Source: Styela clava
Taxonomy: Eukaryota > Chordata > Ascidiacea > Stolidobranchia > Styelidae
Assembly (NCBI RefSeq): GCF_964204865.1
Contig: NC_135253.1
Coordinates: 21,984,001-22,048,000, forward strand
Length of the DNA: 64,000 nucleotides
Direction of reading: 5' to 3'
Within the stretch, counting starts at the first letter, position 1. Each line of letters begins with the position of its first letter. The translations under genes and the position numbers were made by a program. Positions 1 through 64,000 of this stretch are shown here, in pieces. The notes beneath the pieces were generated by a model. It was not told the origin of the DNA. It saw only the letters and a list, made by a program, of their open reading frames with translations, and made no database searches.

Positions 1-2
1 TG

Positions 3-167
3 CCAAACGCTGTTTTACCACATCTTTCTGAAGTGAAAGAGATTGAACGGTACGTTGCATACAAAAATGGAAAAATAAAAGTACATTATCAAATATGGAA
101 ATTTTTTAAGATATATATATTATGCACAATAATTGATTGTCTCTATATGATTATGCTTATTTTTTAA
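3..167 (+). CDS. possible 3' end of a gene cut by the window edge
   Basis: The frame starting at base 3 is open to a TAA at 165-167. Its first 35 or so codons have coding-like composition (includes VKEIERYVAYKNGKIKVHY), after which it becomes hydrophobic and AT-rich. I do not recognise the family. An AATAAA lies inside the frame at 74-79, so the real end could be earlier or the frame could be chance. No splice site could be tested on the left because the window starts here. Low confidence. Confidence 0.2.
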   Translation, partial: PNAVLPHLSEVKEIERYVAYKNGKIKVHYQIWKFFKIYILCTIIDCLYMIMLIF

Positions 168-1020
168 GATTAGTTATGGAAAATCCTGTAACTATACTGA
201 TTAACGGTGTGTTATAAAGGGTGTCCATAAAGTTCCTTTACAATTTCCAAGTCAGTTCTCTATATATCTTAACCAAGTTTTTCTTTTTAATCAGTAATTG
301 TATGAAGTATTTTCACTTCATTTAATACATCTGAGAGGGTCTAAACAATATATGGTATCGATAAATTCCATTTGCAATTTAAAAAAATTTTTATGGACAC
401 CCAATTTAATAATAAAAAAGTGTTAAAAAAATAGACTCAACAATGTTGGAATTGCAGGTTGGACGTCTCGAGTTCAAATCCCGCGCCCACCACCTCACCA
501 AAGATGTAATAAATTGGGTTACAAATGCTGAACCAAAAAATGTCACAGTCCTTATAAATTGAAGGGAGCTTCTTACATATTGTGAGATATCAGTGGCTGC
601 TTGCACAGGGCCTTGTTCAGAGCCATGGGCACGACCAGTATGTTTCCCAGCTTTTATTTCAGGGGGGTGCATCCAAATTTAGGGGTTGTTATTAGTGATA
701 AAACTATTTGTAACTTATAAAAATGTGTTATGTATTTCAATGACCATTTCGCCGGAATATGAGTCACTTTCTGGATATTCAGATACAATTTTATTTACGT
801 TATGGATTAAAGTATGATGCCACATCTAAAAAATAGGGGGGTGTTCACTTCTATAGCGTGGGTGTAGGGAAATCACTGGGCACGACTACGTGTTGTTGAA
901 GACGCGTCACGTAGAATAGGCGTTTCCAGATGCCCCAGACATGACCCTTGCTTACTTCAAAAACATCGCCATATGTTCGACTCACACGCCTTATTTATTT
1001 GAGCTCTGACGGTCGGGACG
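168..1020. other. no gene seen; tRNA-like fragment inside
   Basis: AT-rich sequence without a supportable exon. Around 440-500 there is a tRNA-like 3' half with a B-box-like GAGTTCAAATCCC, probably a SINE fragment rather than a tRNA gene, since no folding 5' half is visible. Confidence 0.4.
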
Positions 1021-1500
1021 GAGTATCGAGTCTATTTCTGTAACCATGTCTAGACTGTTTTATCGCCCAAAAACCCCGCCTACGTTTTAGGGTGAATGTT
1101 GAATAGGTGGAAAAGTTTCAGTATAACCTTCAAATAAAGTTCAGTTTGTACCGGATTAAACCAGTTTGAGCTGACTAGAAAGTAAGCAGTCAAGATAACG
1201 GATATTTTTCTGTACCAACGTCGAACTCTAGACTGTCCGCGCCTACGATTGAGAGTAGACGCTGGAACGTTGGGAAAATTCCAGTATAACCTTCAAATTA
1301 AGTCCAGTTTATACCGGTTTAAACCAGTTTGAGCTGGCTTGAGAGTAAGCAGTCAAAGTATCGAGTCTATTTATGTACCCACGTCTAGACTGTTTATTGC
1401 CCAAAAGCTCCGTCAACGATTTAGGGTAAAAGTGGAATGAATAATCTTCAGAATGACCTTCAAAACAAATTTCAGTCCATACCGGTTTGAACGAGTTATG
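1021..1500. repeat. degenerate tandem repeat, about 170-bp unit, three copies
   Basis: Three diverged copies start near 1021, 1193 and 1356. Shared landmarks are TCTAGACTGT, a CAGTATAACCTTCAAAT block, and CCAGTTTGAGCTG followed by AGTAAGCAGTCAA. The copies differ by substitutions and small gaps, so the array is old. A short hAT-like stretch (CCAGTGGTTTTCAACCTGTGG) follows near 1590. Confidence 0.7.
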
Positions 1501-2239
1501 GTTTTCCTCTCAACTTTCTTGGTCCTAACTAGTGAAGGCGGATCTAGTTCTGAATGTTTGCTGATTCTAAAAAAGAAGTTTTCCCCTGAACCAGTGGTTT
1601 TCAACCTGTGGTACGCGTACCACTAGTGCACTGGTTCTTAACCAGTGGGCCATGGCCCACTTCTGGGCTACAGGAAATTTTTTGCCAGAATTAATCATAA
1701 ATTAGTTTTGGCTGTGGGTGGCAATTCTCATTTTTCTTATTTAATGAAGTGTCTATCTTTTCAAAAAGAATTTTTCGTATTTCTTAGTTTTTCCTTAGCA
1801 TGAGAATTTTTTTTTTTATCAAAAGGACAAATAAAAGCATTTCGCAAAATAGCATTTCGTGCTGAACAATGGAAATGATTGGTCACAGAATTTTTGTGCA
1901 ACAAAAGTGGAACACGACGAAAAAAAGGGCGAGAATTACTGCACTAGTGAAAGCTTTTCAAGTGGTACGCGAGCAGTTTGAATTATTCCAACAATTAACT
2001 TTTAAGTTGACTAACATATGGTGGCACACGTCGAAGTCTTATTTTCCAAATTCTTGAGTCGGAAACAACAATTTTTTTCGACTCGAATCAATTTTAAATT
2101 TTCATTACATAAAGATGGAAAAGTATGACGAAGGCTTTTGCTTTTATTTATTTTTTTCAAATTTTTTTCTGAGTTGACAGGGACCCGATGTTTCATTATT
2201 TTTTTCACTTTTTTTTGTATTGCTTGACCGCTTCGCATG

Positions 2240-2875
2240 CTTGTCCATCGATCTTTTCAAAAAACTCGGTGCTCATGTAAGGCCGTACCGTTATCGTTTC
2301 ACCGATCTTTTCAGAAAACTCGGTGCTTATGTAAGGCCGTACCGTTACTGTTTCGCCGATCTTTTCAGAAAACTCGGTGCGCATGTAAGGCCGTACCGTT
2401 ACCGTTTTGCTGATCTTTTCAGAAAACTCGGTGCTCATGTAAGGCCGTTCCGTTACCGTTTCGCCGATCTTTTCAGAAAACTCGGTGCTCATGTAAGGCC
2501 GTACCGTTATCGTTTCGCCGATCTTTTCAGAAAACTCGGTGCTCATGTAAGGCCGTACCGTTACCGTTTTGCTGATCTTTTCAGAAAACTCGGTGCTCAT
2601 GTAAGGCCGTACCGTTACCGTTTCGCCGATCTTTTCAGAAAACTCAGTGCTCATGTAAGGCCGTACCGTTACCGTTTCGCCGATCTTTTCAGAAAACTCG
2701 GTGCTCATGTAAGGCCGTACCGTTACCGTTTCGCCGATCTTTCCAGAAAACTCGGTGCTCATGTAAGGCCGTACCGTTATCGTTTCGCCGATCTTTTCAG
2801 AAAACTCGGTGCTCATGTAAGGCCGTACCGTTATCGTTTCGCCGATCTTTTCAGAAAACTCGGTGCTCATGTAAG
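2240..2875. repeat. 54-bp minisatellite, about 12 copies
   Basis: The unit contains CGGTGCTCATGTAAGGCCG, ACCGTTACCGTTTCGCCGATC and TTTTCAGAAAACT, and recurs every 54 bp. Because 54 is divisible by 3, both strands stay open through the array, giving an 18-residue repeat (plus strand RPYRYRFADLFRKLGAHV). Comparing copies, the distinct substitutions are 4 synonymous and 6 replacing in the plus frame, against 3 and 7 in the minus frame. That shows no clear selection on either. I read it as a minisatellite rather than a gene. Confidence 0.95.
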
Positions 2876-3335
2876 GGGGTTTCTTTTTTATCAATTTGTT
2901 TTCTGTATTTTTTGTATTTTTCATTGAAATACCCTTTACATCGCCGCGAAACTACGCCAAAACGTTGCATTCTGGCAGCTGCACACGCAGCCGGAATTAT
3001 AATATCAAAAATGTAAGTAAAAATTCTTATTTTAACTTTTACTTCTTTTGCGTACATTTATCGCCACGTTTGTATCTCCGCCAAAGTCATAATATTTCAA
3101 CCAGAATGTTTATCCGAGATATCAGAGAGACATTTTTAGTAAGAAAAGCTACAGCTTGAGAAGGTGTGCATGTGCCTTCATCTATATTTGTGGCGTTTTG
3201 AAGGATTTATTGCAAATAAGAAGCGCTTGGCTACCTATTTAATGCAAAAAAATCGAATAGTACAGCCATTTGGAACAAAACAGGCAAAAAAAAAACTTGA
3301 TTTAAAACATTTTTTTAAAACAATTCTTTTTGAAC

Positions 3336-3535
3336 AAATCCCTACGTACCGTTACCCTTTCGCCGATCTTTTCAGGAAACCCGGTACTCAAGTAAGACCT
3401 CACCGTACCGGTACCGTTTCGCCGATCTTTTTAGCAAACTCGATACTCAAGTAAGGCCTTCCCGTACCGTTACCGTTTCGCCAATCTTTCCAGCAAATGA
3501 GGTACTCAAGTAAGGCACTACTGCACCGGTACCGT
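3336..3535. repeat. degenerate outlying copies of the 54-bp minisatellite
   Basis: Three or four decayed units (CCGTTACCCTTTCGCCGATC, then ACTCAAGTAAGGC) resume about 460 bp beyond the main array. They keep the GTACCG core but have drifted in length. The gap between (2876-3335) holds no recognisable gene. Confidence 0.8.
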
Positions 3536-4174
3536 TTTGCGACTTTCGTGCCCATATTTTCGATCATTGCTCCCTTGTTTCAGCGACTTATTGTAAAGCC
3601 CATGGTTGAACTGAATATTGTGCGCACAGTTTAATGCTGTAAATTACATGGCCGTGTGTATTATACGTCAATGTTTATCCGACCGTGTTTGGCAAACACA
3701 TTTCGCTTAATTACGTAAAAGCCATTTCGCGGCTTATTGTTAAACAATTATTACATGTTATGGTGCTATTATTACATCACTTTGACGAAGAATTGTGAAG
3801 CAATAAACGTCTTAACACGACATGGGAAAATGCAATCTGCTACTCAGAGGAATTACTCCCGTAAAGCTAATATATTCATAACACATTAGGCCAATTTTGA
3901 CTCGTATATAAGTAAGGCTTCCTAAAGGATATATAATGTGGCGAACCATGCTGTCGAAGTTGGCTGAATAACAAGAGACAAGCGAGAGTTGAGGGACCTG
4001 TGTTCGATTCCGAGTTCTTTCAAATGCGAAATATTAATAGATTTGAGTTTTAAAACTTGATTTTAGAAAGAAAAAAAAAGCCAGTAGAGTGATACAGTTT
4101 TAAGTTGTGCTTCCGCGATATATAGTCGCGATTTTTTATAAACTTTCAAAGTAATTTTATGCAATGTAGCTCAA
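3536..4174. other. no gene seen; tRNA-like SINE fragment at about 3950-4015
   Basis: Only a short tRNA-like stretch stands out (GTTGGCTGAATAACAAGAG followed by the B-box-like TGTTCGATTCC), consistent with a decayed SINE head. The rest shows no exon or repeat I can name. Confidence 0.35.
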
Positions 4175-4505
4175 CGTTGGGCAGCGATGGCCGGTGGCCC
4201 CCAAGAGGGCACTCAGCAATTGGAGGGGGGGGGGGGCACAATGCTAGACGCAAAACTGATTTTCCTATAACTTTACAAGAAAACACTCCTAGTTTCTTCC
4301 TAGTTTCATTGCGTGATCACGTTATTTCACAAGGTGTTTTCACTTTGTAGAACATGAATTCTTTGAACAAAATGGTATTTGGGAATACACCAATCAAAAT
4401 AACAGTATAAATTCCACAGGAATGATGAACAGGGCGAGGGGGGGTGGGTGTCACGAGTACCAAAAGCCCCCGGAAGGGAGTCACGAGCCATAAAGGTTTG
4501 CGAAA
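4175..4505. mobile_element. hAT-type MITE, relative of the copy at 9628-9935
   Basis: It shares long blocks with 9628-9935 and 32230-32400: TAGTTTCATTGCGTGATCAC, a segment like GTTTTCACTTTGTAGAACATG, and the end CACGAGCCATAAAGG. The left end has GGGCAGCGATGGCCGGTGGCC. I could not define a clean target duplication. A G10 tract lies near 4228. Confidence 0.5.
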
Positions 4506-4744
4506 CAATGATGCATGTAATTAATCCGCGCCGCAGAGTTAGGGAAATTTCATAATTTAACTTCTCTCGGCTCTAGATTAAAAACACAAGTTTGGATTCC
4601 AATTCCCTACTTTGAATTGTAAATTAGTTTGACTACGACTCCATCTCCGAATTCACTGACGAAAATTACCGAAGATAGCACGTAAATCTGATAATAATTT
4701 TATCAAATGTCATATGGAATTTTGAACGAATTGTACCCAATGTC

Positions 4745-5215
4745 CAGCCAGGGAGTGATTTTGGGGGTCGGAACCTCCCCCCTCTTTTTGAAATGTAAAA
4801 AATAAAAGCATCTTCCTGTATCATACATAACAATTTAGGGTGCTACCGAAGTATGCGAACCAAGATGGCGGACATCGGAATGTAATATGTGTACTAGGTT
4901 AGGGTTAGGCCATAATTTCAGGTATAAATACTACGGGAGGCTCTTGGCTAGTCTTCGAACTGATAATAGGACTAAAATAAGGAAAATTGGAAAAAAATTA
5001 TCGCCTAACCCTAACCTGTTACCCATGTTACGTTCCGATGTCCGCCATCTTGGTTCGCATACTTCGGGAGCCCCCAATTTAGTTTGAAACGCTTTTTAGA
5101 TCCTAAGATTCATGAAAACACACGTTTCCGGCGTCCGGCCGGACTCGCTAGCTGTTTCGATCCAACTTGGCAAATAGAAATTTCAGAACCCCCGCCCCCC
5201 CTTAAAAATTTCTGG
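4745..5215 (-). mobile_element. poly-G tract interspersed repeat, split by a MITE
   Basis: Fragments at 4745-4838 and 5075-5215 belong to one interspersed family also seen at 8940-9130, 10815-10930, 23330-23460, 27560-27670, 50494-50700, 56465-56710 and 63420-63550. Typical marks are TTGAAACGCTTTTTAGA, a run of C or G, and TATCATACATA. The 236-bp MITE at 4839-5074 sits inside it with a clean target duplication, so the MITE came later. Confidence 0.6.
4839..5074. mobile_element. 236-bp MITE with 8-bp target duplication CAATTTAG
   Basis: The element begins GGTGCTACCGAAGTATGCG and ends with the inverted form, CGCATACTTCGGGAGCCCC. It is flanked on both sides by CAATTTAG (4831-4838 and 5075-5082). 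The inverted ends carry AAGATGGCGGACATCGGAA. Copies at 24088-24323 and 46205-46440 have the same length. An 8-bp duplication and a GG-starting end would fit Merlin or a hAT/P-like family; no coding capacity. Confidence 0.9.
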
Positions 5216-5287
5216 TTACACTTCTGCTAATGTCATATGAAATTTAAACAAATTGTTCCGAATGTCATATTAGGTGTGCCCGTGAAT

Positions 5288-5294
5288 TATAAAA
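5288..5294 (+). promoter_or_regulatory. candidate TATA box of the chitin-binding gene
   Basis: TATAAAA lies 69 bp before the ATG at 5363, the right distance for a transcription start near 5318 and a 5' leader of about 45 bases. It is suggestive only, given the AT-rich surroundings. Confidence 0.4.
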
Positions 5295-5362
5295 AAACAG
5301 CAAAATTTATGTTTTAATATACCCTCTTATATTACCAGTTTTGTGAAAAATTACCAAACATA

Positions 5363-8300
5363 ATGTTACGTTTCACCGTTGTTCTTGCTTTCGTCGGATG
5401 TGCTTTTGCACAGAATCCTACTGTTCCACCGAGCGGTGAGTAATTTTTCTATATTATTTGATAAGCCTAAAACAAGAGCTGCGGAGCGGGAAATAATTGA
5501 CCTTTGCCCCCGGCTCAGTACAGTATGTTCTTCAGCTTTGCATTTCAGGGGGAAGAAGGGGGTCGGAGTTCAGGGATTGGTCGATATTTTTGCCACTCCC
5601 CGAATTCCAGCCCCTTCCCCTGGAATGTAAAACCAGTGCTGCGGAGCCGGAAACAATTTATAACGGCTATCAATCAATTTTGGGGACCTCTGGCTCAGAG
5701 CCTCTCAAAGGCATTATTTGATCATGTCCTGTGGTATTATGATTTTGTTACCTCAAGGGCCGCAGTATCTTATCTCGATATTTAGGCTGAGAAAAGTTTG
5801 ACTACGGATTAAGAAATATCTTCGCCGCGACTTCCAGTTACAAATCAACTACAGCTTTGAACTCAGGGAAAATCAAATTGACGAATTCAAACTCCGACTT
5901 CGGGTAGTTATAGAAATACAATTCCATCTCGTCCACCTCAATGCTTTGTAACTCAACAGCTTCGCTGGGGACCTCATGTCAGCGATCCGCCATTTTTGTA
6001 GTGGATCTTGGTCAGAGCCGGATTATGCTTTTCAGAGGCCATAAGCGCTTACGATTTTGGTGCCATGTGTACAAAAATGATAATAATGAAACTAGTGTTG
6101 TGCGTTATCTGAAATTAAATAAGTAAGTTTCAGTTTCCATTGCTAATTGAGGGCCAAATTACGATTAATTTGCATGATTTTTTGGTTTTCAAAAAATGTT
6201 CTTACACTTGCAAGCATTGATAAAGAGGTTCAAGATGATACTTGAGAAATTCATTTCAACCGGCCCAATATTGATATCTGCGTCGCCTGACCAACTCGAA
6301 TTGTTTTCCCGTGTTCCCCCTACGGCCCTAAGCAAGTGCTTATTTTGTTACTTATCGATCTTAAGATCGGTAAGTATGTTGATAGGTATTCGTCTGTTTG
6401 TTTTTTTGTCTGTCTGTCTGTTAGATGCACGCGATATCTCACGAAAGCGAGGTTGATTCTGCTCCATTTTGCATGTGCATTCATCATAGCTCGGATCAAG
6501 AGCCTATTGATTTTCGATGAATTATGTTGTATAATTAGCGAGTTATTAATTAATCAGTGATCTGACACACGGTGTCACTATGAAGTAAAATCGCTGTTTT
6601 GGGGGATCCCCTAACCTTCGATCGATAAGTCTTCGGTCTCCGACCGATATTCTCATTTAATAGTTAATCCATCACTGTTCATGATATACACCAGGGGTTC
6701 TCATACGTTTGATGTTATGGAGCCCATGAAGAGGTTGACTATCATTTACGGATCCCCAAAATAAATTTATGAAAATAAAAGCAAAAAAGTATATTTCCAC
6801 TTACCGATTAATCTTCTCGAATAAACTAAAAATACTTTATTTAATGACTTACATGTATTTACCGTTGTCAAATTTTTTATTGCTGTTATTGTTTCTTTGT
6901 AAAGTTACAAGATTAGCCAAGTCAGTATTTTAATAAGTAAACGAATAGCTCGAGGAGGTGCGCTATGTGTCTCTAAAATATAACTGGGGCTCCGTATATA
7001 GCACTTTGAGAGGTACTACCGAAGTATGTGAATCAAGATGGCGGACACCGGAACGTAGTATGTGTACCAGGTTAGGGTTATGTCATAATTTCAGGTACAA
7101 ATACTACGGGAGTCACTTGGCTAGTCCCCGAACTCGTAATACAACTAAAATAAATAAAATTGGAATAAAATTATGGCCTAATCCCTGGTACACGTACTAC
7201 GTTTCGGTGTCCGTCATCTTGGTTTACATACTTCGGGAGTACCCTTTATGAACCTATGCTTCACCATCATAAATGTTATTTACCATAACTAACTGAATAA
7301 CATTTTTCAGAATTCAATTGCGCTGATTATCCGGCAGGCGATGCGTATTATCCGAGCCCAACATCTTGTGACGAGTTTTATAGGTAAGTACCTGATTGGG
7401 TGTTGTTACGTAAATTAATACGGAAGTTGAAACGGAAGTTCGATTTTTTTAAATTCCGAGAGACGGCACTGGAAGACTTAATCAAGAGCGTGGGCATTTC
7501 TATCAAATTAACTAATATCAATATTCCTTAATAACGAGAGAGCGATGCTCAAATATACGGACACGAAGTCAAAAACGCCTTAGTACGGGGTATGCATTCG
7601 GTCACAGGAAACTTCCGGTACCACGATGTCATAAAACGTGGAAGACTGTCATCACAATATCATAAAACGTGCTCCATAATTTAATATTATACAGCGGATT
7701 TTAGATGAAATACTAGATCTCACAGAAAATTTGAGAACAAATAAAATTAATAGCCTTCTAAGAAAAATTACAACCTTTAACCACTAAAAATTTCAAATGA
7801 ATTACTACATTAGTGAATGAGAAAAAATGATTTTTTCATAAGACAAGAGAGCTGTGCTCAAATATATGGACACGTCACAAGGTGTCGCTCTTTTTTATTC
7901 TGACACTTAAAAACGAATCTCTTGAAGTTCACAGAAATTTTTTGAAATAAGTAAAAGTAATAGCATTCTGGCAAAAAAATCAATCTTTAATTACTGAAAA
8001 TTTCAAAGCAATTGGTCGAGTATTCGAAGCGAAAAGCGTTTTCATCATGACGAGGGAGAAGAATAATAACAAGAACAACAACATATTATTGAAACGACTG
8101 TTATGTACACTGACGTGTCCAATAAAAACGATTCATAAGTCTACTCCGTTCACGATAACATGAAAATGTAGAAAATGCGAACTCAAGCATTGGTAGGGAG
8201 ATACTAGTTATAAATTACTTGGATCTGGGGGGTATTCGCCATTTTTAAACACCATTTTTGAACGATTTACTGAAAATCTGGTTTGCTATCAATAATCCTT

Positions 8301-11300
8301 TCACCAAATAAACCAAACGAGATGAAAATGCGCGCTTATATGCCTTTGAAATTGGATAACTTCGACAGCAAAATACGTCTGTGGAGCGATTCTTCAAGAT
8401 ATTGTTAAGAATCAGTGGCCACTTTCATATGACTTTGGAATTCTCCCAGCATCGCCTGCCCTAACTGAAGTATCACACATGAAATCGTAACCGGCGATTA
8501 CAACACTATTAAGTCGATACTAACGAAGTGTGTGTACCAGGCTAGGGTTCGGCCATAATTTTATTCCGATTTTCCTTATTTTAGTTCTATTACGAGTTCG
8601 GGGAATGTCTGTGTTAGCCAAGTGAATATACCCCTGCCCATAGGCTTCAGTCCCTTTACACAACTCGATGTAAAATAGACGAACGAAATTAGTTACCTCC
8701 AAATTGGTACACACACTTATGGAGCGCCGGCCATATTGCTTTGCGGTAACTCCATAAAATAATAATACACTGTTCATTTCACTCTAGGTGCGGCGTCCCA
8801 GGTTATACAGAGGCCTTCAAGTACACCTGTCCTGCTGGCCAAGTTTATTATGATCCCACCACCAGATGTGAATTCGAGTACAGCGTACCCCCACCGTGTG
8901 GAGTAAGTATTTCTACCTCAAGGCTCCACAAAATTGCAGTTCCGCTCCCCCCTCCTCCCACCTCCAATTGAACAGGGGGAGCCGGAAAGTGGGGGTGGCG
9001 GCAATTTTTCGTAGTTTGAAACGCTTATTAAACCCTACAGGATCTTGAAACACTCGTTTTCCGGGCCTGCTAGCTTTTACGATCTAACTTGGCAAATATA
9101 TATTTCAGACCCCTCTGCCCCTCCCTAAAAATTCTCTACTGAGTTTGATGTATCTGAAAATTTATCATTGGAACAACCTCTTTATTACTTATCGATTTTA
9201 ATTGGTAAGTATGTTGATAGGTATTTGTCTGTCTGTTTGTCGGTCTGTCTGTTAGATGCTCGCGATATCTCGCGAAAGCGAGATTGAATCTGCTCCAGAT
9301 TGTGCATTCATCATATGTCGTACCAGAAGCCTATTGATTTTGGATGAATTATGTCGTATAATTAGTGATGGGACACGCGGTGTCACTATAGAGTCATGAA
9401 TCGAAACCGTAGTTTCGATCGATAAGCCTTCGGTCTCCGACCGATATTCTCGTTTGTTAATTGTAAAATATCTGTTTTATCATTGAACTACAGACTGCAA
9501 CGACTGCAACAGGAGGTCCAGTAAACACCATCGACCCAACACGTGAGTAAAACATTTTTATTCTCATCCCAATTTCTGTCTTGTTACTTACATGCAATTT
9601 CTTATTGCTTCTCCACATTGTGTACACCAGCGGTTCCCGACCCAGGGCCCGTAGCCCAACAAGGGGGTCACAGCCGTTGGTAGGGGCCCCAATGCTAGGC
9701 GAAAACTTTTTTTATTCCCCCTTTACAAGAAATTTCCAAAAACTATTCCTATTTTCATTGCATGATAAGGTTATTTTACAGGTTGTTTTCACTTTGTTGG
9801 GAATGAATTGTTTGAACCTAATGTGATTTGGCATCCACCAATCAAATTAACACTGTAAATAATGGAAAGATAAACAGGCGGGCCATCATGAGCCTTCGCA
9901 AGGAGGCCACGAGCCATAAAGGTTGGGCACGACTGGTGTACACGGTTAAAATATTTCTGTACGCTGTATTACGGTATTCTAATTCTGAACTTCTCTCTTC
10001 ACCCACTGTTTGGCAAGAGTTACTATAGAATCTTCATTATGCTCTAACACAACCATGGGCAAAATACGGCTCGCGGGCTAAATAAGGCCCGTTGGGTTAT
10101 TCTATCTGGCCCGCCTGATGCCGTCACAACCAAACTAAAACCAAATTTTGCTGTTTTAGCAAAAAATAGCTCAAGCAAAAAATAGCTCCAAAAAATAGCT
10201 CAAGGATTGCGATCAAATTGAGTTTTGGCATAAGGCTTATCGTTGTCTACTTTTGCTTTTGTGACACTGTAAATATTGTCCAAAAAATGTTTTACCTCAT
10301 ACTTACATGGCCCGCCAGTCTAGATGGGCAAAATTTTTACTTATTGTCACTAAACTAGGTGAAAAGTGGGCGGGAACTGTGGCGTATTAGCTAAAGCGCC
10401 TAACTGTAATAGCATCTCATGTTGAAAGCTTGCGCGTTCGAATCCCAACCATGTAAATTCTATCCCGAGTGACCTTTGCTCGGAGATGAGCCTCTTTTAT
10501 TTATAACTTCCCCCCTCCCTACACACACACACACACAAAATAAAGATAATTACCTCGCTAAACATTTTTCTTCCTGCAGCACAACACCTCTGTGATGGAA
10601 AAAACCAAGGTACCTTCCCAGTGAAGGATTGCTGCACCAAGTTCTATTCCTGCAGCGGGATAACAGAGCCGGAAACCACGACTGCCCAGGTAAAGTATAA
10701 GACTATAGGTTCAAACCCCATGTCTTCCAATTTGCCCAGAATGTATTGAATCAATACCTGCTCGTTCAGTGCCCTACTTTGAGTTTACGTGTAAAATTAG
10801 ATCCTTGTATACAGGCACGTATTCAGGAGGTTCGGAAACCCTCCCCTCCGTTTGAAATGTTAAAAAAAAATTGTATCATAAATAGCAATTTTTTGTAGCT
10901 TGAAATGCTTTTTTAACTGTGAACACTTTTGAAAACTCAGGTTTTTCAGCTAATCTATTCAAATTATTTCATTAACGCTGGGTCATCATTGAAAAATTGT
11001 CTATCTATGAAAATTTCTGCGAATCGCCTCGAATTGCTTCCCTTGTTTCTCAAGCACGTGTTTATTTGGCGCTCCAGAAGTATGTGCACCAATATGGCGC
11101 ACATCCTGAACCTAGTATATGTACCAGGTTAGGGTTACCAAGGTGGCGCCCAACCTGAAAACCCTAATCCGGTACACTTACTAGGTTCAGGTTGTGCGCC
11201 ATCTTGGTGCAGGTTGTGCGCCATATTGGTGCACATACTCCGGGAGTACCATTTATTTTGCCTAATGGTTAATACTGATATGTTGTTATACAACTTTTTT

Positions 11301-13303
11301 ACTTACAGAACTGCCCATCTGGTCTTGTATTCAACAAAACTCTTGGATATTGTGATTGGCCCGCCAATGTCCCTGGATGCGAAGATTCTAATGTAAGTCA
11401 CGATTCCTATTTCTGGCGCTCCAGAAGTATATGCACCAAGATGGCGCATAACCTGAACCATAACCTGGTACACATACTATGTTCAGGTTGCGCGCCATCT
11501 TGGTGCACATACTTCGGGAGCACCCTATCTCTATATCACCTTAAGACAGGATTTACGTATTTCACCTGTGGGAAAGGAAAAGAATAAGATGACTTAATCC
11601 TATGTCGAACCACGGCCTCTCGACCGGTTACCATTCCATGTCGGGTATGAAATTAGTTATTTGTTGTTTTCGAAAGCATGGACTTGATGGTGGAGTAAGC
11701 CGTAACCGACCAGCAGGTATGTGAACCACCCTACGGCGACGAGGAGTCCAGCAATCCTCTCGCACATAATCATCCTCGCATGCAATTCGAACCTGCAAAC
11801 CCATGAAGGGTAATCAGAGATGCAGTGACGAGCGTATTCCTAACGCTTAGCAAGATGCGCCACACCGCCAAGCCTTAGCGTAATGTCGTTGATTTTTCTA
11901 TTCTGCTGCCGACAAACTAATATTTTTTCGCGGAAAGGCATTCAAAAAAGTGTCGATGTTCTAACCCCACTATATAACGCAGCTCTGGCAACAAATAAGA
12001 AAATTGAATTCATAAAAATGAATTCGTCACTACATTTTACAAGACTACTTATATTATCAAAATTCTGCAAGGTCATGATTTATATTAGGCACCGTATATT
12101 ACGGCCCATAAGGCGGACCGGTCTATAAGACGCACTGTCAATGAATTGATTGGGGATTTTTCCCTACATAAGGCGCATCGGGACTTGAAAACGCAACCGG
12201 TACTGGTACTTTGTGAGCGTAGGCAATAAAGCAGGAGTCGGCAACCTACGGATCCGGCCCGCGACGTTTCACTTCACTGACCAAACATCTGTTTTGACGA
12301 TTATATTCTCTACGTAACAGAATTTATTGTAAGACACAAAATTATATTATAACCAAATAAGTATATAACTCACAATTACTCGCTTAATGAGCCTATAATT
12401 CAATTATAATTAGATAAATTGCAACAAAACGCAGAAAAGTTGATGCTGAGTGTAAAGGGTTGAAAATATTTAAATGGAATTTTTTGAGATGCAATGCATT
12501 GGGAAAATAAAACTACCGTTATATTCTATTCGAGAGTTGTATCATTGCTTGATTTTTATTATAAAAAGTATCATCCGTTCGATTTTCAACTTTTAAAAAT
12601 ATGTGCGGCCCGCTAATGACTCGCAACCCTTAATTTTGGCCCGCGAGCGACAAAAGGTTGTCGACCCCTGCAATAAAGCATCTGTACCTCAATGGACGGC
12701 AAACTGTGGGCCGAGCATTTTCTAGTGGGCCCCAAATGAATTTCATTTATGGCAGTGATACACGAAAAAGTTATATAAATCCGACATGGTGACCGTACAT
12801 TTGAACCCATGTGTTTTTCCGCGGGTTCAATCTATATGCGGGTGCTAAAACCCATGGGTTAGGGTTAGTATGGGTTTAAATATCCGTAAAACAAAAAAAA
12901 TTCCATAGGTGCAAATGTCGTGGGTTCAAATGTAGGGGAACCATCCAACATCACATTAAAATTTTTCGTCAAAGGGTTTTTGTTCATATATATATCGAAC
13001 GATGATACATTACGTTCATTTCAACTAAACAAATTAAATGTTCTTTAACAAGTTAAATGCGTGATTAAGTCTAAAATTTCTAACGAAATTATTGTACCTT
13101 GATACGCGCACTGCTCTATACGACGCACGACTGATTTTTGAGGAAAAATGGATTTGAAAGTGCGACCTATGGTCCTATAATACGGTAACACCGATAATTT
13201 TCCCTTATAATTAGCGATGGGTGGCCCTAAGGTCGCCGCACCACTAACAATCAAATTTATACATGACAAACTATTTTTTACTATCTTACAGTGCATCTAC
13301 TAA
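5363..13303 (+). CDS. secreted protein with two CBM14 (peritrophin-A) chitin-binding domains
   Basis: I assembled seven coding exons from splice signals and matching phase: 5363-5435, 7311-7383, 8788-8902, 9494-9542, 10580-10689, 11309-11392 and 13292-13303. Together they give 171 residues. Residues 1-16 (MLRFTVVLAFVGCAFA) form a signal peptide. Two CBM14 domains follow, at about 27-87 (NCADYPAGDAYYPSP, CDEFYRC, TCPAGQVYYDP, RCEFEY) and about 106-166 (LCDGKNQG, KFYSC, NCPSGLVFNKTLGYCDWPANV). A Thr-rich linker lies between them. Each domain has the six-cysteine pattern known to bind chitin. The last exon adds only Cys-Ile-Tyr and a stop. An extracellular role on chitin, in cuticle, gut lining or immunity, is inferred. 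The introns carry MITEs and a SINE. Confidence 0.88.
6346..6645. mobile_element. interspersed repeat, about 300 bp (copy 1)
   Basis: Carries CTTATCGATCTTAAGATCGG at the left, a TGTCTGTCTGTCTG run, GCACGCGATATCTC, and CTTCGGTCTCCGACCGATAT at the right. A second copy lies at 9178-9450 and a right-hand fragment at 33470-33535 (GTGTCACTATAGAGTCATGAA). Both copies lie in introns of the chitin-binding gene. The class is unknown. Confidence 0.7.
7012..7243. mobile_element. AAGATGGCG-family MITE in intron 1
   Basis: Starts GGTACTACCGAAGTATGTG and ends with the inverted CTTCGGGAGTACC. The flanks CTTTGAGA and CTTTATGA agree at 6 of 8 bases. Older than the 236-bp copies, judging by end divergence. Lies in the first intron of the chitin-binding gene. 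Confidence 0.8.
8505..8745. mobile_element. variant AAGATGGCG-family MITE
   Basis: A diverged subfamily whose middle reads TTACACAACTCGATGTAAAA and which ends GTACACACACTTATGGAGCGCC. Related copies are at about 24690-24960 and 60030-60250. It sits just before exon 3 of the chitin-binding gene, so it could affect splicing there. Confidence 0.6.
9178..9450. mobile_element. interspersed repeat, about 300 bp (copy 2)
   Basis: Same family as 6346-6645, with the TGTCTGTC run, GATATCTCGCGAAAGCGAG and CTTCGGTCTCCGACCGATAT. It ends about 40 bp before exon 4 of the chitin-binding gene. Confidence 0.7.
9628..9935. mobile_element. hAT MITE with 8-bp target duplication GTGTACAC
   Basis: The element begins CAGCGGTTCCCGACC and ends GGGCACGACTG. 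It is flanked by GTGTACAC at 9620-9627 and 9936-9943. The 308-bp interior is non-coding and related to 4175-4505. TA falls at positions 4-5 of the duplication, the pattern reported for Buster-type hAT elements. Confidence 0.9.
10054..10360. mobile_element. hAT-type MITE (GGGCAAAATACGGC ends)
   Basis: Left end ATGGGCAAAATACGGC, right end GATGGGCAAAATTTT in inverted form of the family, with CTGGCCCGCCTGATGC inside. Relatives are at about 26868-27143 and 61418-61725. Flanking duplications were not resolved here. Confidence 0.7.
10378..10460 (+). mobile_element. tRNA-like SINE head
   Basis: TATTAGCTAAAGCGCC resembles a tRNA A box, and GCGTTCGAATCCC is a good B box at about the right spacing. No clean acceptor stem is formed, so this looks like a SINE head and not a functional tRNA gene. 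A CA microsatellite follows near 10522. Confidence 0.4.
11068..11250. mobile_element. AAGATGGCG-family MITE, short form
   Basis: Begins GGCGCTCCAGAAGTATGTG and ends CTCCGGGAGTACC. Flanks GTTTATTT and ATTTATTT agree at 7 of 8 bases. It ends about 60 bp before exon 6 of the chitin-binding gene. Confidence 0.8.
11415..11524. mobile_element. AAGATGGCG-family MITE, 110-bp form
   Basis: Begins GGCGCTCCAGAAGTATATG and ends ACTTCGGGAGCACC. Flanks CTATTTCT and CTATCTCT agree at 7 of 8. It is nearly all inverted repeat, with the centre reading AACCTGAACC / GGTTCAGG. Starts 23 bp after exon 6. Confidence 0.85.
11547..11875 (-). mobile_element. tRNA-derived SINE, full length, minus strand
   Basis: Read on the minus strand, the head is GCGGTGTGGCGCATC, an A-box-like GTGGCGCATCTTGC and a B box within GGTTCGAATTGC, followed by a shared body (CGCCGTAGGGTGGTTCAC, CCATCAAGTCCATGC). 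Its length of about 330 bp and tRNA-like head suit a Ser/Leu-type tRNA origin. Other copies lie at 20635-22083 (interrupted), 56230-56460, 59155-59400 and 62735-63055. Confidence 0.75.
12232..12670. mobile_element. hAT MITE with target duplication CAATAAAG
   Basis: Begins CAGGAGTCGGCAACC and ends GGTTGTCGACCCCTG. It is flanked by CAATAAAG at 12224-12231 and 12671-12678, an exact 8-bp match with TA at positions 4-5. Internal GGCCCGC blocks are typical of this group. 439 bp, non-coding. Confidence 0.92.
12788..12942. mobile_element. short MITE with GTACATTTGAACCCA ends
   Basis: Begins GGTGACCGTACATTTGAACC and ends GGGTTCAAATGTAGGGGAACC in inverted orientation. Flanks ATCCGACAT and ATCCAACAT agree at 8 of 9 bases. 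A second copy is at 47297-47499. The interior carries CCCATGGGTTAGGGTTAG. Confidence 0.8.
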
Positions 13304-13395
13304 TCGGACGTGGAGTAGAAGAAGGCATTCGTCTCAACTCAACTTTCAATCATTGTTAATTAATTATTGATTAAAAATTAATTATGATTTTATGA

Positions 13396-13401
13396 AATAA
13401 A
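13396..13401 (+). terminator. poly(A) signal of the chitin-binding gene
   Basis: AATAAA lies 93 bp after the TAA at 13301-13303, in AT-rich 3' sequence. The spacing supports the short final exon starting at 13292. Confidence 0.65.
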
Positions 13402-13557
13402 TACATTTAATAATTGAATACATTTCCGAATTTAAATCATTTGTGCTCTGTGTATTGGGCGGCATAGATGTTAGGGGACTTTTAGCGTGGTATAGTCGAG
13501 GGCTTTATTAATGTGGGCCAGGAATGGATTACCCATTATTCCAGTAAAAATAACGAT

Positions 13558-15812
13558 ACTCTCGTAGTATGTGCACTAAGGTGGCGGACACCGGGACGTA
13601 GCATGTGTGCCAGGCTAGGGTTGGACCATAATTTCAGGTACGGGAGAATACAAATACTACGGGAGTCATTTGTTTACAGAGTCGTAGCCAGAATATTTTA
13701 CGCCCGGTGCAAACTATAAAATTTGCGCCCCGACCTCCACGTTTAATTATATTTTCTATTAGATTTAATTGTATATGTAAAAACAAATTATATATCGTCA
13801 CGCTAATAACCGAATTGCGCAAGTCATTTTTGGCGATTTCAAGTTTTTTTTATAAAGTAGGTAATTTATGTAATGCTGCGCACCTGTCTGTTAACTCAGA
13901 TTTTATTTTAAAAATTCCGAAACTCATAAAAATGGAGATTTAGTATGACATGCACATTCGTGCAATTGTTCAGTCATAATGAATTATCATTGTTACCGCA
14001 GGACTATTGTGACGTCACAAAGGCAAAATACCCTCGGCGAAGTATTTTCGAGTTTTTGCATCTCGGATTCTAGCTTAGCGCGTAATAATTTGAATTTTTA
14101 CTACAGTATAGGTAGACGTGCACTTGTGATATTCACTGTCCTAGTCCAATTCACCTTGGTTGGCTTTTATACTGGATGCATTGCTGTTTCATTCTTCATA
14201 TTTAATCTTAGTCTTATTTCGGTGGGTGTGCAGAACGTTTTATATTGATGAAATATATATTTTTAAACATAAAATATAATGTAATTGAAACTGATTAGCT
14301 ATTTTGGATATACAGTGTAGATACGAATAATTACATTCGTTTATTGAATGTTTAGTTTTCAGAACTGGTGCATATAGTAAAGTTGCAAAAGTTTTTTTTT
14401 TATTATCAAAAACGTTACTTTTTATACATACAATGCCATATGAACACAATTGCACTTAAAAAATGAGTCCATAGTAATTTTCCACTTTTTTACATGATTT
14501 GATAGTTTACATTTTTTAGTTGCAATAATTTTTTCACAGTTGAAAATACTCTTTATCATTTATAAAAATTGGTCAAAGTTGCAAAATTGCTTATGTCCCC
14601 AAGTCATACCACATTTCAGCCAAAATCACAGTGCACCATTATGACGTCACTCAACTGCGTCATACAAATTAACTTAAATCCGGCTACGATCAAAAAATTG
14701 AACCATGGCAAATTATTGACTCTCAATGGCATAACAATATCATTAGTAAGTCTTTTACGTTTTTCTCAAAACTGCTAGAAATGACTTACGCAATTCGGTT
14801 ATTAGCGTGACGATATGTAAATTTAAATTTATATATTTTATTATTTATTCAAAAATATATGTATATTATATGTGTATTCAAATTTTGATGAAACATTTTA
14901 TTTAAAGAAGAAGCAAAGCTATACAAAATATAGCAAATGTCCATAATGCCAAACTGTCAAAGATGATTTACATAGTCTACAATGAATTTATTTTTCTTGA
15001 TTTCACTGTCGCAAACTGGTTAACACGTCATCAAAATCTGTTTTTTTTTTTCCAACACTTAGAAGTGCAAGATCACTGAGACGATCCTGTCCCATTGATG
15101 CACGCGAATTCGACAAAATAAGTTTCAATTAGCTAAAAGACCGTTCACAGGCATTGTTTTTTTTAGCACAGTATATTATATTTTGTGTAACTCTGCCGCA
15201 AAGTACGGTACTTTGACAACCACGAAATACAAAACCACGTATTACTCAAAACATGTATTACCAGCACTTCGCCGTTGCCTTTTGTCTCCAGCACAGAACT
15301 AATATCAAGTTACATCGGAGTGCGCAGGCAAGAACTTAACGATACAGAACCACGTAATTAACCCGGTGCATTTTGTTACCTAACGTTACCAAATCAAATT
15401 TTGCTTTGTTTTCCGGCCAGATTTTTTGGCCATGTAATTACGATGGAAATCTGACGTGCGCGAGCTGTGCCTGATGACGTCGGCATTCGACGTAAGTGGT
15501 CTGATCAAGTGTGCAGTTTGCCATGTACTAAGACTAGATGTCTGCCGCCGGTGCTATCTAGCTTGTGACAGTTTTTATACCCTTGTTGTGAAATTTTTGC
15601 AAGCCCCATTATGGTGCCCCTGTACCTTGGCGCCCGGGGGCATATGTACCCCATTGCCCCCCTAAGCTACGTCTCTGTTTAGCTAGTCCCCGAACTCGTA
15701 ATAGAACCAAAATAAAGAAAATTGGAATAAAATTATGGCCTAACATTAACCTGGTACACATACTACGTTCCGGTTTCCGCCATCTTGGTGCACATACTAC
15801 GGAAGCGCCAAA
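13558..15812. mobile_element. AAGATGGCG MITE split by a 2-kb hAT-like element
   Basis: The left MITE half (13558 to about 13672) ends at ACTACGGGAGTCATTTG. The right half resumes near 15682 with GCTAGTCCCCGAACTCG, which in intact copies directly follows that point. The inserted element begins CAGAGTCGTAGCC and ends GGGGGCATATG...CTACGTCTCTG. It has TTTA on both sides, so the duplication is unresolved. Interior inverted blocks (13790-13850 and 14770-14830, CGTCACGCTAATAACCGAAT) suggest rearrangement. Confidence 0.6.
15010..15165 (-). pseudogene. hAT transposase C-terminal dimerisation domain, dead copy
   Basis: On the minus strand a frame reads ERSFS, a stop, LKLILSNS, then SMGQDRLSDLALLSV, then DFDDVLTSL. 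This matches the conserved hAT C-terminal region (ERSFSKLKLIK, MSQERLSGLAILSIE) known from hAT transposases and their domesticated relatives. In-frame stops and an A-tract break it. Only the last part of the protein is recognisable, so the element between 13673 and 15681 is a decayed hAT. Confidence 0.7.
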
Positions 15813-16070
15813 ATAACTAGGGTTCATCGAAGATATTTAAACTTACGCGTTCAACAACTGATGAATTAGCTTAGCTGTGTGTATAGCTTCCCGTAGATAT
15901 AAGTTTTAGTTGACTTGTCGATGTTACTACACCTTAGATTCATATACATGTCATGCAAACCTCATATCTTCACAGATGCTCGATAGCCAGTAGTTAACTT
16001 ATTCTGATTACTATTATTATTACTATTACTATTATTATACGTAATACGACGACGTTACAATCGACGACGT

Positions 16071-16650
16071 GCAATCTGTCACAGTAGACTAGATATATGC
16101 CCAAATATAAGGACACGAAGACCAGAACGAAGTATCGGTAGTACGGGTATTCAATCTGTCACAGTAGACTAGATATATGCCCAAATATAAGGACACGAAA
16201 ACCAAAACGAGGTACCGGTAGCACGGGTATTCAATCTGTCACAGTAGACTAGAGATATGCCCAAATATAAGGACACGAAAACCAAAACGAGGTACCGGTA
16301 GCACGGGTATTCAATCTGTCACAGTAGACTAGAGATATGCTCAAATATAAGGACACGAAAACCAAAATGAAGTACCGGTAGCACGGGTATTCAATCTGTC
16401 ACAGTAGACTAGAGATATGCTCAAATATAAGGACACGAAAACCAAAACGAGGTACCGGTAGTACGGATATTCAATCTGTCACAGTAGACTAGATATATGC
16501 CCAAATATAAGGACACGAAAACCAAAACGAGGTACCGGTAGTACGGGTATTCAATCTGTCACAGTAGACTAGAGATATGCTCAAATATAAGGACACGAAA
16601 ACCTAAATGAAGTAGTACGGATATGTAATCTATCACAGTAGACTACCGGT
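16071..16650. repeat. 80-bp tandem repeat, about 7 copies
   Basis: Units begin ACAGTAGACTAGATATATGC at 16081, 16161, 16241, 16321, 16401, 16481 and 16561, an exact 80-bp period. Each holds CCCAAATATAAGGACACGAA and GGTACCGGTAGCACGGGTAT. The CTCAAATATAxGGACACG core also occurs dispersed at about 7550, 7860 and 31690, so the array probably grew from part of an interspersed element. Confidence 0.95.
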
Positions 16651-16938
16651 ACGGCAGTCTTGTCAACTACGCCTGGCCACTAACCCGAACATGGAACCGC
16701 CACAATGAGCGCAATTTTCAATTTTGATGACGTCTTCGCACACAAACAACAAATCCCATAGATCCCATTCCACTTTTTTGAAATAAATAAAAGTAGTAGC
16801 CTTCTAGCGAATTATACAATCTTCAACCAATGAAAATTCCACTGAAAAAGCAATTGGCCCAGTATTTAATGAGAAAAGCAGTAATTTCCTTAGAATTTTT
16901 AAAAGGCCTCAATGTTCAATGAAACGAGTTGTTTAGAC

Positions 16939-18668
16939 TAGGGCTTCCCAAACTTTTGAGCTCGCGGCCCCTTTTAATATATATATTAAAATTTTCCGCG
17001 GCCCTTGTTTGCGCTAATAATGCTAAACAGCTCGAAATATGCATTTTTGATGTTTTATTGACACAGCTATATCTCAACTTTTAGTAGGCCTACTCAATCA
17101 CAAGCACCTATTTATGAAGATTAATGTTACTTAATTATTCAGTGTAATGGGTGCGAATACTTTTTGCTGCATAGCAAGTCCAGCCTTGGCTCAATGTTTG
17201 TTATGCAGGCCTAAATGATGGATTACAATGTCTGGCCACCGACGACGGCATGGTCCTTTTCCGGGATTGTTCACTCTTATTGATCAAACTTAGCATAAGA
17301 CAGCGGTTTGTGTGGCGCCAAATTATCATGGAAAAAACTCATGGCGCACCTATACGAAAAATATGCTGCCTGATAATAAAACACAATTTTGTCATCGTTA
17401 ATATGTACTTATCTTATCTCTGCCTGGTTTTTCTCTAAGATGCTAAAAAAATCACTCATGTTCACCAAATGAATAAACTGCAGCCTACGAAATTGCAGCA
17501 TGTAGGATACCCGAAGTAACAGAGCGTATACATCATAGAACAGTAAAATGAATTTGATTTGTATACACATCATTGGCAACACAACAATGAGAAACAATAA
17601 AACATTCAGAATAAATAAAATATGTCATAAATTTTGAGGCGCACTTAGCAAATCGCCTTCGGGAACCGCTAGCTTAATTAACAATTATTAACGCCGGCAT
17701 TGTTATGCAAGCGCGGTGATTCTACTGTGTTTCCCCGCAAATAAAACCAAGCCTGAATTTTAGAAATTTCTTTAATATAAGCGCTCCCTTTTAAAAAAGA
17801 CTTAGTCAATAGCGCAAATTTTTTTGACCTAATCCCGTGGAAGTGCGCCGTTTCAATTTTGCTAGGACGTCGCAAAATTTCGTGATTCGTGAACCTTTCA
17901 AACAACCCATATCTTCTACTTTTACAGAAAAAGGGGAAAATTTGATCGATCTTACCTGTGATGGTGTTACAATAAAAAAGTTTAATTCTGAAAATTCGGT
18001 TTTCTGTAGATAAAGATTATTTTTCTTGGTTCAAAAAGCGTTGCGGTCTCCTATCCCCTTTGCGATTTCGTTTTTATATAAAGCAGACTTTTCTACCAAG
18101 GCCCATTAAGTATGATTTCACTGACTGTCGTTAAGTTTTGTTTGTTCTTTCATATGAAATTCATTGCAAAAAAGCCTTTTATTGAAAGGTATCAATACGT
18201 ATTTTCACGGGTAGTCGTAACTTGAGCATATTTTTGGAGGGCGTCACAATACAATGAAGTTCGAAAACCACTGAGTCCTAGTCGATAGAAAGAAATCTAC
18301 TTTTTAAATGGTTAATAATCTATATGTAGCAGTTATTTTAAATGAAGACGTGCTATTTATAAGAAATGGAAATCGGTATATTTTGTATAATAAAAAATCT
18401 CGTTATTCTCTACATATGCCCAAAACAAGCCCTAGTGTTATTTTCGAAATAAAATTGAAGACACTGTCTTATTTACACAGTATGATAATGTGTTCATTAG
18501 GAATCGTGAAATTTTTGTTTCACATTATTTTTAATAATTGTATTTCGAATCAAGAGTCTGGAAAAGGACAATAGATATAGTAATACTAAATTGGTGCTTA
18601 CTTTGCGGCCCCTAAAATTCGTTTCGCGGCCCCTTCCAGGGCCGCGGCCCCTAGTTTGGGAAGCCCTG
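16939..18668. mobile_element. 1.7-kb hAT element with target duplication GTTTAGAC
   Basis: Left end TAGGGCTTCCCAAACT, right end AGTTTGGGAAGCCCTG. Flanks GTTTAGAC match exactly at 16931-16938 and 18669-18676. GCGGCCCC blocks sit near both ends. No transposase is readable. The interior (about 17727-18470) shares blocks with the sequence flanking 43120-44476, such as AAGCCCTAGTGTTATTTTC, so an older MITE is nested within. Confidence 0.9.
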
Positions 18669-18676
18669 GTTTAGAC

Positions 18677-19140
18677 GATCAAGACCAATAAATTTTGCCT
18701 ATTTTTTTTATGTATTACTTTGAACTTCCGTAAATATTTATAAGCATGAGAACTGTTTCCAAATTAGACCACATATATTGCCAATTCTACCATGATAAAA
18801 TGACAATTTTGAAAAATGAAATCACGAACAAGTTCCATTCCAATCATACGTTAAATTGGAAACACGATTATTGCTATTCTATTCTAAATATCTGACGAAA
18901 ATACAGACACTGAGTCTTAAAAACCTTATGAAGCGAAACGGGAAGAGTTACATTGTTTGTACACATAAAATGTTCCAACTTAAGATGACATAGTGAGCTT
19001 TCCATTTTAAAGAAAGTGTTTCCAATTTTGGGGTGGTAGATATTTTGCACTTCGCGATAAAACTATTTGTAACTGATTAAAATTTGTTATGCATTTGGCT
19101 GACCATCAGCTTTAATTGAAGTTATAGGGTGGGTGTTTCC
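18677..19140. other. no gene seen
   Basis: AT-rich sequence. CTGATTAAAATTTGTTATGC echoes 709-735, so it contains part of another interspersed repeat. Confidence 0.5.
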
Positions 19141-19562
19141 CTACTACTGCAAAAGGGGGGTACTGACAGTGGCCGTTGAATTATTGGACCAGGTTTGGGT
19201 CTATGAATCGGTTTGGTAAATTAATCTCTTATACTTCGCCCATTCATACTATATGGTCTCACCACTCAAAAGTGCTGTATTTGCTACTGCAAAAGGGGGG
19301 TACTGACAGTGGCCGTTGAATTATTGGACCAGGTTTGGGTCTATGAATCGGTTTGGTAAATTAATCTCTTATACTTCGCCCATTTATACTATATGGTCTC
19401 ACCACTCAAAAGTGCTGTATTTGCTACTGCAAAAGGGGGGTACTGACAGTGGCCGTTGAATTATTGGACCAGGTTTGGGTCTATGAATCGGTTTGGTAAA
19501 TTAATCTCTTATACTTCGCCCATTCATACTATATGGTCTCACCACTCAAAAGTGCTGTATTT
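19141..19562. repeat. 140-bp tandem repeat, three near-identical copies
   Basis: TACTGCAAAAGGGGGGTACT recurs at about 19144, 19284 and 19424. The copies differ at only one or two positions (CATTCATACT versus CATTTATACT), so the duplication is recent. No coding capacity. Confidence 0.95.
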
Positions 19563-20630
19563 GTGCTTGAATTTTGATTTCGTTGTTATGTATATGTTTA
19601 TTTGGTGTTGTGTTGTCTCTATTTATATATATTGTCTTGTCTTATAAACTCCTCTGTATAAACAGTTTTGTATACTCCACCCTTACCACTTTCACCACAC
19701 CAAACGACCCATTGCCCCACCTTGCACAACTGACTATGTAAGGGACCATATTATATACATTTAATTTAATGTTTTTTGTTTTATATTTGTTAAAAAGGGT
19801 GCATGCCGCACATTTGTGTGTTAGGCCAGTACGGTCTTGTGCATGCATCCCGTCTTAACTAAGAATAATTGTTCATTTATCACTATTACGAGACGAATAA
19901 ACATACATACAAATTATTGCTGTTGTTCTTCTTGTTGCTGTGAAAAAAGTGGTTTATCTTTGTAATCACTGATTTGAGATTTTTAGTATTTTAAGGTTGA
20001 AATGTTCTTTTATTTTCTCTCTGAGGTCTATGGGCGCGGATACTGACATTCCTCCCAAATTCGCGGGAACATCATAATTCATAACATTTATACATCAGGC
20101 TGGAATCTTGCTGACATATGTTAGACTTTCGCTTGGTTTTGTTCTCCATACCAGTAATAAATAAGGAAACCCTAAGTTTGTGGCATTCGTCGTAGACCAC
20201 CGACTGCAAACGTTGTCTGATCATGTCTTTAGTGCTGTGAGTTTCAGAATTCCGATTCGAAGCAATTTCAAAATATTAGCTTATTTGATAAAATAATAAT
20301 CCAGATGACACGATACGATTGCGCGTCCCAATGGAACAAAAAATAATTTTTGTGTGTTCAGTGCATCCATTGAACGTATTTTTTTCACTAACCCTATTCA
20401 TTCTTTAGCTCAATAACATTATTTAATCCTTTTTATCTTGTGGTTATTCCAATTTTGACAAAAATAAAATGCTGTGTATGACACAAAAAAGTTTTTTTTT
20501 TTACATTTCATTTAAGTTCAACATTGAAACGAAAATGATTTTCGATGCGAACATTGTCCATTGTGCGGACACCTTCATGGGTTCCTCGTGCTCCTGTCAC
20601 ACAATAAAAGGTATTCAACTTTTGATAGGA
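19563..20630. other. no gene seen
   Basis: AT-rich intergenic sequence. No exon, recognisable element or RNA gene could be supported. Confidence 0.5.
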
Positions 20631-20631
20631 T

Positions 20632-22083
20632 TGGATTTTCATATTTATCCCGGGGGAGAAGGAAGTCGATAAGACGGCTTAACAATATGGCACACCACGG
20701 ACTCTCGTCCGGTTACCAGTTCAGTCGGGAATGAAGTTATCCAGTTGTTTGTTTCAGATGCATGGACTTGATGGTGGAGGAAGCCGTAACCATCTACAGT
20801 GTAGGGGCGGGCAACATACGGCCCGCGGGCCGGGTTCTGCCTGCGACGAGATTTTGACCGGCCCGCTGACTGTATCCAAACCACACCCTGTAATGTGGTC
20901 CGACGCATCATTCATGAAAGTTGCCGATCGCTCTACTCTCACCGCACTGTCAGTGCAAGTTGGTAAAATAAACAATTACCTTAGTGAACAAAACAATTGC
21001 GTTATCACACTTGTTAAACAAACTATATCAGGTCGAAGCAGAAAGCGTTGTAAACAGTCCATAAACATAATCCATATCGACATAAACAGATTTATTATTT
21101 TGTCAACCAAAAACAAACAGTCATCAATACGAAAAAAATACATAACACGAATAAAATTGCTTTGGTATTGACAGGAGGGAGCGATACGACCATGAGGTCA
21201 ACTCCCACCCTATTTTCTGAAGTGATTAAGTTTCTCACTGAAGATGACTATTAGAAAAATTTGCCTGTCAAATAATATTTTCAAAAATTCGATGTAATCT
21301 CAGAAAACTATTGGGGGAGGTTTTATTGAGAACTCATTTACACAATAAAAGTTTTATATGCTTCAGATCAGTGGTTCCCAACCGTCGGTCCGTGGACCGG
21401 TGCCGGTCCGCGAGGCTTTTTTGCCGGTCCACGGGAAATTTCATTTTGTTGTTTTTCTACCGTCTCAATTGCTTTACCGAAGCCAAGCCGAAAAGACGAA
21501 GTTACGTTGGTTTATTACGCAATTTCTCTTCCGCCGTCATATTAGTGTTTGATAAGTGCGGTATTAATGGCCCGGCGACGTCTTGGCGCTGAGTAATCAC
21601 ACTTTTTGCTCTTTCGGTTCCGATTAATCGCGAAAGCGCTCCGTCAAATCTCGCAAGGTTCAGAAACCTGGAAGTCAGCATGCGTGCTTTTTTCGCTCTG
21701 CATGCTTTACTTGATTAATCCAAATCCATCCAAATAAAAGGTTATGAATATTTCTTCATTTAAACCAGAACGTATCAAGATAGACAGTATAATATTCCAG
21801 GGCATCACCATGAACATTTAATAAAGATTGGATGTCGGAGTATTTTTTGTAATCATCCGGCCCGCCGAGTCCTTCATTTTCCCACATCTGGCCCGCCGAC
21901 TAAAGAAGTTGCCCACCTCTGGTCTAGACTCTACGTGAACCACCCTACGGCGGCGAGGAGTCTAGCAATCCTCTCGCACATAACCATCTCCGCATGGGAT
22001 TCAAACCTGCGAACCCACACAGAGTAATCAGAGGTTCGGTGGCAAGCGTATTCCTAACGCCTAGCACGATGAGCCACAACGCA
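20632..22083 (-). mobile_element. SINE interrupted by a hAT-type element
   Basis: SINE pieces at 20632-20800 and about 21935-22083 (minus) are separated by a hAT-like element that starts near TAGGGGCGGGCAACATACGG and ends GTTGCCCACCTCTG. Inside that is a further CAGTGGTTCCCAACCGTCGG stretch at about 21368, typical of another hAT group. Target duplications at the outer junction were not clear. A GA-type repeat tail (TTGACAGGAGGGAGCGATAC) at about 21170 is shared with 31290 and 45985. Confidence 0.65.
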
Positions 22084-22335
22084 GCGCTCGAAATTAAAAA
22101 CCCTTTGAAGTATTTCCTTCATTATCGTTCTATATAGCCAGTAATTGGATACCGGTACAAATGTTTTTTTTAATTTGAACAAAACTCAATATTCCTCTGC
22201 ACGATGAGCCACACCGCAGCGCTCGAAATTAAAAACCCTTTGAAGTATTTCCTTCATTATCGTTCTATATAGCCAGTAATTGGATACCGGTACCGGTACA
22301 AAAGATGTTTTTTTTTAATTTGAACAAAACTCAAT
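22064..22335. repeat. 135-bp tandem duplication at a SINE edge
   Basis: GCAGCGCTCGAAATTAAAAA and ATAGCCAGTAATTGGATACC recur 135 bp apart (22081 and 22216). The SINE head belongs to the unit, so the duplication followed SINE insertion. A third, worn copy may lie at 22410-22530. Confidence 0.85.
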
Positions 22336-22339
22336 AATC

Positions 22340-24079
22340 CTCTGGCATCTTGACGAATTCACTGGTTGACTATTCCTACACCCCCAAGTGGCAGGAGGGC
22401 GCGATTCGCCATATGACAAATGAAATTTCTAAATCAATAGGAACGTTCAAGTAACACGTGTACGGTACCTTCACAATTATTCTATATCTATAGCCAGTCA
22501 AAATAATACAAAAGAAGTTTTTTTTTAATTTGAACTCCGAGGCTTCTCCGTCAAATTATATTTTTCATGAAACATACAATGAAAATAGGAATTAAAAACA
22601 AAATGAAGGGATATCAATAGCCTATGTATATATATGATAAAACCGGACTCCTACCAGATGATTGTCATGAAATAGGGGTGCAATCACATTTTAGTCCCCC
22701 GATCGGGGGCCAATCCATGTACCCATATGTTAATTGAACCAGTATCCATCTAGCAAAAGCCCTAAATTGGGGGTGAAATTACACAAAGTTCCCCGATTGG
22801 GGTACAATTGAGATGTATTTGAACAACCCCCAAATTCGCAAAAATGATTGAAGTAGGTTATAATACGGTATTTAGTAATAAACCTTTTCAACATTAGTCT
22901 CCACCGAGCACTCTCTCTTAATTAAGATACAGTGCCCAATTAAGAATTCACTATAAAATATCCCTCAATTAAGGAAGTATATGCCTCAGATCAAGGGATT
23001 AGTCTGTCTATTTCAACAGTCACTACCAGATAAGGCAAATTTCCTATATTTTGTAAAAATTATCAGTTAACCACAAGAAAACAGACACATTAATGGTCCA
23101 ATTCACCAAAAGATATTACTAAGGCTTTCTCGACTATTCGAACTCAGACAATCATTATTTTGATTATGTCGCTACAGTTGTCATAAAACAGCATTTATCA
23201 AATTCTATAATAAAAAAAATTATTGTGCCAATTCACTTTTCAAAAATTATCTGATGAATATTTGGTTAGTTCTGGACACCCAAGATTCAGACAGCATCAA
23301 CAAAAAATAAGGCTTGATATCATATAAGCAGGGACGTAACCAAGATTTTTTATTTAAAAAAATGGTTTTGAAATTTTTAATCGCAAAGTTGAACCATAAA
23401 AGCTAGCAGGTATTGTTAAATTTCAAAAGGGATGAGGGGGGGGGGGTACCCCCCTGGCTATAGGCACGTACACACTCAAAACACTTCCGACAAAAAAAAA
23501 ATCAGTTTGCCTAGAAGATTAAGTTCTTTATATCAGCAGCAGTTAACAGTTATTGTTCTTTAGATACACCGAAATCGCTGAAAATATTTTCAAAGTTGCG
23601 ACACTATAACACTCAGATAAACAAAATTGTCAAAACAAACATCAAACTCATCCATCTCTTCTATGTATACCTTTTACAGATCCGAATATATGGTTCTGTG
23701 AATTATGATCATATTCTACTATGTAAGCCACAGTATTATGTGAACAGTCAATATGTGCGTTTGGGATGCAGCGACATTTATCTCGCTATTCGAGGTTCTA
23801 TCTAGATTATTGGTTCTCAATAAAAAATACTTTCGCCTTACTATCTGTTATTTGTAGCTTATTCTTGACTAGTTATTTTTCAGATGAGGTGTGAGACTTC
23901 ACAAATTCTAAAAAGGGGGCGGAGCTTGAAAAGTTTGAGAATCACTGATCCAAGTATTCTAGAAAAGTAAATTATTTCGATAAATTTTCTGTAGCATTGT
24001 GGTGAGGCTTTCGTATCCCTTCACAAGGAAAATTAAATAAAAAAGAACAAAAAATATTAAAAATAATGCCATAGCAGAC
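22340..24079. other. no gene seen; repeat fragments only
   Basis: Includes a short inverted motif (TTAGTCCCCCGATCGGGGGCC near 22690 and TTCCCCGATTGGGGTACAA near 22790) and a poly-G family copy at about 23330-23460 with G10. No exon with splice support was found. Confidence 0.45.
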
Positions 24080-24087
24080 AATAAAAA

Positions 24088-24323
24088 GGTGCTCCCGAAG
24101 TATGCGAACCAAGATGGTGGACATCAGAACGTAACATGGGTAACAGGTTAGGGTTAGGCGATAATTTTTTTCCAATTTTACTTATTTTAGTCCTATTATC
24201 AGTTCGAAGACTAGCCAAGAGCCTCCCGTAGTATTTATACATAAAATTATGGCCTAACCCTAACCTAGTACACATATTACATTCTGATGTCCGCCATCTT
24301 GGTTCGCATACTTCGGGAGCCCC
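24088..24323. mobile_element. 236-bp MITE with 8-bp target duplication AATAAAAA
   Basis: Begins GGTGCTCCCGAAGTATGCG and ends CGCATACTTCGGGAGCCCC. Flanked by AATAAAAA at 24080-24087 and 24324-24331, an exact match. Same length as the copies at 4839-5074 and 46205-46440. Confidence 0.93.
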
Positions 24324-24689
24324 AATAAAAATCTACAACCATATTTTGACAGATATTGGGTCACATGCACCTGTTCCTAATGGCCCAATTAATTTTATTT
24401 ATTGCCCATTTAATAGACTCTCATTGAAATGGCAGTTAAATCCAGGGATATCGAAAACGAATCGATATCGGATACATTCTAATTTCATTATATTCGATAT
24501 AGTAAATTTCTGAATTTAGAAATAATTTAAAACATTTTTATTTAAAAATTAAGGATTTTGAGCCGTCAGAGAAGTATATCAAAATGTACGATATTTCAAT
24601 TGGTAGACAGGAAAACAAGCGACGTTTTATATTTGTGTCATTTTAGATGTAATTAACCAACATAAAGATATAGTAATTTATGTAATTTT

Positions 24690-24960
24690 CACGCTCCAGA
24701 GGTATGTGTACCAATATGGAGGTAACTAATTTTGTTCGCCTATTTTACATCAAGTTGTGTTAAGGGACTGAAACCTAAGGGCAGGGGTATTTTGTTCGCC
24801 TATTTTACATCAAGTTGTGTTAAGGGACTGAAACCTAAGGGCAGGGGGTATATTCACTTGGATAACACAGTCCCTGAACTCGTAATAGAACTAAAATAAG
24901 GTAAATTGGAATATAATTATGGACTTACCCTAACCTGGAGCATATACTACAGGATATCCT
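24690..24960. mobile_element. variant MITE with internal 60-bp duplication
   Basis: Relative of 8505-8745. The block TTTGTTCGCCTATTTTACAT through CTAAGGGCAGGGG is present twice, at 24731 and 24791, in tandem with a 60-bp period. Confidence 0.7.
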
Positions 24961-25314
24961 AACTTTGCATATAAACTCTCCCCAATTTAGAATGTATTTG
25001 ATATTTCATATTCAAAAATTTTTTCTCATAATGTATTCAAAATAGTAAAATATTCGGTTTTGGCCATTCCTCGCTTAGATCAACAACTCACAAAATATTA
25101 TGTTTTGCCGAATATTTGAACGCTGCGGAACCTCCATGTGGGCGGGCAATGTTCACTTGTACCCTGAATGTTATACCAATTTTCGAAAGGCAAAACCTAT
25201 TTTTTCTTTGATCAAGCAATTAATCCACTGTTGTTTGAAATTGCAAATGCCAGTGAGATTATAAACTACCAAAAAACCTAACAAGATTATTGTAAAAAGA
25301 ATAGTAAAAAATAG

Positions 25315-25434
25315 GGTACTCCTGAAGTATGCGCACCAAGATGTCGCACAACCTGAACCCTAACCTAATACACTACCTGAGTTCAGTTTGTGCGCCATCT
25401 TGGTGCGCATACTTGAGGGGGTCCAAAAATAGTA
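25315..25434. mobile_element. 120-bp AAGATGGCG-family MITE, duplication AAAAATAG
   Basis: Begins GGTACTCCTGAAGTATGCG and ends GCGCATACTTGAGGGGGTCC. Flanked by AAAAATAG at 25307-25314 and 25435-25442, an exact 8-bp match. The short form is nearly all inverted repeat. Confidence 0.9.
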
Positions 25435-25841
25435 TAAGTATTCTAAATTCAATTTGAATATACTAAAACAGGGATGCACAACCTTCAATACCGGAGGGCC
25501 AGATACAAATAACTGGGTGAAACACCTTTATTTAACATAGGCTCTCTAGTAGTTGTGGCCTCAAAAAAAGCATCACATGTACCAGATTGAACTAAATTAA
25601 AATAGCGCATGCAGGCCATGGTTTGGTAACCACTGCATTAAACGAATTTGTTTAAAATCTGATGCTCATAAATACTATCACACAGTTTCTGATAAATGAT
25701 TTTATAAGTTTCAAATATAACTGTGATTTGAACTTTGATTCCTAGAACATTTCCTTTCAGTCATTGTGACATCACTTGACCTTTAATATCTCAATTCCAG
25801 GAATACTTCCTGTAAGTCAATTGTTATGTCATTTGACCCTT

Positions 25842-25847
25842 TTTATT
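25842..25847 (-). terminator. candidate poly(A) signal of the RBM26/27 gene
   Basis: AATAAA on the minus strand begins 18 bases after the stop codon at 25865-25867, which would give a very short 3' UTR. No other AATAAA is closer. Confidence 0.4.
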
Positions 25848-25864
25848 ACAGTTCAAACAATCTA

Positions 25865-28800
25865 TCAATGTCTCCATGACCGTATTTCACTCTCGTAATC
25901 TTCCTCTCCAAGTTCTTCCCCTTCTTCGTCGAAATCCGCAGCGAGGAGAGCGTCCTCGTCTAATTCGTCGATGTATCCGTCTTCTTCTAAATCATCGTCT
26001 CCCTCAGGTTCTATCTCGGTCACCGGTGGGTAGTTAACTGTCACATCGCCAATGTGGACTTGGACATTGTCACTAATGAAATACGAAATGTTGTTAATAA
26101 TGTTAAGTAGCGTTTACAGGCAGACGTCCGTCTGGAATTATTTGTTTAAAATTTGGTGAAATTTGATGATATTTATTACAGAGTGTTAGAAAAGTAACGC
26201 AAAACCTAATCTTAAAGGTTTAAATATGGAACTGAATGTAGAATACCCGAGTGCGTTATCTAAATTTAAAAACAATGCACAGATAGCTATATTGGGCTGA
26301 ATTGAGCAGTAGTAGTAGGGAAGTAAGTTAGGTTTACCCACAAATGTATATATACCGTATTTCCCGGCGAATAAGGCCTATTTTCAAGCCTGAAAAAATG
26401 GGTTTTTGCATATAACCTGCCAATAAGACGGGTAGTAAAATCGCATCAACATTGGAATCTCAAATTACTATGCAATGCCCTTTGAGCGGTCGCCACGTTT
26501 GCACATTGGGTATAATAGCATATAATGACGTTTTCTTGTAGCATAATATTCAGACCATAATAACTACGAGAATTCAAACTGTCTTTAAATTTTAATCTAA
26601 TTGTGTTCAACTCGCGATTCAACTGGCTCAAAGTAAGGTTCGAGTTTTTTTGAGTTTAAACTCTGCTTATATACGAGGATATACGCTAGGTATTATTTCA
26701 CATTTATAATGTTCTCGTGCATATAATAACATCTATCCTTTATAATTTATTAGCATTTAATTTCCAACATTGGTTTATAAGTTTTATTAGAATTGAAAGC
26801 TCAAAAATTATGATTCAAAATCAAAACTCAGATATCATGATCATGGTTTTGAAACCCGCGAAACACATTTGGGCCTGATATGGACAAACTACGGCCCGAG
26901 GGCCAAATCCAGCCCGTGGGGTAATTCGATCTGGCCCGCCTGATGCTGCCACAACCAAATTTTGATGTTTTAGCTGAAAAATAACTCAAGGAATTTGTTA
27001 AGATTGCGATTGATTTTAGTTTCGACACGAGGCTCATTGTTTCCCACCTTTGTTTTTGTTACACTGTAAATATGGTTCGTAAAATGTAACTTTTTACGTC
27101 ACACTTAAATGGCCCGCCAGTCTGGGAGGGCAAAATGTTTGGCCCTTAGCCGGTGCAATTATAAAAAACATTTAGAATAAAAAGCTCAACTAACGTTTCG
27201 TCATCTTCCTCCTCTTTTTCTTCATTTGGGGGAACCACCAATATTTCATCTTCCTCGGCTGGGGGTTCCCCTGGTGAATCTACCACATTCGTCACTTGGG
27301 TTGGAACAGGTTGTGGAGCAGGCATCGAACCAGAATTCCATACGACAATCAGACGTCGGTTTTTAAAAATAGGTCCGTGCTGAGACGCCATCTCAGCCTG
27401 AGCACGAGAGCTGAATTTAACAGTGCATGTGATACCATCCTCGTCAAAAACAAAATTTTCGATTTCTCCAAATCTCTGTAAAATGAATAACAAAAGATTG
27501 ATAAATTGGACAAGAAATTGCCAAGTTGGACCGTAACTGCTAGCGTGTTATGAGGGTCTAAAAATCATTTTAAACTACAAAAACTGCTATGTATGACACG
27601 AAAAAATGATTTTTTTTTATATTTCAAAAGAGGGGTGAGGGGTCTGACTTTGACCCCTCGCATCTGGCCATGCCCAGCCAGTTGCCAACATAGTTGTCTA
27701 ATGTTTCAAGCGTTAAGCCATTGCAGCTGAGAACTTAGTAAGTGGATTAAAACAATCTCAGACTTCTACTTCAGCAAATTTGCATAGTGAAACCATTCAA
27801 GAAAACTCATTTAGACCAGTTTCTAGGCTTTTCATAACTTTAACATTATTGCTATACTAAAACAAGAAAAATAGAACAAGTTACAAGATGTAGCAATCTT
27901 GACGCACGCTAACCAAATAAAACCCTCGCTTTGTCGCGTGACTATTAACATCTTCAGATTGCTCGGCGATGGAGCCGCATTAGGTGGCGCTAATTCAATT
28001 TCATTACAATTTGTAAATGCAAAAAACACTAGGCTTCCCACACCCACACATCTTGATTTTAGCCACCACTGCCTTCAAAAAATTAAAAAAAACAACATTA
28101 CAATCACATAAATGTCAACTCACCGCTAAATGAGAAACTAATTCATCCTTTTCATCGTCATGGAAACCAGTTATTCTCAGTTCCCTTGGTCGTCTATCCA
28201 GGTTCGCAGACGCGCTAAAAACTCTTGGGGCTTTCGCTCGGTGCATATACGCGCCTCTACCACGCCCTCTTTGTGCGGGTTGATAGCCTTTGTAAGCATT
28301 TACCAAACCTAGAGATGACGCTTCCATTTTCAATTGATTCAATTTTTGTTTTAGATTTACTGTGTTTTCTCCTGTAGACGAAGCGTTGTATAAATCCAAT
28401 TCAGCGTCAAGGAGTTCTTTTTGTGTTAGTTTTTGCTTTTCTTTTACCTCCGTTTGCGGAGTTCGAATGTTCTCTCCCTTTAAAGATGTCCTCAGCTTAT
28501 CAATAGATGCAGTGAGTGTTTTTAATGATTCCAGAAGCTTTAATTTTTCTCCTGGTGGCATGTTTTTCGACTCTTTAATTTTGTTTAAAAACAGTTTTTG
28601 CTGCTGCATTTGGGCCTGTAAAAGCTCGCGTTTTTGTTTTTGTAGTTCGATCTTTTTCAGCATGACGAGTTTTTGACGAGCTAAAAGTTTCTCTTTTGTA
28701 GCTTGCTGTGCTTGTTGTACTCTGGCTCGAGTTGCTGAGTTATCTTTCGGAGTTTTAGGGACACTAGAGGCAGTATCGGGAACTGATGGCGAGGCAGAAC

Positions 28801-30445
28801 TCTGAGCATCTGGGTTGGAAATGGTACGAAAAATTGTCCCTTCTGCAACTACAGATTCATTTGCAGCTACTTTCTGATCTTTCACCGGAGCGGTGTATTT
28901 GAGTTGACTCGGGTTGGGTAAGATTCCAAGACGCTCTTTCACCGAAGGGCGCTGTTGAGTTTGGCTCGATGGACCACGACCGTTACTAGCTTGGGGGTTA
29001 AACCAATGAACCATAATAAAACGGTTATTCATTACTGCGCCGGTATCTCGTTTTGCTGCTCGTGCACTGTTCACATTTGCGTATTCCACTAGGGCGCACT
29101 GTGGATCATTTTCAAAGCGAACCTGAATGTTATTTATCGCCCCAAACTGTGAAAAATGTTCATTTAATTTGGTAATATTGTTTAACAATGGGGGTATTTT
29201 TCGTATTATCAATTTCGTATTGTTATTGAAATTGTTCACGACCCCTGTGTTTTGAACACCGGGTGGTGCATTATTGTATATTGTTCTTTTAACAAAACCA
29301 CCGTCGTTGGGAGGGGGATTCCCCATTCTGACAATGTTGGGAGGTAAATTATTCTCTATTCCGGGTATACGAGGTGGGGCTATATTAGAAATCATACTAG
29401 GCCGATATGTCATTGCTGGGGCCTCTGGGTTGTATCCTGGAGGGGGTTGCGATCTCGGAGGTGGGGGAGGTAATCCGGGTGGTGGGATTCTTATACCTCC
29501 CCCTGGTGGTGGAGGAGGCATTGGTGGCGGAATGGGGGGTCTTAGCCCTGGTGGGGGAACAGGAAACCCTGGCGGTGGTGGGGGCAAAAATGGAGGCATC
29601 ATTGGGGGTGGCACATTTGGTTTTATCGGCGGGGCAGGAGGAGGACCGACAAGTGGAGGTGGAGCTGTGATTGGGGTAATTTTCGGTCGGCCAGTTGAGG
29701 ATATCGCAGAGTCATCAACTACCACAGGGTTTGCACCATGGTCGTAAGGACAGTTGTCGGCCAAAATACAGAATCCTTTTTGTTCAAAATCCCAGCATCG
29801 TTTTTTCTTTACAATTCGATCGTTGCTCGAAGTCAGACGTTGACGAGAAGAGTCTGGCGATCTTGAAGATGATCTAGAACGACTTGATGACAATGACCTT
29901 GTCCTACGACCTCTACGATACGGTGACCTTGATCGTGACCTCCGAATTGGTGAACGCCGCTTCGGTGAAAAACGAATCTTTTTTGGAGATCCAGAGTGAC
30001 TACGATAACGTCGACGTCTCTCTCGTGGTGATCGTGAGCGTTTAAAACGTCTGCGACGATCATACGGACTTCGTGAGCGATGTCGAATCGGAGATGGTCG
30101 TTGTAATCTTCGTTTCGTTGCCTTTTTTGGTTCTTTGATATCACCCAATCCAGGAATTTCTTGAGTTTCCGTTGTGCTCGGTGGCGTAGTCTCTTCTTTT
30201 TCATTTTCGACATAACTTTTACTTTCCAAAGTTTCAAATAAATCCGACACAAAAGCATTTGTCTCAGTTTGTAAGAAGACTTCGAGCTGGTCTTCGCATA
30301 ATTTTCGAAGCTCTTCTTCGGTCTTATCTTTTTTGATCAACGCTATAACGTATTTTGCGAGAGCGCTTGGGTCCGCGTCGCACATTGGTGTTAGTCGCTT
30401 TACAAGCCATATTCTCAATGAGTCTAGCTTTTCAATTATCACCAT
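25865..30445 (-). CDS. RBM26: RBM26/RBM27-family RNA-binding protein
   Basis: Three coding exons on the minus strand: 30445-28134 region ending at 28124, then 27475-27195, then 26072-25865. Phases agree (0, then 2) and give 936 residues, close to vertebrate RBM26/27 (about 1000). Domains in order: PWI-like N-terminus (1-78, with CDADPSALAKYV); Arg/Ser-rich tract (110-205); CCCH zinc finger with C217, C226, C232, H236; Pro-rich region (255-340); RRM (410-483); Lys/Gln-rich coiled coil (about 575-650); a second RRM split by intron 1 (757-830, ELRITGFHDD then RFGEIENF); acidic tail ending SEIRSWRH, as in the family. In vertebrates these proteins work in nuclear poly(A) RNA turnover (PAXT). Whether this is the single ancestor of RBM26 and RBM27 cannot be told. 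Good start context, next M not needed. Confidence 0.95.
26868..27143. mobile_element. hAT-type MITE in RBM26/27 intron 2
   Basis: TATGGACAAACTACGGCCCG at the left, GGCCCGCCAGTCTGGGAGGG at the right, same family as 10054-10360 and 61418-61725. Target duplications were not resolved. A further ACCGTATTTCCCGGCGAATAAGG element end lies at about 26353 in the same intron. Confidence 0.65.
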
Positions 30446-31200
30446 TTTAGATTGAAATAATCGGAATTTTGTATTAAACTATATTTCTGTGGAAAAAATT
30501 GAATTACAAATCATCATATCCATCTTAGATATTTTGAATAGTAAAAACGGTAACTTTTTCAAACATAACTGTATCTGTGTATAAAAGCACTACCTACTGA
30601 CAGCGAGTGACTGCCGTACCGGTACTGTAAGACAAAAAATTACTGGTACTATTTTTGGAAGAGACAGATCCAGAATTATATGGTTGATCACAAAACTGAA
30701 AGATACCGGTATTTATTGAGATAGAGTGGATGGGTTTACTGGTTTAAGATTACGGACTGCGGATACCATACCGGTACTGTCAGAAGCTGATAAGCAAGCC
30801 ATAATAAATTCAATAGTTTTCAAACGACAAAAACTGCAAACTTGTGGCCGCAGGCACTGAATCACGGATACCATACAGTTATGCCCGGCTGCTGAACTGT
30901 GTCTCAAGCTCTGGAAGCTGGTTCACCGGTAACGTACCGCAACTCGACACCGGTGTCATCCAAATAATCCAATATAACAGGAAATGGAAACTACAGTAAC
31001 TGCAAAATTTAACAAACTCAAAATTCACACACCGGTACCGCTACCGAAACCTAAAGCGAAAATCCTACACCGGTAATATGGAAAAACGCAGACGGAAGGA
31101 AACTCAACATGAATGTACAGCGAACAGCATCGCGCACAACACGACGTCCGTGCAGAATCGGTGCTACTAAATACCGGCCAAGGCCCAGTTATTGATCGAA
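30446..31200. other. RBM26/27 upstream region, rich in ACCGGT
   Basis: Presumed promoter and leader of the minus-strand RBM26/27 gene. No TATA box is obvious. ACCGGT occurs repeatedly (about 30617, 30704, 30767, 30926, 30948, 31033, 31070), often as TACCGGTA or GGTACCGG. No coding exon seen. Confidence 0.5.
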
Positions 31201-31459
31201 ATATAAGAGAGAGAGAGATTTATTATTTGTCAACCAGAAAACAAACGAAAAAATACATACAATATACACAAAGTTGATTCGGTATAGACTGGAGGGAGCG
31301 ATACGACTATAAGGTCATCAGAGTCAGCTTCATCTAAGTTCACTATTAAGATTCACAGTTAAACGTATGTAAATAAGGAATAAAAAAAGCTACGCATTGG
31401 AGAGTTGCATCAAAGACAATGTATAACAACAAGACGTCAAGCTGCCTTTGTTTATTTAT

Positions 31460-31509
<50 letters not shown>

Positions 31510-32229
31510 TGCATTTCATAAAATAAAACAATATTGCAATATAATTGCAATAAACAGTATCAATCAATAAATAATACATCACAGTAATACATAACAATAT
31601 CATGGCAAATCATTTAGATAAATTATTGCAGTAAACAATATTAATAAATAAATTTTCATTTGATCTATAATTAAACAGGAGGGCTATGCTCAAATATATG
31701 GACACGTGGGGCCACGTAATTTTGATGACGTCATATCGAAAAAAGTAATAGCCTTCTGGAGAGAAGTTTTATCTTTTTAAAAACGAAAAACAAAAAGAAG
31801 AGGATTGCCTGCATAAAATGTTGTTTGTTTATTTATTATAATTTAACGTGAATCTGTTGGCCACAGGCTGACATCTAGTGGGAGTTTACTACTTTTGGTC
31901 CTCTGCACAACTTTTTTGCGGCGGAACGCGGGTAGAGTGGCGTGTTCAGTAAGAAAACCTTGAAGAATCTTCGTAATAATGGAGAACAAGTATGCGGGAA
32001 GTGGTAGAGAAAGGCGTTAATGGTAGGATATACCGGAAGATCATCACGCGAAAAGCATCTGTTCAAAATATCATCAAGGAAAGCCTTAAATGGTGACGCA
32101 CTGTACCGGTACCAACGGACCTATGCCAGAAACAGCCTTGGACCAAATTAGCGAGGCAACTGCAATCAATTCGTTCTCCGTAAGGAGTTTTGCATCTAAA
32201 TTAATTTAGTTACCGGTGTTTTTATATCA
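31200..32229. other. repeat-derived sequence with a long T tract
   Basis: A GA run followed by TTTATTATTTGTCAACCAGA and GACTGGAGGGAGCGATACGA (31208-31320) is shared with 21085-21220 and 45890-46040. A nearly pure T tract of about 45 bases spans 31462-31507. The CTCAAATATATGGACACG family recurs at 31690. No gene seen. Confidence 0.6.
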
Positions 32230-32400
32230 TATCAACCAAGGGCCTGTGTCCCATAGAGTATTTGGAGGGAGCCACCAGTAGGTTATTTCACACTGTCTTC
32301 ACTTTGTTTAGCATGTAGTGTTTGAACATAATGGGATTTGGATCTACGAATGAAAATAACACTATAAATACCACTGGAATGATAAACAAGGCCATGGGAA
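32230..32400. mobile_element. fragment of the 9628-type hAT MITE
   Basis: Shares TTTCACACTGTCTTCACTTTG, GTTTGAACATAATGGGATTTGG and ACTGGAATGATAAACAAGGCC with 4175-4505 and 9628-9935. The ends are missing or too worn to define. Confidence 0.55.
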
Positions 32401-32877
32401 GGGAATTATATTTTTTACTGGCATCGAACAAATTGATGGACCTTTAATTTTTTCCCTAAAAAAGTCCAATACACAGCTCAGACACAGCAAAAATACAAGA
32501 TTTGAAACTTTCTTTCAAAATATAAATATCACAATTCACCTAATTTTATACTGGAAAACACTTGGTGCATCTACTGGAAGTGAGCTCAATTTAGTCTTGA
32601 AACAATTTCTTGTTTTTGTTTAGCAGGTGTTCTCATTGGTGATAAGCTCCCATTAATGTAATGATATCGTCTACGGTTTAGGGAATAGCCATTTTAATGT
32701 TGTGCAGTCAATAGTGTACTGTTTGGCGTGGAATAAACACCGGCATCGAGATAATATTTTCATATGCGAAGAACACTCTCATAGCAGAGGATTTGCAAAA
32801 TGTGAGTCGTCTACGTTTTCTTGTTTTCCTGTGACAGATTGTCTTTTTTGCAACATTCAAATATAATAGACCACTTC

Positions 32878-33181
32878 CTTGTCAATTGTGATCTATGACA
32901 ATCAAATGTTAATTAAATTCGTTATAATTCTGCCACTTGTTCATTTGGTTTTGCAGCATCAGATTCGATCAGGATCTCTTCAAACCCTAAATTTATGTGT
33001 AAAAGATTTACTCATAAAAAGTAATGACACTTGTCAATTGTGATCTATGACAATCAAATGTTAATTAAATTCGTTATAATTCTGCCACTTGTTCATTTGG
33101 TTTTGCAGCATTAGATTCGACCAGGATTTCTTCAAACCCTAAATTTATGTGTAAAAGATTTACTCATAAAAAGTAATGACA
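32878..33181. repeat. 152-bp tandem duplication
   Basis: GTCAATTGTGATCTATGACA starts at 32881 and again at 33033. Each copy ends ACTCATAAAAAGTAATGAC. Copies differ at a few bases (GATCAGGATCTC versus GACCAGGATTTC), so the event is fairly recent. Confidence 0.95.
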
Positions 33182-33270
33182 AAACATGTTTGGAAGATGG
33201 AAAATACTGTACAATATTTCTAATTGAACAATCGTCAATTATATCATAAAACTTGCTATATAGCCTATTG

Positions 33271-33988
33271 CAGGGATGGCGAACCACTGTCACAAGGTGA
33301 CCCACCGCGTTTTATTCGTGACCCGCCATGGCACAAATAAAATGAAAAAATGCCAACATATCAGTGATAAAAATTGATAAATCAGCCTAAAAATATTCTA
33401 ACCATAACTAAACTATTATTATGTACCGTCAATTGGGCAGTCAGGGCTGCGATCGCTCATATGCAAATTGTATAATTAGCGGGTTATTAATTAATTAGTG
33501 ATGGGACAAGCCGTGTCACTATAGAGTCATGAATTTTATTAGTTTCTTGCCTACAATGCCATTGAAAAAACAATATCTTTCAGACTTGAAAGAAAAACAT
33601 GGAAATCTGAAATAACAATGGGGCAGTGTAAAAGAACCTCAATTCGGTTGGAAGCTGATCGAAAAATATAACACTGTCAGAGTGGAATTCCCTCCCAAAC
33701 TCTTTGGAACCGTAAAATAATTTGCTGCATCATCCAAAACGTTTTTGGTAGGTTATATGAATGTTTTCCTATTCTAATTTCATAAAATCAAGTGCCATAA
33801 AAACTTCATGATAGAAGTGCTGCATAAGTAAAGCCCAAAACTACACCAACACCAACAGAAGCTTATAATATTTGTTTCAGAAGTTTCTTATAGATACAAA
33901 CATTGATCAAATATCGACCCACTCTCTTCTATTCCGCGATAAAAATATAATTTTTGACCCATTCACTGAAAAAGATTCGCCATCCCTG
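33271..33988. mobile_element. hAT MITE with near-exact duplication GCCTATTG/GCCTATTA
   Basis: Begins CAGGGATGGCGAACCAC and ends GATTCGCCATCCCTG. Flanks at 33263-33270 and 33989-33996 agree at 7 of 8. TA is at positions 4-5. 718 bp, non-coding; contains a fragment of the 300-bp repeat seen at 6346 (GTGTCACTATAGAGTCATGAA). Confidence 0.9.
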
Positions 33989-33996
33989 GCCTATTA

Positions 33997-35735
33997 TATA
34001 GTATATTCTTGAACTTATTTGTTTTGTTACATCATCTGCCAGCAATTCAATGATTATAATACTCAATACTCCTAAATTTCCTGCCTTCATTTTGGTAATA
34101 CAAGCACAATTGTTTTTAGTAAAATAAAAACAATGCTGACACAGAAACATGTGGTTACAAGTATTGCAAATTGTCTTACATTGTGCTTTTCCTGAAGTCA
34201 GATAATCGGTCATTATTCATGTAATGTCATGTGTGGTATCAAAATTTGTCCATGAATTTATCCGGCATGATCCCAACAACTGATATCTATTTGAAAACAA
34301 TTATAAAGTATATTTTAAGTGATTGTCATTGGTATGGACATTTCAAGCTTCAGAATGACGCAAAAACATGCATGACATGAAAAATAAACAATTCGAGTAA
34401 TACATATCCAAATTTAGGTACAGTTTGCAAAGGTTACTGAACAACCAGCCAAAAGTATCGGTATTCATCAAATAGCTATATTATACTTTATACAGGATCT
34501 GAAATATGATTTTCTTTTCCAGGCCTTCCTATGGATTTACCAACATTGATACTCACATCAACAATGCACATATGTCTAAATGTGGAAGTCGATATGTTTT
34601 TAAAAATCCCATAATACATTATTATGGCAAAAGTTCGCATGTTCCAGTTTTGATATTTTGACAACAAGATTTGCAAAAAGAGCGTGGATTAATACATAAA
34701 GTCCAAAGCGACTGTTTTTAGTATAGACTGGGAGATCGTGATAAGATCGAAGTCACCCGCTATCAAAATGAACATAATTACTTAATTTTCAGGCGCATTA
34801 GGACCGTGTTTATTTAAATATGATTATCAGTATGTAAATAGTATATATGTATGCTCAAAGACACATTCATTTTTAGTTTTTATTGAAAGTTGCTAATTAG
34901 TATTCCGCCAAACTGTCAGATGAACTCTTATGCACAAGTCTGAACTGGAATATTCAATTTCCATAAAGTTTTGTTGTTATAGGGTATTTCAAATAGTCTT
35001 AAAATCCCTATTATAAGTATTTTTTGTTAGATTCAAACAAATATCTGTAATGCCTGATGATATAATACGATATTCTTAAAATAATTAAATCATAAAAGTA
35101 AATTGTTGTAAAAACGGGCTATAATATAATTTTTGCAATGCCAAAAGATTTCAAGTAATGAACAACTTGCAATTTTATGCTGTTATATTTGCCTAAGATT
35201 TCAAAATATTTTAAATAAAATACCGGTAATCAAAAAGTTTTATTTACGTAGGCTACGCTATATCGGTGCATAGAAGTATTTTATTCATATCATCTCAAAG
35301 GTATCCAAATTTGAGAAGAATATGTTATACAATATCGTTATTAAAATATGATTATAATATTGTCATAAATCATTAAAAACCTCAAAAAGAAATGACTTCA
35401 TATTAGATTTCTCACAGGATAGGAAGGTTACGTTTTTAAGTATTATGTTTAGTAGATATCATGTTAGTAGGATTAAACTACTGCCAGGTACAGTATGAAT
35501 CATTAAAATACGGTAGTTTCTGTCGTATAGGTGCCATGAAAATCCTTCAAAACCGTGAGGCTACATGGCTACTCTGCAGTAAAATACAGGTCCGGTACTG
35601 GGTACCGCTACTGTTCCGCGTGGCAACCATTCCAAATCAACCAGTAGTAAGTTGATATCTATTTTATCCACCAGATAAATTTGTCAAACCCTCTTCGAAT
35701 TCATCTGAATAAATATGAAAACTCCATCCCATACT
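33997..35735. other. no gene seen
   Basis: Strongly AT-rich intergenic sequence. No exon, tandem repeat or element end could be supported. Confidence 0.5.
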
Positions 35736-35739
35736 TTAG

Positions 35740-36020
35740 GCCGCGAGCCGAGGCCCTGAAAAACGCCTAGAAAGTGAGTTTCGTAGCGCACATCAGGTAA
35801 CTACCTGAAAATGATTTTAAAATGTTCCTTAAAAATTTAGTAACAAATATTGCCTTGTTCCCACTTCCAAAAGTTGCACGTTTTACGGAAAAGACGCTTT
35901 TACTACAAGAAATATGTGCTACGATCTGTCCTATATTCTCTACATTGTCGGCACTCAACAATGACTTCTGCATGACGTAACAATTGAATTAAACCAGCTG
36001 TTAGCGAGCGGATGAATATT
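35740..36020 (-). repeat. left arm of a large inverted repeat
   Basis: Matches the reverse complement of 38410-38703 over about 280 bp, with roughly 90% identity in the best part (TTTCGTAGCGCACATCAGGT, TTGCCTTGTTCCCACTTCC). A third partial copy in direct orientation lies at 36160-36230. In both arms one frame stays open and shares peptides such as SKSVFSVKRATFGSGNK and SFSGSYLMCATKL. Confidence 0.85.
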
Positions 36021-37144
36021 AGTTATTTCTGCTCGACCTTGCGCTGAGTTGGGCAGGCTTTCCATAGCCCTGTTTAGTTATTATTAGTTAAGTTATGTCA
36101 AGACGTTGTTGAAAAATGTATAAGTAAATTATTAAACACTTGTAGATCCTTACCACGGATATGGGCCGTGAGACGAAACCATGAAAACGCCCAGAAAATG
36201 AGTTTCGTAGCGCACATCTGGTAACTAAATAAATTCTTCAGTTTTGTGTGAAAACGAACATAATGAACGCATTACAGCTTGTTCCACAATCCTGGTGCGA
36301 AATTGAATATAAGAGGTTCCCGGAAATTCAATAACCATAAGTTTACAACGCATACATAAGAACTATACAATTCGAGAGCCCTACAGCACACTAACACAAA
36401 TGTATTCCTGTAATGTTTTGCCTGACCAAAATCGGACTTCCTCAGTCAATCATAATTTATTAGGTAGATTACGAAAAATATGGCATACATGTAACCAACA
36501 ACAAAAAATACTTTAATTGTGTGACAGGAGTCGGGAGTGACCTCGAAAGCAGTGACACCAACAACGCTGATTCACATTTGAGAATAAATTTTATGTAATA
36601 ACCACAAGCAGTTTACAACAAGAACAGCATAAAAAGCTACATCCATTTTATAGAAGCTATCAAGTATCAAACGTATTTATTTTTAAGCAATGAAGTCACA
36701 AATTAACATCGTGAGCACGAAAACACAAATAAATCAGTTATTTCTCACTTAGAAAATTTACCGCAAAAGTCAAGAACATTAAATGAATGTACAATATGTA
36801 CATAACATAGTGAACAGAAATATTACAATTTACAATTAATCTTTTTTTAGTTTATGTGGTTATGTATTTGAACAAAGGCAATAATATTTCTAGAAACAGG
36901 ACTACGACACTAACAAATGTCCGAAAAAAAAAACAAATGTATGATACTTATTAAATCAACTGTAATATCTAATTCACTTTCTTCTGAATTGTTTTCGAAA
37001 TCCACTATCTCAAAAATCGACTTTTCCTCTATAGGTGTACTGTGATTTCTGCAGTCAATACAAAAACAAAAATCCGTTTAAACAATTTAAGTTGATTTTG
37101 GCACACTTTCATAAATTATTTTGACTATTTTTCTTTGCAGTTTG

Positions 37145-37590
37145 CCAACTCAAGAACTGATTTGAGGGCCACATGCTTCTTCAGTGAATCATTGTTGGGT
37201 GGAGAGTATAATCCTTATGTTTGACAGTGTTAAATAGACGTGCCCTGGTATCATTTACATTCTTCATATCCTCTTCAAATTCCTCAGCTTTATTTATTAA
37301 TACCTCGTTAACCTCAAAAGATCTTCATAGTCGAGGGAAAAAAATGAATTGAAAATCTCAATGAAGTCTCCAACATGAATTTGATGGGCAGTTCCAATTG
37401 CAGAAAAGTGCTAAAGTATTTCAATATGAATAGCCCATCTAAGCTGTTTGCAACTATTATGATTCTCATATACCATTAAGCTTCAAGACTTCTTGTTTAA
37501 TCCATTTTATAGCACTGATAGCAGCAGGGATCAGAGCCTGCGTTAGGTCGGATTGGTGGAACATTGCCGTTTTCTTTTGTAGTACAGTAT
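37145..37590 (-). pseudogene. decayed coding fragments, family unknown
   Basis: Minus-strand pieces look coding but need frame changes to join. At about 37580-37490, after a TTTTAG acceptor, the frame reads SDLTQALIPAAISAIKWIKQ up to a GTATAT donor. Further on come VGDFIEIFNSFFSLDYEDLL, KAEEFEEDMKNVNDTRARLF and KKHVALKSVLELANC, in three different frames. The inverted-repeat arms flank this stretch. A decayed transposase is possible, perhaps P-element/THAP-like in view of 39350-39420, but I cannot name it. Confidence 0.35.
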
Positions 37591-38409
37591 CTAAAATAAG
37601 GAAGAAAATAATATTTGGAGCAGTATGATTTTAAAAATACCCCTAAATACTAACTAATACCTTGAATACATAATGCATTTTATCTGATGTACTAAATGAG
37701 CGTATATATGCTCATTGCATGTTCTACAGTCCAGCAGTGTTTGCATACCATTACTAGACTATATCTACACTAAATTTTGATATATCACAGTCTGAAATGT
37801 CCTATGACAGTATGAGTATGGACTATAGACTATATTTTGAAACATCAACTGTTTGTCTACAACTTCATTTCTCACCTCTCAATCATTTCCAATGCTACCT
37901 TTCTTTCCACTCCGGCATAACTTATCATTGCTTCCCAGGTTCTTGTCGACTCTATGAATTTAGATTTAGACCAACCGACATTAGTAAAATTGATTAATTT
38001 CTTCTCTTTCACACAACCGTGCATTACAGAAACAGCCATTCATTTCTATTTCCAAATATGCTGTGGCCTATATAGCCTAGTAGTATAAGTCTGCTGAATA
38101 GTCAAGAAGAGTCATTAAATTAATCATAAACATTTCATGCAAGCCAGAAAATATCGTTGTTTGTGACATATTATTCTAGGTCTAGCCTTCCTTGGAGTTA
38201 CCGCACCGTACGGTACCTATTTAACAACGTCTTATGATCTAGTGCTCAACTAAAATTGCTATTTATGGCAAGGATATACAAGTGTTTAATATCTTACCTA
38301 TACTTTTCAACACCTCCTTAGAATAACTGGACTAATATTACCGGTAACTGAAAAAAACTATGGAAAGGCTACTCAACGCAAAAGCTAGCAGTTGAGTACA
38401 TCTGATATT

Positions 38410-38703
38410 CATCCGACCACTGGGGATCCACCTACAGCTGACTAACTTGACTGTTACGTCGTGCAGAAGTCTGCGTTCATTGGCCCATGATACCGGAAAA
38501 GCAGAGAAAATAGGACAGATGGTAACACATATTTATTGTAGTAAAAGCGTCTTTTCTGTAAAACGTGCAACTTTTGGAAGTGGGAACAAGGCAATATTTG
38601 TTACTAAATTTCTAAGGAACTTTTTAAAATCATTTTCAGGTAGTTACCTGATGTGCGCTACGAAACTGAAAGATAAATGGCCTCGGCTCGCGGCCTACTT
38701 CTG
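38410..38703 (+). repeat. right arm of the large inverted repeat
   Basis: Reverse complement of 35740-36020. The outer end in both arms is CGGCTCGCGGCC; the inner part shares GACTTCTGCxxGACGTAACA read outward. The 2.4 kb between the arms holds the decayed fragments at 37145-37590. Confidence 0.85.
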
Positions 38704-39109
38704 AGAACGCAAAAGCGCGGTAACAACGCTAGCGCTCACCGTGGAAAGTCCAAAGTAGTAAACTACCACTAGATGGTGTAGGTGACGACGTAAAAGTACG
38801 GTGCTTGTCATCTTGTTGTTATGTAAAATCTATGGTTGCATAGATCTCTTACAGAATATTTTTGGGATTTGGCTATAAGATGGTTAAAGTAATGAATCCT
38901 ATTTGATATTTTCAGGTTTTAGGTCTGGGGTTCGACTACTAGTAAGCTCATTTTATAACATTTTTTTTGTTTTGCATGCAATGTAGGAGGCTATCTAATA
39001 AATACTAGCATTGTTAACTCAACATCCTATATATTGAGCTGGTTGGATATTGTTTGTCACATCAATGACATTAAACAACATGATAGGCAACTCTGACGTC
39101 ACTCCATAA

Positions 39110-39250
39110 GGCTACGAGCGAAAGATTGTATTTCATGATACGCTCCAATGCATATATTTCTCGTCGCCTTTCGCGACCGTTTTCCGCTCGCTTTTGATAC
39201 TCGGCGTCTTCTTTACGTGTAGTACCTGCCTTTTTGCACCTGTAACGAAA
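39110..39250 (-). pseudogene. possible exon, Arg/Glu/Lys-rich
   Basis: After an acceptor TTCTTTCGTTACAG on the minus strand, a frame reads CKKAGTTRKEDAEYQKRAEN and continues basic and charged for about 40 codons. I do not recognise it. It could be a real exon of an undetected gene or a transposon fragment. Confidence 0.25.
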
Positions 39251-39339
39251 GAAAATAATCCCTATATCTAAAAAGTTTTGCTAGCTTGGAAAGCTGGAAT
39301 GGCAGACAAGCTGTAAAGAGCAATTTTGGACACCATAGA

Positions 39340-39425
39340 CGTTTTTTTTTTATCAGAGAAGATTACAAACGCGATAGCGGAAGGATTTGTGTGGAACATT
39401 TTGCAGATAATGACAAAGTTCAAAA
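39340..39425 (+). pseudogene. THAP-like zinc finger fragment
   Basis: The plus frame EDYKRDSGRICVEHFADNDK resembles the second half of a THAP domain, whose hallmark is (S)RICxxHF with the C and H binding zinc. The first half (Cys-X2-4-Cys, then AVPTIF-type end) is not found in frame nearby. It is likely a remnant of a THAP-bearing transposon or gene. Confidence 0.4.
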
Positions 39426-40388
39426 TTAGTAATTTTGATGTTTGCGCTTAAACATTGAAATTTCATTTAAAGAGGGTGTCATACAAAACAGCAAAACTGT
39501 TCTTCCTCCCCCTAACGGTGCTGTGATACAATTCCATAACACAAAGTTTGCACCTATCGAACTTGCTTTAATAGGTGAATTTATTAGACATATTACATAT
39601 TCAGGTAATCGTAGGTCACATCGATGGAACATAATGCTTCGTAGATAGGTTTGTTTAAATTTAGGAATTTAGCTCATAGCCCACTAATTAATATTATCTT
39701 CTATGCAATAGTTTAACAGGGCTGAATTCAACTTGCAGCCTTACCGATCACCTGAAGATGCTCATTTAGTTTGGCTCGAGTAAGTCTTCTTGAAAGACTT
39801 GTGTGGATGGAAACTACCTATATATGTTTTGCCTTCCTCCGATTTAAGAAGACAAATTTATTCTGGGGGATTTTGCATATAATTCTCATTGATTGTTGGC
39901 TGTTTAAAATTCCTATTAATTGTGAATTTTGATTATAACAAAGAGTTAAGAAAAATTTTACGTAATTTACTGGCACCTTTTTCTTGTCAATACTCCAAGC
40001 TGAGGTAATAAACAAGACAATACATTTATGTCATCTGGAAGCAAAAAGTGCACACTAATTAATAGTTTGACACATTGAGATAAAACATCATGACAGAAAA
40101 TACAAGTTAAAGATATGTATGACCATCACATGGTAATTAAAATTAAAAAAAAAACTAAGAGGGGCTGTGGAGTATGAAAAGTTCAAAACAAAGAAAAGAA
40201 CAAAAGTTCATAGCTCATGAACTCTCAATTTTGCCTCCATTGCTTTGTGAAGGCCAATATATTCCAGTGGCTGAATTGGTTTACCTTTATGAGAGCAACG
40301 ATTTTGCATTTAATACAGTGAGATTTTTTTCAATTTAATTGAAGTGATATTATTTCCCAAAGCAATGCTTGAATCGTCTGAAATAGAT

Positions 40389-41079
40389 CAGTGGTGTCAA
40401 ACTCATGGGTTTTTGAGAGCCGCATTGCATTTTGGAAATTGTAAAAAGGGCCTCAAACAGTTTTTGATAATGTATATTTGAAAGATATTTTTAAGATAGT
40501 TTTATTGTGATGACACTAAACAGTTGGATTAAGTTTTATTATTTTCTTTAATTTCAAATGCAATTACATATTAATATTTGCATTCCACTGTTATTGCAAG
40601 TTACTGTATTTATTATAAAAAATCATAAAATTCTATGTACAACGCTCAAAATCATTTTTGAACAAGCTTTGGATAAGAAAAGAATAATTCATACACTAAA
40701 AATGACTTACGGTAATCTAAATATATTGACCTAACAATGTGCTTGAGAATTTTGTAAAATGCAGAAATATTGCAACTCCCATGTTCTTCGAAAATGCCAC
40801 CTTCATGTACTTTGCGTTTAATTTAATCACTCAAGTATTCTTTTGCTCGCTTGATGTGTATTCTTAATTGGGCCAAAATGTGAACAAAATATAAATTAAT
40901 TTTCCAAAACGACTTTCAGTAAATTGTTTTCTGTGTGAATAATCAATTTCACTTTGAAAGGTTTAAAAAATCTAATACATTTAGATAAAAAAAAAACTTC
41001 CAATATACTATTACAGTTATTGTTAAGCGTTCGAGGGCCGCAGTGGAAGTTCTCTGGGGCCGCGAGTTTGACATCCCTG
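40389..41079. mobile_element. hAT MITE (CAGTGGTGTCAAACTC ends)
   Basis: Begins CAGTGGTGTCAAACTC and ends GAGTTTGACATCCCTG in inverted form. Flanks AAATAGAT and GTCTAGAT share only TAGAT, so the duplication is worn or partly replaced. GGGCCGC blocks near both ends are typical. Non-coding. Confidence 0.8.
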
Positions 41080-41129
41080 GTCTAGATTGAAGTTGTCTAA
41101 AATATATATAACAGTATTTTATCATGAAT

Positions 41130-41660
41130 CACGATTATACCCTTTCCTGAATTTCTTCCATAGTACTACCAAAAGTTGATGAACCATTTTCCAAAGCTGT
41201 TTTAAATATGTCTGGCGTGTTTTGTGTCTTTTTACAAATAAGATCGCTTATGCAATCTTACGCTTTGGAATTTTTAGTTATTTCCTTCAAGCCCTTCATG
41301 TGGGGCCATGTGGGATGTGGGGCCATACACAACTCTACCGGAGGGGCAAATGTCTTTGCATGCCTCCATAGGTTGTTCTTCTATTGCAAACATTTATGGA
41401 GCACTCTAATTATATTTCTTGGAATCACACTGTCACTGATATGTCGCCATACTTCTGATATCTCCCCTTCTGCTATAGTTGTCCTGTGAATAAATAATAG
41501 GAAATTGAGATTAGACGAATAGTTGAAAGTTTTACTTTATGTCGGCTTAATTTCTTGATTGATATACTTACTACTTTTGCTATTGCCTCTTGTGCTGCAG
41601 GAGTCTCACAATGCTTAGACAGGTTCGTCCACAACTTTCACATCTGAAGAAAGATAGGAG
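41130..41660 (-). pseudogene. decayed coding fragments, family unknown
   Basis: Two minus-strand pieces look coding. One, about 41648-41583, reads LWTNLSKHCETPAAQEAIAK before a GTAAGT donor. The next, about 41484-41390 after TTATTCACAG, reads EGEISEVWRHISDSVIPRNI and then a stop. The phases do not join, which argues against a live gene. Confidence 0.3.
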
Positions 41661-41699
41661 ATTTATTAATTTTCGTTAAGAATAAATAAAGCAGTCTAT

Positions 41700-43080
41700 A
41701 TGATTTAGAATGGGAAAGCTAATAAATCCAATATCTCATGATTCATGTAAAAAATGTTTTACTGAATTTGGTATATAAACCAACTAATAAAGGGGTTTAG
41801 TCAGAAACTTACAAGCCTTCGTGGCTCCAAGTACTCGAGAGATCAGATTATACAATATAAACCGGTATGAGTGTAATGTTAGGTGAACTTCTTAACCTTT
41901 TGATTCAATACGCAAATAAAAGTTAATGCGTAATAGTATGTTAGACCAATGAGTATATATCCTGACTGATTAAAAAATCTAAATGAAGGTGCATGAACTA
42001 TTTGGAACCATAAGGGGTAAGTAACTATGCAATTCCGGCAGATGGCCAACTACGTACCGTACTGAATTAATAACTTCGTAGTTGTTGACAAAAGCTGGCT
42101 TTCCCACATGTACTTAACAGTGCTATGCCCGTGTGTGACATACAACAATAGTATTTACCTTACCTTTTTCCGATTTCTTTTTACCTCAACTTTCCAAAAT
42201 TTCATTAAAATCGACAACAACTGTCAAAGCTGGCACGAAAACCATCCGTGCTATGCTCGAAAGCAGAACACATCCGCTCGTTTTCGTCTCGTCAAGTATG
42301 TGCATTGGAGCGTGCTATCGGATACGATCTTCGGCCAAAAATGCCGCAGTTGCGCATCATGTTGTTTAATGTCATTGGTCACATCGAAAATTTCTACTGA
42401 AAGATAACAGCCAGAACATACCAGTGGATAACTGCCGGGGCGGGAAACAAGCAATATTTGAAGCAAATATAACGGTTAATACATATATAATTAGGGGAAG
42501 ATCGAGGACCTTGTAAATTTATCATGAAGAAAATTCTGCAGTCAAGTCTCGGATGATTTCATTCATCAACAATACAATAGTGACGTTATTCATTGATTAT
42601 ATATGAATGATCAAATCTAATTAGGGTTTAAATTACTTTTTAAAACTTGCAAGGAATTATATTTAGAAATTCAAACAACAATTCCGATGAGCTTTCGAGT
42701 ATTCAGTTCGATTTGTAAAGCCCGACCGTAAACTTGTCCACGTGAATGAGTATTTTTGACGTTACACAAGTAAAATTAGATTTCAAAGTTTTCCCTAACC
42801 GTGATATGAATGTGAAAGTCAAGTTTAGTGTACTTTCTACAAAAGGCGGAGGGAATTTTTAGAAAATAAGGAACACCCAAACTTATTTGCAATAATTTGT
42901 CATTTGAAACGCTTCGATAGTTTTGAAAGTCAGGTATGATTATTTAGATGTAATATACCGTGTTTCACCGAAAAAAGACCTACCCTGAAAATAAGCCATA
43001 TCCTGAATTTTGAAAATGGTTTCAATATGAGCCGTACCCTTAAAATAAGACTTAGTCGAAAGCGCGAATTTTTTTTTGAC
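41700..43080. other. no gene supported
   Basis: Mixed AT-rich sequence. 42150-42460 is less AT-rich and open on both strands for 70-100 codons but has no recognisable family or splice support. Confidence 0.4.
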
Positions 43081-43119
43081 TTAGTCGATAGCAAGGAATC
43101 TCTCCTACACGTTTTAGAT

Positions 43120-44476
43120 CAGGGGTCACCAAACTACGGCCCGCGGGCCGGATCCGGCCCGCGGCGTCATTTTATCCGGCCCGCAATAACACGCAAAAAT
43201 GGCTAAATTTTTTACCGATGAAGATTTTCCCCATCATCGTCTTCCTTGTTTATTTCGTAACATTGGCCAATCAGCAAGATGCAAAAAAGTGACGTATTAA
43301 TAGGCCTTTTCGCATCCTCTCAGACACTTTTGTCACCCTGACAGATTTTCAGTTGTGGTTGTGAACAATACTTCGTTTTTGCGGCTTTGAATGCTATTCG
43401 TTAGTTTTTGGTTGTGTTTCGGAAATTGGAGTATGAATCAAATAAGTCAATCATCATTTGCCTCCTTAGGAGTTGTAGTTTTAATAGTATAGTAATGAAA
43501 AATTACTCTAGAAATAGCTGTGACAAAATAGGCTAAAATTCTCTACCGGCACGCAAAGTTTTTTAAAAAGTTTAAAAAAAAAGTTTAATAAAAACGGTCA
43601 AGAAATAGCGGAGATATCGGAATTTTAGTACCGCCCGACAGGCCAATTATTTCCATAAGGATTGTATTACTTTTTTGATAAGAACTGTAATAAATATGAA
43701 AAAAGAACACTTATCAATCACCAATCTTTCGATGTGCGTCACATCAATGGAATATTAAGACTATTTCAGGATTTTATTCTGGCAACGGTCATTGACACCG
43801 CCGAAAGATCGTCGCAAATAAACGCTGGAGTTGTGCATGATAGTTTGACAGTTGTTAAATGTGGGTTATAATTAACGATGTTCTGATTGTACAAACTTCA
43901 TAAAAATTGGTAAGTATCAAGTTAGGCAAGAAATACACACGTCTATATAAATTTTATTGGTGTCCATAGACAATATCATTAATTTGTACTACGTATAACT
44001 TGAGCGTAATTTTTAAAAGCTCCGAATGTTGGAAAATTTATGCGCTAATGGAAAAATTCAAATACCAGATAATAGTTATTTATTTTATCTAAATTATGTC
44101 AATTTCATGGAATTCCAAGATACAGCAGGCAATCCGATGTCATTTTTATGAGCGGTATTCCAACACGGCGTGACGGCAACATTTCTAATTCATGATAGCA
44201 ACGTTTTAATAACAGCTAAACTAAGGATAGTTGTCTAGATATAGAAATCTTGTATATTTGTTTTCCTGGGATGTTCTCAATCTTTATTCTGTGATATAGA
44301 TAGAATTTAATATTCAAGTCTTCAGAAATGTAGAATATATATTGTTGAATGAATTGAATGGCTTTCCCAACTTTTGTGAATTTATTGGATTGCATTGACA
44401 AAAATATTCATCCGGCCCGTTTCAACACAGTTTGAGTCATACCCGGCCCGCGGTCAAAAATGTTTGGTGACCCCTG
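43120..44476. mobile_element. 1.36-kb hAT element with target duplication TTTTAGAT
   Basis: Begins CAGGGGTCACCAAACTACGG and ends TGTTTGGTGACCCCTG. Flanks TTTTAGAT match exactly at 43112-43119 and 44477-44484. CGGCCCGCGG palindromes sit at both ends. No transposase frame. It inserted into an older ACCG-TTTCACCGAAAAAAGACC-ended MITE (about 42958-44690). Confidence 0.95.
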
Positions 44477-44689
44477 TTTTAGATGATTGGTAATCTATGT
44501 GTTTGCAGGAATTTTGAATAAAAACGTGTTATTTATAAGTAAATGGATATCAGTTTACATATATTGTATATTTGAAAATCTCGTAATTCCTACTTTGTAA
44601 CTTTGTTTTTGATAAATGAAAACACAAGACATCTCCCCAAAATAAGCCCTAGTGTTATTTTCCGGAAGAAAATTGAAATAAGATCCATT

Positions 44690-46204
44690 AAGCCTACTAT
44701 TTTCAGGGAACTCGATAGTGCCAATGTTTCATAGGGATTGAATCTGTAATATTTTCTATACCGAGTCAGGTTCTGTGAATGTGATCACTACTGTACTAGA
44801 TCGATCACAGTGTCGTATATTGTTTAATTTCACACACGCCCTCTGCCAGTAATTCCCTTCTCTAATTTTGAGGTGGGACTCCACACTGTAATTCTCCACT
44901 CCACACTGTAGCAAAATATTTACCACTCCCTAAACACCCCCCCCCCCCCCCCCCCCCTAAAATGAATAGCTGGGGAACATACGCCCTCTGCACTTTAAAA
45001 TACACCTGACATAATGTGTCGAATCGTGAAAAAAATTATATGCCGAGTGCCGACTCATTTTTGTCTTATTCAATTTTATATTAGTACAATTCATTCTTAA
45101 GTATTTTCACATTGTAAACAAAATGGTAGAAGCCTCGATGATCTGCAAAGCTCTTGCATACTGATCTACGCAATTCAATTTTGAAATTGTTCCCTGCACA
45201 GTATTTCTATAAAAACCTGCAATATTGTATTTTTTAACATTTTTTGCGTAAATAAATTTCTCTCTCAAACGAGTTTACTTTTGTTGCGTTGCGTATGTCT
45301 AGTGTTTTTATTACAGTACTTTTGTTTATTTAACGTCCGTTGTGATGTCCGTTACTACTACTTTAACGTTACATCCAACTAAAAGCACGTGTTTCGTAAA
45401 ATTGACGATTCATTTTTTAAAGTTATGTAATGAATTAATTCATTGACGGACATGTTCGCACTTGGTTGGCGGAAGAAGCTCATATGCAGTGCCATAGAGA
45501 GTCCACGCCTACGGTTTATCTCTTGACGTGAGGCGTCAACATTGTTGATTAGCCGATGTCAATTTCGAAAAAAATTGCAGAACTCCTCGTTGTCGCAGGG
45601 TAGTTTACGTGGCCTTGGTTGACTGAACAACCTGTACATGAAACACTGATTTGATTACATTATGTTCATATTCTAAGCAAACGTTGGGGCGTAAAACCAG
45701 CTGAGGGTTGGCACATCGTGCTAAGCAATAGGAATGAGCTTTCCAACTCAACTCTTATCCTGGGTGAGTTTGCATGTTTGAAACTCGTGCGGCATATTAC
45801 ACGAGGACTCCTCTCGTTGCAAGGTGATTCGCGTAACTGATGGCTGATTACGACTTTCTTCGCCGTGAATAACTTCACCACTAATAAGAGAAAGAGAGAG
45901 AGAGAGATTTATTTTTCGTCAACCAGAAAAATAATGAAATAGCAACAATAAAAATATATACAATAAACATGTAAAGTTTTTTGGTATAGACTGGAAGGAG
46001 CGATACCGGTACCACCATACGGTCATCAGAGTCAGCTCTCCCCATATTCTCTATTTTAATTATGTATATAAGAATTATCATCTATTTTTATATCCTACAT
46101 TGCCTGGTAACCAGAGAAGAAGGCGTGTTTTGTCAAATGATACAACCGTCTTATCGACTATCTCCTCATATCAAAATCCTATCGTCGCCTTCATTTAACA
46201 TTTT
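44690..46204. other. no gene seen; C tract and GA-tailed repeat
   Basis: A C tract of about 20 bases lies at 44937-44957. The GA-run repeat (GAGATTTATTTTTCGTCAACC to GGAGCGATACCGGTACC) spans 45890-46040. A SINE-like stretch may lie at 45700-45850. No exon supported. Confidence 0.5.
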
Positions 46205-46440
46205 GGGGCTCCCGAAGTATGCGAACCAAGATGGCGGACATCGGAATGTAATATGTGTACTAGGTTAGGGTTAGGCCATAATTTTAGGTATAAATACTAC
46301 GGGAGGCTCTTGACTAGTCTTCGAACTGATAAGAGGACTAAAATAAGGAAAATTGGAAAAAAATTATTGCCTATCCCTAACCTGTTACCCATGTTACGTT
46401 CCGATGTCCGCCATCTTGGTTCGCATACTTCGGGAGCAAC
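46205..46440. mobile_element. 236-bp MITE with 8-bp target duplication AACATTTT
   Basis: Begins GGGGCTCCCGAAGTATGCG; the right end reads CATACTTCGGGAGCAAC. Flanked by AACATTTT at 46197-46204 and 46441-46448. Interior nearly identical to 4839-5074. Confidence 0.93.
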
Positions 46441-46544
46441 AACATTTTTTTGTGGAAATAAAATCTCTCTCTTTCTCTTTCCAGTCTTTTTCATCTCGCA
46501 AGAAAACATAACCGCAGGTGGGCACTCAAGAGCGATAAAGAGTC

Positions 46545-46552
46545 ATGACGTC
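46545..46552. promoter_or_regulatory. CRE-like palindrome TGACGTCA
   Basis: A perfect TGACGTCA about 1.1 kb upstream of the TACC start codon. The same octamer also occurs in repeats elsewhere in the window (14009, 31726, 39095), so its role here is uncertain. Confidence 0.2.
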
Positions 46553-47296
46553 ACATATGCGACCCAATGATATTCTTGGCTGGAAATACGAAAAGGTAGA
46601 TTTTGCAAAGTTTGAAAGTTGCTAATTATATTCGACGTCGGGGTTCTGGTCTATTTATTCGTCTTTGTAGTTTACTTACTTTCGAGAGGATTGTATTTTT
46701 TCATGCATCAATGTGCTTACAAGGCGGTTATATCGACTGTCGTTCGTTGCATGTATGCAGGTCCGTACGTACGGTACAAATGCTGAAATGGGATTGTAGA
46801 CTATAAATACAGAAACCCATGCCTGCATGCGTGTAAAAATACGTGTTCGGGAATGATTTAGTTATTTATGTGTCTGTTAATGAGGAGTTTTATATGCAGA
46901 TATTAGTATATATTTTAGTTATCATAACCATTTAACTGTATACAGGTACCGTATAAGTTTTTTACTGATATAGCCTAAAACAATAATTTTTGTTTTGAAT
47001 TTATACCAATTCTCGAATTCTGACATTATAAACCTTATTCTAGGTTTTCAGATTGTCTTCCTCAGTCAAACTGGTCTTAGTAAAATCTGTTTTGTCATCC
47101 CCTCTCACCCCGAAATGGGATTTTTCATATATCTTTTAATTTTTTTAAGTAGTTTATAGTGCGTATTTTCAGAATGGTAATTAAATGAATTATTGGTATC
47201 TTCATTTTATATCAACTGAATGACCAAGCAATATTTTTAAGATCTCTAATAAACATTGTTTAACCTTGTTTTCTTCTGTCTCGCACCGTTTTTAAT

Positions 47297-47499
47297 GGTG
47301 ACCGTACATTTGAACCCACGTACATTTGAACCCATGTGTATATTCGCGGGTTCAATCAATATGCGGGTGCTAAAACCCATGGGTTAGGGTTAGTATGGGT
47401 TCAACTATCCGAAAAACAAAAAAAATTCCATGGGTGCAATAGCATACAGGTGCAATTGTCATGGGTTTAAATGTACGTGGGTTCAAATGTAATGGAACC
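47297..47499. mobile_element. short MITE (GTACATTTGAACCCA ends), duplication TTTTTAAT
   Basis: Begins GGTGACCGTACATTTGAACC and ends GGGTTCAAATGTAATGGAACC. Flanked by TTTTTAAT at 47289-47296 and 47500-47507. Second copy at 12788-12942. It lies 144 bp upstream of the TACC start codon, within the likely promoter or leader. Confidence 0.9.
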
Positions 47500-47642
47500 T
47501 TTTTAATGATTACTGCTATAGTTAAAAATATGGCAGGAATTAATTTAAAGTGTAATTTTGAATTTTATACAGTTCTAGTTTATTTAAGTTAGAAGTTGGA
47601 ACTTCATTAGGGAATTCAGGGATTGTCTTATTATTGTCAACC

Positions 47643-50600
47643 ATGGAAAACTTGAATGTGAATCCTACATTGGCTGAGGGCGATTTATTAGAACTATCGC
47701 CGTTAAAATTGCCAAATTCAATACTAAAACCTTCACAAAAAGACAATCTTATTATGCTACAAACACCTGTACATAAGCAACTTAAAGTCAGTTTTATTAC
47801 CCCAAAAAGAACCCCTCTTCTGGGACAAAAAGGGGGCTTGATTTTGAACCCTTCTGCCACGGCATTGCAAGAAATTACTCCTATAAATGGAAGCTATAGT
47901 GGGTCAGAAAATGTACCCGCGGTGGCCCGAAAAATGGTCCCTCCCTCGAAGATTACAGACACCCCTAAAACAGGGAATGGAATGCCAGCAATAAAGAAAG
48001 GAATTGCACCTCGCAGACCCGGTGTCTCGTCTCAAGAAGTAGCGAAAAATGAAGAAGAAAAAAGCTCGCAAAAAAACAAAAATGACAACAAATGGGAGAG
48101 CTTACGAAAGTTGGATGAAAATCTACGATGGCGGGAGAGGGTCGAAGTCATTACTAAACTCGATCACCAAGAATACAAGGAATGTGCAAAAGAATACGTC
48201 AACGAAATGATTGATAAAGCTATTGATATCAGCATATCCAAAGCAAACAAGTCCCAACCTGAGGGTTCAAAGGACATGACCTCAATGACAAATGTCATAA
48301 CCCCTATCTCAGTACCTATACCTCCTTCCGCCTTGCCCGATTCTGAAGTTATGACCCCTGCATCAAAGATTATGACACCTATTTCAAAAGTATGTGATTC
48401 GAATGCTGTGATTAGTCCAATTGCAAAAACTGTGACACAGAGGTCAAATGTCATGACCCCTGGTACAGAGATTATGACCCCTAATATGTGCGGAATGAAT
48501 GCAACACTTGATATCAGTGACCACGGATCTTTTATTGCAGATAAAACCGACAATGAGGGTAGTGCGACACCTAGTGTCACAATCAAACCTAACACAAGTG
48601 GTTTGAGACATCCTTCTGCATTAAGAAAGCCAATGAGTGTTCGACCCAAAACAACTAGACCAAAATCAAAATCGCAAAGTACTTTGGATGAGGAATCAGT
48701 CGGTCCTAATCAAAATGGTTCCAAGCATCCATTCAATTTGGGGACCAGAGCATATAGCTTCGATCTGGATAATATCCCGGAAGATTTTGATCCATTTTCA
48801 CCCAAAAATGCGCTCAAACCTAACCCCAACTCTCGAGACCAACAAGATTTACAAGGAGCAGTGAAAGAAGATTCAAGTCTAGATGCTCTGAACACTTCTG
48901 CAAATGTGAGTGTGTTCGAACTAGCGCCACAGGCCTCGAATTACGCTTTACGCGAAGTGGATGTGACCTTTGGGAACTCGGCTTTTGTTGACGGCTCAAA
49001 ATTACTCGAGCAAGGTCAGCTTGACCTTGACTTTTTGGAACAGCAAACACCAGGTGGTATTTCTGGCGACCTTCGTAAACAATCCCTGTACATGAAATTC
49101 GATCCATTACTACAAGGTCTCGTAAACCGACAATCTCTTGTTTTACTCGGGCGAAAAAGCGACATTATTGATTTCACAGGCCGAGTTACGCCCGTTCCAG
49201 AAGATGTTGCTGAAGAGCCAGCTATAATCAGCCCACGAGAACCAGATTTGTTATGTGACAGTCCGTCGCAGATTGGAGTCGACCAGAGCATTTTTGAAGC
49301 TTCAAATGTAGCTCGTGGATCTGCAAGTGACAGTATTGGAAGTGTTTCGCCCGGATTTCAACATCCTACCGCTTTAAAGCCCGATAACGGAATAATTGAA
49401 GTTTTAAAATACTCAGAAGCAGATATTCAACGAGTTTTGAAACGTAAAAAAGAAAAGTGGGCACTAGAGCGCGACGAGGCTGAAAAACGGTACAACGATT
49501 TAGTCGACGAGACTCGCTCTGCGGAAATCGCGGCGAAAGATTGTGTAGAAAGATACGAAAAAAGATTGAATGAATTAGAAGAGGAAAAGAAGCATAATAA
49601 AGAAGAATTCACGTTTTATACTGAAGAGAAAAAGAAGATTGATTTGAAATTTAAGAATCTCACTCGCTCTTCCAGTGTATTATTTCAGAAAACGGAAACT
49701 CTTCAAAAAATGACGACAAATCTTCAAGCAAATGAGTTGAAACAGAAGGAATATATAACTGAATTTAGGTAACATATTTAAATCTCGGCGCTACAGAATT
49801 GTATAGCAAAGCAGGAAATCGCAAAAATTGTGTAATGATGAGCCTTCGCCGTGAGGTGTACTTCGCAACGACTTATCCTGAATATACCAATTGAGATTAC
49901 CGTGTTTGATGTTTACCGATTTTACGGACGAGCAGACGCGAGTTTAATTAAACGAGAAAAAACGCTTTGTGACTGCACAGGTTGCAGTGGCTTCAGGCTG
50001 TCCCCGTAAGGGTTAATATACAATTCATTGACTAATGCTGTGACTCCAAAAAATACTTCTGTCAAACTTGTAAATCTGAAACTGTAAAAAACTACAGTAA
50101 AAAGTAATTGACAATTTTAATGCTTAGTCCCATCCTCTATTCAGGGCTAAATGTATGGCAAGTCAAAAGAAGAGCATTGAATTGGAAAAAGAAACAACAG
50201 AAACATTGAAAAAAATCAGCGCTGAAAAGGCTGAAGTTGAAGCCAATTTTGCAGCACAGGTACTTTTTTAACTCTTCAAAATTTTTATTGACTAGTTGTG
50301 GAAGGAATATGGACAGAAATAAGTTAATCAAAAAGCATTTTCAAAATGTTCTTATTCCTCCTCATTATACATAAAAAAATGCTATTTATTCAGCATTAAT
50401 TGGATTGCTAGCTAGTCTTGCGCGCAAGCCGCACTCCTGCTTTTATACAGTTGAAGTACCAGTAGTTTATAATGTATCTTAGTATTTCTGTAGCAGGGGC
50501 GTAGCCAAAATTTAAAAAGGGGGGGGGGGGGTTCTGCTAACGGGACCAATCGAGTAGCCTGGTCCTGGGGGTTTAAAAAGCATTTCAAGCTACGGAAAAT

Positions 50601-50960
50601 TGCTATCTATGATACAGGAAAATGATTTTATTTTTTTTACATTTATAAAGGGGGGGGGGGGGGGGTTCGACCCGCAAAACCACCCCCTGACTATGCCACT
50701 GTTCTGTAGTAATAAAAAATATTAGTATTACTTCAGCAAATACAAAGAAAAATTACTCCCATAACTCCTCGCTGGGAAGGATCTACCTGTTCAGGAGACA
50801 TGGCCTCATCATATTTTTCATTTCTTAGCTCAACAACATACAAATGAAGATCCGTACTGTCGAATTGAGAGTTAAAAGTTTGCAGACTGAACTTGATCAC
50901 AAGAAAGATGACAACAAGGAGTTGATGAAACTGTGTGATGAATTAGTCGGAATGCAATGA
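47643..50960 (+). CDS. TACC: TACC-family (transforming acidic coiled-coil) protein
   Basis: Three coding exons, 47643-49768, 50145-50259 and 50829-50960, joined in phase (2, then 0), give 790 residues. The ATG has a strong context (CAACCATGG), and an in-frame stop lies at 47559-47561. The first 590 residues look disordered, with many Thr-Pro sites (repeats of MTPxSKIMTP type near 235-280), plausible mitotic kinase targets. From about 595 a long coiled coil forms the TACC domain (EADIQRVLKRKKEKWALERD, then KSLQTELDHKKDDNKELMKL, ending CDELVGMQ). This domain is the family hallmark. TACC proteins bind XMAP215/ch-TOG and stabilise centrosomal and spindle microtubules. Which vertebrate TACC it matches best cannot be decided here; invertebrates usually have one. 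Confidence 0.93.
50494..50700. mobile_element. poly-G tract interspersed repeat in TACC intron 2
   Basis: Two G tracts (12-16 bases, 50519-50532 and 50648-50668) bracket GGTTTAAAAAGCATTTCAAGC and GCTATCTATGATACAGGAAA. Same family as 4745-5215 and 56465-56710. Confidence 0.75.
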
Positions 50961-51101
50961 AAAGGATATTCTACTGCCATCTGGATAGCTTGGTGGCATC
51001 TAATTACAATGTTGTGCTGATTTGAGTTAAATTATCCAAAACTGAGTGCTCACTCCAGCTCTCACACTTTATACAACTGCCTCCTGTGACCACAGAGTAT
51101 G

Positions 51102-51107
51102 AATAAA
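51102..51107 (+). terminator. poly(A) signal of the TACC gene
   Basis: AATAAA lies 142 bp after the TGA at 50958-50960, a normal 3' UTR length. Confidence 0.6.
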
Positions 51108-51674
51108 TTTGAGTCAGAAACAACTCTTGGTTATAAATTTTGACTGTTGACTTCAGGTTATTATGAAGAAAATTTAAATCCGACTGCCAATCCTGATAAA
51201 ACTAAATTTCTATTTAAAGGTGCGTTTACACTGGATGCGTCGCGACGCGTTGCGAAGTGCGCTCGAGATCGCTCTCCATTGTTTCAAGTGACGCCGTTCA
51301 CACTGAAAGCGCGGCACCTAACGACGACGCGCGGTGCCGCTGCTGATTCTCTCGCTGAGCGTTTTTCGGCGCGACTGACCTTCGAATTCCACGTGCTTTT
51401 TTGCGGCGGTGTCGGCTGCTTCCCGTGGGAAGTGGTTTTACATTCTGCTTAGATCAGAAGGTACCGCATTTTATAACTGCAATATCAAATTAGGTACCGT
51501 TTATCGTAATTTATAAGTTAAATATCCAAATTAGGTACCGTTATCTAGGTCAGAATAAAATTGATTGCAAGTACTAGTGAAGGATTGTAGTCTTTACTAT
51601 TTGCTATACCGGTACCGGTATGAATTCTAACAACAATTGTATTTCGAATTCATTACAAACTTTGTTTCACAGTC

Positions 51675-53286
51675 ATGTCGTTTGAAGAGCTTTTAATAAA
51701 TGAGGTGAAATCTAGACCATGTCTGTATGACATGAGTCCTCATTATCGTGATGTTAATATCAAATCCAACAATTGGGCGGAGATAGGAGCATTGCTGGAT
51801 TTATCTTGATGGCAAAATCACGTTGTCTAAAATATTTTCAAGTACACCAAATTGAAAATAAAAGCTTGCTTTGCTCAACTAACACCACAATCTGATATAG
51901 CTATTTAGGACAGCAGGCAAGAGAAGTCAAGATGAAAAATAAAAATGAAAGTACCATGGAGTCAGGGGCACCCCGAGGCGTTTCAACGAATAAATGGCAT
52001 CTATTTGAACACATGACTTTTTTAGATTCCTTCGTGCAGCATCGAAAGTAAGTTATTTTGCATAAAATCGGCACAAGAGTAAATATTGAGCTGCTGTGAT
52101 ATGTTACTATGATGAAAAGTGTGTGCCTATTTCAATGATATATCTATCACATGTTTTGAAAGGATCTGTTCAATTTGGTACAAGTTAAATTCTTTATTAA
52201 TTTGAAGTTATTTCAGGACCTTTTCTATTTCATATTTCAGAACGTCCTCAAATTTAGAACTTGTCACTCTATCAGCTGTGGTAGAAGGGGAAGAAGTGTC
52301 TGGGTCATCTTCTGTCGCACCGACACCAAAAAAAAGGAAGGAAGAAGTGAACATGCGGATTTTGAAAATTCTTGAGGAGGAGAAGGATGGTAATTTTTTT
52401 AACCTTTTCGAACATCGTTTTTGTTTCATGTTTTATCTACGGTCACACATGATATGGTGTGATCGAGATTAGTTTATTATGTTGTAGAATTAAAGGGAGC
52501 GTATGCATAGCATGCTCATATAGACAAGACAGCTACCGTATATACTCGCCTATAGGTCGCAACTTTTTACCTATTTTTAAAAAAAAATATAGGTGTGACC
52601 TATCCGCTCGACATACAGACGATTTTACAAAAATTTGGATATAGGCCATTTCTACAAATCGTAACACGCCGCACGCATCTATTACAGTTGACCTGGTTCT
52701 AACCATATAAAATTATGAGCGTCATTAACATATTTTGATTATATTTTGCCCTACAAAAAAACAAAATAGGAAGATACCTATGCAAAAATCTAGGAAAAGG
52801 GCTTTTTAAATCCGTAGATTTTCAGTTTGACTTATGTGCGAGTCAAATCAAAATCAAACTTTTTTAACACAAAACTAATAGTGCGACCTATACGGTGGTG
52901 CGACCTATAGGCGAGTATATACGGTATGCTCAAATATTTGGCAAAAAAAAATAATAGCCTTCTGGGGAAAAATTTTATCTTTAACCAATGAAAATTTCAA
53001 AACAATTGGTTCAGTTACCAAAGAGAAAAGCGATTTCTTCTGAACGTGTCAAAGAAGAACAAGACTAAGTCTAAGAACAACAAAACGTTCACTATGTCCA
53101 CTACGTGTCCAATAAACACGTAATGGTATAGAATATTGATACTATATATATTTATTTGTAGATGATCCAGACAAATTCTTCCTTCTTTCACTTCTACCAC
53201 AGCTGAAAAGACTGTCTCCTGAGCGTGCTTCATCAACAAAGATGAAAATCATGCAATTACTCCATGAGGCTGAATTTGAGAAATGA
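51675..53286 (+). CDS. Harbinger accessory protein with MADF and BESS parts
   Basis: Start at 51675 (MSFEELLINEVKSRPCLYDM), a typical MADF N-terminal half through WAEIGALL, but the frame meets TGA after 44 codons. Later exons are clear: one ending at 52047 (KWHLFEHMTFLDSFVQHRK, starting near 51910 after TATTTAG), then 52241-52389, then 53162-53286, joined in phases 2 and 1. The last exon encodes a BESS motif (DPDKFFLLSLLPQLKRL). The middle of MADF (the W-K-x-L-R-D helix) is missing between 51806 and 51910. Either a splice I cannot see bypasses the stop or this gene is damaged. In the superfamily this protein binds DNA ends and helps the transposase enter the nucleus. Confidence 0.65.
52534..52926. 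mobile_element. MITE nested inside the Harbinger
   Basis: Ends TACCGTATATACTCGCCTAT and the inverted ATAGGCGAGTATATACGGTA are perfect for about 28 bases. Non-coding, 393 bp, lying wholly within the last intron of the MADF/BESS gene. It must postdate the host element. Confidence 0.9.
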
Positions 53287-53804
53287 TTCAAATTCAATTT
53301 CCCACTTAAAAATTAGAAAATAAATTCAAACGTTTTTTTATCTTAATTACAGTACATTACTAAATTTAATTGACTCCGTACAAACTTGAGCAACCTTCTC
53401 TAAACAAGAACTCAATTTCTAAAAAATTTTAATGTTTTTTATTGTTAGTTTACCTCAACCATTTTATTATTTGTTCAGGCAGTATGCTTTTTCATTCTGG
53501 CTATTTCTCATTACAGCTTCATGGAGTATTTGCATGATTTTCATCTTTCTGCTGCTGTTTATTTTCAAATATTCTTTGATGAAAAATTTGGATTATTTTC
53601 CAAATTGATTACAGCTTGAAATATTTTAGTGTAGCGTGTCAAATGTAAAATCTCTCATTCAGTAATATGTTTTTTCGATGGTAACCACTAAGCTAGATAA
53701 AAGGAACTTTTCATGTCCTTCTGACTCTTTGAAATTGCCAGGGGCAAGCTCCATCAACCATGAAATAATTTTTAAAGCTGTCGCGAACAGCCGCCGCCCC
53801 TACA

Positions 53805-55253
53805 CTATTTCTGCGACCTTGCCTTTGCAGGGGCAAAAAACTGTTGTACCCGCCAACTTCCTCTTGTTATGTTTCCCTCCAGGTCTTCCCTATCCACTTC
53901 ACCTGCATCTATCAGTGTATGGCGTCTTACATAATTATGCAAACAACATGCTGCCTTCACAACCAACTCTGCGTTTTGTGGCGACACACCCATGGGCCTC
54001 CTAAAAACTCTCCACTTCGCACTCATTATACCAAATGCATTTTCTACTACTCGCCTTGCCCTGGATAGCCTGTAGTTGAAAACTTTTTCATCAATTGGCA
54101 AATTTCGCCCCGGGTATGGTCTCATCAGGTGCTTCTTTAGTGGGAAGGCTTCATCCCCCACTATCACATAGGGAGCCTTTTTTGAGCTGTTAGTAAGCGT
54201 TGTTTCATCCGGCAAATTCAGGGCCCCTTCATTCATGAGCTTACCGAGAGCAGAGTGGGAGAAAACACTTCCATCACTCTGCTTTCCGTAAGCTCCCACA
54301 TCGACAAAAACAAAATTATAATTGGCGTCGACAAGGGCCATTAGCACAATGCTGAAGGTGTGCTTGTAATTGTAATAAAGGGACCCTGAATTCACCGGTG
54401 CTTGAATTTGTATATGTTTCCCATCTATGCTCCCTATGCAATGTGGGAAATTCCACTTTTTCTCATACTCTTCAGCGATTTGCTTCCATTTTGTAACTGT
54501 TGGCGGGCTTAAATATTCTTTTTTGAGTGATGTCCAAATTGCCTCACAAGTTTCTGTAACTATTCCTGAAACTGTTGATTTCGATGTCCTATATGAATCT
54601 GCTATTGTGGTATAAGAATCCCCTGTTGCTAAAAATCTGAAATATGATATATGTGCACTTTTATTTGATGTTATGTTTATTTTGTTTTTAATAGTTCTAT
54701 GTGGATGTGTTATAATTTGAATATTTTCTTCCACATACATTTTGCTACATGGTTTGAATATACAGTAATTGCTCACCTTAATGTTATTCCAAGCCTCTCT
54801 TCAGGAGATATAGGTTCTCGGAAATTAGTCGTGGTTTTAGTTATGTAAGGAGCCACTAGACTCCTCAGGTCATCAAACATACCAGGGTCCAGGCGGTATT
54901 GGTTACGAAATGCAACCGTTCTTTCAAGTCTCATTTCTTGGACAAGTCTATGGTACTCACCTGCGTAGAAAGTAATATTAAATGAAAGATAAATGTTTAT
55001 TCAACTTCAAGCTCTACCGTCTGTTCAATACACAGGTAGATGAAGAAAACAGTATAAGATAGCCTATGATTAATTAATCTTATATTAGTATTTTGAGGAA
55101 AGACCACGCAATTTCATAGGGCGATGATTTGAACTTACCAAGTTCTTTCCTTCTTTTTAATATGGGATGAACCCAATGTTCCCTTTGCTTTTGCTCCGTA
55201 TTGTTTGCCAAATAAAGGGCGATTGCCAATCTTTTCCTTTTCGAAAGTGGCAT
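53805..55253 (-). CDS. PIF/Harbinger DDE transposase (HARBI1-like)
   Basis: Three exons on the minus strand, 55253-55139, 54960-54777 and 54636-53805, join in phase (1, then 2) to give 376 residues without any stop. N-terminal part: ERTVAFRNQYRLDPGMFDDL. A helix-turn-helix follows at about 101-125 (FLATGDSYTTIADSYRTSKS). The DDE nuclease follows, with D171 (GSIDGKHI), D221 (QSDGSVF) and E298 (RVVENAFG) as the likely triad; D261 in VGDEAFPL is also conserved in the family. The C-terminus contains CCLHNYV. It cuts and joins the element's ends, producing TAA duplications. The terminal repeats show it is a transposon gene and not domesticated HARBI1. The start at 55253 is the first ATG of the exon. 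Confidence 0.93.
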
Positions 55254-55599
55254 ATTTGTAAATTTTGTAGCGGAGTGGGAAGCAGACGAAATTCTAGCTG
55301 AATTTCCCGCGTCAATGTTCCTAAGCAACCGCCTCTAGCGCCCTTGAGTGGTGAAGAAATGACGCGCGCTATGTAAACACCTGCCCCGCGCGACCAGAAG
55401 CCGCGCCGCGCCGCGACGCATCCAGTGTAAACGCACCTTAAGTGTCTGCGTGCCTTTTTTATCTCTCGCGAATGCTAAGTCAATTAATTACTAGAATCAA
55501 AAGCATATTCTAACACCCGACACAGTTTGAAAATAGCTCATATAACAGCCCTCTTGAACTAGCGCCAGAACCCACTTTCCGAATCCTTAGTATTATCAG

Positions 55600-55800
55600 C
55601 ATTAGCAACTATTCAAAACTATGTGCCCACTCCAGCCCTCCACTTCATACAACTGCCTCCTCGGACCAGGGTTCTGAATCTATATCCTTATCAAAGTTGT
55701 AAACTTGTATAATCAGGTATCCGCATCCTCCGGTGAACTGAAGCCAAGGACCCTATTTCCAGATCCCTATCCAAAGTTGTATGCTCGAGTATTGAAATAA
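55600..55800 (+). other. diverged duplicate of the TACC 3' flank; possible small exon
   Basis: 55613-55680 resembles 51037-51105 (CTCCAGCTCTCACACTTTATACAACTGCCTCC-like), so the TACC 3' region was duplicated and the Harbinger now sits between the copies. After TAATCAG at about 55718 a frame reads SGELKPRTLFPDPYPKLYAR and stops at a TAA that overlaps AATAAA. It may be a real terminal exon or chance. Confidence 0.35.
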
Positions 55801-55984
55801 AATCTCCACTTTGTTGGTTTAGGAATATTTCTATTCTGCTTGTACTTTCTTGTGGTCTACTATCATTTCTTTATTATTCTTGAACCTTTTTCTTTTGCTT
55901 AATTAAACATTCTCTATATTGGAAAGTGTGGTTGTTTGTAGCTTGTGTGATGTCAAAACGGTACTCATGTAATGTGGTGGAAAT

Positions 55985-56105
55985 ACCACAAGAGTCACTG
56001 GTACTAGAACTAAAATAAGGAAAATTTGAATGAAATTATGTCCAACCTGGTACACTTAATACGTTCCGGCATCTGCCATCTTGGGGCACATACTACGGGA
56101 GCGCA
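55985..56105. mobile_element. partial AAGATGGCG-family MITE
   Basis: Right half only: ACTAAAATAAGGAAAATTTG through CATCTTGGGGCACATACTAC and GGGAGCGC. It reads into unrelated sequence on the left, so the other end was lost. A SINE fragment follows at 56230-56460. Confidence 0.55.
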
Positions 56106-56464
56106 GTCAAAACGGGATATGAAAGTTCTCCTTACAATAGGAAGTAAATATTTTGGAGGATGAATGATTATCTCTTGCAAGTGGTACTGGGTATTCAGCA
56201 AGTAGGTAACAGAGGAGGGCGGAACAAGATAAAATTTTCTGAGGGCGGAGCAAGATAAAATTTTCTTAGCAGATGATAAAGCTTGATCATATGGCAAACC
56301 ACAGCCTCTCATCCTGTTACTAGTCCATGTTGGTCGGGTATGAGCTTAGCCAGTTATTTATTTTCAGATGCATGGACTTGGCGTGGAAGAAGCCGTAACC
56401 AACTGGTTCTTACGTGAACCATCCTGCAATCGTCTCGCCCGTAACAATCTACATACAGGGGACA

Positions 56465-56710
56465 GGGGCGTATCCAAAAATTTTTAAATGTCGAGTTCTA
56501 AAATTCCTATTTACCAAGTTAGATCGAAACAGTTAGCGGGGTCCGGCCGAACGCCGGGAAACGTGTCTCCGTGAATCTTGTTGGTCTAAAAAGCGTTTCA
56601 AACTTCGAAAAATTACTATGCATGATACAGAAAGATGCTATTTTTTATTTCAAAAGTAAAGGGGGGGGGGGGGGGGGGTCCAACCCCAAAACCATCACCC
56701 TGGCTGTGTG
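56465..56710. mobile_element. poly-G tract interspersed repeat
   Basis: Contains GACAGGGGCGTATCCAAAAA, GTTAGCGGGGTCCGGCCG, AAAAGCGTTTCAAACTTCG, and a G tract of about 18 bases at 56661-56678. Same family as 4745-5215 and 50494-50700. Confidence 0.7.
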
Positions 56711-56985
56711 TGTGGGCTCTGTCTAATCACCAACTAGAAATTGTTAATAAAATGACACACAACATTTGCTTATTTTATATTATAAAACAGTGACTTTACA
56801 TTTGTGTATTTATAATACAGAACCCAACAAATTTTCTATAAAACACAAGAACGCAAATAGGGTTTTCCTCATTCCACTCCAAACAAGGGTTATATAAGCA
56901 AGTTTTATTCTGTTCTCCAGGCTTATTTAATTCAGGGACGTAGCCAGTAATTTCTAATTGCAAAGTTAGACCAAATCAGCTAGAT

Positions 56986-57304
56986 CAGGGCTACTCAACT
57001 ATTTTTACCGAAGATCCGCATACAAAACATCAAAATTTTTTAGGTCCGGCGTTTCCATAATTTATATTTCGGCATCCGCAAACGCGCACATCCTCGACTG
57101 GCTAACGATTATTATTAGCTAATCAAGATTGTTTATTATGGTGTTACAGTTCTTTTCATATTTATTCAAAACAATAAATGTCATTTTATAAAATGAAACT
57201 TTAAAAGTGAGGATAATGATCCAAAATAAAGAATTGGGTGCGGTCCGAATCAAATAGTCGAAAGATCCGGATTCGGACCGCGGTCCGCCAGTTGAGTAGC
57301 CCTG
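56986..57304. mobile_element. hAT MITE with target duplication AGCTAGAT
   Basis: Begins CAGGGCTACTCAACTATT and ends CCAGTTGAGTAGCCCTG. Flanked by AGCTAGAT at 56978-56985 and 57305-57312, an exact 8-bp match with TA at positions 4-5. Near both ends are CGGTCCG-type blocks. Ends 110 bp before the exon at 57412. Confidence 0.93.
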
Positions 57305-57411
57305 AGCTAGATAATCGTGTGAATTTCCAGGTATTGAGGGTCAAAAAGCGTTGCAAGCTACTAAAAATTGCTACCGGTATTTATATTACAGATAAATGCT
57401 TTCTTTACAGG

Positions 57412-57644
57412 ACGACATGGCAATCACTCAACCTTCTGGCTATGCCCCTGGAAAGGAGATTGTCCCAATGTATATAAATGCTGCTCGTATACAAGGCGTA
57501 AAAAAAAATCTTGAAAAAAAATTCCAGATAAATGGCGTCCACCATCCAAAAACTCGAGTCTTCATTAAGAAAACTTATCATTTTTCCAGAGAATATCCAA
57601 AGGACGGTTATGCATATTCGGAAGCAAAGGAGACTCATTATTGA
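57412..57644 (+). CDS. terminal exon of an unrecognised gene
   Basis: After a good acceptor (TGCTTTCTTTACAG) the frame reads DDMAITQPSGYAPGKEIVPM, then INAARIQGVKKN, then TRVFIKKTYHFSREYPKDGY, and stops with ETHY at 57642-57644. The composition is convincingly coding, basic and Tyr-rich. The ATG at 57418 could also be a start, giving 75 residues. Earlier exons were not found; 51165 (YYEENLNPTANPDKTKFLF) and 55718 are candidates, unproven. The family is unknown; small ciliary microtubule-associated proteins have a similar look, but that is a guess. It converges on the acidic gene, whose end is about 160 bp away. Confidence 0.5.
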
Positions 57645-57802
57645 TGGGAGCGTCAAGAAAGCTATTGTTGAGTAATAAGCCGGACTACAAATTCAGTCAC
57701 TAATTTTACTTTGTTTGCTCGCTGGAAAAAAACAAGACAAAATTTGTTGGGTTGAAAGAAAAACACAGTGCGATTTAAAGAAATGAAACTATAAAAACTA
57801 AA

Positions 57803-60800
57803 ATCATGTTGCTTCTTCAGCCATGGATACGCTTTGTTCAGCCTCCGGAGGGCTCTCTTCTTGTTTTGAGGGCTCCTCCTCAGTCTTTTCTGGCTCTGCT
57901 GCTTCCTCAGGTTTAGTCTAAATTAAGAAATTTTTGTATTAATAGGGTAGACTTATTATGTGTTATACTATAAGCGTGCTTGTGTACCAAGTATGACAAT
58001 GATTGTTAGGGCTGACATGCCTGATGCATGTGTGCAAACGCTTGTTTCCATCAGACTTTAAACTGCTTGTGCTAATTCCTCAGATCGCTGTTTGCTTTCG
58101 CTTTTATTATTCTCCACTAATTACTAATTCGGGTTGGCGAGGATGGGGTATATGTGGCTTGCTTTACACATTATATTCAGAGCGTGGGAAATTACAATAT
58201 TTATTTTACTAGACGATTCAATATTATTTTCAACAGAAAATTTATATCCATAAAAGCTATAGCCGTAATTTCAGGCAAAAGTGGGCCGGATACAGCCCTC
58301 GTGTGATTGTCCACCCCTATTCTAGGGAGAGCAACCAGTAAAATATTTTACCTCGTCAGCTGCAGCCTCTGGAGCGGATTCAGACTCTGCTGGTTTGTCT
58401 TCCGTTTTCTGTAACATGAAGATGGGATATGTTAAGCGGGTATGATTTATCAATGTTTCTCGTGTTCACTACAAAGTTAATTCATCCGGGACAAATAGAT
58501 GGTCACTTGTTCCCATGCCTACCTAGGACTTCGAAAAAAAATTTGAATTCCACTACTGCACACAACCACAGGCATATGATAAATTAAAATAAAATCCATG
58601 CTACATTTTTATAAGAAATAGTTCATACCTCTTCAGTTTGAGCTTCTGGAGCAGATTCAGCTGGTTTGTCTTCAGATTCCTGTCAAAAATACTAATTATT
58701 TTTGAAAGTAGTTCATCAGTTATTGTGCTAAATCAGGGGTGTGACAATTCTCCCATGGAGAAGTACCAATCTTGCATGATGTGCGTCCCGCAAAACGAGC
58801 TTTTAATTTAGTTGGTACGTGCCAGTAATTCCAATCCCTTCGCGCTGCGCAAGGGCTATACCTGAGTACAATATATTATCTATGATGTAACAGCTAGCTT
58901 GTGGAAAGCGAACAAGCGCTTGTTAAAAGATCAGAACCAAATTTTTTTTTGCGCCTGCAACTACCAGAAAGCCCACGATTTCACCAAGTTATTTGTATCT
59001 GACCCTCTTATATTAAAGGTTGCACACTCATGTACATGAGCAACAATGCCCGATACATCTATGCTGATTTTAACGATGCTTTTTTCAAGCCTTTCACATT
59101 GTCTAATCACAATCTAAGTTTCGAAAAACCGAAAGCTTTAGGAATTGGCATAGGGTCAACAGTGCTTAATAGTCACCCGTTCATGCCGAGCATGGGATCA
59201 CTTAGCTAGGTATTTGTTTCAGATGAGTGGACTTGATGGTGAAGGAAGCCGTACACATGTGAACTACCATTCGACGACAAGTAGTCCAGCAATCCACTCA
59301 TGCTTTCGCACATAATTATTCCGGGGTTTCAAACCAGCGAATGTTACAATGGGGTGTGGAGCGTATCCCTATCGCTTAGCACCATGTGCCCCACCACCGA
59401 GCCAGTCCCATCCCATGGGGCATTGCATTTGAGATCTATGCAAAGTCAACTTACCGCTGGTTTCTCTTCCTCTGCAGCTGCTGGTTCCTCTGCCTTAGCC
59501 TCTTCTGTTACTTCCTGTGGATGAAAAAAAAATTCGAAACTTTTTTCTAGGAAATCGAGATGACAACAATAACTAGTTTACACAAATCAACATGACTTGA
59601 TTAGATTTGAGTCAAAAGCGCATAAGATATGATTTACATTTTATCCCGGAGAGAGGAAAGCCGATGAAACCGTTTGATCATATGGCTGACTGCAACGTCT
59701 TGTCCGGGTACCAGTCCATGTCGGGTATGGGATTAGTTAGCCAGTCATATGTTTTCAGATACATGAACACCAAATCCAAGATGACACGAAAAACTAGTTG
59801 ACACAATTAGACTCCAGTCAAAAATGCATTAGATGGGATAAAACTTTTTTCAAAAACCAGAAACCCACCCGAAAGAAGATCTGTATATAAATTTATATCA
59901 TCCTATGAAGATTTTTCTGGGGTTAAAGGTCGGGGAAAGGTCCATACAACGCTTACTCGTGCATTTTCCCCCAAACAAAGCTAGATAAAAGCAGTCACGT
60001 AATATGAAACATAATATACAGAGTAAAAAATTTGGTGCCCCAGTAGCGTGTGTACCAGGTTAGGATTAGGCCATAATTTTATTGCGATTTTCCTTATTTT
60101 AGTTCTATTATGAGTTTGTGGACTGTCTTTGTTAGCCAAGTGAATATACCCCCTGTCCATAGGTTTCAGTCCATTTACCCAACTTGATGTAAAGCAGGCG
60201 AACAAAATTAGTTACCTTCATATTGGTACACACACTTCTGAAGCGCCAACATTTTTTGTACAATTGTACTTACCGCAGGTTTTTCTTCCTCCGTAGCTGC
60301 TGCTGGTTCCTCAGTTTTTGTTTCTTCTGCTGGGTCCTGTGATGAAGAAGTGATTTTAAAAACTGGAGGATGGCTGAAACTAGAAATTTGATTCCATTAT
60401 TTTGGACAAAAAATGGAGGAGGCTGAAACTATGTATAAGAGAATTGCTGGACTTATCCCCGTCGTAGGGTGGTTCACGTACAAAAGAAACGATGACTCCG
60501 AACACCGCTAACATCGTAACCATGGAGATAGCAGTGACAAGGCAGTATCACAACAATACCTTTGTGAGATGCCCATGGTCTAACAAAAGGCAATATACGT
60601 CAGATTGTGAGATCCTATCCTTTCACACTACACATAAAGATTGGTTAACATAGGATAGGATTTACATATTTATCCTGGGGAGAAGAAAGAGATAAGACGA
60701 CTTAATGACATGCCGAACCACGGCCTCTCGTCCGGTTACCAGTTCAGGTCGGGTATGGGATTAGTTAGTCAGTTATTTGTTTTCGGAAGCATGGACTTGA

Positions 60801-63757
60801 CTTGAGATTTGAATTTCTACCAACTCAGTATATATTTACACATGTCCAGGGCCTTGTGTAGATAAAGGTATAGAATATGTCTTATGTAAGATCGAACGTA
60901 GCTTTGCTTGCTGTCTTACCTCTGGTTTAGCTTCTTCAGCTTGTGGCTCTGCTGCTGCCGGTTCGGCCTCAACTTCTGCTGCAGCAGGCTCAACCTCAAC
61001 TTCTGCTGCAGCAGGCTCAGTCTCAACTTCTGCAGCAGCAGGCTCAACCTCAACTTCTGCTGCAGCAGGCTTAGCCTCAACTTCTGTTGCAGCAGGCTCG
61101 GCAGCTTCCTGAAATGTAAATCTATTTTCATTTATGTAATTTTGGTGATGCCTCAATCGTGAATTCAAATCAGTAGTAGGATTCAGCCAGTTTGCACCGG
61201 TTCTAAAGAACAGTCTCACGGAATTTTATGAGATCAGCGAACCGGTTAGCATTATTTGTTGCTGTAAATGTTCTGTTTGTAACAGAACCGGGTGAAAAAT
61301 ATGACTTTTGTGATGGAACCGGCTGACAAAAAAATTGAATCCCACCACTGATTCAAATCATTTTTCTTCAAATGTCATTAGACTCCTTTTTTCCCAGGCC
61401 TGTATGCCTGTCTAGGGCAGAAGTGGGCAAGGTTTTCGAAACTAGGGCCAGAAATTTTGCCCATCTACACTGGCGGGCCATGCAAGTGTGACATAACAGT
61501 TACATTTTATGAACAATATTCACAGTGTTGCAAAAGCAAAAGTGGAAAACAATGAGACTCATGCCAAAATTAAATTGAAACACAATCTTACACATTCCTT
61601 GAGTTATTTTTTAACTGAAACATCAAAATTTGGTTTTTAGTTTGGTTGTGGCAGCATCAGGCGGGCCAGATTGAATTACCCAACGGGTCAGATTTGGCCC
61701 GCGGGTTGTAGTTTGCCCATGCCCGGTCTAGAGCCTTATGTGGATTGAAACACCTTAATAATTTTTTTTTATCAGAATCAGGGCCTTCAAACCTCAGTTT
61801 TTTCTTCTGTCTTTGTTTCTTCAGCTACAGCAGGGGCATCAGTTGTTTCAGCTGCCAGTGTCTCTCCTGTCACAACTGCTGGAGCCTTTATAAAAGAAAA
61901 TAAGGATTCATGTCTAGGCTAATGCAACCAAAACAAATATTCCTGTACACAGCACAGACCAACAACTGAACAAGAAAATATGGATTGAGCCCCTTCAGCG
62001 TCTCACCCGTCCGCGCCTTGCCTTTCCCTGGCTCGGCGGTGTGGGGCATCGTGCTAACGTTGGCAATATACTTGCCAATGCCTGAAAACAAATAACTGAC
62101 TAACTAATCCCATACCCGACATGGAATGGTGACCGGGCAAGATGATGTGGTTCACCATATAAGCCTCTCTCCCGGTAACTATGTAAATCCTACACTATCA
62201 TTAAACTGGTAACTATTCCTCTCTCCCGTGATGTTTAATTCAAAATCCAATTCTTTCTCATTTCACCTAATGCATCACTATAGTTCTATATGGGTTCAGT
62301 AGTTCTCTGCATTTTAGTGATTGCCGATAATTTTCCTTCTGAGCGAGTTCATGTTGCCTTGTTCTGATGCTTTTTATACCTTGCTCTCCGAATCGAACCT
62401 AGTAACCACTGATATGAAATGATGTGCTATTTTTTGAGTACTGGAATCTACTCAAATTATTACACCCTGAGTGAGGTGGTAAACATAGGACTCGAACCTG
62501 GCATCTTTAATAGCGTGTGACGTCAGTTAGGTATAACCAGTGGTGGGATTCAAATTTTTTGTCAACCGGTTCCATCATACAAATGTCATATTTTCAGGCG
62601 GTTCTGTCACGGAAAGTCATGTAACGCTAACCGGTTCGCTGATCTCATAAAATTATCTATAGAACCGGTGCGAACCAGCTGAATCCCACTACTGGGTATA
62701 ACCCCATTAATTACGTTGATGCCTTAAACTTGGAATTTCATATTCATTTTGGAGGAAAGAAGAGATAAAAAGACGACTTAATCATATGGCAAATCACTGA
62801 CGCTGGTCAATCCAGTTACTAGTCCTTGTCAATTATGGCAATAGCTAGCTAGATATTTGTTTCAGACAAATGAACTTGATGGTGGAATAAGCCATAACCG
62901 ACCGGCGGTTACATGAACCACCCTACGGCGGTTAGAGTCCAGCAATCCTCTCGTACATAACTATCCCAGAACCTGCGAACCCACGCAGGGCAACCAGAGA
63001 TGCAATGGCGAGCGAATTCTTAAGGCTTCGCATGATACGTCACACCACCGAGACTATTGGTAAGATTAATCTTGCAGACCTATAACACAGACACTTGTAA
63101 CTATCCTCCCAAAGGTCTCCTAATTTTTGTCGAGGATTGGTGACCTCGCTTTCGGCAAGCTTGAGCTAACTCATGAAAAGCTGGAATTGTCATGCCAAAC
63201 AAACCTCAGATTGGATAGGTTCTACATCAGCTTCAACTTGTTCTGCTGGGGCTGCTTCGGCCTGTGGTTCCTCAGCTGCTTCCGCCTGTGGTTCTTCTGC
63301 AGTTGTTGCCGGCGGAGTCTCATCTTGCTCTGCTGTTGTTTCTGGGATGGCTAGATATAAAGACAGAGTATTTTAATTCAATTACCAAGTTCTTGCACTC
63401 TGAGTGAATAACTGATCACTTAATCCAGCCAGGGACAGGTGAAAGGTCATAACCCCCCCTTTGAAATTGAAAAAAAAAATTTTTTTATGTATCATTCATA
63501 GCAACTTTTCGCAGGTTGGTACACTTTTCAGACATTCACGTCGTTAAAAAACACATGTTTTCCGACAGTGTAACAAACACCAATAGAGTGGTTTACTTAA
63601 CCGCTGGTAGGTTGAAAAAATATGAAAATCCTGTCTCAATATAACTAATCGAACCTCCTTCAGTTGCCTCTGGAGCTGCTTCCTCCGTCTTTTCCGCTTG
63701 GGCAGCAACGGGAGCCTCTTCCTGTGCTGGTTGTGATTCTGCAGTTTCGTCTTCTTT
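57803..63757 (-). CDS. Glu/Ala/Pro-rich repetitive protein, 5' end outside window
   Basis: At least nine minus-strand exons: 63757-63655, 63350-63205, 61885-61793, 61108-60920, 60336-60274, 59514-59455, 58679-58629, 58408-58352 and 57917-57803. The first junction is phase 1; all later ones are phase 0. The exons encode similar acidic peptides (EEPAAAEEEKPA, EEPAAATEEEKPA, KPAESAPEAQTEE), consistent with serial exon duplication. The 189-bp exon carries a 10-residue tandem repeat (AAAEVEVEP type, five copies). Donors of 61793 and 63205 are the weaker GTTTG. No folded domain is visible, so it is likely disordered. The composition resembles BASP1 or neurofilament tails but is not proof of kinship. 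The last exon ends near EQSVSMAEEAT and a TGA; a one-base doubt there leaves the exact stop open. Confidence 0.75.
59155..59400 (-). mobile_element. tRNA-derived SINE in an intron of the acidic gene
   Basis: Body GTGGACTTGATGGTGAAGG and GTAGTCCAGCAATCCACTC, head end GCTTAGCACCATGTGCCCCA. More diverged than 11547-11875. Tail-only copies are at about 59640-59790 and 60655-60800, and an opposite-strand copy at about 62015-62200. Confidence 0.65.
60030..60250. mobile_element. variant MITE in an intron of the acidic gene
   Basis: Begins GGTGCCCCAGTAGCGTGTG and ends ACACACTTCTGAAGCGCC; the middle shares TTGATGTAAAGCAGGCGAAC with 8505-8745. Flanks AAAAATTT and AACATTTT agree at 6 of 8. It ends about 25 bp before the exon boundary at 60274. 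Confidence 0.7.
61418..61725. mobile_element. hAT MITE with duplication GTCTAGGG/GTCTAGAG
   Basis: Begins CAGAAGTGGGCAAGG and ends TAGTTTGCCCATGCCCG. Flanks at 61410-61417 and 61726-61733 agree at 7 of 8, with TA at positions 4-5. 308 bp; same family as 10054-10360. Confidence 0.88.
62735..63055 (-). mobile_element. tRNA-derived SINE, near full length
   Basis: Tail TTCATTTTGGAGGAAAG, body AACTTGATGGTGGAATAAGC and GAACCACCCTACGGCGG, head end (minus strand) CGGTGGTGTGACG with a B-box-like GGTTCTGGG. A short tRNA-like stretch with B box AGGTTCGAGTCCT (minus) lies at about 62475-62545, a separate SINE family. Confidence 0.7.
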
Positions 63758-64000
63758 CTAATATTAGAATGAATTTTAATTTTCATGAAACTGGCAACTG
63801 TCATAGTAAGTCATGTCTTTTCCAGTCGCATAGTATTCGGGTTATTTAGAGAATTCAGAAAAATTGTCCTGTTCAACATGGCGGAATAAGACAATTATAC
63901 TTAGTACTGTTCAAGTAAAATTTAGGAATATTGTATGAAATATTTAAAGCATTGCCAATTCATAAAAAGCAAATTTTGCTCATGATTCAATGAATTAAAT

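Follow-up and report, generated by a model that had tools for sequence, protein, structure and literature searches.

A young PIF/Harbinger subfamily of Styela clava with common lesions in both genes, probably mobilised in trans by older relatives

A transposon that seems intact may in fact be a passenger, and without a comparison of sister copies an open transposase frame is misleading. This question is raised by an element of about 4.2 kb in the ascidian Styela clava, which lies in the 64,000 nucleotides that we analysed (contig NC_135253.1 of assembly GCF_964204865.1, positions 21,984,001 to 22,048,000; hereafter the window). According to a sequence-only reading of the window, the element is a clean two-gene Harbinger copy that moved recently and may still be an active source. 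Whether it is a source or a passenger depends on its ends, on the state of its two genes, and on the other copies of the same genome.

The TAA duplications and the identical 27-nt ends that had been described for this element are present as follows.

51218-55438: whole element, delimited by its ends and the flanking TAA
51215..51217, no strand: left target-site duplication, TAA
55439..55441, no strand: right target-site duplication, TAA
51218..51244, + strand: left terminal inverted repeat (27 nt, exact match to the right end)
55412..55438, - strand: right terminal inverted repeat (27 nt, exact match to the left end)

The inverted arms extend over 38 nt (51217-51254 and 55402-55439) and are 92% complementary. 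When up to three mismatches were allowed, the first 22 nt of the end were found at two sites in the window, both of them exact; 0.00 sites were expected from 100 shuffles, in which none was found. Genome-wide, the same 22 nt gave 51 matches with at most two mismatches compared with one for the reversed control. The duplicated target is the 3-bp TWA that is characteristic of PIF/Harbinger elements.

The first gene, on the minus strand, encodes the transposase.

55139..55253, - strand: transposase exon 1, with the ATG at 55253
54777..54960, - strand: transposase exon 2
53805..54636, - strand: transposase exon 3, with the catalytic domain and residues D171, D221 and E298
about 53843-53845, in transposase exon 3: 8-nt deletion, common to the young copies discussed below, which puts the last residues into another frame

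The sequence-only reading was correct in that the three exons are joined through two introns with GT-AG sites into a stop-free frame of 376 residues that carries D171, D221 and E298, and the predicted splice junctions leave this frame open. The protein matches Pfam DDE_Tnp_4 (E = 3.6e-35) and is a DDE transposase of the DDE_Tnp_4/HARBI1 type; a sequence search of the PDB returned one unrelated weak match (E 0.22). The same reading had called the frame uninterrupted, which it is, but the 8-nt deletion replaces the C-terminus and leaves 376 residues in the window copy (W) compared with 410 in older copies. The missing tail includes a motif of the YF...G..PWQ type that is kept in seven of eight other Harbinger loci examined, a chosen set that by its tails represents approximately five groups, four of which have the motif. 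In L056 and L058 the motif lies on a separate open piece, and the distant L059 is without it. One amino-acid change is private to the W transposase, at residue 267, where W has the residue carried by another family.

The second gene, on the plus strand, is the MADF-BESS partner, and its structure in W is compared here with that of an older copy, C18b.

51675..51809, + strand: partner exon 1 remnant, matching positions 1-36 of the 84 of the MADF profile, with TGA at 51807
51789..51796, + strand: scar of a 38-nt deletion, common to the young copies, that removed the 5′ splice site of intron 1
51909..52047, + strand: partner exon 2, acceptor kept, with a common 27-nt deletion at about 51925
52241..52389, + strand: partner exon 3, identical to C18b
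53162..53286, + strand: partner exon 4, with the BESS motif, identical to C18b

The element is a PIF/Harbinger with a MADF-BESS partner gene, and the joined exons 3 and 4 match the BESS profile at 5.8e-12. In C18b the partner has four exons and 191 amino acids, with the full MADF domain (1-84) and BESS; in C8 it is also open, with two codons fewer and a large insert in the last intron. The second gene of the Myb/SANT/MADF class that accompanies PIF/Harbinger transposases is therefore present at the level of the family. W itself does not have both genes intact, and the clean gene pair that had been proposed for it is contradicted by three losses: exon 1 stops at 51807, the donor of intron 1 is gone, and so are nine codons of the MADF core. 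The 38-nt deletion, which in C18b is seen to be flanked by two 8-nt direct repeats, takes the first 5′ splice site of the partner and leads to the stop, and the 27-nt deletion in exon 2 accounts for the nine MADF-core codons relative to older copies.

It could be argued that the partner is not truly broken and that the young copies make a working protein by an unusual splice or from an internal start. Exons 2-4 of W can still be read as a single open frame; splicing of exon 1 to exon 2 at either of two weak GT sites would yield 157 or 161 amino acids, and an internal ATG would give a BESS protein of 129 amino acids. However, the products of all three lengths are without the MADF core, and Pfam recognises BESS, not MADF, in the retained exons 2-4. 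We regard a functional partner in the young copies as highly unlikely.

A search of the animal's own genome (376.6 Mb) returned at least 128 matching pieces, many of which are copies of the repeats that are nested in an intron, and 14 sizeable copies were examined; L017 and L018 (older and diverged) and L019-L021 (short end pieces) stand outside these 14, and further complete copies may exist beyond the best-scored search candidates. Five copies are young, namely, W, C5a, C16, C18a and C17. Between W, C5a, C16 and C18a, pairwise differences amount to 6-12 substitutions over approximately 4.2 kb (0.14-0.28%). C17 is 99.6-100% identical to W outside two inserts, and the 75 differences (1.8%) of its pairwise alignment are produced by misalignment of these inserts. 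C18b, C13 and C5b are 0.8-1.2% distant from W and C6a is 12.7% distant, and C8 is 96.6-99.1% identical to W, in pieces. In trees of the two gene regions, built from 12 of the 14 copies, the young copies form a single clade with 100% ultrafast bootstrap; at several nodes, within this clade and below it, support is weak.

The flanks of the five young copies are unrelated to one another, and every copy lies between perfect TAA or TTA duplications, which indicates that they spread by transposition and not by segmental duplication. The sequence-only reading had proposed that many near-identical copies with TWA duplications would support recent activity. Four near-identical sisters (inserts aside) were found at unrelated sites, each with its TWA duplication, and the recent movement of the element is well supported. 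In total, W and eight more copies (9 of 14) have perfect TAA or TTA duplications; C6b and C6c have common flanks and together represent one insertion event. The duplications of C6a and C5b are unequal, C18b and C6d each miss one end, and the duplication of C8b was reported one base out of register. For C8, one of the two copies (with W) that were examined for an empty site, insertion exactly at TWA is seen from such a site, since L052, L053 and L057 have a single TAA where C8 inserted within the end of another Harbinger family. A joined-flank search of the assembly for an empty allele of the W site returned the two flanks and a 63-bp repeat only. Second ends were also sought near 14 loci that have single ends or fragments, for most of which only approximately 1.5 kb of the inner side was covered; allowing as many as five mismatches revealed no pair. 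C6a (L012) has a recombinant appearance: it lies between TTA and TAA, its left flank and not its right flank is common with C6b and C6c, and its identity to W is approximately 83% over much of the partner side and approximately 96% on the transposase side.

The sister copies are approximately 40-45 nt longer than W, and the possibility that W alone lacked a portion of the MADF gene was considered and rejected, because the private deletion is intergenic and the MADF lesions are common to the five.

53555..53556, no strand: 42-nt deletion private to W, between the two genes

The 38-nt and 27-nt partner deletions occur in all five young copies and in none of the eight older copies in which the region is preserved, and the five also lack 3 nt in partner exon 1. 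Similarly, the 8-nt transposase deletion occurs in five of five young and zero of nine older copies; at this site C8 carries another change, which keeps the frame. Lesions that are found in every young copy and are absent from the older ones most simply precede the burst. We infer that they arose once before it, rather than having spread by gene conversion, and that they destroy the function of the genes. The young copies have ends like those of their coding relatives, and the presence of the same lesions in five of five copies at separate sites suggests that they multiplied with their genes already broken, as is expected of non-autonomous derivatives.

Most older copies have other lesions in the partner: C13 has an exon-1 insertion and an exon-3 frameshift, C5b an exon-1 insertion that brings a stop, C6a-c a stop in exon 2 together with indels, and C8b indels and a stop. 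The insertions of C13 and C5b (L007 and L011) are small, differ from each other, and occupy almost the same position in exon 1; that of C13, with its 8-bp duplication, looks like a possible excision footprint.

Which copies could have supplied the proteins? The partner is open in C18b and C8. The transposase reads to 410 residues in C18b, C13, C5b and C6b and to 408 in C6a, with the acceptor site lost in C5b and a substitution (F301S) near the catalytic E298 in C13, so that an open transposase of 408-410 residues is available in C18b, C13, C6a and C6b. The transposases of C18b and C6b differ with dN 0.032 and dS 0.125, as expected under selection, and the older lineage looks constrained; the tail alone, a short stretch, agrees (dN 0.009, dS 0.074). 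Both genes are open in one of the 14 copies, C18b, and its right end is gone, which weakens the proposal made below and makes present-day activity uncertain. The other donors would each contribute one open protein.

The proposal is that the young copies, at least five in number, are a non-autonomous subfamily of a MADF-BESS PIF/Harbinger family that was moved in trans by older relatives, and we consider this probable. A founder copy would have suffered deletions in both genes and would then have been cut and re-inserted several times by proteins from older copies with open genes. The MADF-BESS partner would bind the DNA of the element and bring the transposase to the nucleus and to the ends, and the DDE transposase would insert the element at TWA. 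The ends, the duplications, the identity of the copies, their common lesions and the open genes of older copies are directly seen in the assembly, and the supply of proteins in trans is what we infer from them. The sequence-only reading had favoured a possibly active source copy in W; with its partner deletions common to all four sisters and its transposase C-terminus lost, W is more plausibly a passenger than a source.

The division of labour between partner and transposase is adopted by analogy with Ping/Pong and Harbinger3_DR. According to excerpts of the published accounts, both proteins of the rice Ping/mPing system are needed, and mutation of the Myb domain abolished excision in yeast (PMC2836001). 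In the studied members the partner binds DNA, and in Harbinger3_DR of zebrafish it also carries the transposase into the nucleus (PMC2836001, PMC9710019). The excerpts also describe cross-mobilisation between the relatives Ping and Pong (PMC2836001).

Another possible helper is a different Harbinger family of the same genome, with its own MADF-BESS gene and a transposase approximately 50-53% identical. Its loci L052, L053 and L057, which are mutually 96-100% identical in blocks and possibly also young, have open last exons of 321-322 residues and MADF and/or BESS matches. Their ends are unlike those of W, however, and the cross-mobilisation described in the excerpts concerns closer relatives, with 77% transposase identity between Ping and Pong (PMC2836001). 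We therefore give this family very little chance of being the helper.

A further explanation dispenses with helpers: the shortened transposase of 376 residues would move the element without a partner, as one-gene Harbinger-like elements such as Spy presumably do. One-gene Harbinger-like elements with a helix-turn-helix (HTH) are reported from invertebrates (excerpts of PMC9179366). The DDE frame is indeed open despite the broken partner in W, C5a and C18a (376 residues) and in C17 (378 residues, two more than W), and with its triad retained the young transposase may be active. Residues 99-125 give a weak HTH match (E 0.0023), below the cut-off at 18.1 compared with 24.6 bits. Loss of the C-terminal residues need not be harmful, since mutation of a C-terminal export signal raised the activity of the rice transposase (excerpts of PMC2836001). 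However, most related loci retain the lost tail motif, the relatives characterised in those excerpts depend on two proteins (PMC2836001), and in C16 a private frameshift, which may postdate its insertion, cuts the transposase to 325 residues. Self-mobilisation thus appears unlikely. It would mean that the shortened transposase reaches the nucleus and recognises the ends unaided by any MADF protein, and the further claim that a two-gene Harbinger became a one-gene element within this genome, so that the young subfamily escaped the two-protein rule, appears very doubtful. The copies that spread last are nevertheless those that had lost the partner, and the family therefore provides a natural experiment on whether a Harbinger transposase is functional when its DNA-binding partner is absent.

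The biology is ordinary, but if mobilisation in trans is correct it offers a clear example of a two-gene transposon that its defective offspring have outlived. MADF proteins as partners of PIF transposases have already been published (PMC9710019), and the insect elements described in excerpts of that work are similar in their DDE_Tnp_4-type transposase, MADF protein, inverted ends and 3-bp duplications; W and its four sisters differ in the broken partner and the lost transposase tail. Ping, Pong and mPing also form a two-gene system, whose members that lack functional genes are mobilised in trans (excerpts of PMC2836001). The defective copies here, for which mobilisation in trans is our reading, are nearly full-length with damaged genes, whereas mPing is a short MITE. 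Harbinger3_DR is likewise an animal two-gene Harbinger, with a transposase and a Myb-like DNA-binding partner (excerpts of PMC2836001 and PMC9710019), and the partner family here is MADF-BESS. Spy resembles the young copies in having no working Myb-like gene of its own (excerpts of PMC9179366), but W keeps recognisable broken MADF-BESS exons, and its relatives have an open partner. A literature search that combined PIF Harbinger, MADF and BESS returned no paper, which is weak evidence because most subscription papers lay outside its scope.

Several repeats accompany the element, and one of them lies within the partner gene.

52534..52926, no strand: unrelated nested MITE-like repeat with 28-nt perfect inverted ends, in partner intron 3

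This repeat has many partial copies across the genome at 81-88% identity, was not detected in C6a, C6b or C6c, and is adjoined by a second dispersed repeat at approximately 52941-53153. The end of the BESS exon (53238-53272) recurs as a 35-nt inverted copy at 53514-53548, in the 3′ region of the transposase, and a similar inverted peptide-coding stretch is found in the older diverged copies L014, L017 and L018. An extra transposase exon encoding this BESS-like end was considered in W, C5a, C18b, C13 and C6b (the script did not find the stretch in C8b) and was rejected because no open BESS domain precedes it. L029, L040, L046 and L050 have ends identical or nearly identical to those of W, and their internal sequence is related among the loci. 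L040 matches the inner parts of both W ends, approximately 0.8 kb apart, and is probably an older short derivative.

The element had also been placed between duplicated TACC 3′ flanks. What lies astride it is a non-coding direct repeat of 63 bp (51030-51092 and 55607-55668, 84% identical), which is likely the source of that impression; the TACC C-terminal peptide occurs once in the window, at 50868-50957. The window also encodes proteins that we take to be TACC-like and RBM26/27-like. A long array of 54-nt tandem repeats at 2142-2981 has open frames on both strands.

Follow-up and report, generated by a model that had tools for sequence, protein, structure and literature searches.

A Harbinger element of Styela clava with two broken genes and its near-identical copies

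A Harbinger element that looks intact may be an autonomous source of new copies, or it may have spread with proteins made elsewhere, and the locus described here raises the question of which applies. The element occupies positions 51218-55438 of the window, a stretch of 64,000 nucleotides from the tunicate Styela clava (host assembly 376.6 Mb). An earlier note, made from the letters of the window, had described an apparently intact two-gene Harbinger that moved recently and is perhaps a still active source copy. Recent movement is supported by the comparison with other copies; the intact gene pair and the active source are not.

The element and its ends

The following features delimit the element:

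51215 to 51217, no strand: left TAA target-site duplication
51218 to 51244, forward strand: left terminal inverted repeat, its 27 bases matching the right end exactly, with genome-wide matches to a 23-base end
55412 to 55438, reverse strand: right terminal inverted repeat
55439 to 55441, no strand: right TAA target-site duplication

The TAA duplications and the 27-bp identical ends at 51218-55438 are thus as the earlier note gave them. With up to three mismatches allowed, the 23-base end is found at only two places in the window (mean in shuffled sequences 0.00), and with at most one mismatch the genome search gave at least 16 + 16 matches, the reversed control giving 0. The element combines a TWA duplication, a DDE_Tnp_4 transposase and terminal inverted repeats. 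It is a two-ended PIF/Harbinger element; the family is new and its kind well known. A TTAA duplication was rejected, as copies with TTA on both sides exclude it. The Pangu group is defined by an ANT target duplication and a second ORF without a known motif, and ISL2EU by an AT target duplication, a YqaJ second ORF and a THAP domain in the transposase (PMC4482050). Membership in both was rejected, given the TWA duplications and, for Pangu, the MADF and BESS domains of the family's partner protein and, for ISL2EU, the lack of a YqaJ or THAP match at E ≤1.

The duplicated TACC 3' flanks that had been reported on either side do contain a repeat, limited to 63 bases with 84% identity (51030-51092 and 55607-55668). 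Its first unit, 51030-51092, lies within the TACC 3' region, ahead of an AATAAA at 51102. Scans of the window with Rfam (gathering scores) and for tRNAs gave no match.

The transposase and its MADF partner

The transposase gene consists of three exons, followed by a relict of its former end:

55139 to 55253, reverse strand: transposase exon 1
54777 to 54960, reverse strand: transposase exon 2
53805 to 54636, reverse strand: transposase exon 3 with the DDE domain; the frame ends early after a frameshift
53714 to 53845, reverse strand: relict of the conserved transposase tail, out of frame (3497-3628 of locus L009, which holds the window copy)

The GT/AG-spliced exons give a stop-free frame of 376 codons. 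The uninterrupted three-exon frame with D171, D221 and E298 had been noted earlier and is real, in a truncated form. The three catalytic residues do not vary among 50 aligned family proteins, and the match to Pfam PF13359 (DDE_Tnp_4; E 3.6e-35) shows that the whole DDE domain is kept. A complete transposase, as expected of an autonomous element, is not encoded (376 versus 410 residues). The related proteins P0001 (410 residues) and P0002 (394) and the genomic copies L014 and L015 (410 each) all end in a conserved tail that is shifted to another frame in the window copy. That an intron restores the reading of the tail was rejected by eye, the sole GT-AG stretch at the frame change spanning a few bases.

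At the lost positions R387, Y393, F394, G398, W402 and Q403 the commonest residue is found in 89-96% of the proteins (120 aligned, 101-106 with a residue at these six positions). Over its full length the tail region shows lower conservation than the catalytic part: the mean commonest-residue fraction is 0.40 for positions 365-384 and 0.53 for 385-410, against 0.68 for 166-300, the part with the DDE residues. A structure model of P0001 (410 residues) predicts that residues 381-395 and 403-409 of the tail are helical (block confidences 94, 95 and 84). Searched against PDB sequences, the transposase and the alignment each gave one match (E 0.22 and 0.46, respectively), both with unrelated names. 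A Foldseek search against the PDB gave none at E ≤0.001, the weak matches including retroviral integrase cores and Spt6.

The partner gene lies on the opposite strand, together with two further features in and beside it:

51675 to 51806, forward strand: remnant of MADF gene exon 1, 44 codons; end of the exon and splice donor deleted
51807 to 51809, forward strand: premature stop codon of the MADF gene, at a place that is intronic in L014
51909 to 52047, forward strand: MADF gene exon 2, 27 bases shorter than in L014 through the loss of 9 residues from the MADF core
52241 to 52389, forward strand: MADF gene exon 3, length as in L014
52536 to 52924, no strand: small nested inverted-repeat element with a TA duplication, in MADF gene intron 3
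53162 to 53286, forward strand: MADF gene exon 4 with the BESS motif, length as in L014
53238 to 53272, forward strand: 3' portion of the BESS exon, which forms the sense arm of an inverted repeat
53514 to 53548, reverse strand: inverted near-copy of the end of the BESS exon, between the two convergent genes

In close relatives the intact partner has 191 residues with MADF and BESS, and both domains were matched in P0121, the partner protein of a relative. The first exon in the window matches only profile positions 1-36 of the 84 in Pfam MADF_DNA_bdg. An intact partner, which an autonomous element would need, is present in L014 and the relatives and absent from the window copy and four sibling copies. 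The description as an apparently intact two-gene element therefore fails on both genes: the partner, deprived of its exon 1 donor and its MADF core, stops after 44 codons, and a frameshift removes the transposase tail.

Near-identical copies and other family members

The genome DNA search of this single assembly, in which 40 of 2882 candidates were scored so that its counts are lower bounds, gave at least four siblings of the window copy (L009), designated L010, L011, L012 and L013, with 99.7-99.9% identity, indels aside. The earlier note had proposed such a search, in which many near-identical copies with TWA duplications would speak for recent activity; copies with TAA or TTA duplications were found, five in number rather than many. 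Pairs of the five differ by 6-12 substitutions over about 4,200-4,280 aligned bases, and by 5-10 (mean 0.185%) on columns based on L014; in one further comparison the pairwise counts of L013 are inflated by insertions, and the counts given here were used in its place. With gaps counted, the BLAST identity of the window copy to L010-L013 is 98.6-98.7%. Gaps of 1, 1 and 42 bases at 52754, 53415 and 53555 occur only in the window copy, which also has five substitutions absent from L010-L012. L013 carries two later insertions. The small nested element at 52536-52924 predates the burst of five copies.

The five copies lie at unrelated sites, with target duplications of TAA, TTA, TAA, TTA and TAA in order from L009 to L013. 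Between the 1-kb flanks of any two of them the longest common stretch is at most 132 bases, and for L010 a paralogous empty site with a single TTA was matched by both flanks. Near-identical copies at unrelated sites with TAA or TTA duplications support recent mobility, as claimed earlier. The five form one clade (100% support), separated from L014-L017 by 15 fixed differences spread over most of the element (L014-based positions 516-4250). At these positions the outgroup L018 shows the alternative state at 14 and a gap at one. All five share the deletion of the exon 1 end and donor, the 27-base deletion in the MADF core and the frameshift of the transposase tail; therefore the breaks most simply predate the spread, and none of the copies makes both proteins complete. 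The idea of a still active source copy is accordingly not supported. The truncated transposase frame is open in four of the five (376 or 378 codons), L011 stopping at 325, which is uninformative because the copies are too young.

The family is small in this assembly. Gene status was projected through the alignment, which gives less certainty for the diverged L018-L020. Eleven copies are two-ended, that is, with no more than one mismatch to the 23-base end on either side, and none of these has both genes open. L014, with frames of 191 and 410 codons, is the sole examined copy with both genes open, and its right terminal repeat is missing. Full-length transposase frames are predicted in L014, L015, L018 and L019, and partner frames in L014, L017 and the diverged L024, the last matched exon by exon without splicing (partner relatives were obtained by the genome DNA search and by tblastn against the 19 loci L009-L027). 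Equal TAA or TTA duplications flank 10 of the 12 copies with both ends found, namely L009-L013, L015, L017, L019, L020 and L022, of which L019 and L020, with flanks in common, do not count as independent. The sides are unequal in L016 (TAA/TTA) and L018 (TTA/TAA). L022 has looser ends and stops in both genes. Five more places with a single end (L028-L032) contained end pieces only and no gene match. L014-L017 are also young, differing by 0.6-1.1% from the five copies, and recent movement therefore extended beyond the broken sublineage.

Mobilisation in trans and its alternatives

The reading best in accordance with these sequences is that the window element, with its partner broken and its transposase tail lost, moved recently with proteins supplied by other copies (probability about 0.8). 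The ancestor of L009-L013 would first have acquired the partner deletions and the frameshift, and the broken ancestor would then have been mobilised in trans, which is possible because its ends stayed intact. The transposase and MADF partner of other members would bind these ends, excise the element and insert it at TWA targets. L014 may have been a supplier, being one candidate only, and other individuals may carry intact copies; P0001 and P0121 represent clusters of 8 and 9 sequences. Since not one of the 11 two-ended copies keeps both genes, the capacity for autonomous movement appears to be divided among copies.

An autonomous and still active window copy, as proposed earlier, has the intact ends, duplications and catalytic triad and the existence of near-identical copies on its side, but is very improbable: with the 44-codon partner, the lost donor and MADF core and the frameshifted tail common to all five copies, it conflicts with the sequence, unless movement can do without the MADF partner. 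A less demanding version, in which the 376-residue transposase may still be active and the MADF partner alone would be supplied in trans, is unlikely yet deserves some weight. In its favour are a complete DDE domain, a frame open in four of five copies and the fact that the sublineage that spread is the one without the tail; against it, distant homologues conserve positions of the tail, for which a folded structure is predicted. Going further, loss of the tail could have triggered the burst by making the 376-residue transposase hyperactive, by analogy with a Ping transposase without its export signal, the MADF partner being borrowed, for example from the one-ended L014, and the family being a split system. 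This proposal is doubtful. Truncated KP elements inhibit P elements, and by analogy the possible products, a tail-less transposase (four of five copies), a 44-residue MADF fragment and, should translation start in exon 2, a fragment with BESS alone, could act as family inhibitors. Selection on such fragments would not yet be visible in copies as young as these, and this role seems improbable.

Two other explanations concern the copies rather than the proteins. That they were inserted intact and the breaks later spread by gene conversion is possible in principle given their near-identity, but hardly credible: it would require several events on different contigs that spared L014-L017, and the 15 fixed differences extend along most of the element (L014-based 516 to 4250). 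Segmental duplication by the host does occur in the Styela clava genome, as the C6 copies L018-L020 share flanks. For the five copies it was rejected and has next to no probability, being contradicted by the lack of extended flank similarity, by the TWA duplication of each copy and by the empty paralogous site of L010.

Movement in trans would agree with what is described for related systems. Harbinger transposition requires both proteins, and rice mPing is moved by Ping and Pong proteins, a copy without proteins thus moving through the transposase and ORF1 of others, with a 3-base target duplication, usually TAA (PMC2836001). The gene-less mPing is a miniature element (PMC2836001), whereas the copies that spread here are nearly full-length with small breaks. 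In zebrafish, Harbinger3_DR and Harbinger3N_DR likewise depend on two proteins, the transposase and a Myb-like partner that binds the ends and is needed for nuclear entry of the transposase (PMC2836001, PMC9179366). That functional pair was reconstructed, while the partner here is a predicted protein of the MADF type. Insect PIF/Harbinger elements with a MADF second gene also combine a transposase and a MADF partner in one element with 3-base duplications (PMC9710019). The present family differs in its tunicate host, in the broken partner of the window copy and in the addition of BESS, which occurs 0 times in the main text of that paper. A literature search with the exact term set full-length nonautonomous Harbinger copies and Myb-like partners gave no match. 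Within rice, mPing derives from Ping by deletion.

If loss of the tail were indeed the trigger, no two-ended copy in this genome would carry both proteins and the family would persist in a split state. Its two-ended broken copies, the one-ended L014 with both genes open, and the transposase-only and partner-only copies form a natural set of parts, a test bed for which protein, or which part of the transposase, animal Harbinger transposition needs. An element may look intact to the eye and yet be part of a sublineage that is defective but spreading, something that only comparison with its siblings brings out.

Ends and genes of the element

The element is a PIF/Harbinger transposon with two convergent genes, a transposase on the minus strand and, on the plus strand, a MADF protein with a BESS motif at its C-terminus.

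51218-55438: DNA transposon, TAA at either side, 27 identical bases at the two ends

With one flanking base per side included, the terminal inverted repeat covers 38 bases at 92%. A 23-base piece of the end is found at no other place in the window, and chance would not be expected to yield it. The best protein match to the window transposase is a Styela clava protein (99% identity, 97% of the query); the host is a tunicate with an assembly of 376.6 Mb.

The transposase frame has 376 codons from three exons with GT/AG borders and a strong DDE_Tnp_4 match, and the D171, D221 and E298 named in the earlier note are invariant across 50 aligned family proteins. The frame lacks a C-terminal tail that is present in the related transposases P0001 (410 residues) and P0002 (394) and in the copies L014 and L015 (410 each). 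In the window copy exon 3 has 8 bases fewer than its counterpart in L014, and the tail is still readable in a different frame at 53714-53845. Among the proteins reaching the tail (101-106 of the 120 aligned), the commonest residue at R387, Y393, F394, G398, W402 and Q403 is found in 89-96%, while conservation of the tail region overall (0.40-0.53) is lower than that of the catalytic region (0.68) in the same alignment. In the AlphaFold2 model of P0001 the tail is predicted to be helical over 381-395 and 403-409 (block confidences 94, 95 and 84), following a linker (366-376) with confidence below 50. As predicted from its frame, the window transposase is not intact.

Three Styela clava relatives of the partner protein were found, of which P0121 matched both Pfam models (MADF and BESS) at full length. 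The window frame runs for 44 codons to a stop at 51807-51809; exon 1 has lost its end together with the splice donor, 27 bases of the MADF core are gone from exon 2, and one further codon is absent earlier in the gene. Exons 3 and 4 equal those of L014 in length, and the window copy could therefore yield at most a BESS-bearing remnant. Judged by its sequence, the partner gene is not intact. The apparently intact two-gene Harbinger of the earlier note thus holds for the element, its ends and the TAA duplications, but not for its genes, the transposase tail being frameshifted and the partner broken.

MADF intron 3 contains a nested inverted-repeat element (52536-52924) whose perfect inverted repeat is 28 bases long and which has a TA duplication. 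The young copies have it in common (L009-L015), with part of it deleted in L016 and an interruption in L017, and related pieces lie at many places in the genome. The BESS exon end (53238-53272) has an inverted near-copy between the convergent genes (53514-53548), giving the same BESS residues on the opposite strand downstream of the transposase. The downstream offset is 276-277 bases, and the near-copy also occurs in L010-L017, L019, L020 and, at an offset of 210-216 bases, in L023 and L024; none was found in L018 or L022 at the same threshold. A second inverted match (25 bases, 92%) pairs MADF exon 3 (52272-52296) with the BESS exon start (53182-53206). Long tandem arrays of 54-base and 80-base units occupy 2249-2876 and 16072-16614 of the window.

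Near-identical insertions and shared breaks

The genome search recovered the window copy (L009) and relatives, and sequence was retrieved, flanks included, for 19 stretches. Four copies, L010-L013, match L009 almost exactly, with 6-12 substitutions between any two of the five across 4,216-4,277 aligned bases, L013 being compared piecewise because two extra transposon insertions interrupt it; the mean difference among the five is 0.185% on L014-based columns. They occupy five separate contigs (C4, C5, C16, C18 and C17) with target duplications of TAA, TTA, TAA, TTA and TAA, and the longest stretch common to the 1-kb flanks of any two is at most 132 bases (13 copies compared). The L011 flank holds a paralogous sequence of the L010 site without the element and with a single TTA. 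The five copies are independent insertions.

The later insertions in L013 lie at about 1062-1557 and 1676-2616 of the element strand, one being 495 bases long with GGACCTTTCCCCG at its ends and the other hAT-like, with CAGGGTTGCCA at its ends and a duplication of 8 bases. Small insertions in MADF exon 1 (8 bases in L015, 6 in L016) and in transposase exon 2 of L013 (6 bases) resemble footprints left by the excision of other transposons.

All five copies have lost the exon 1 end and donor as well as the 27 bases in exon 2, and all carry the frameshift in the transposase. They form one clade (100% support), set apart from L014-L017 by 15 fixed differences; 14 of these positions show the other state in L018, and one is a gap there. 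L014-L017 are also young, 0.6-1.1% from the five, and the branching order among them had a support of just 57-69. The simplest order would be that the breaks arose in one ancestor and that spread followed.

State of the genes across the family

The 23-base end matched 32 genome ends with at most one mismatch (reversed control, 0). Pairing by place gave 11 two-ended copies (L009-L013 and L015-L020) and 10 single ends. In this assembly both genes are open in none of the 11. One copy (L017) retains an open partner frame, and four (L015, L016, L018 and L019) an open full-length transposase frame of 408-410 codons, though L016 has apparently lost a splice acceptor. Four more have the shortened frame of 376/378 codons open (L009, L010, L012 and L013), and the remaining transposases break further inside, at 325 (L011), 100 (L017) and 33 codons (L020). 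A twelfth copy with looser ends, L022, has stops in both genes. The single-ended L014 keeps both frames open, at 191 and 410 codons, and its splice sites are canonical, but the right terminal repeat is gone. The diverged copy L024 (C4:16739108-16744664 of the Styela clava assembly G000) has MADF and BESS exons that match the related protein P0123 with no stops, alongside a ruined transposase and no recognisable ends; its partner gene is a candidate for a retained one.

A search with the 410-residue protein gave the same near relatives and other Harbinger families at about 50% identity. Transposases with 47-50% protein identity lie in G000 at C9:20709438, C18:1835103, C17:20177589, C13:21906805, C2:12542369, C5:19143139 and C8:3041065. 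An exon of 321-322 codons is open in 7 of 9 matches of this score range, and they are possibly a second young family.

Proposed movement in trans

Harbinger-type transposition is described as requiring two proteins, of which the Myb-like one binds the ends and is required for entry of the transposase into the nucleus (PMC2836001, PMC9179366), and a two-protein scheme with MADF-type partners is also described (PMC9710019). Because two proteins are needed in this description, the five copies would be unable to move alone. They could be mobilised in trans by proteins of other copies, and would in this be like mPing of rice, which is mobilised in trans by Ping and Pong proteins (PMC2836001). We infer both this mobilisation and its recency. 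Of the recently mobile source proposed in the earlier note, the recent mobility is retained, given the independent near-identical insertions, but the breaks argue against an intact autonomous source.

The element belongs to a low-copy PIF/Harbinger family with a MADF and BESS partner in a tunicate host, and this family was not found in the literature searched. Its interest lies mainly in a spreading sublineage that is nearly full-length yet broken, and in the finding that both genes are open in none of the assembly's 11 two-ended copies.
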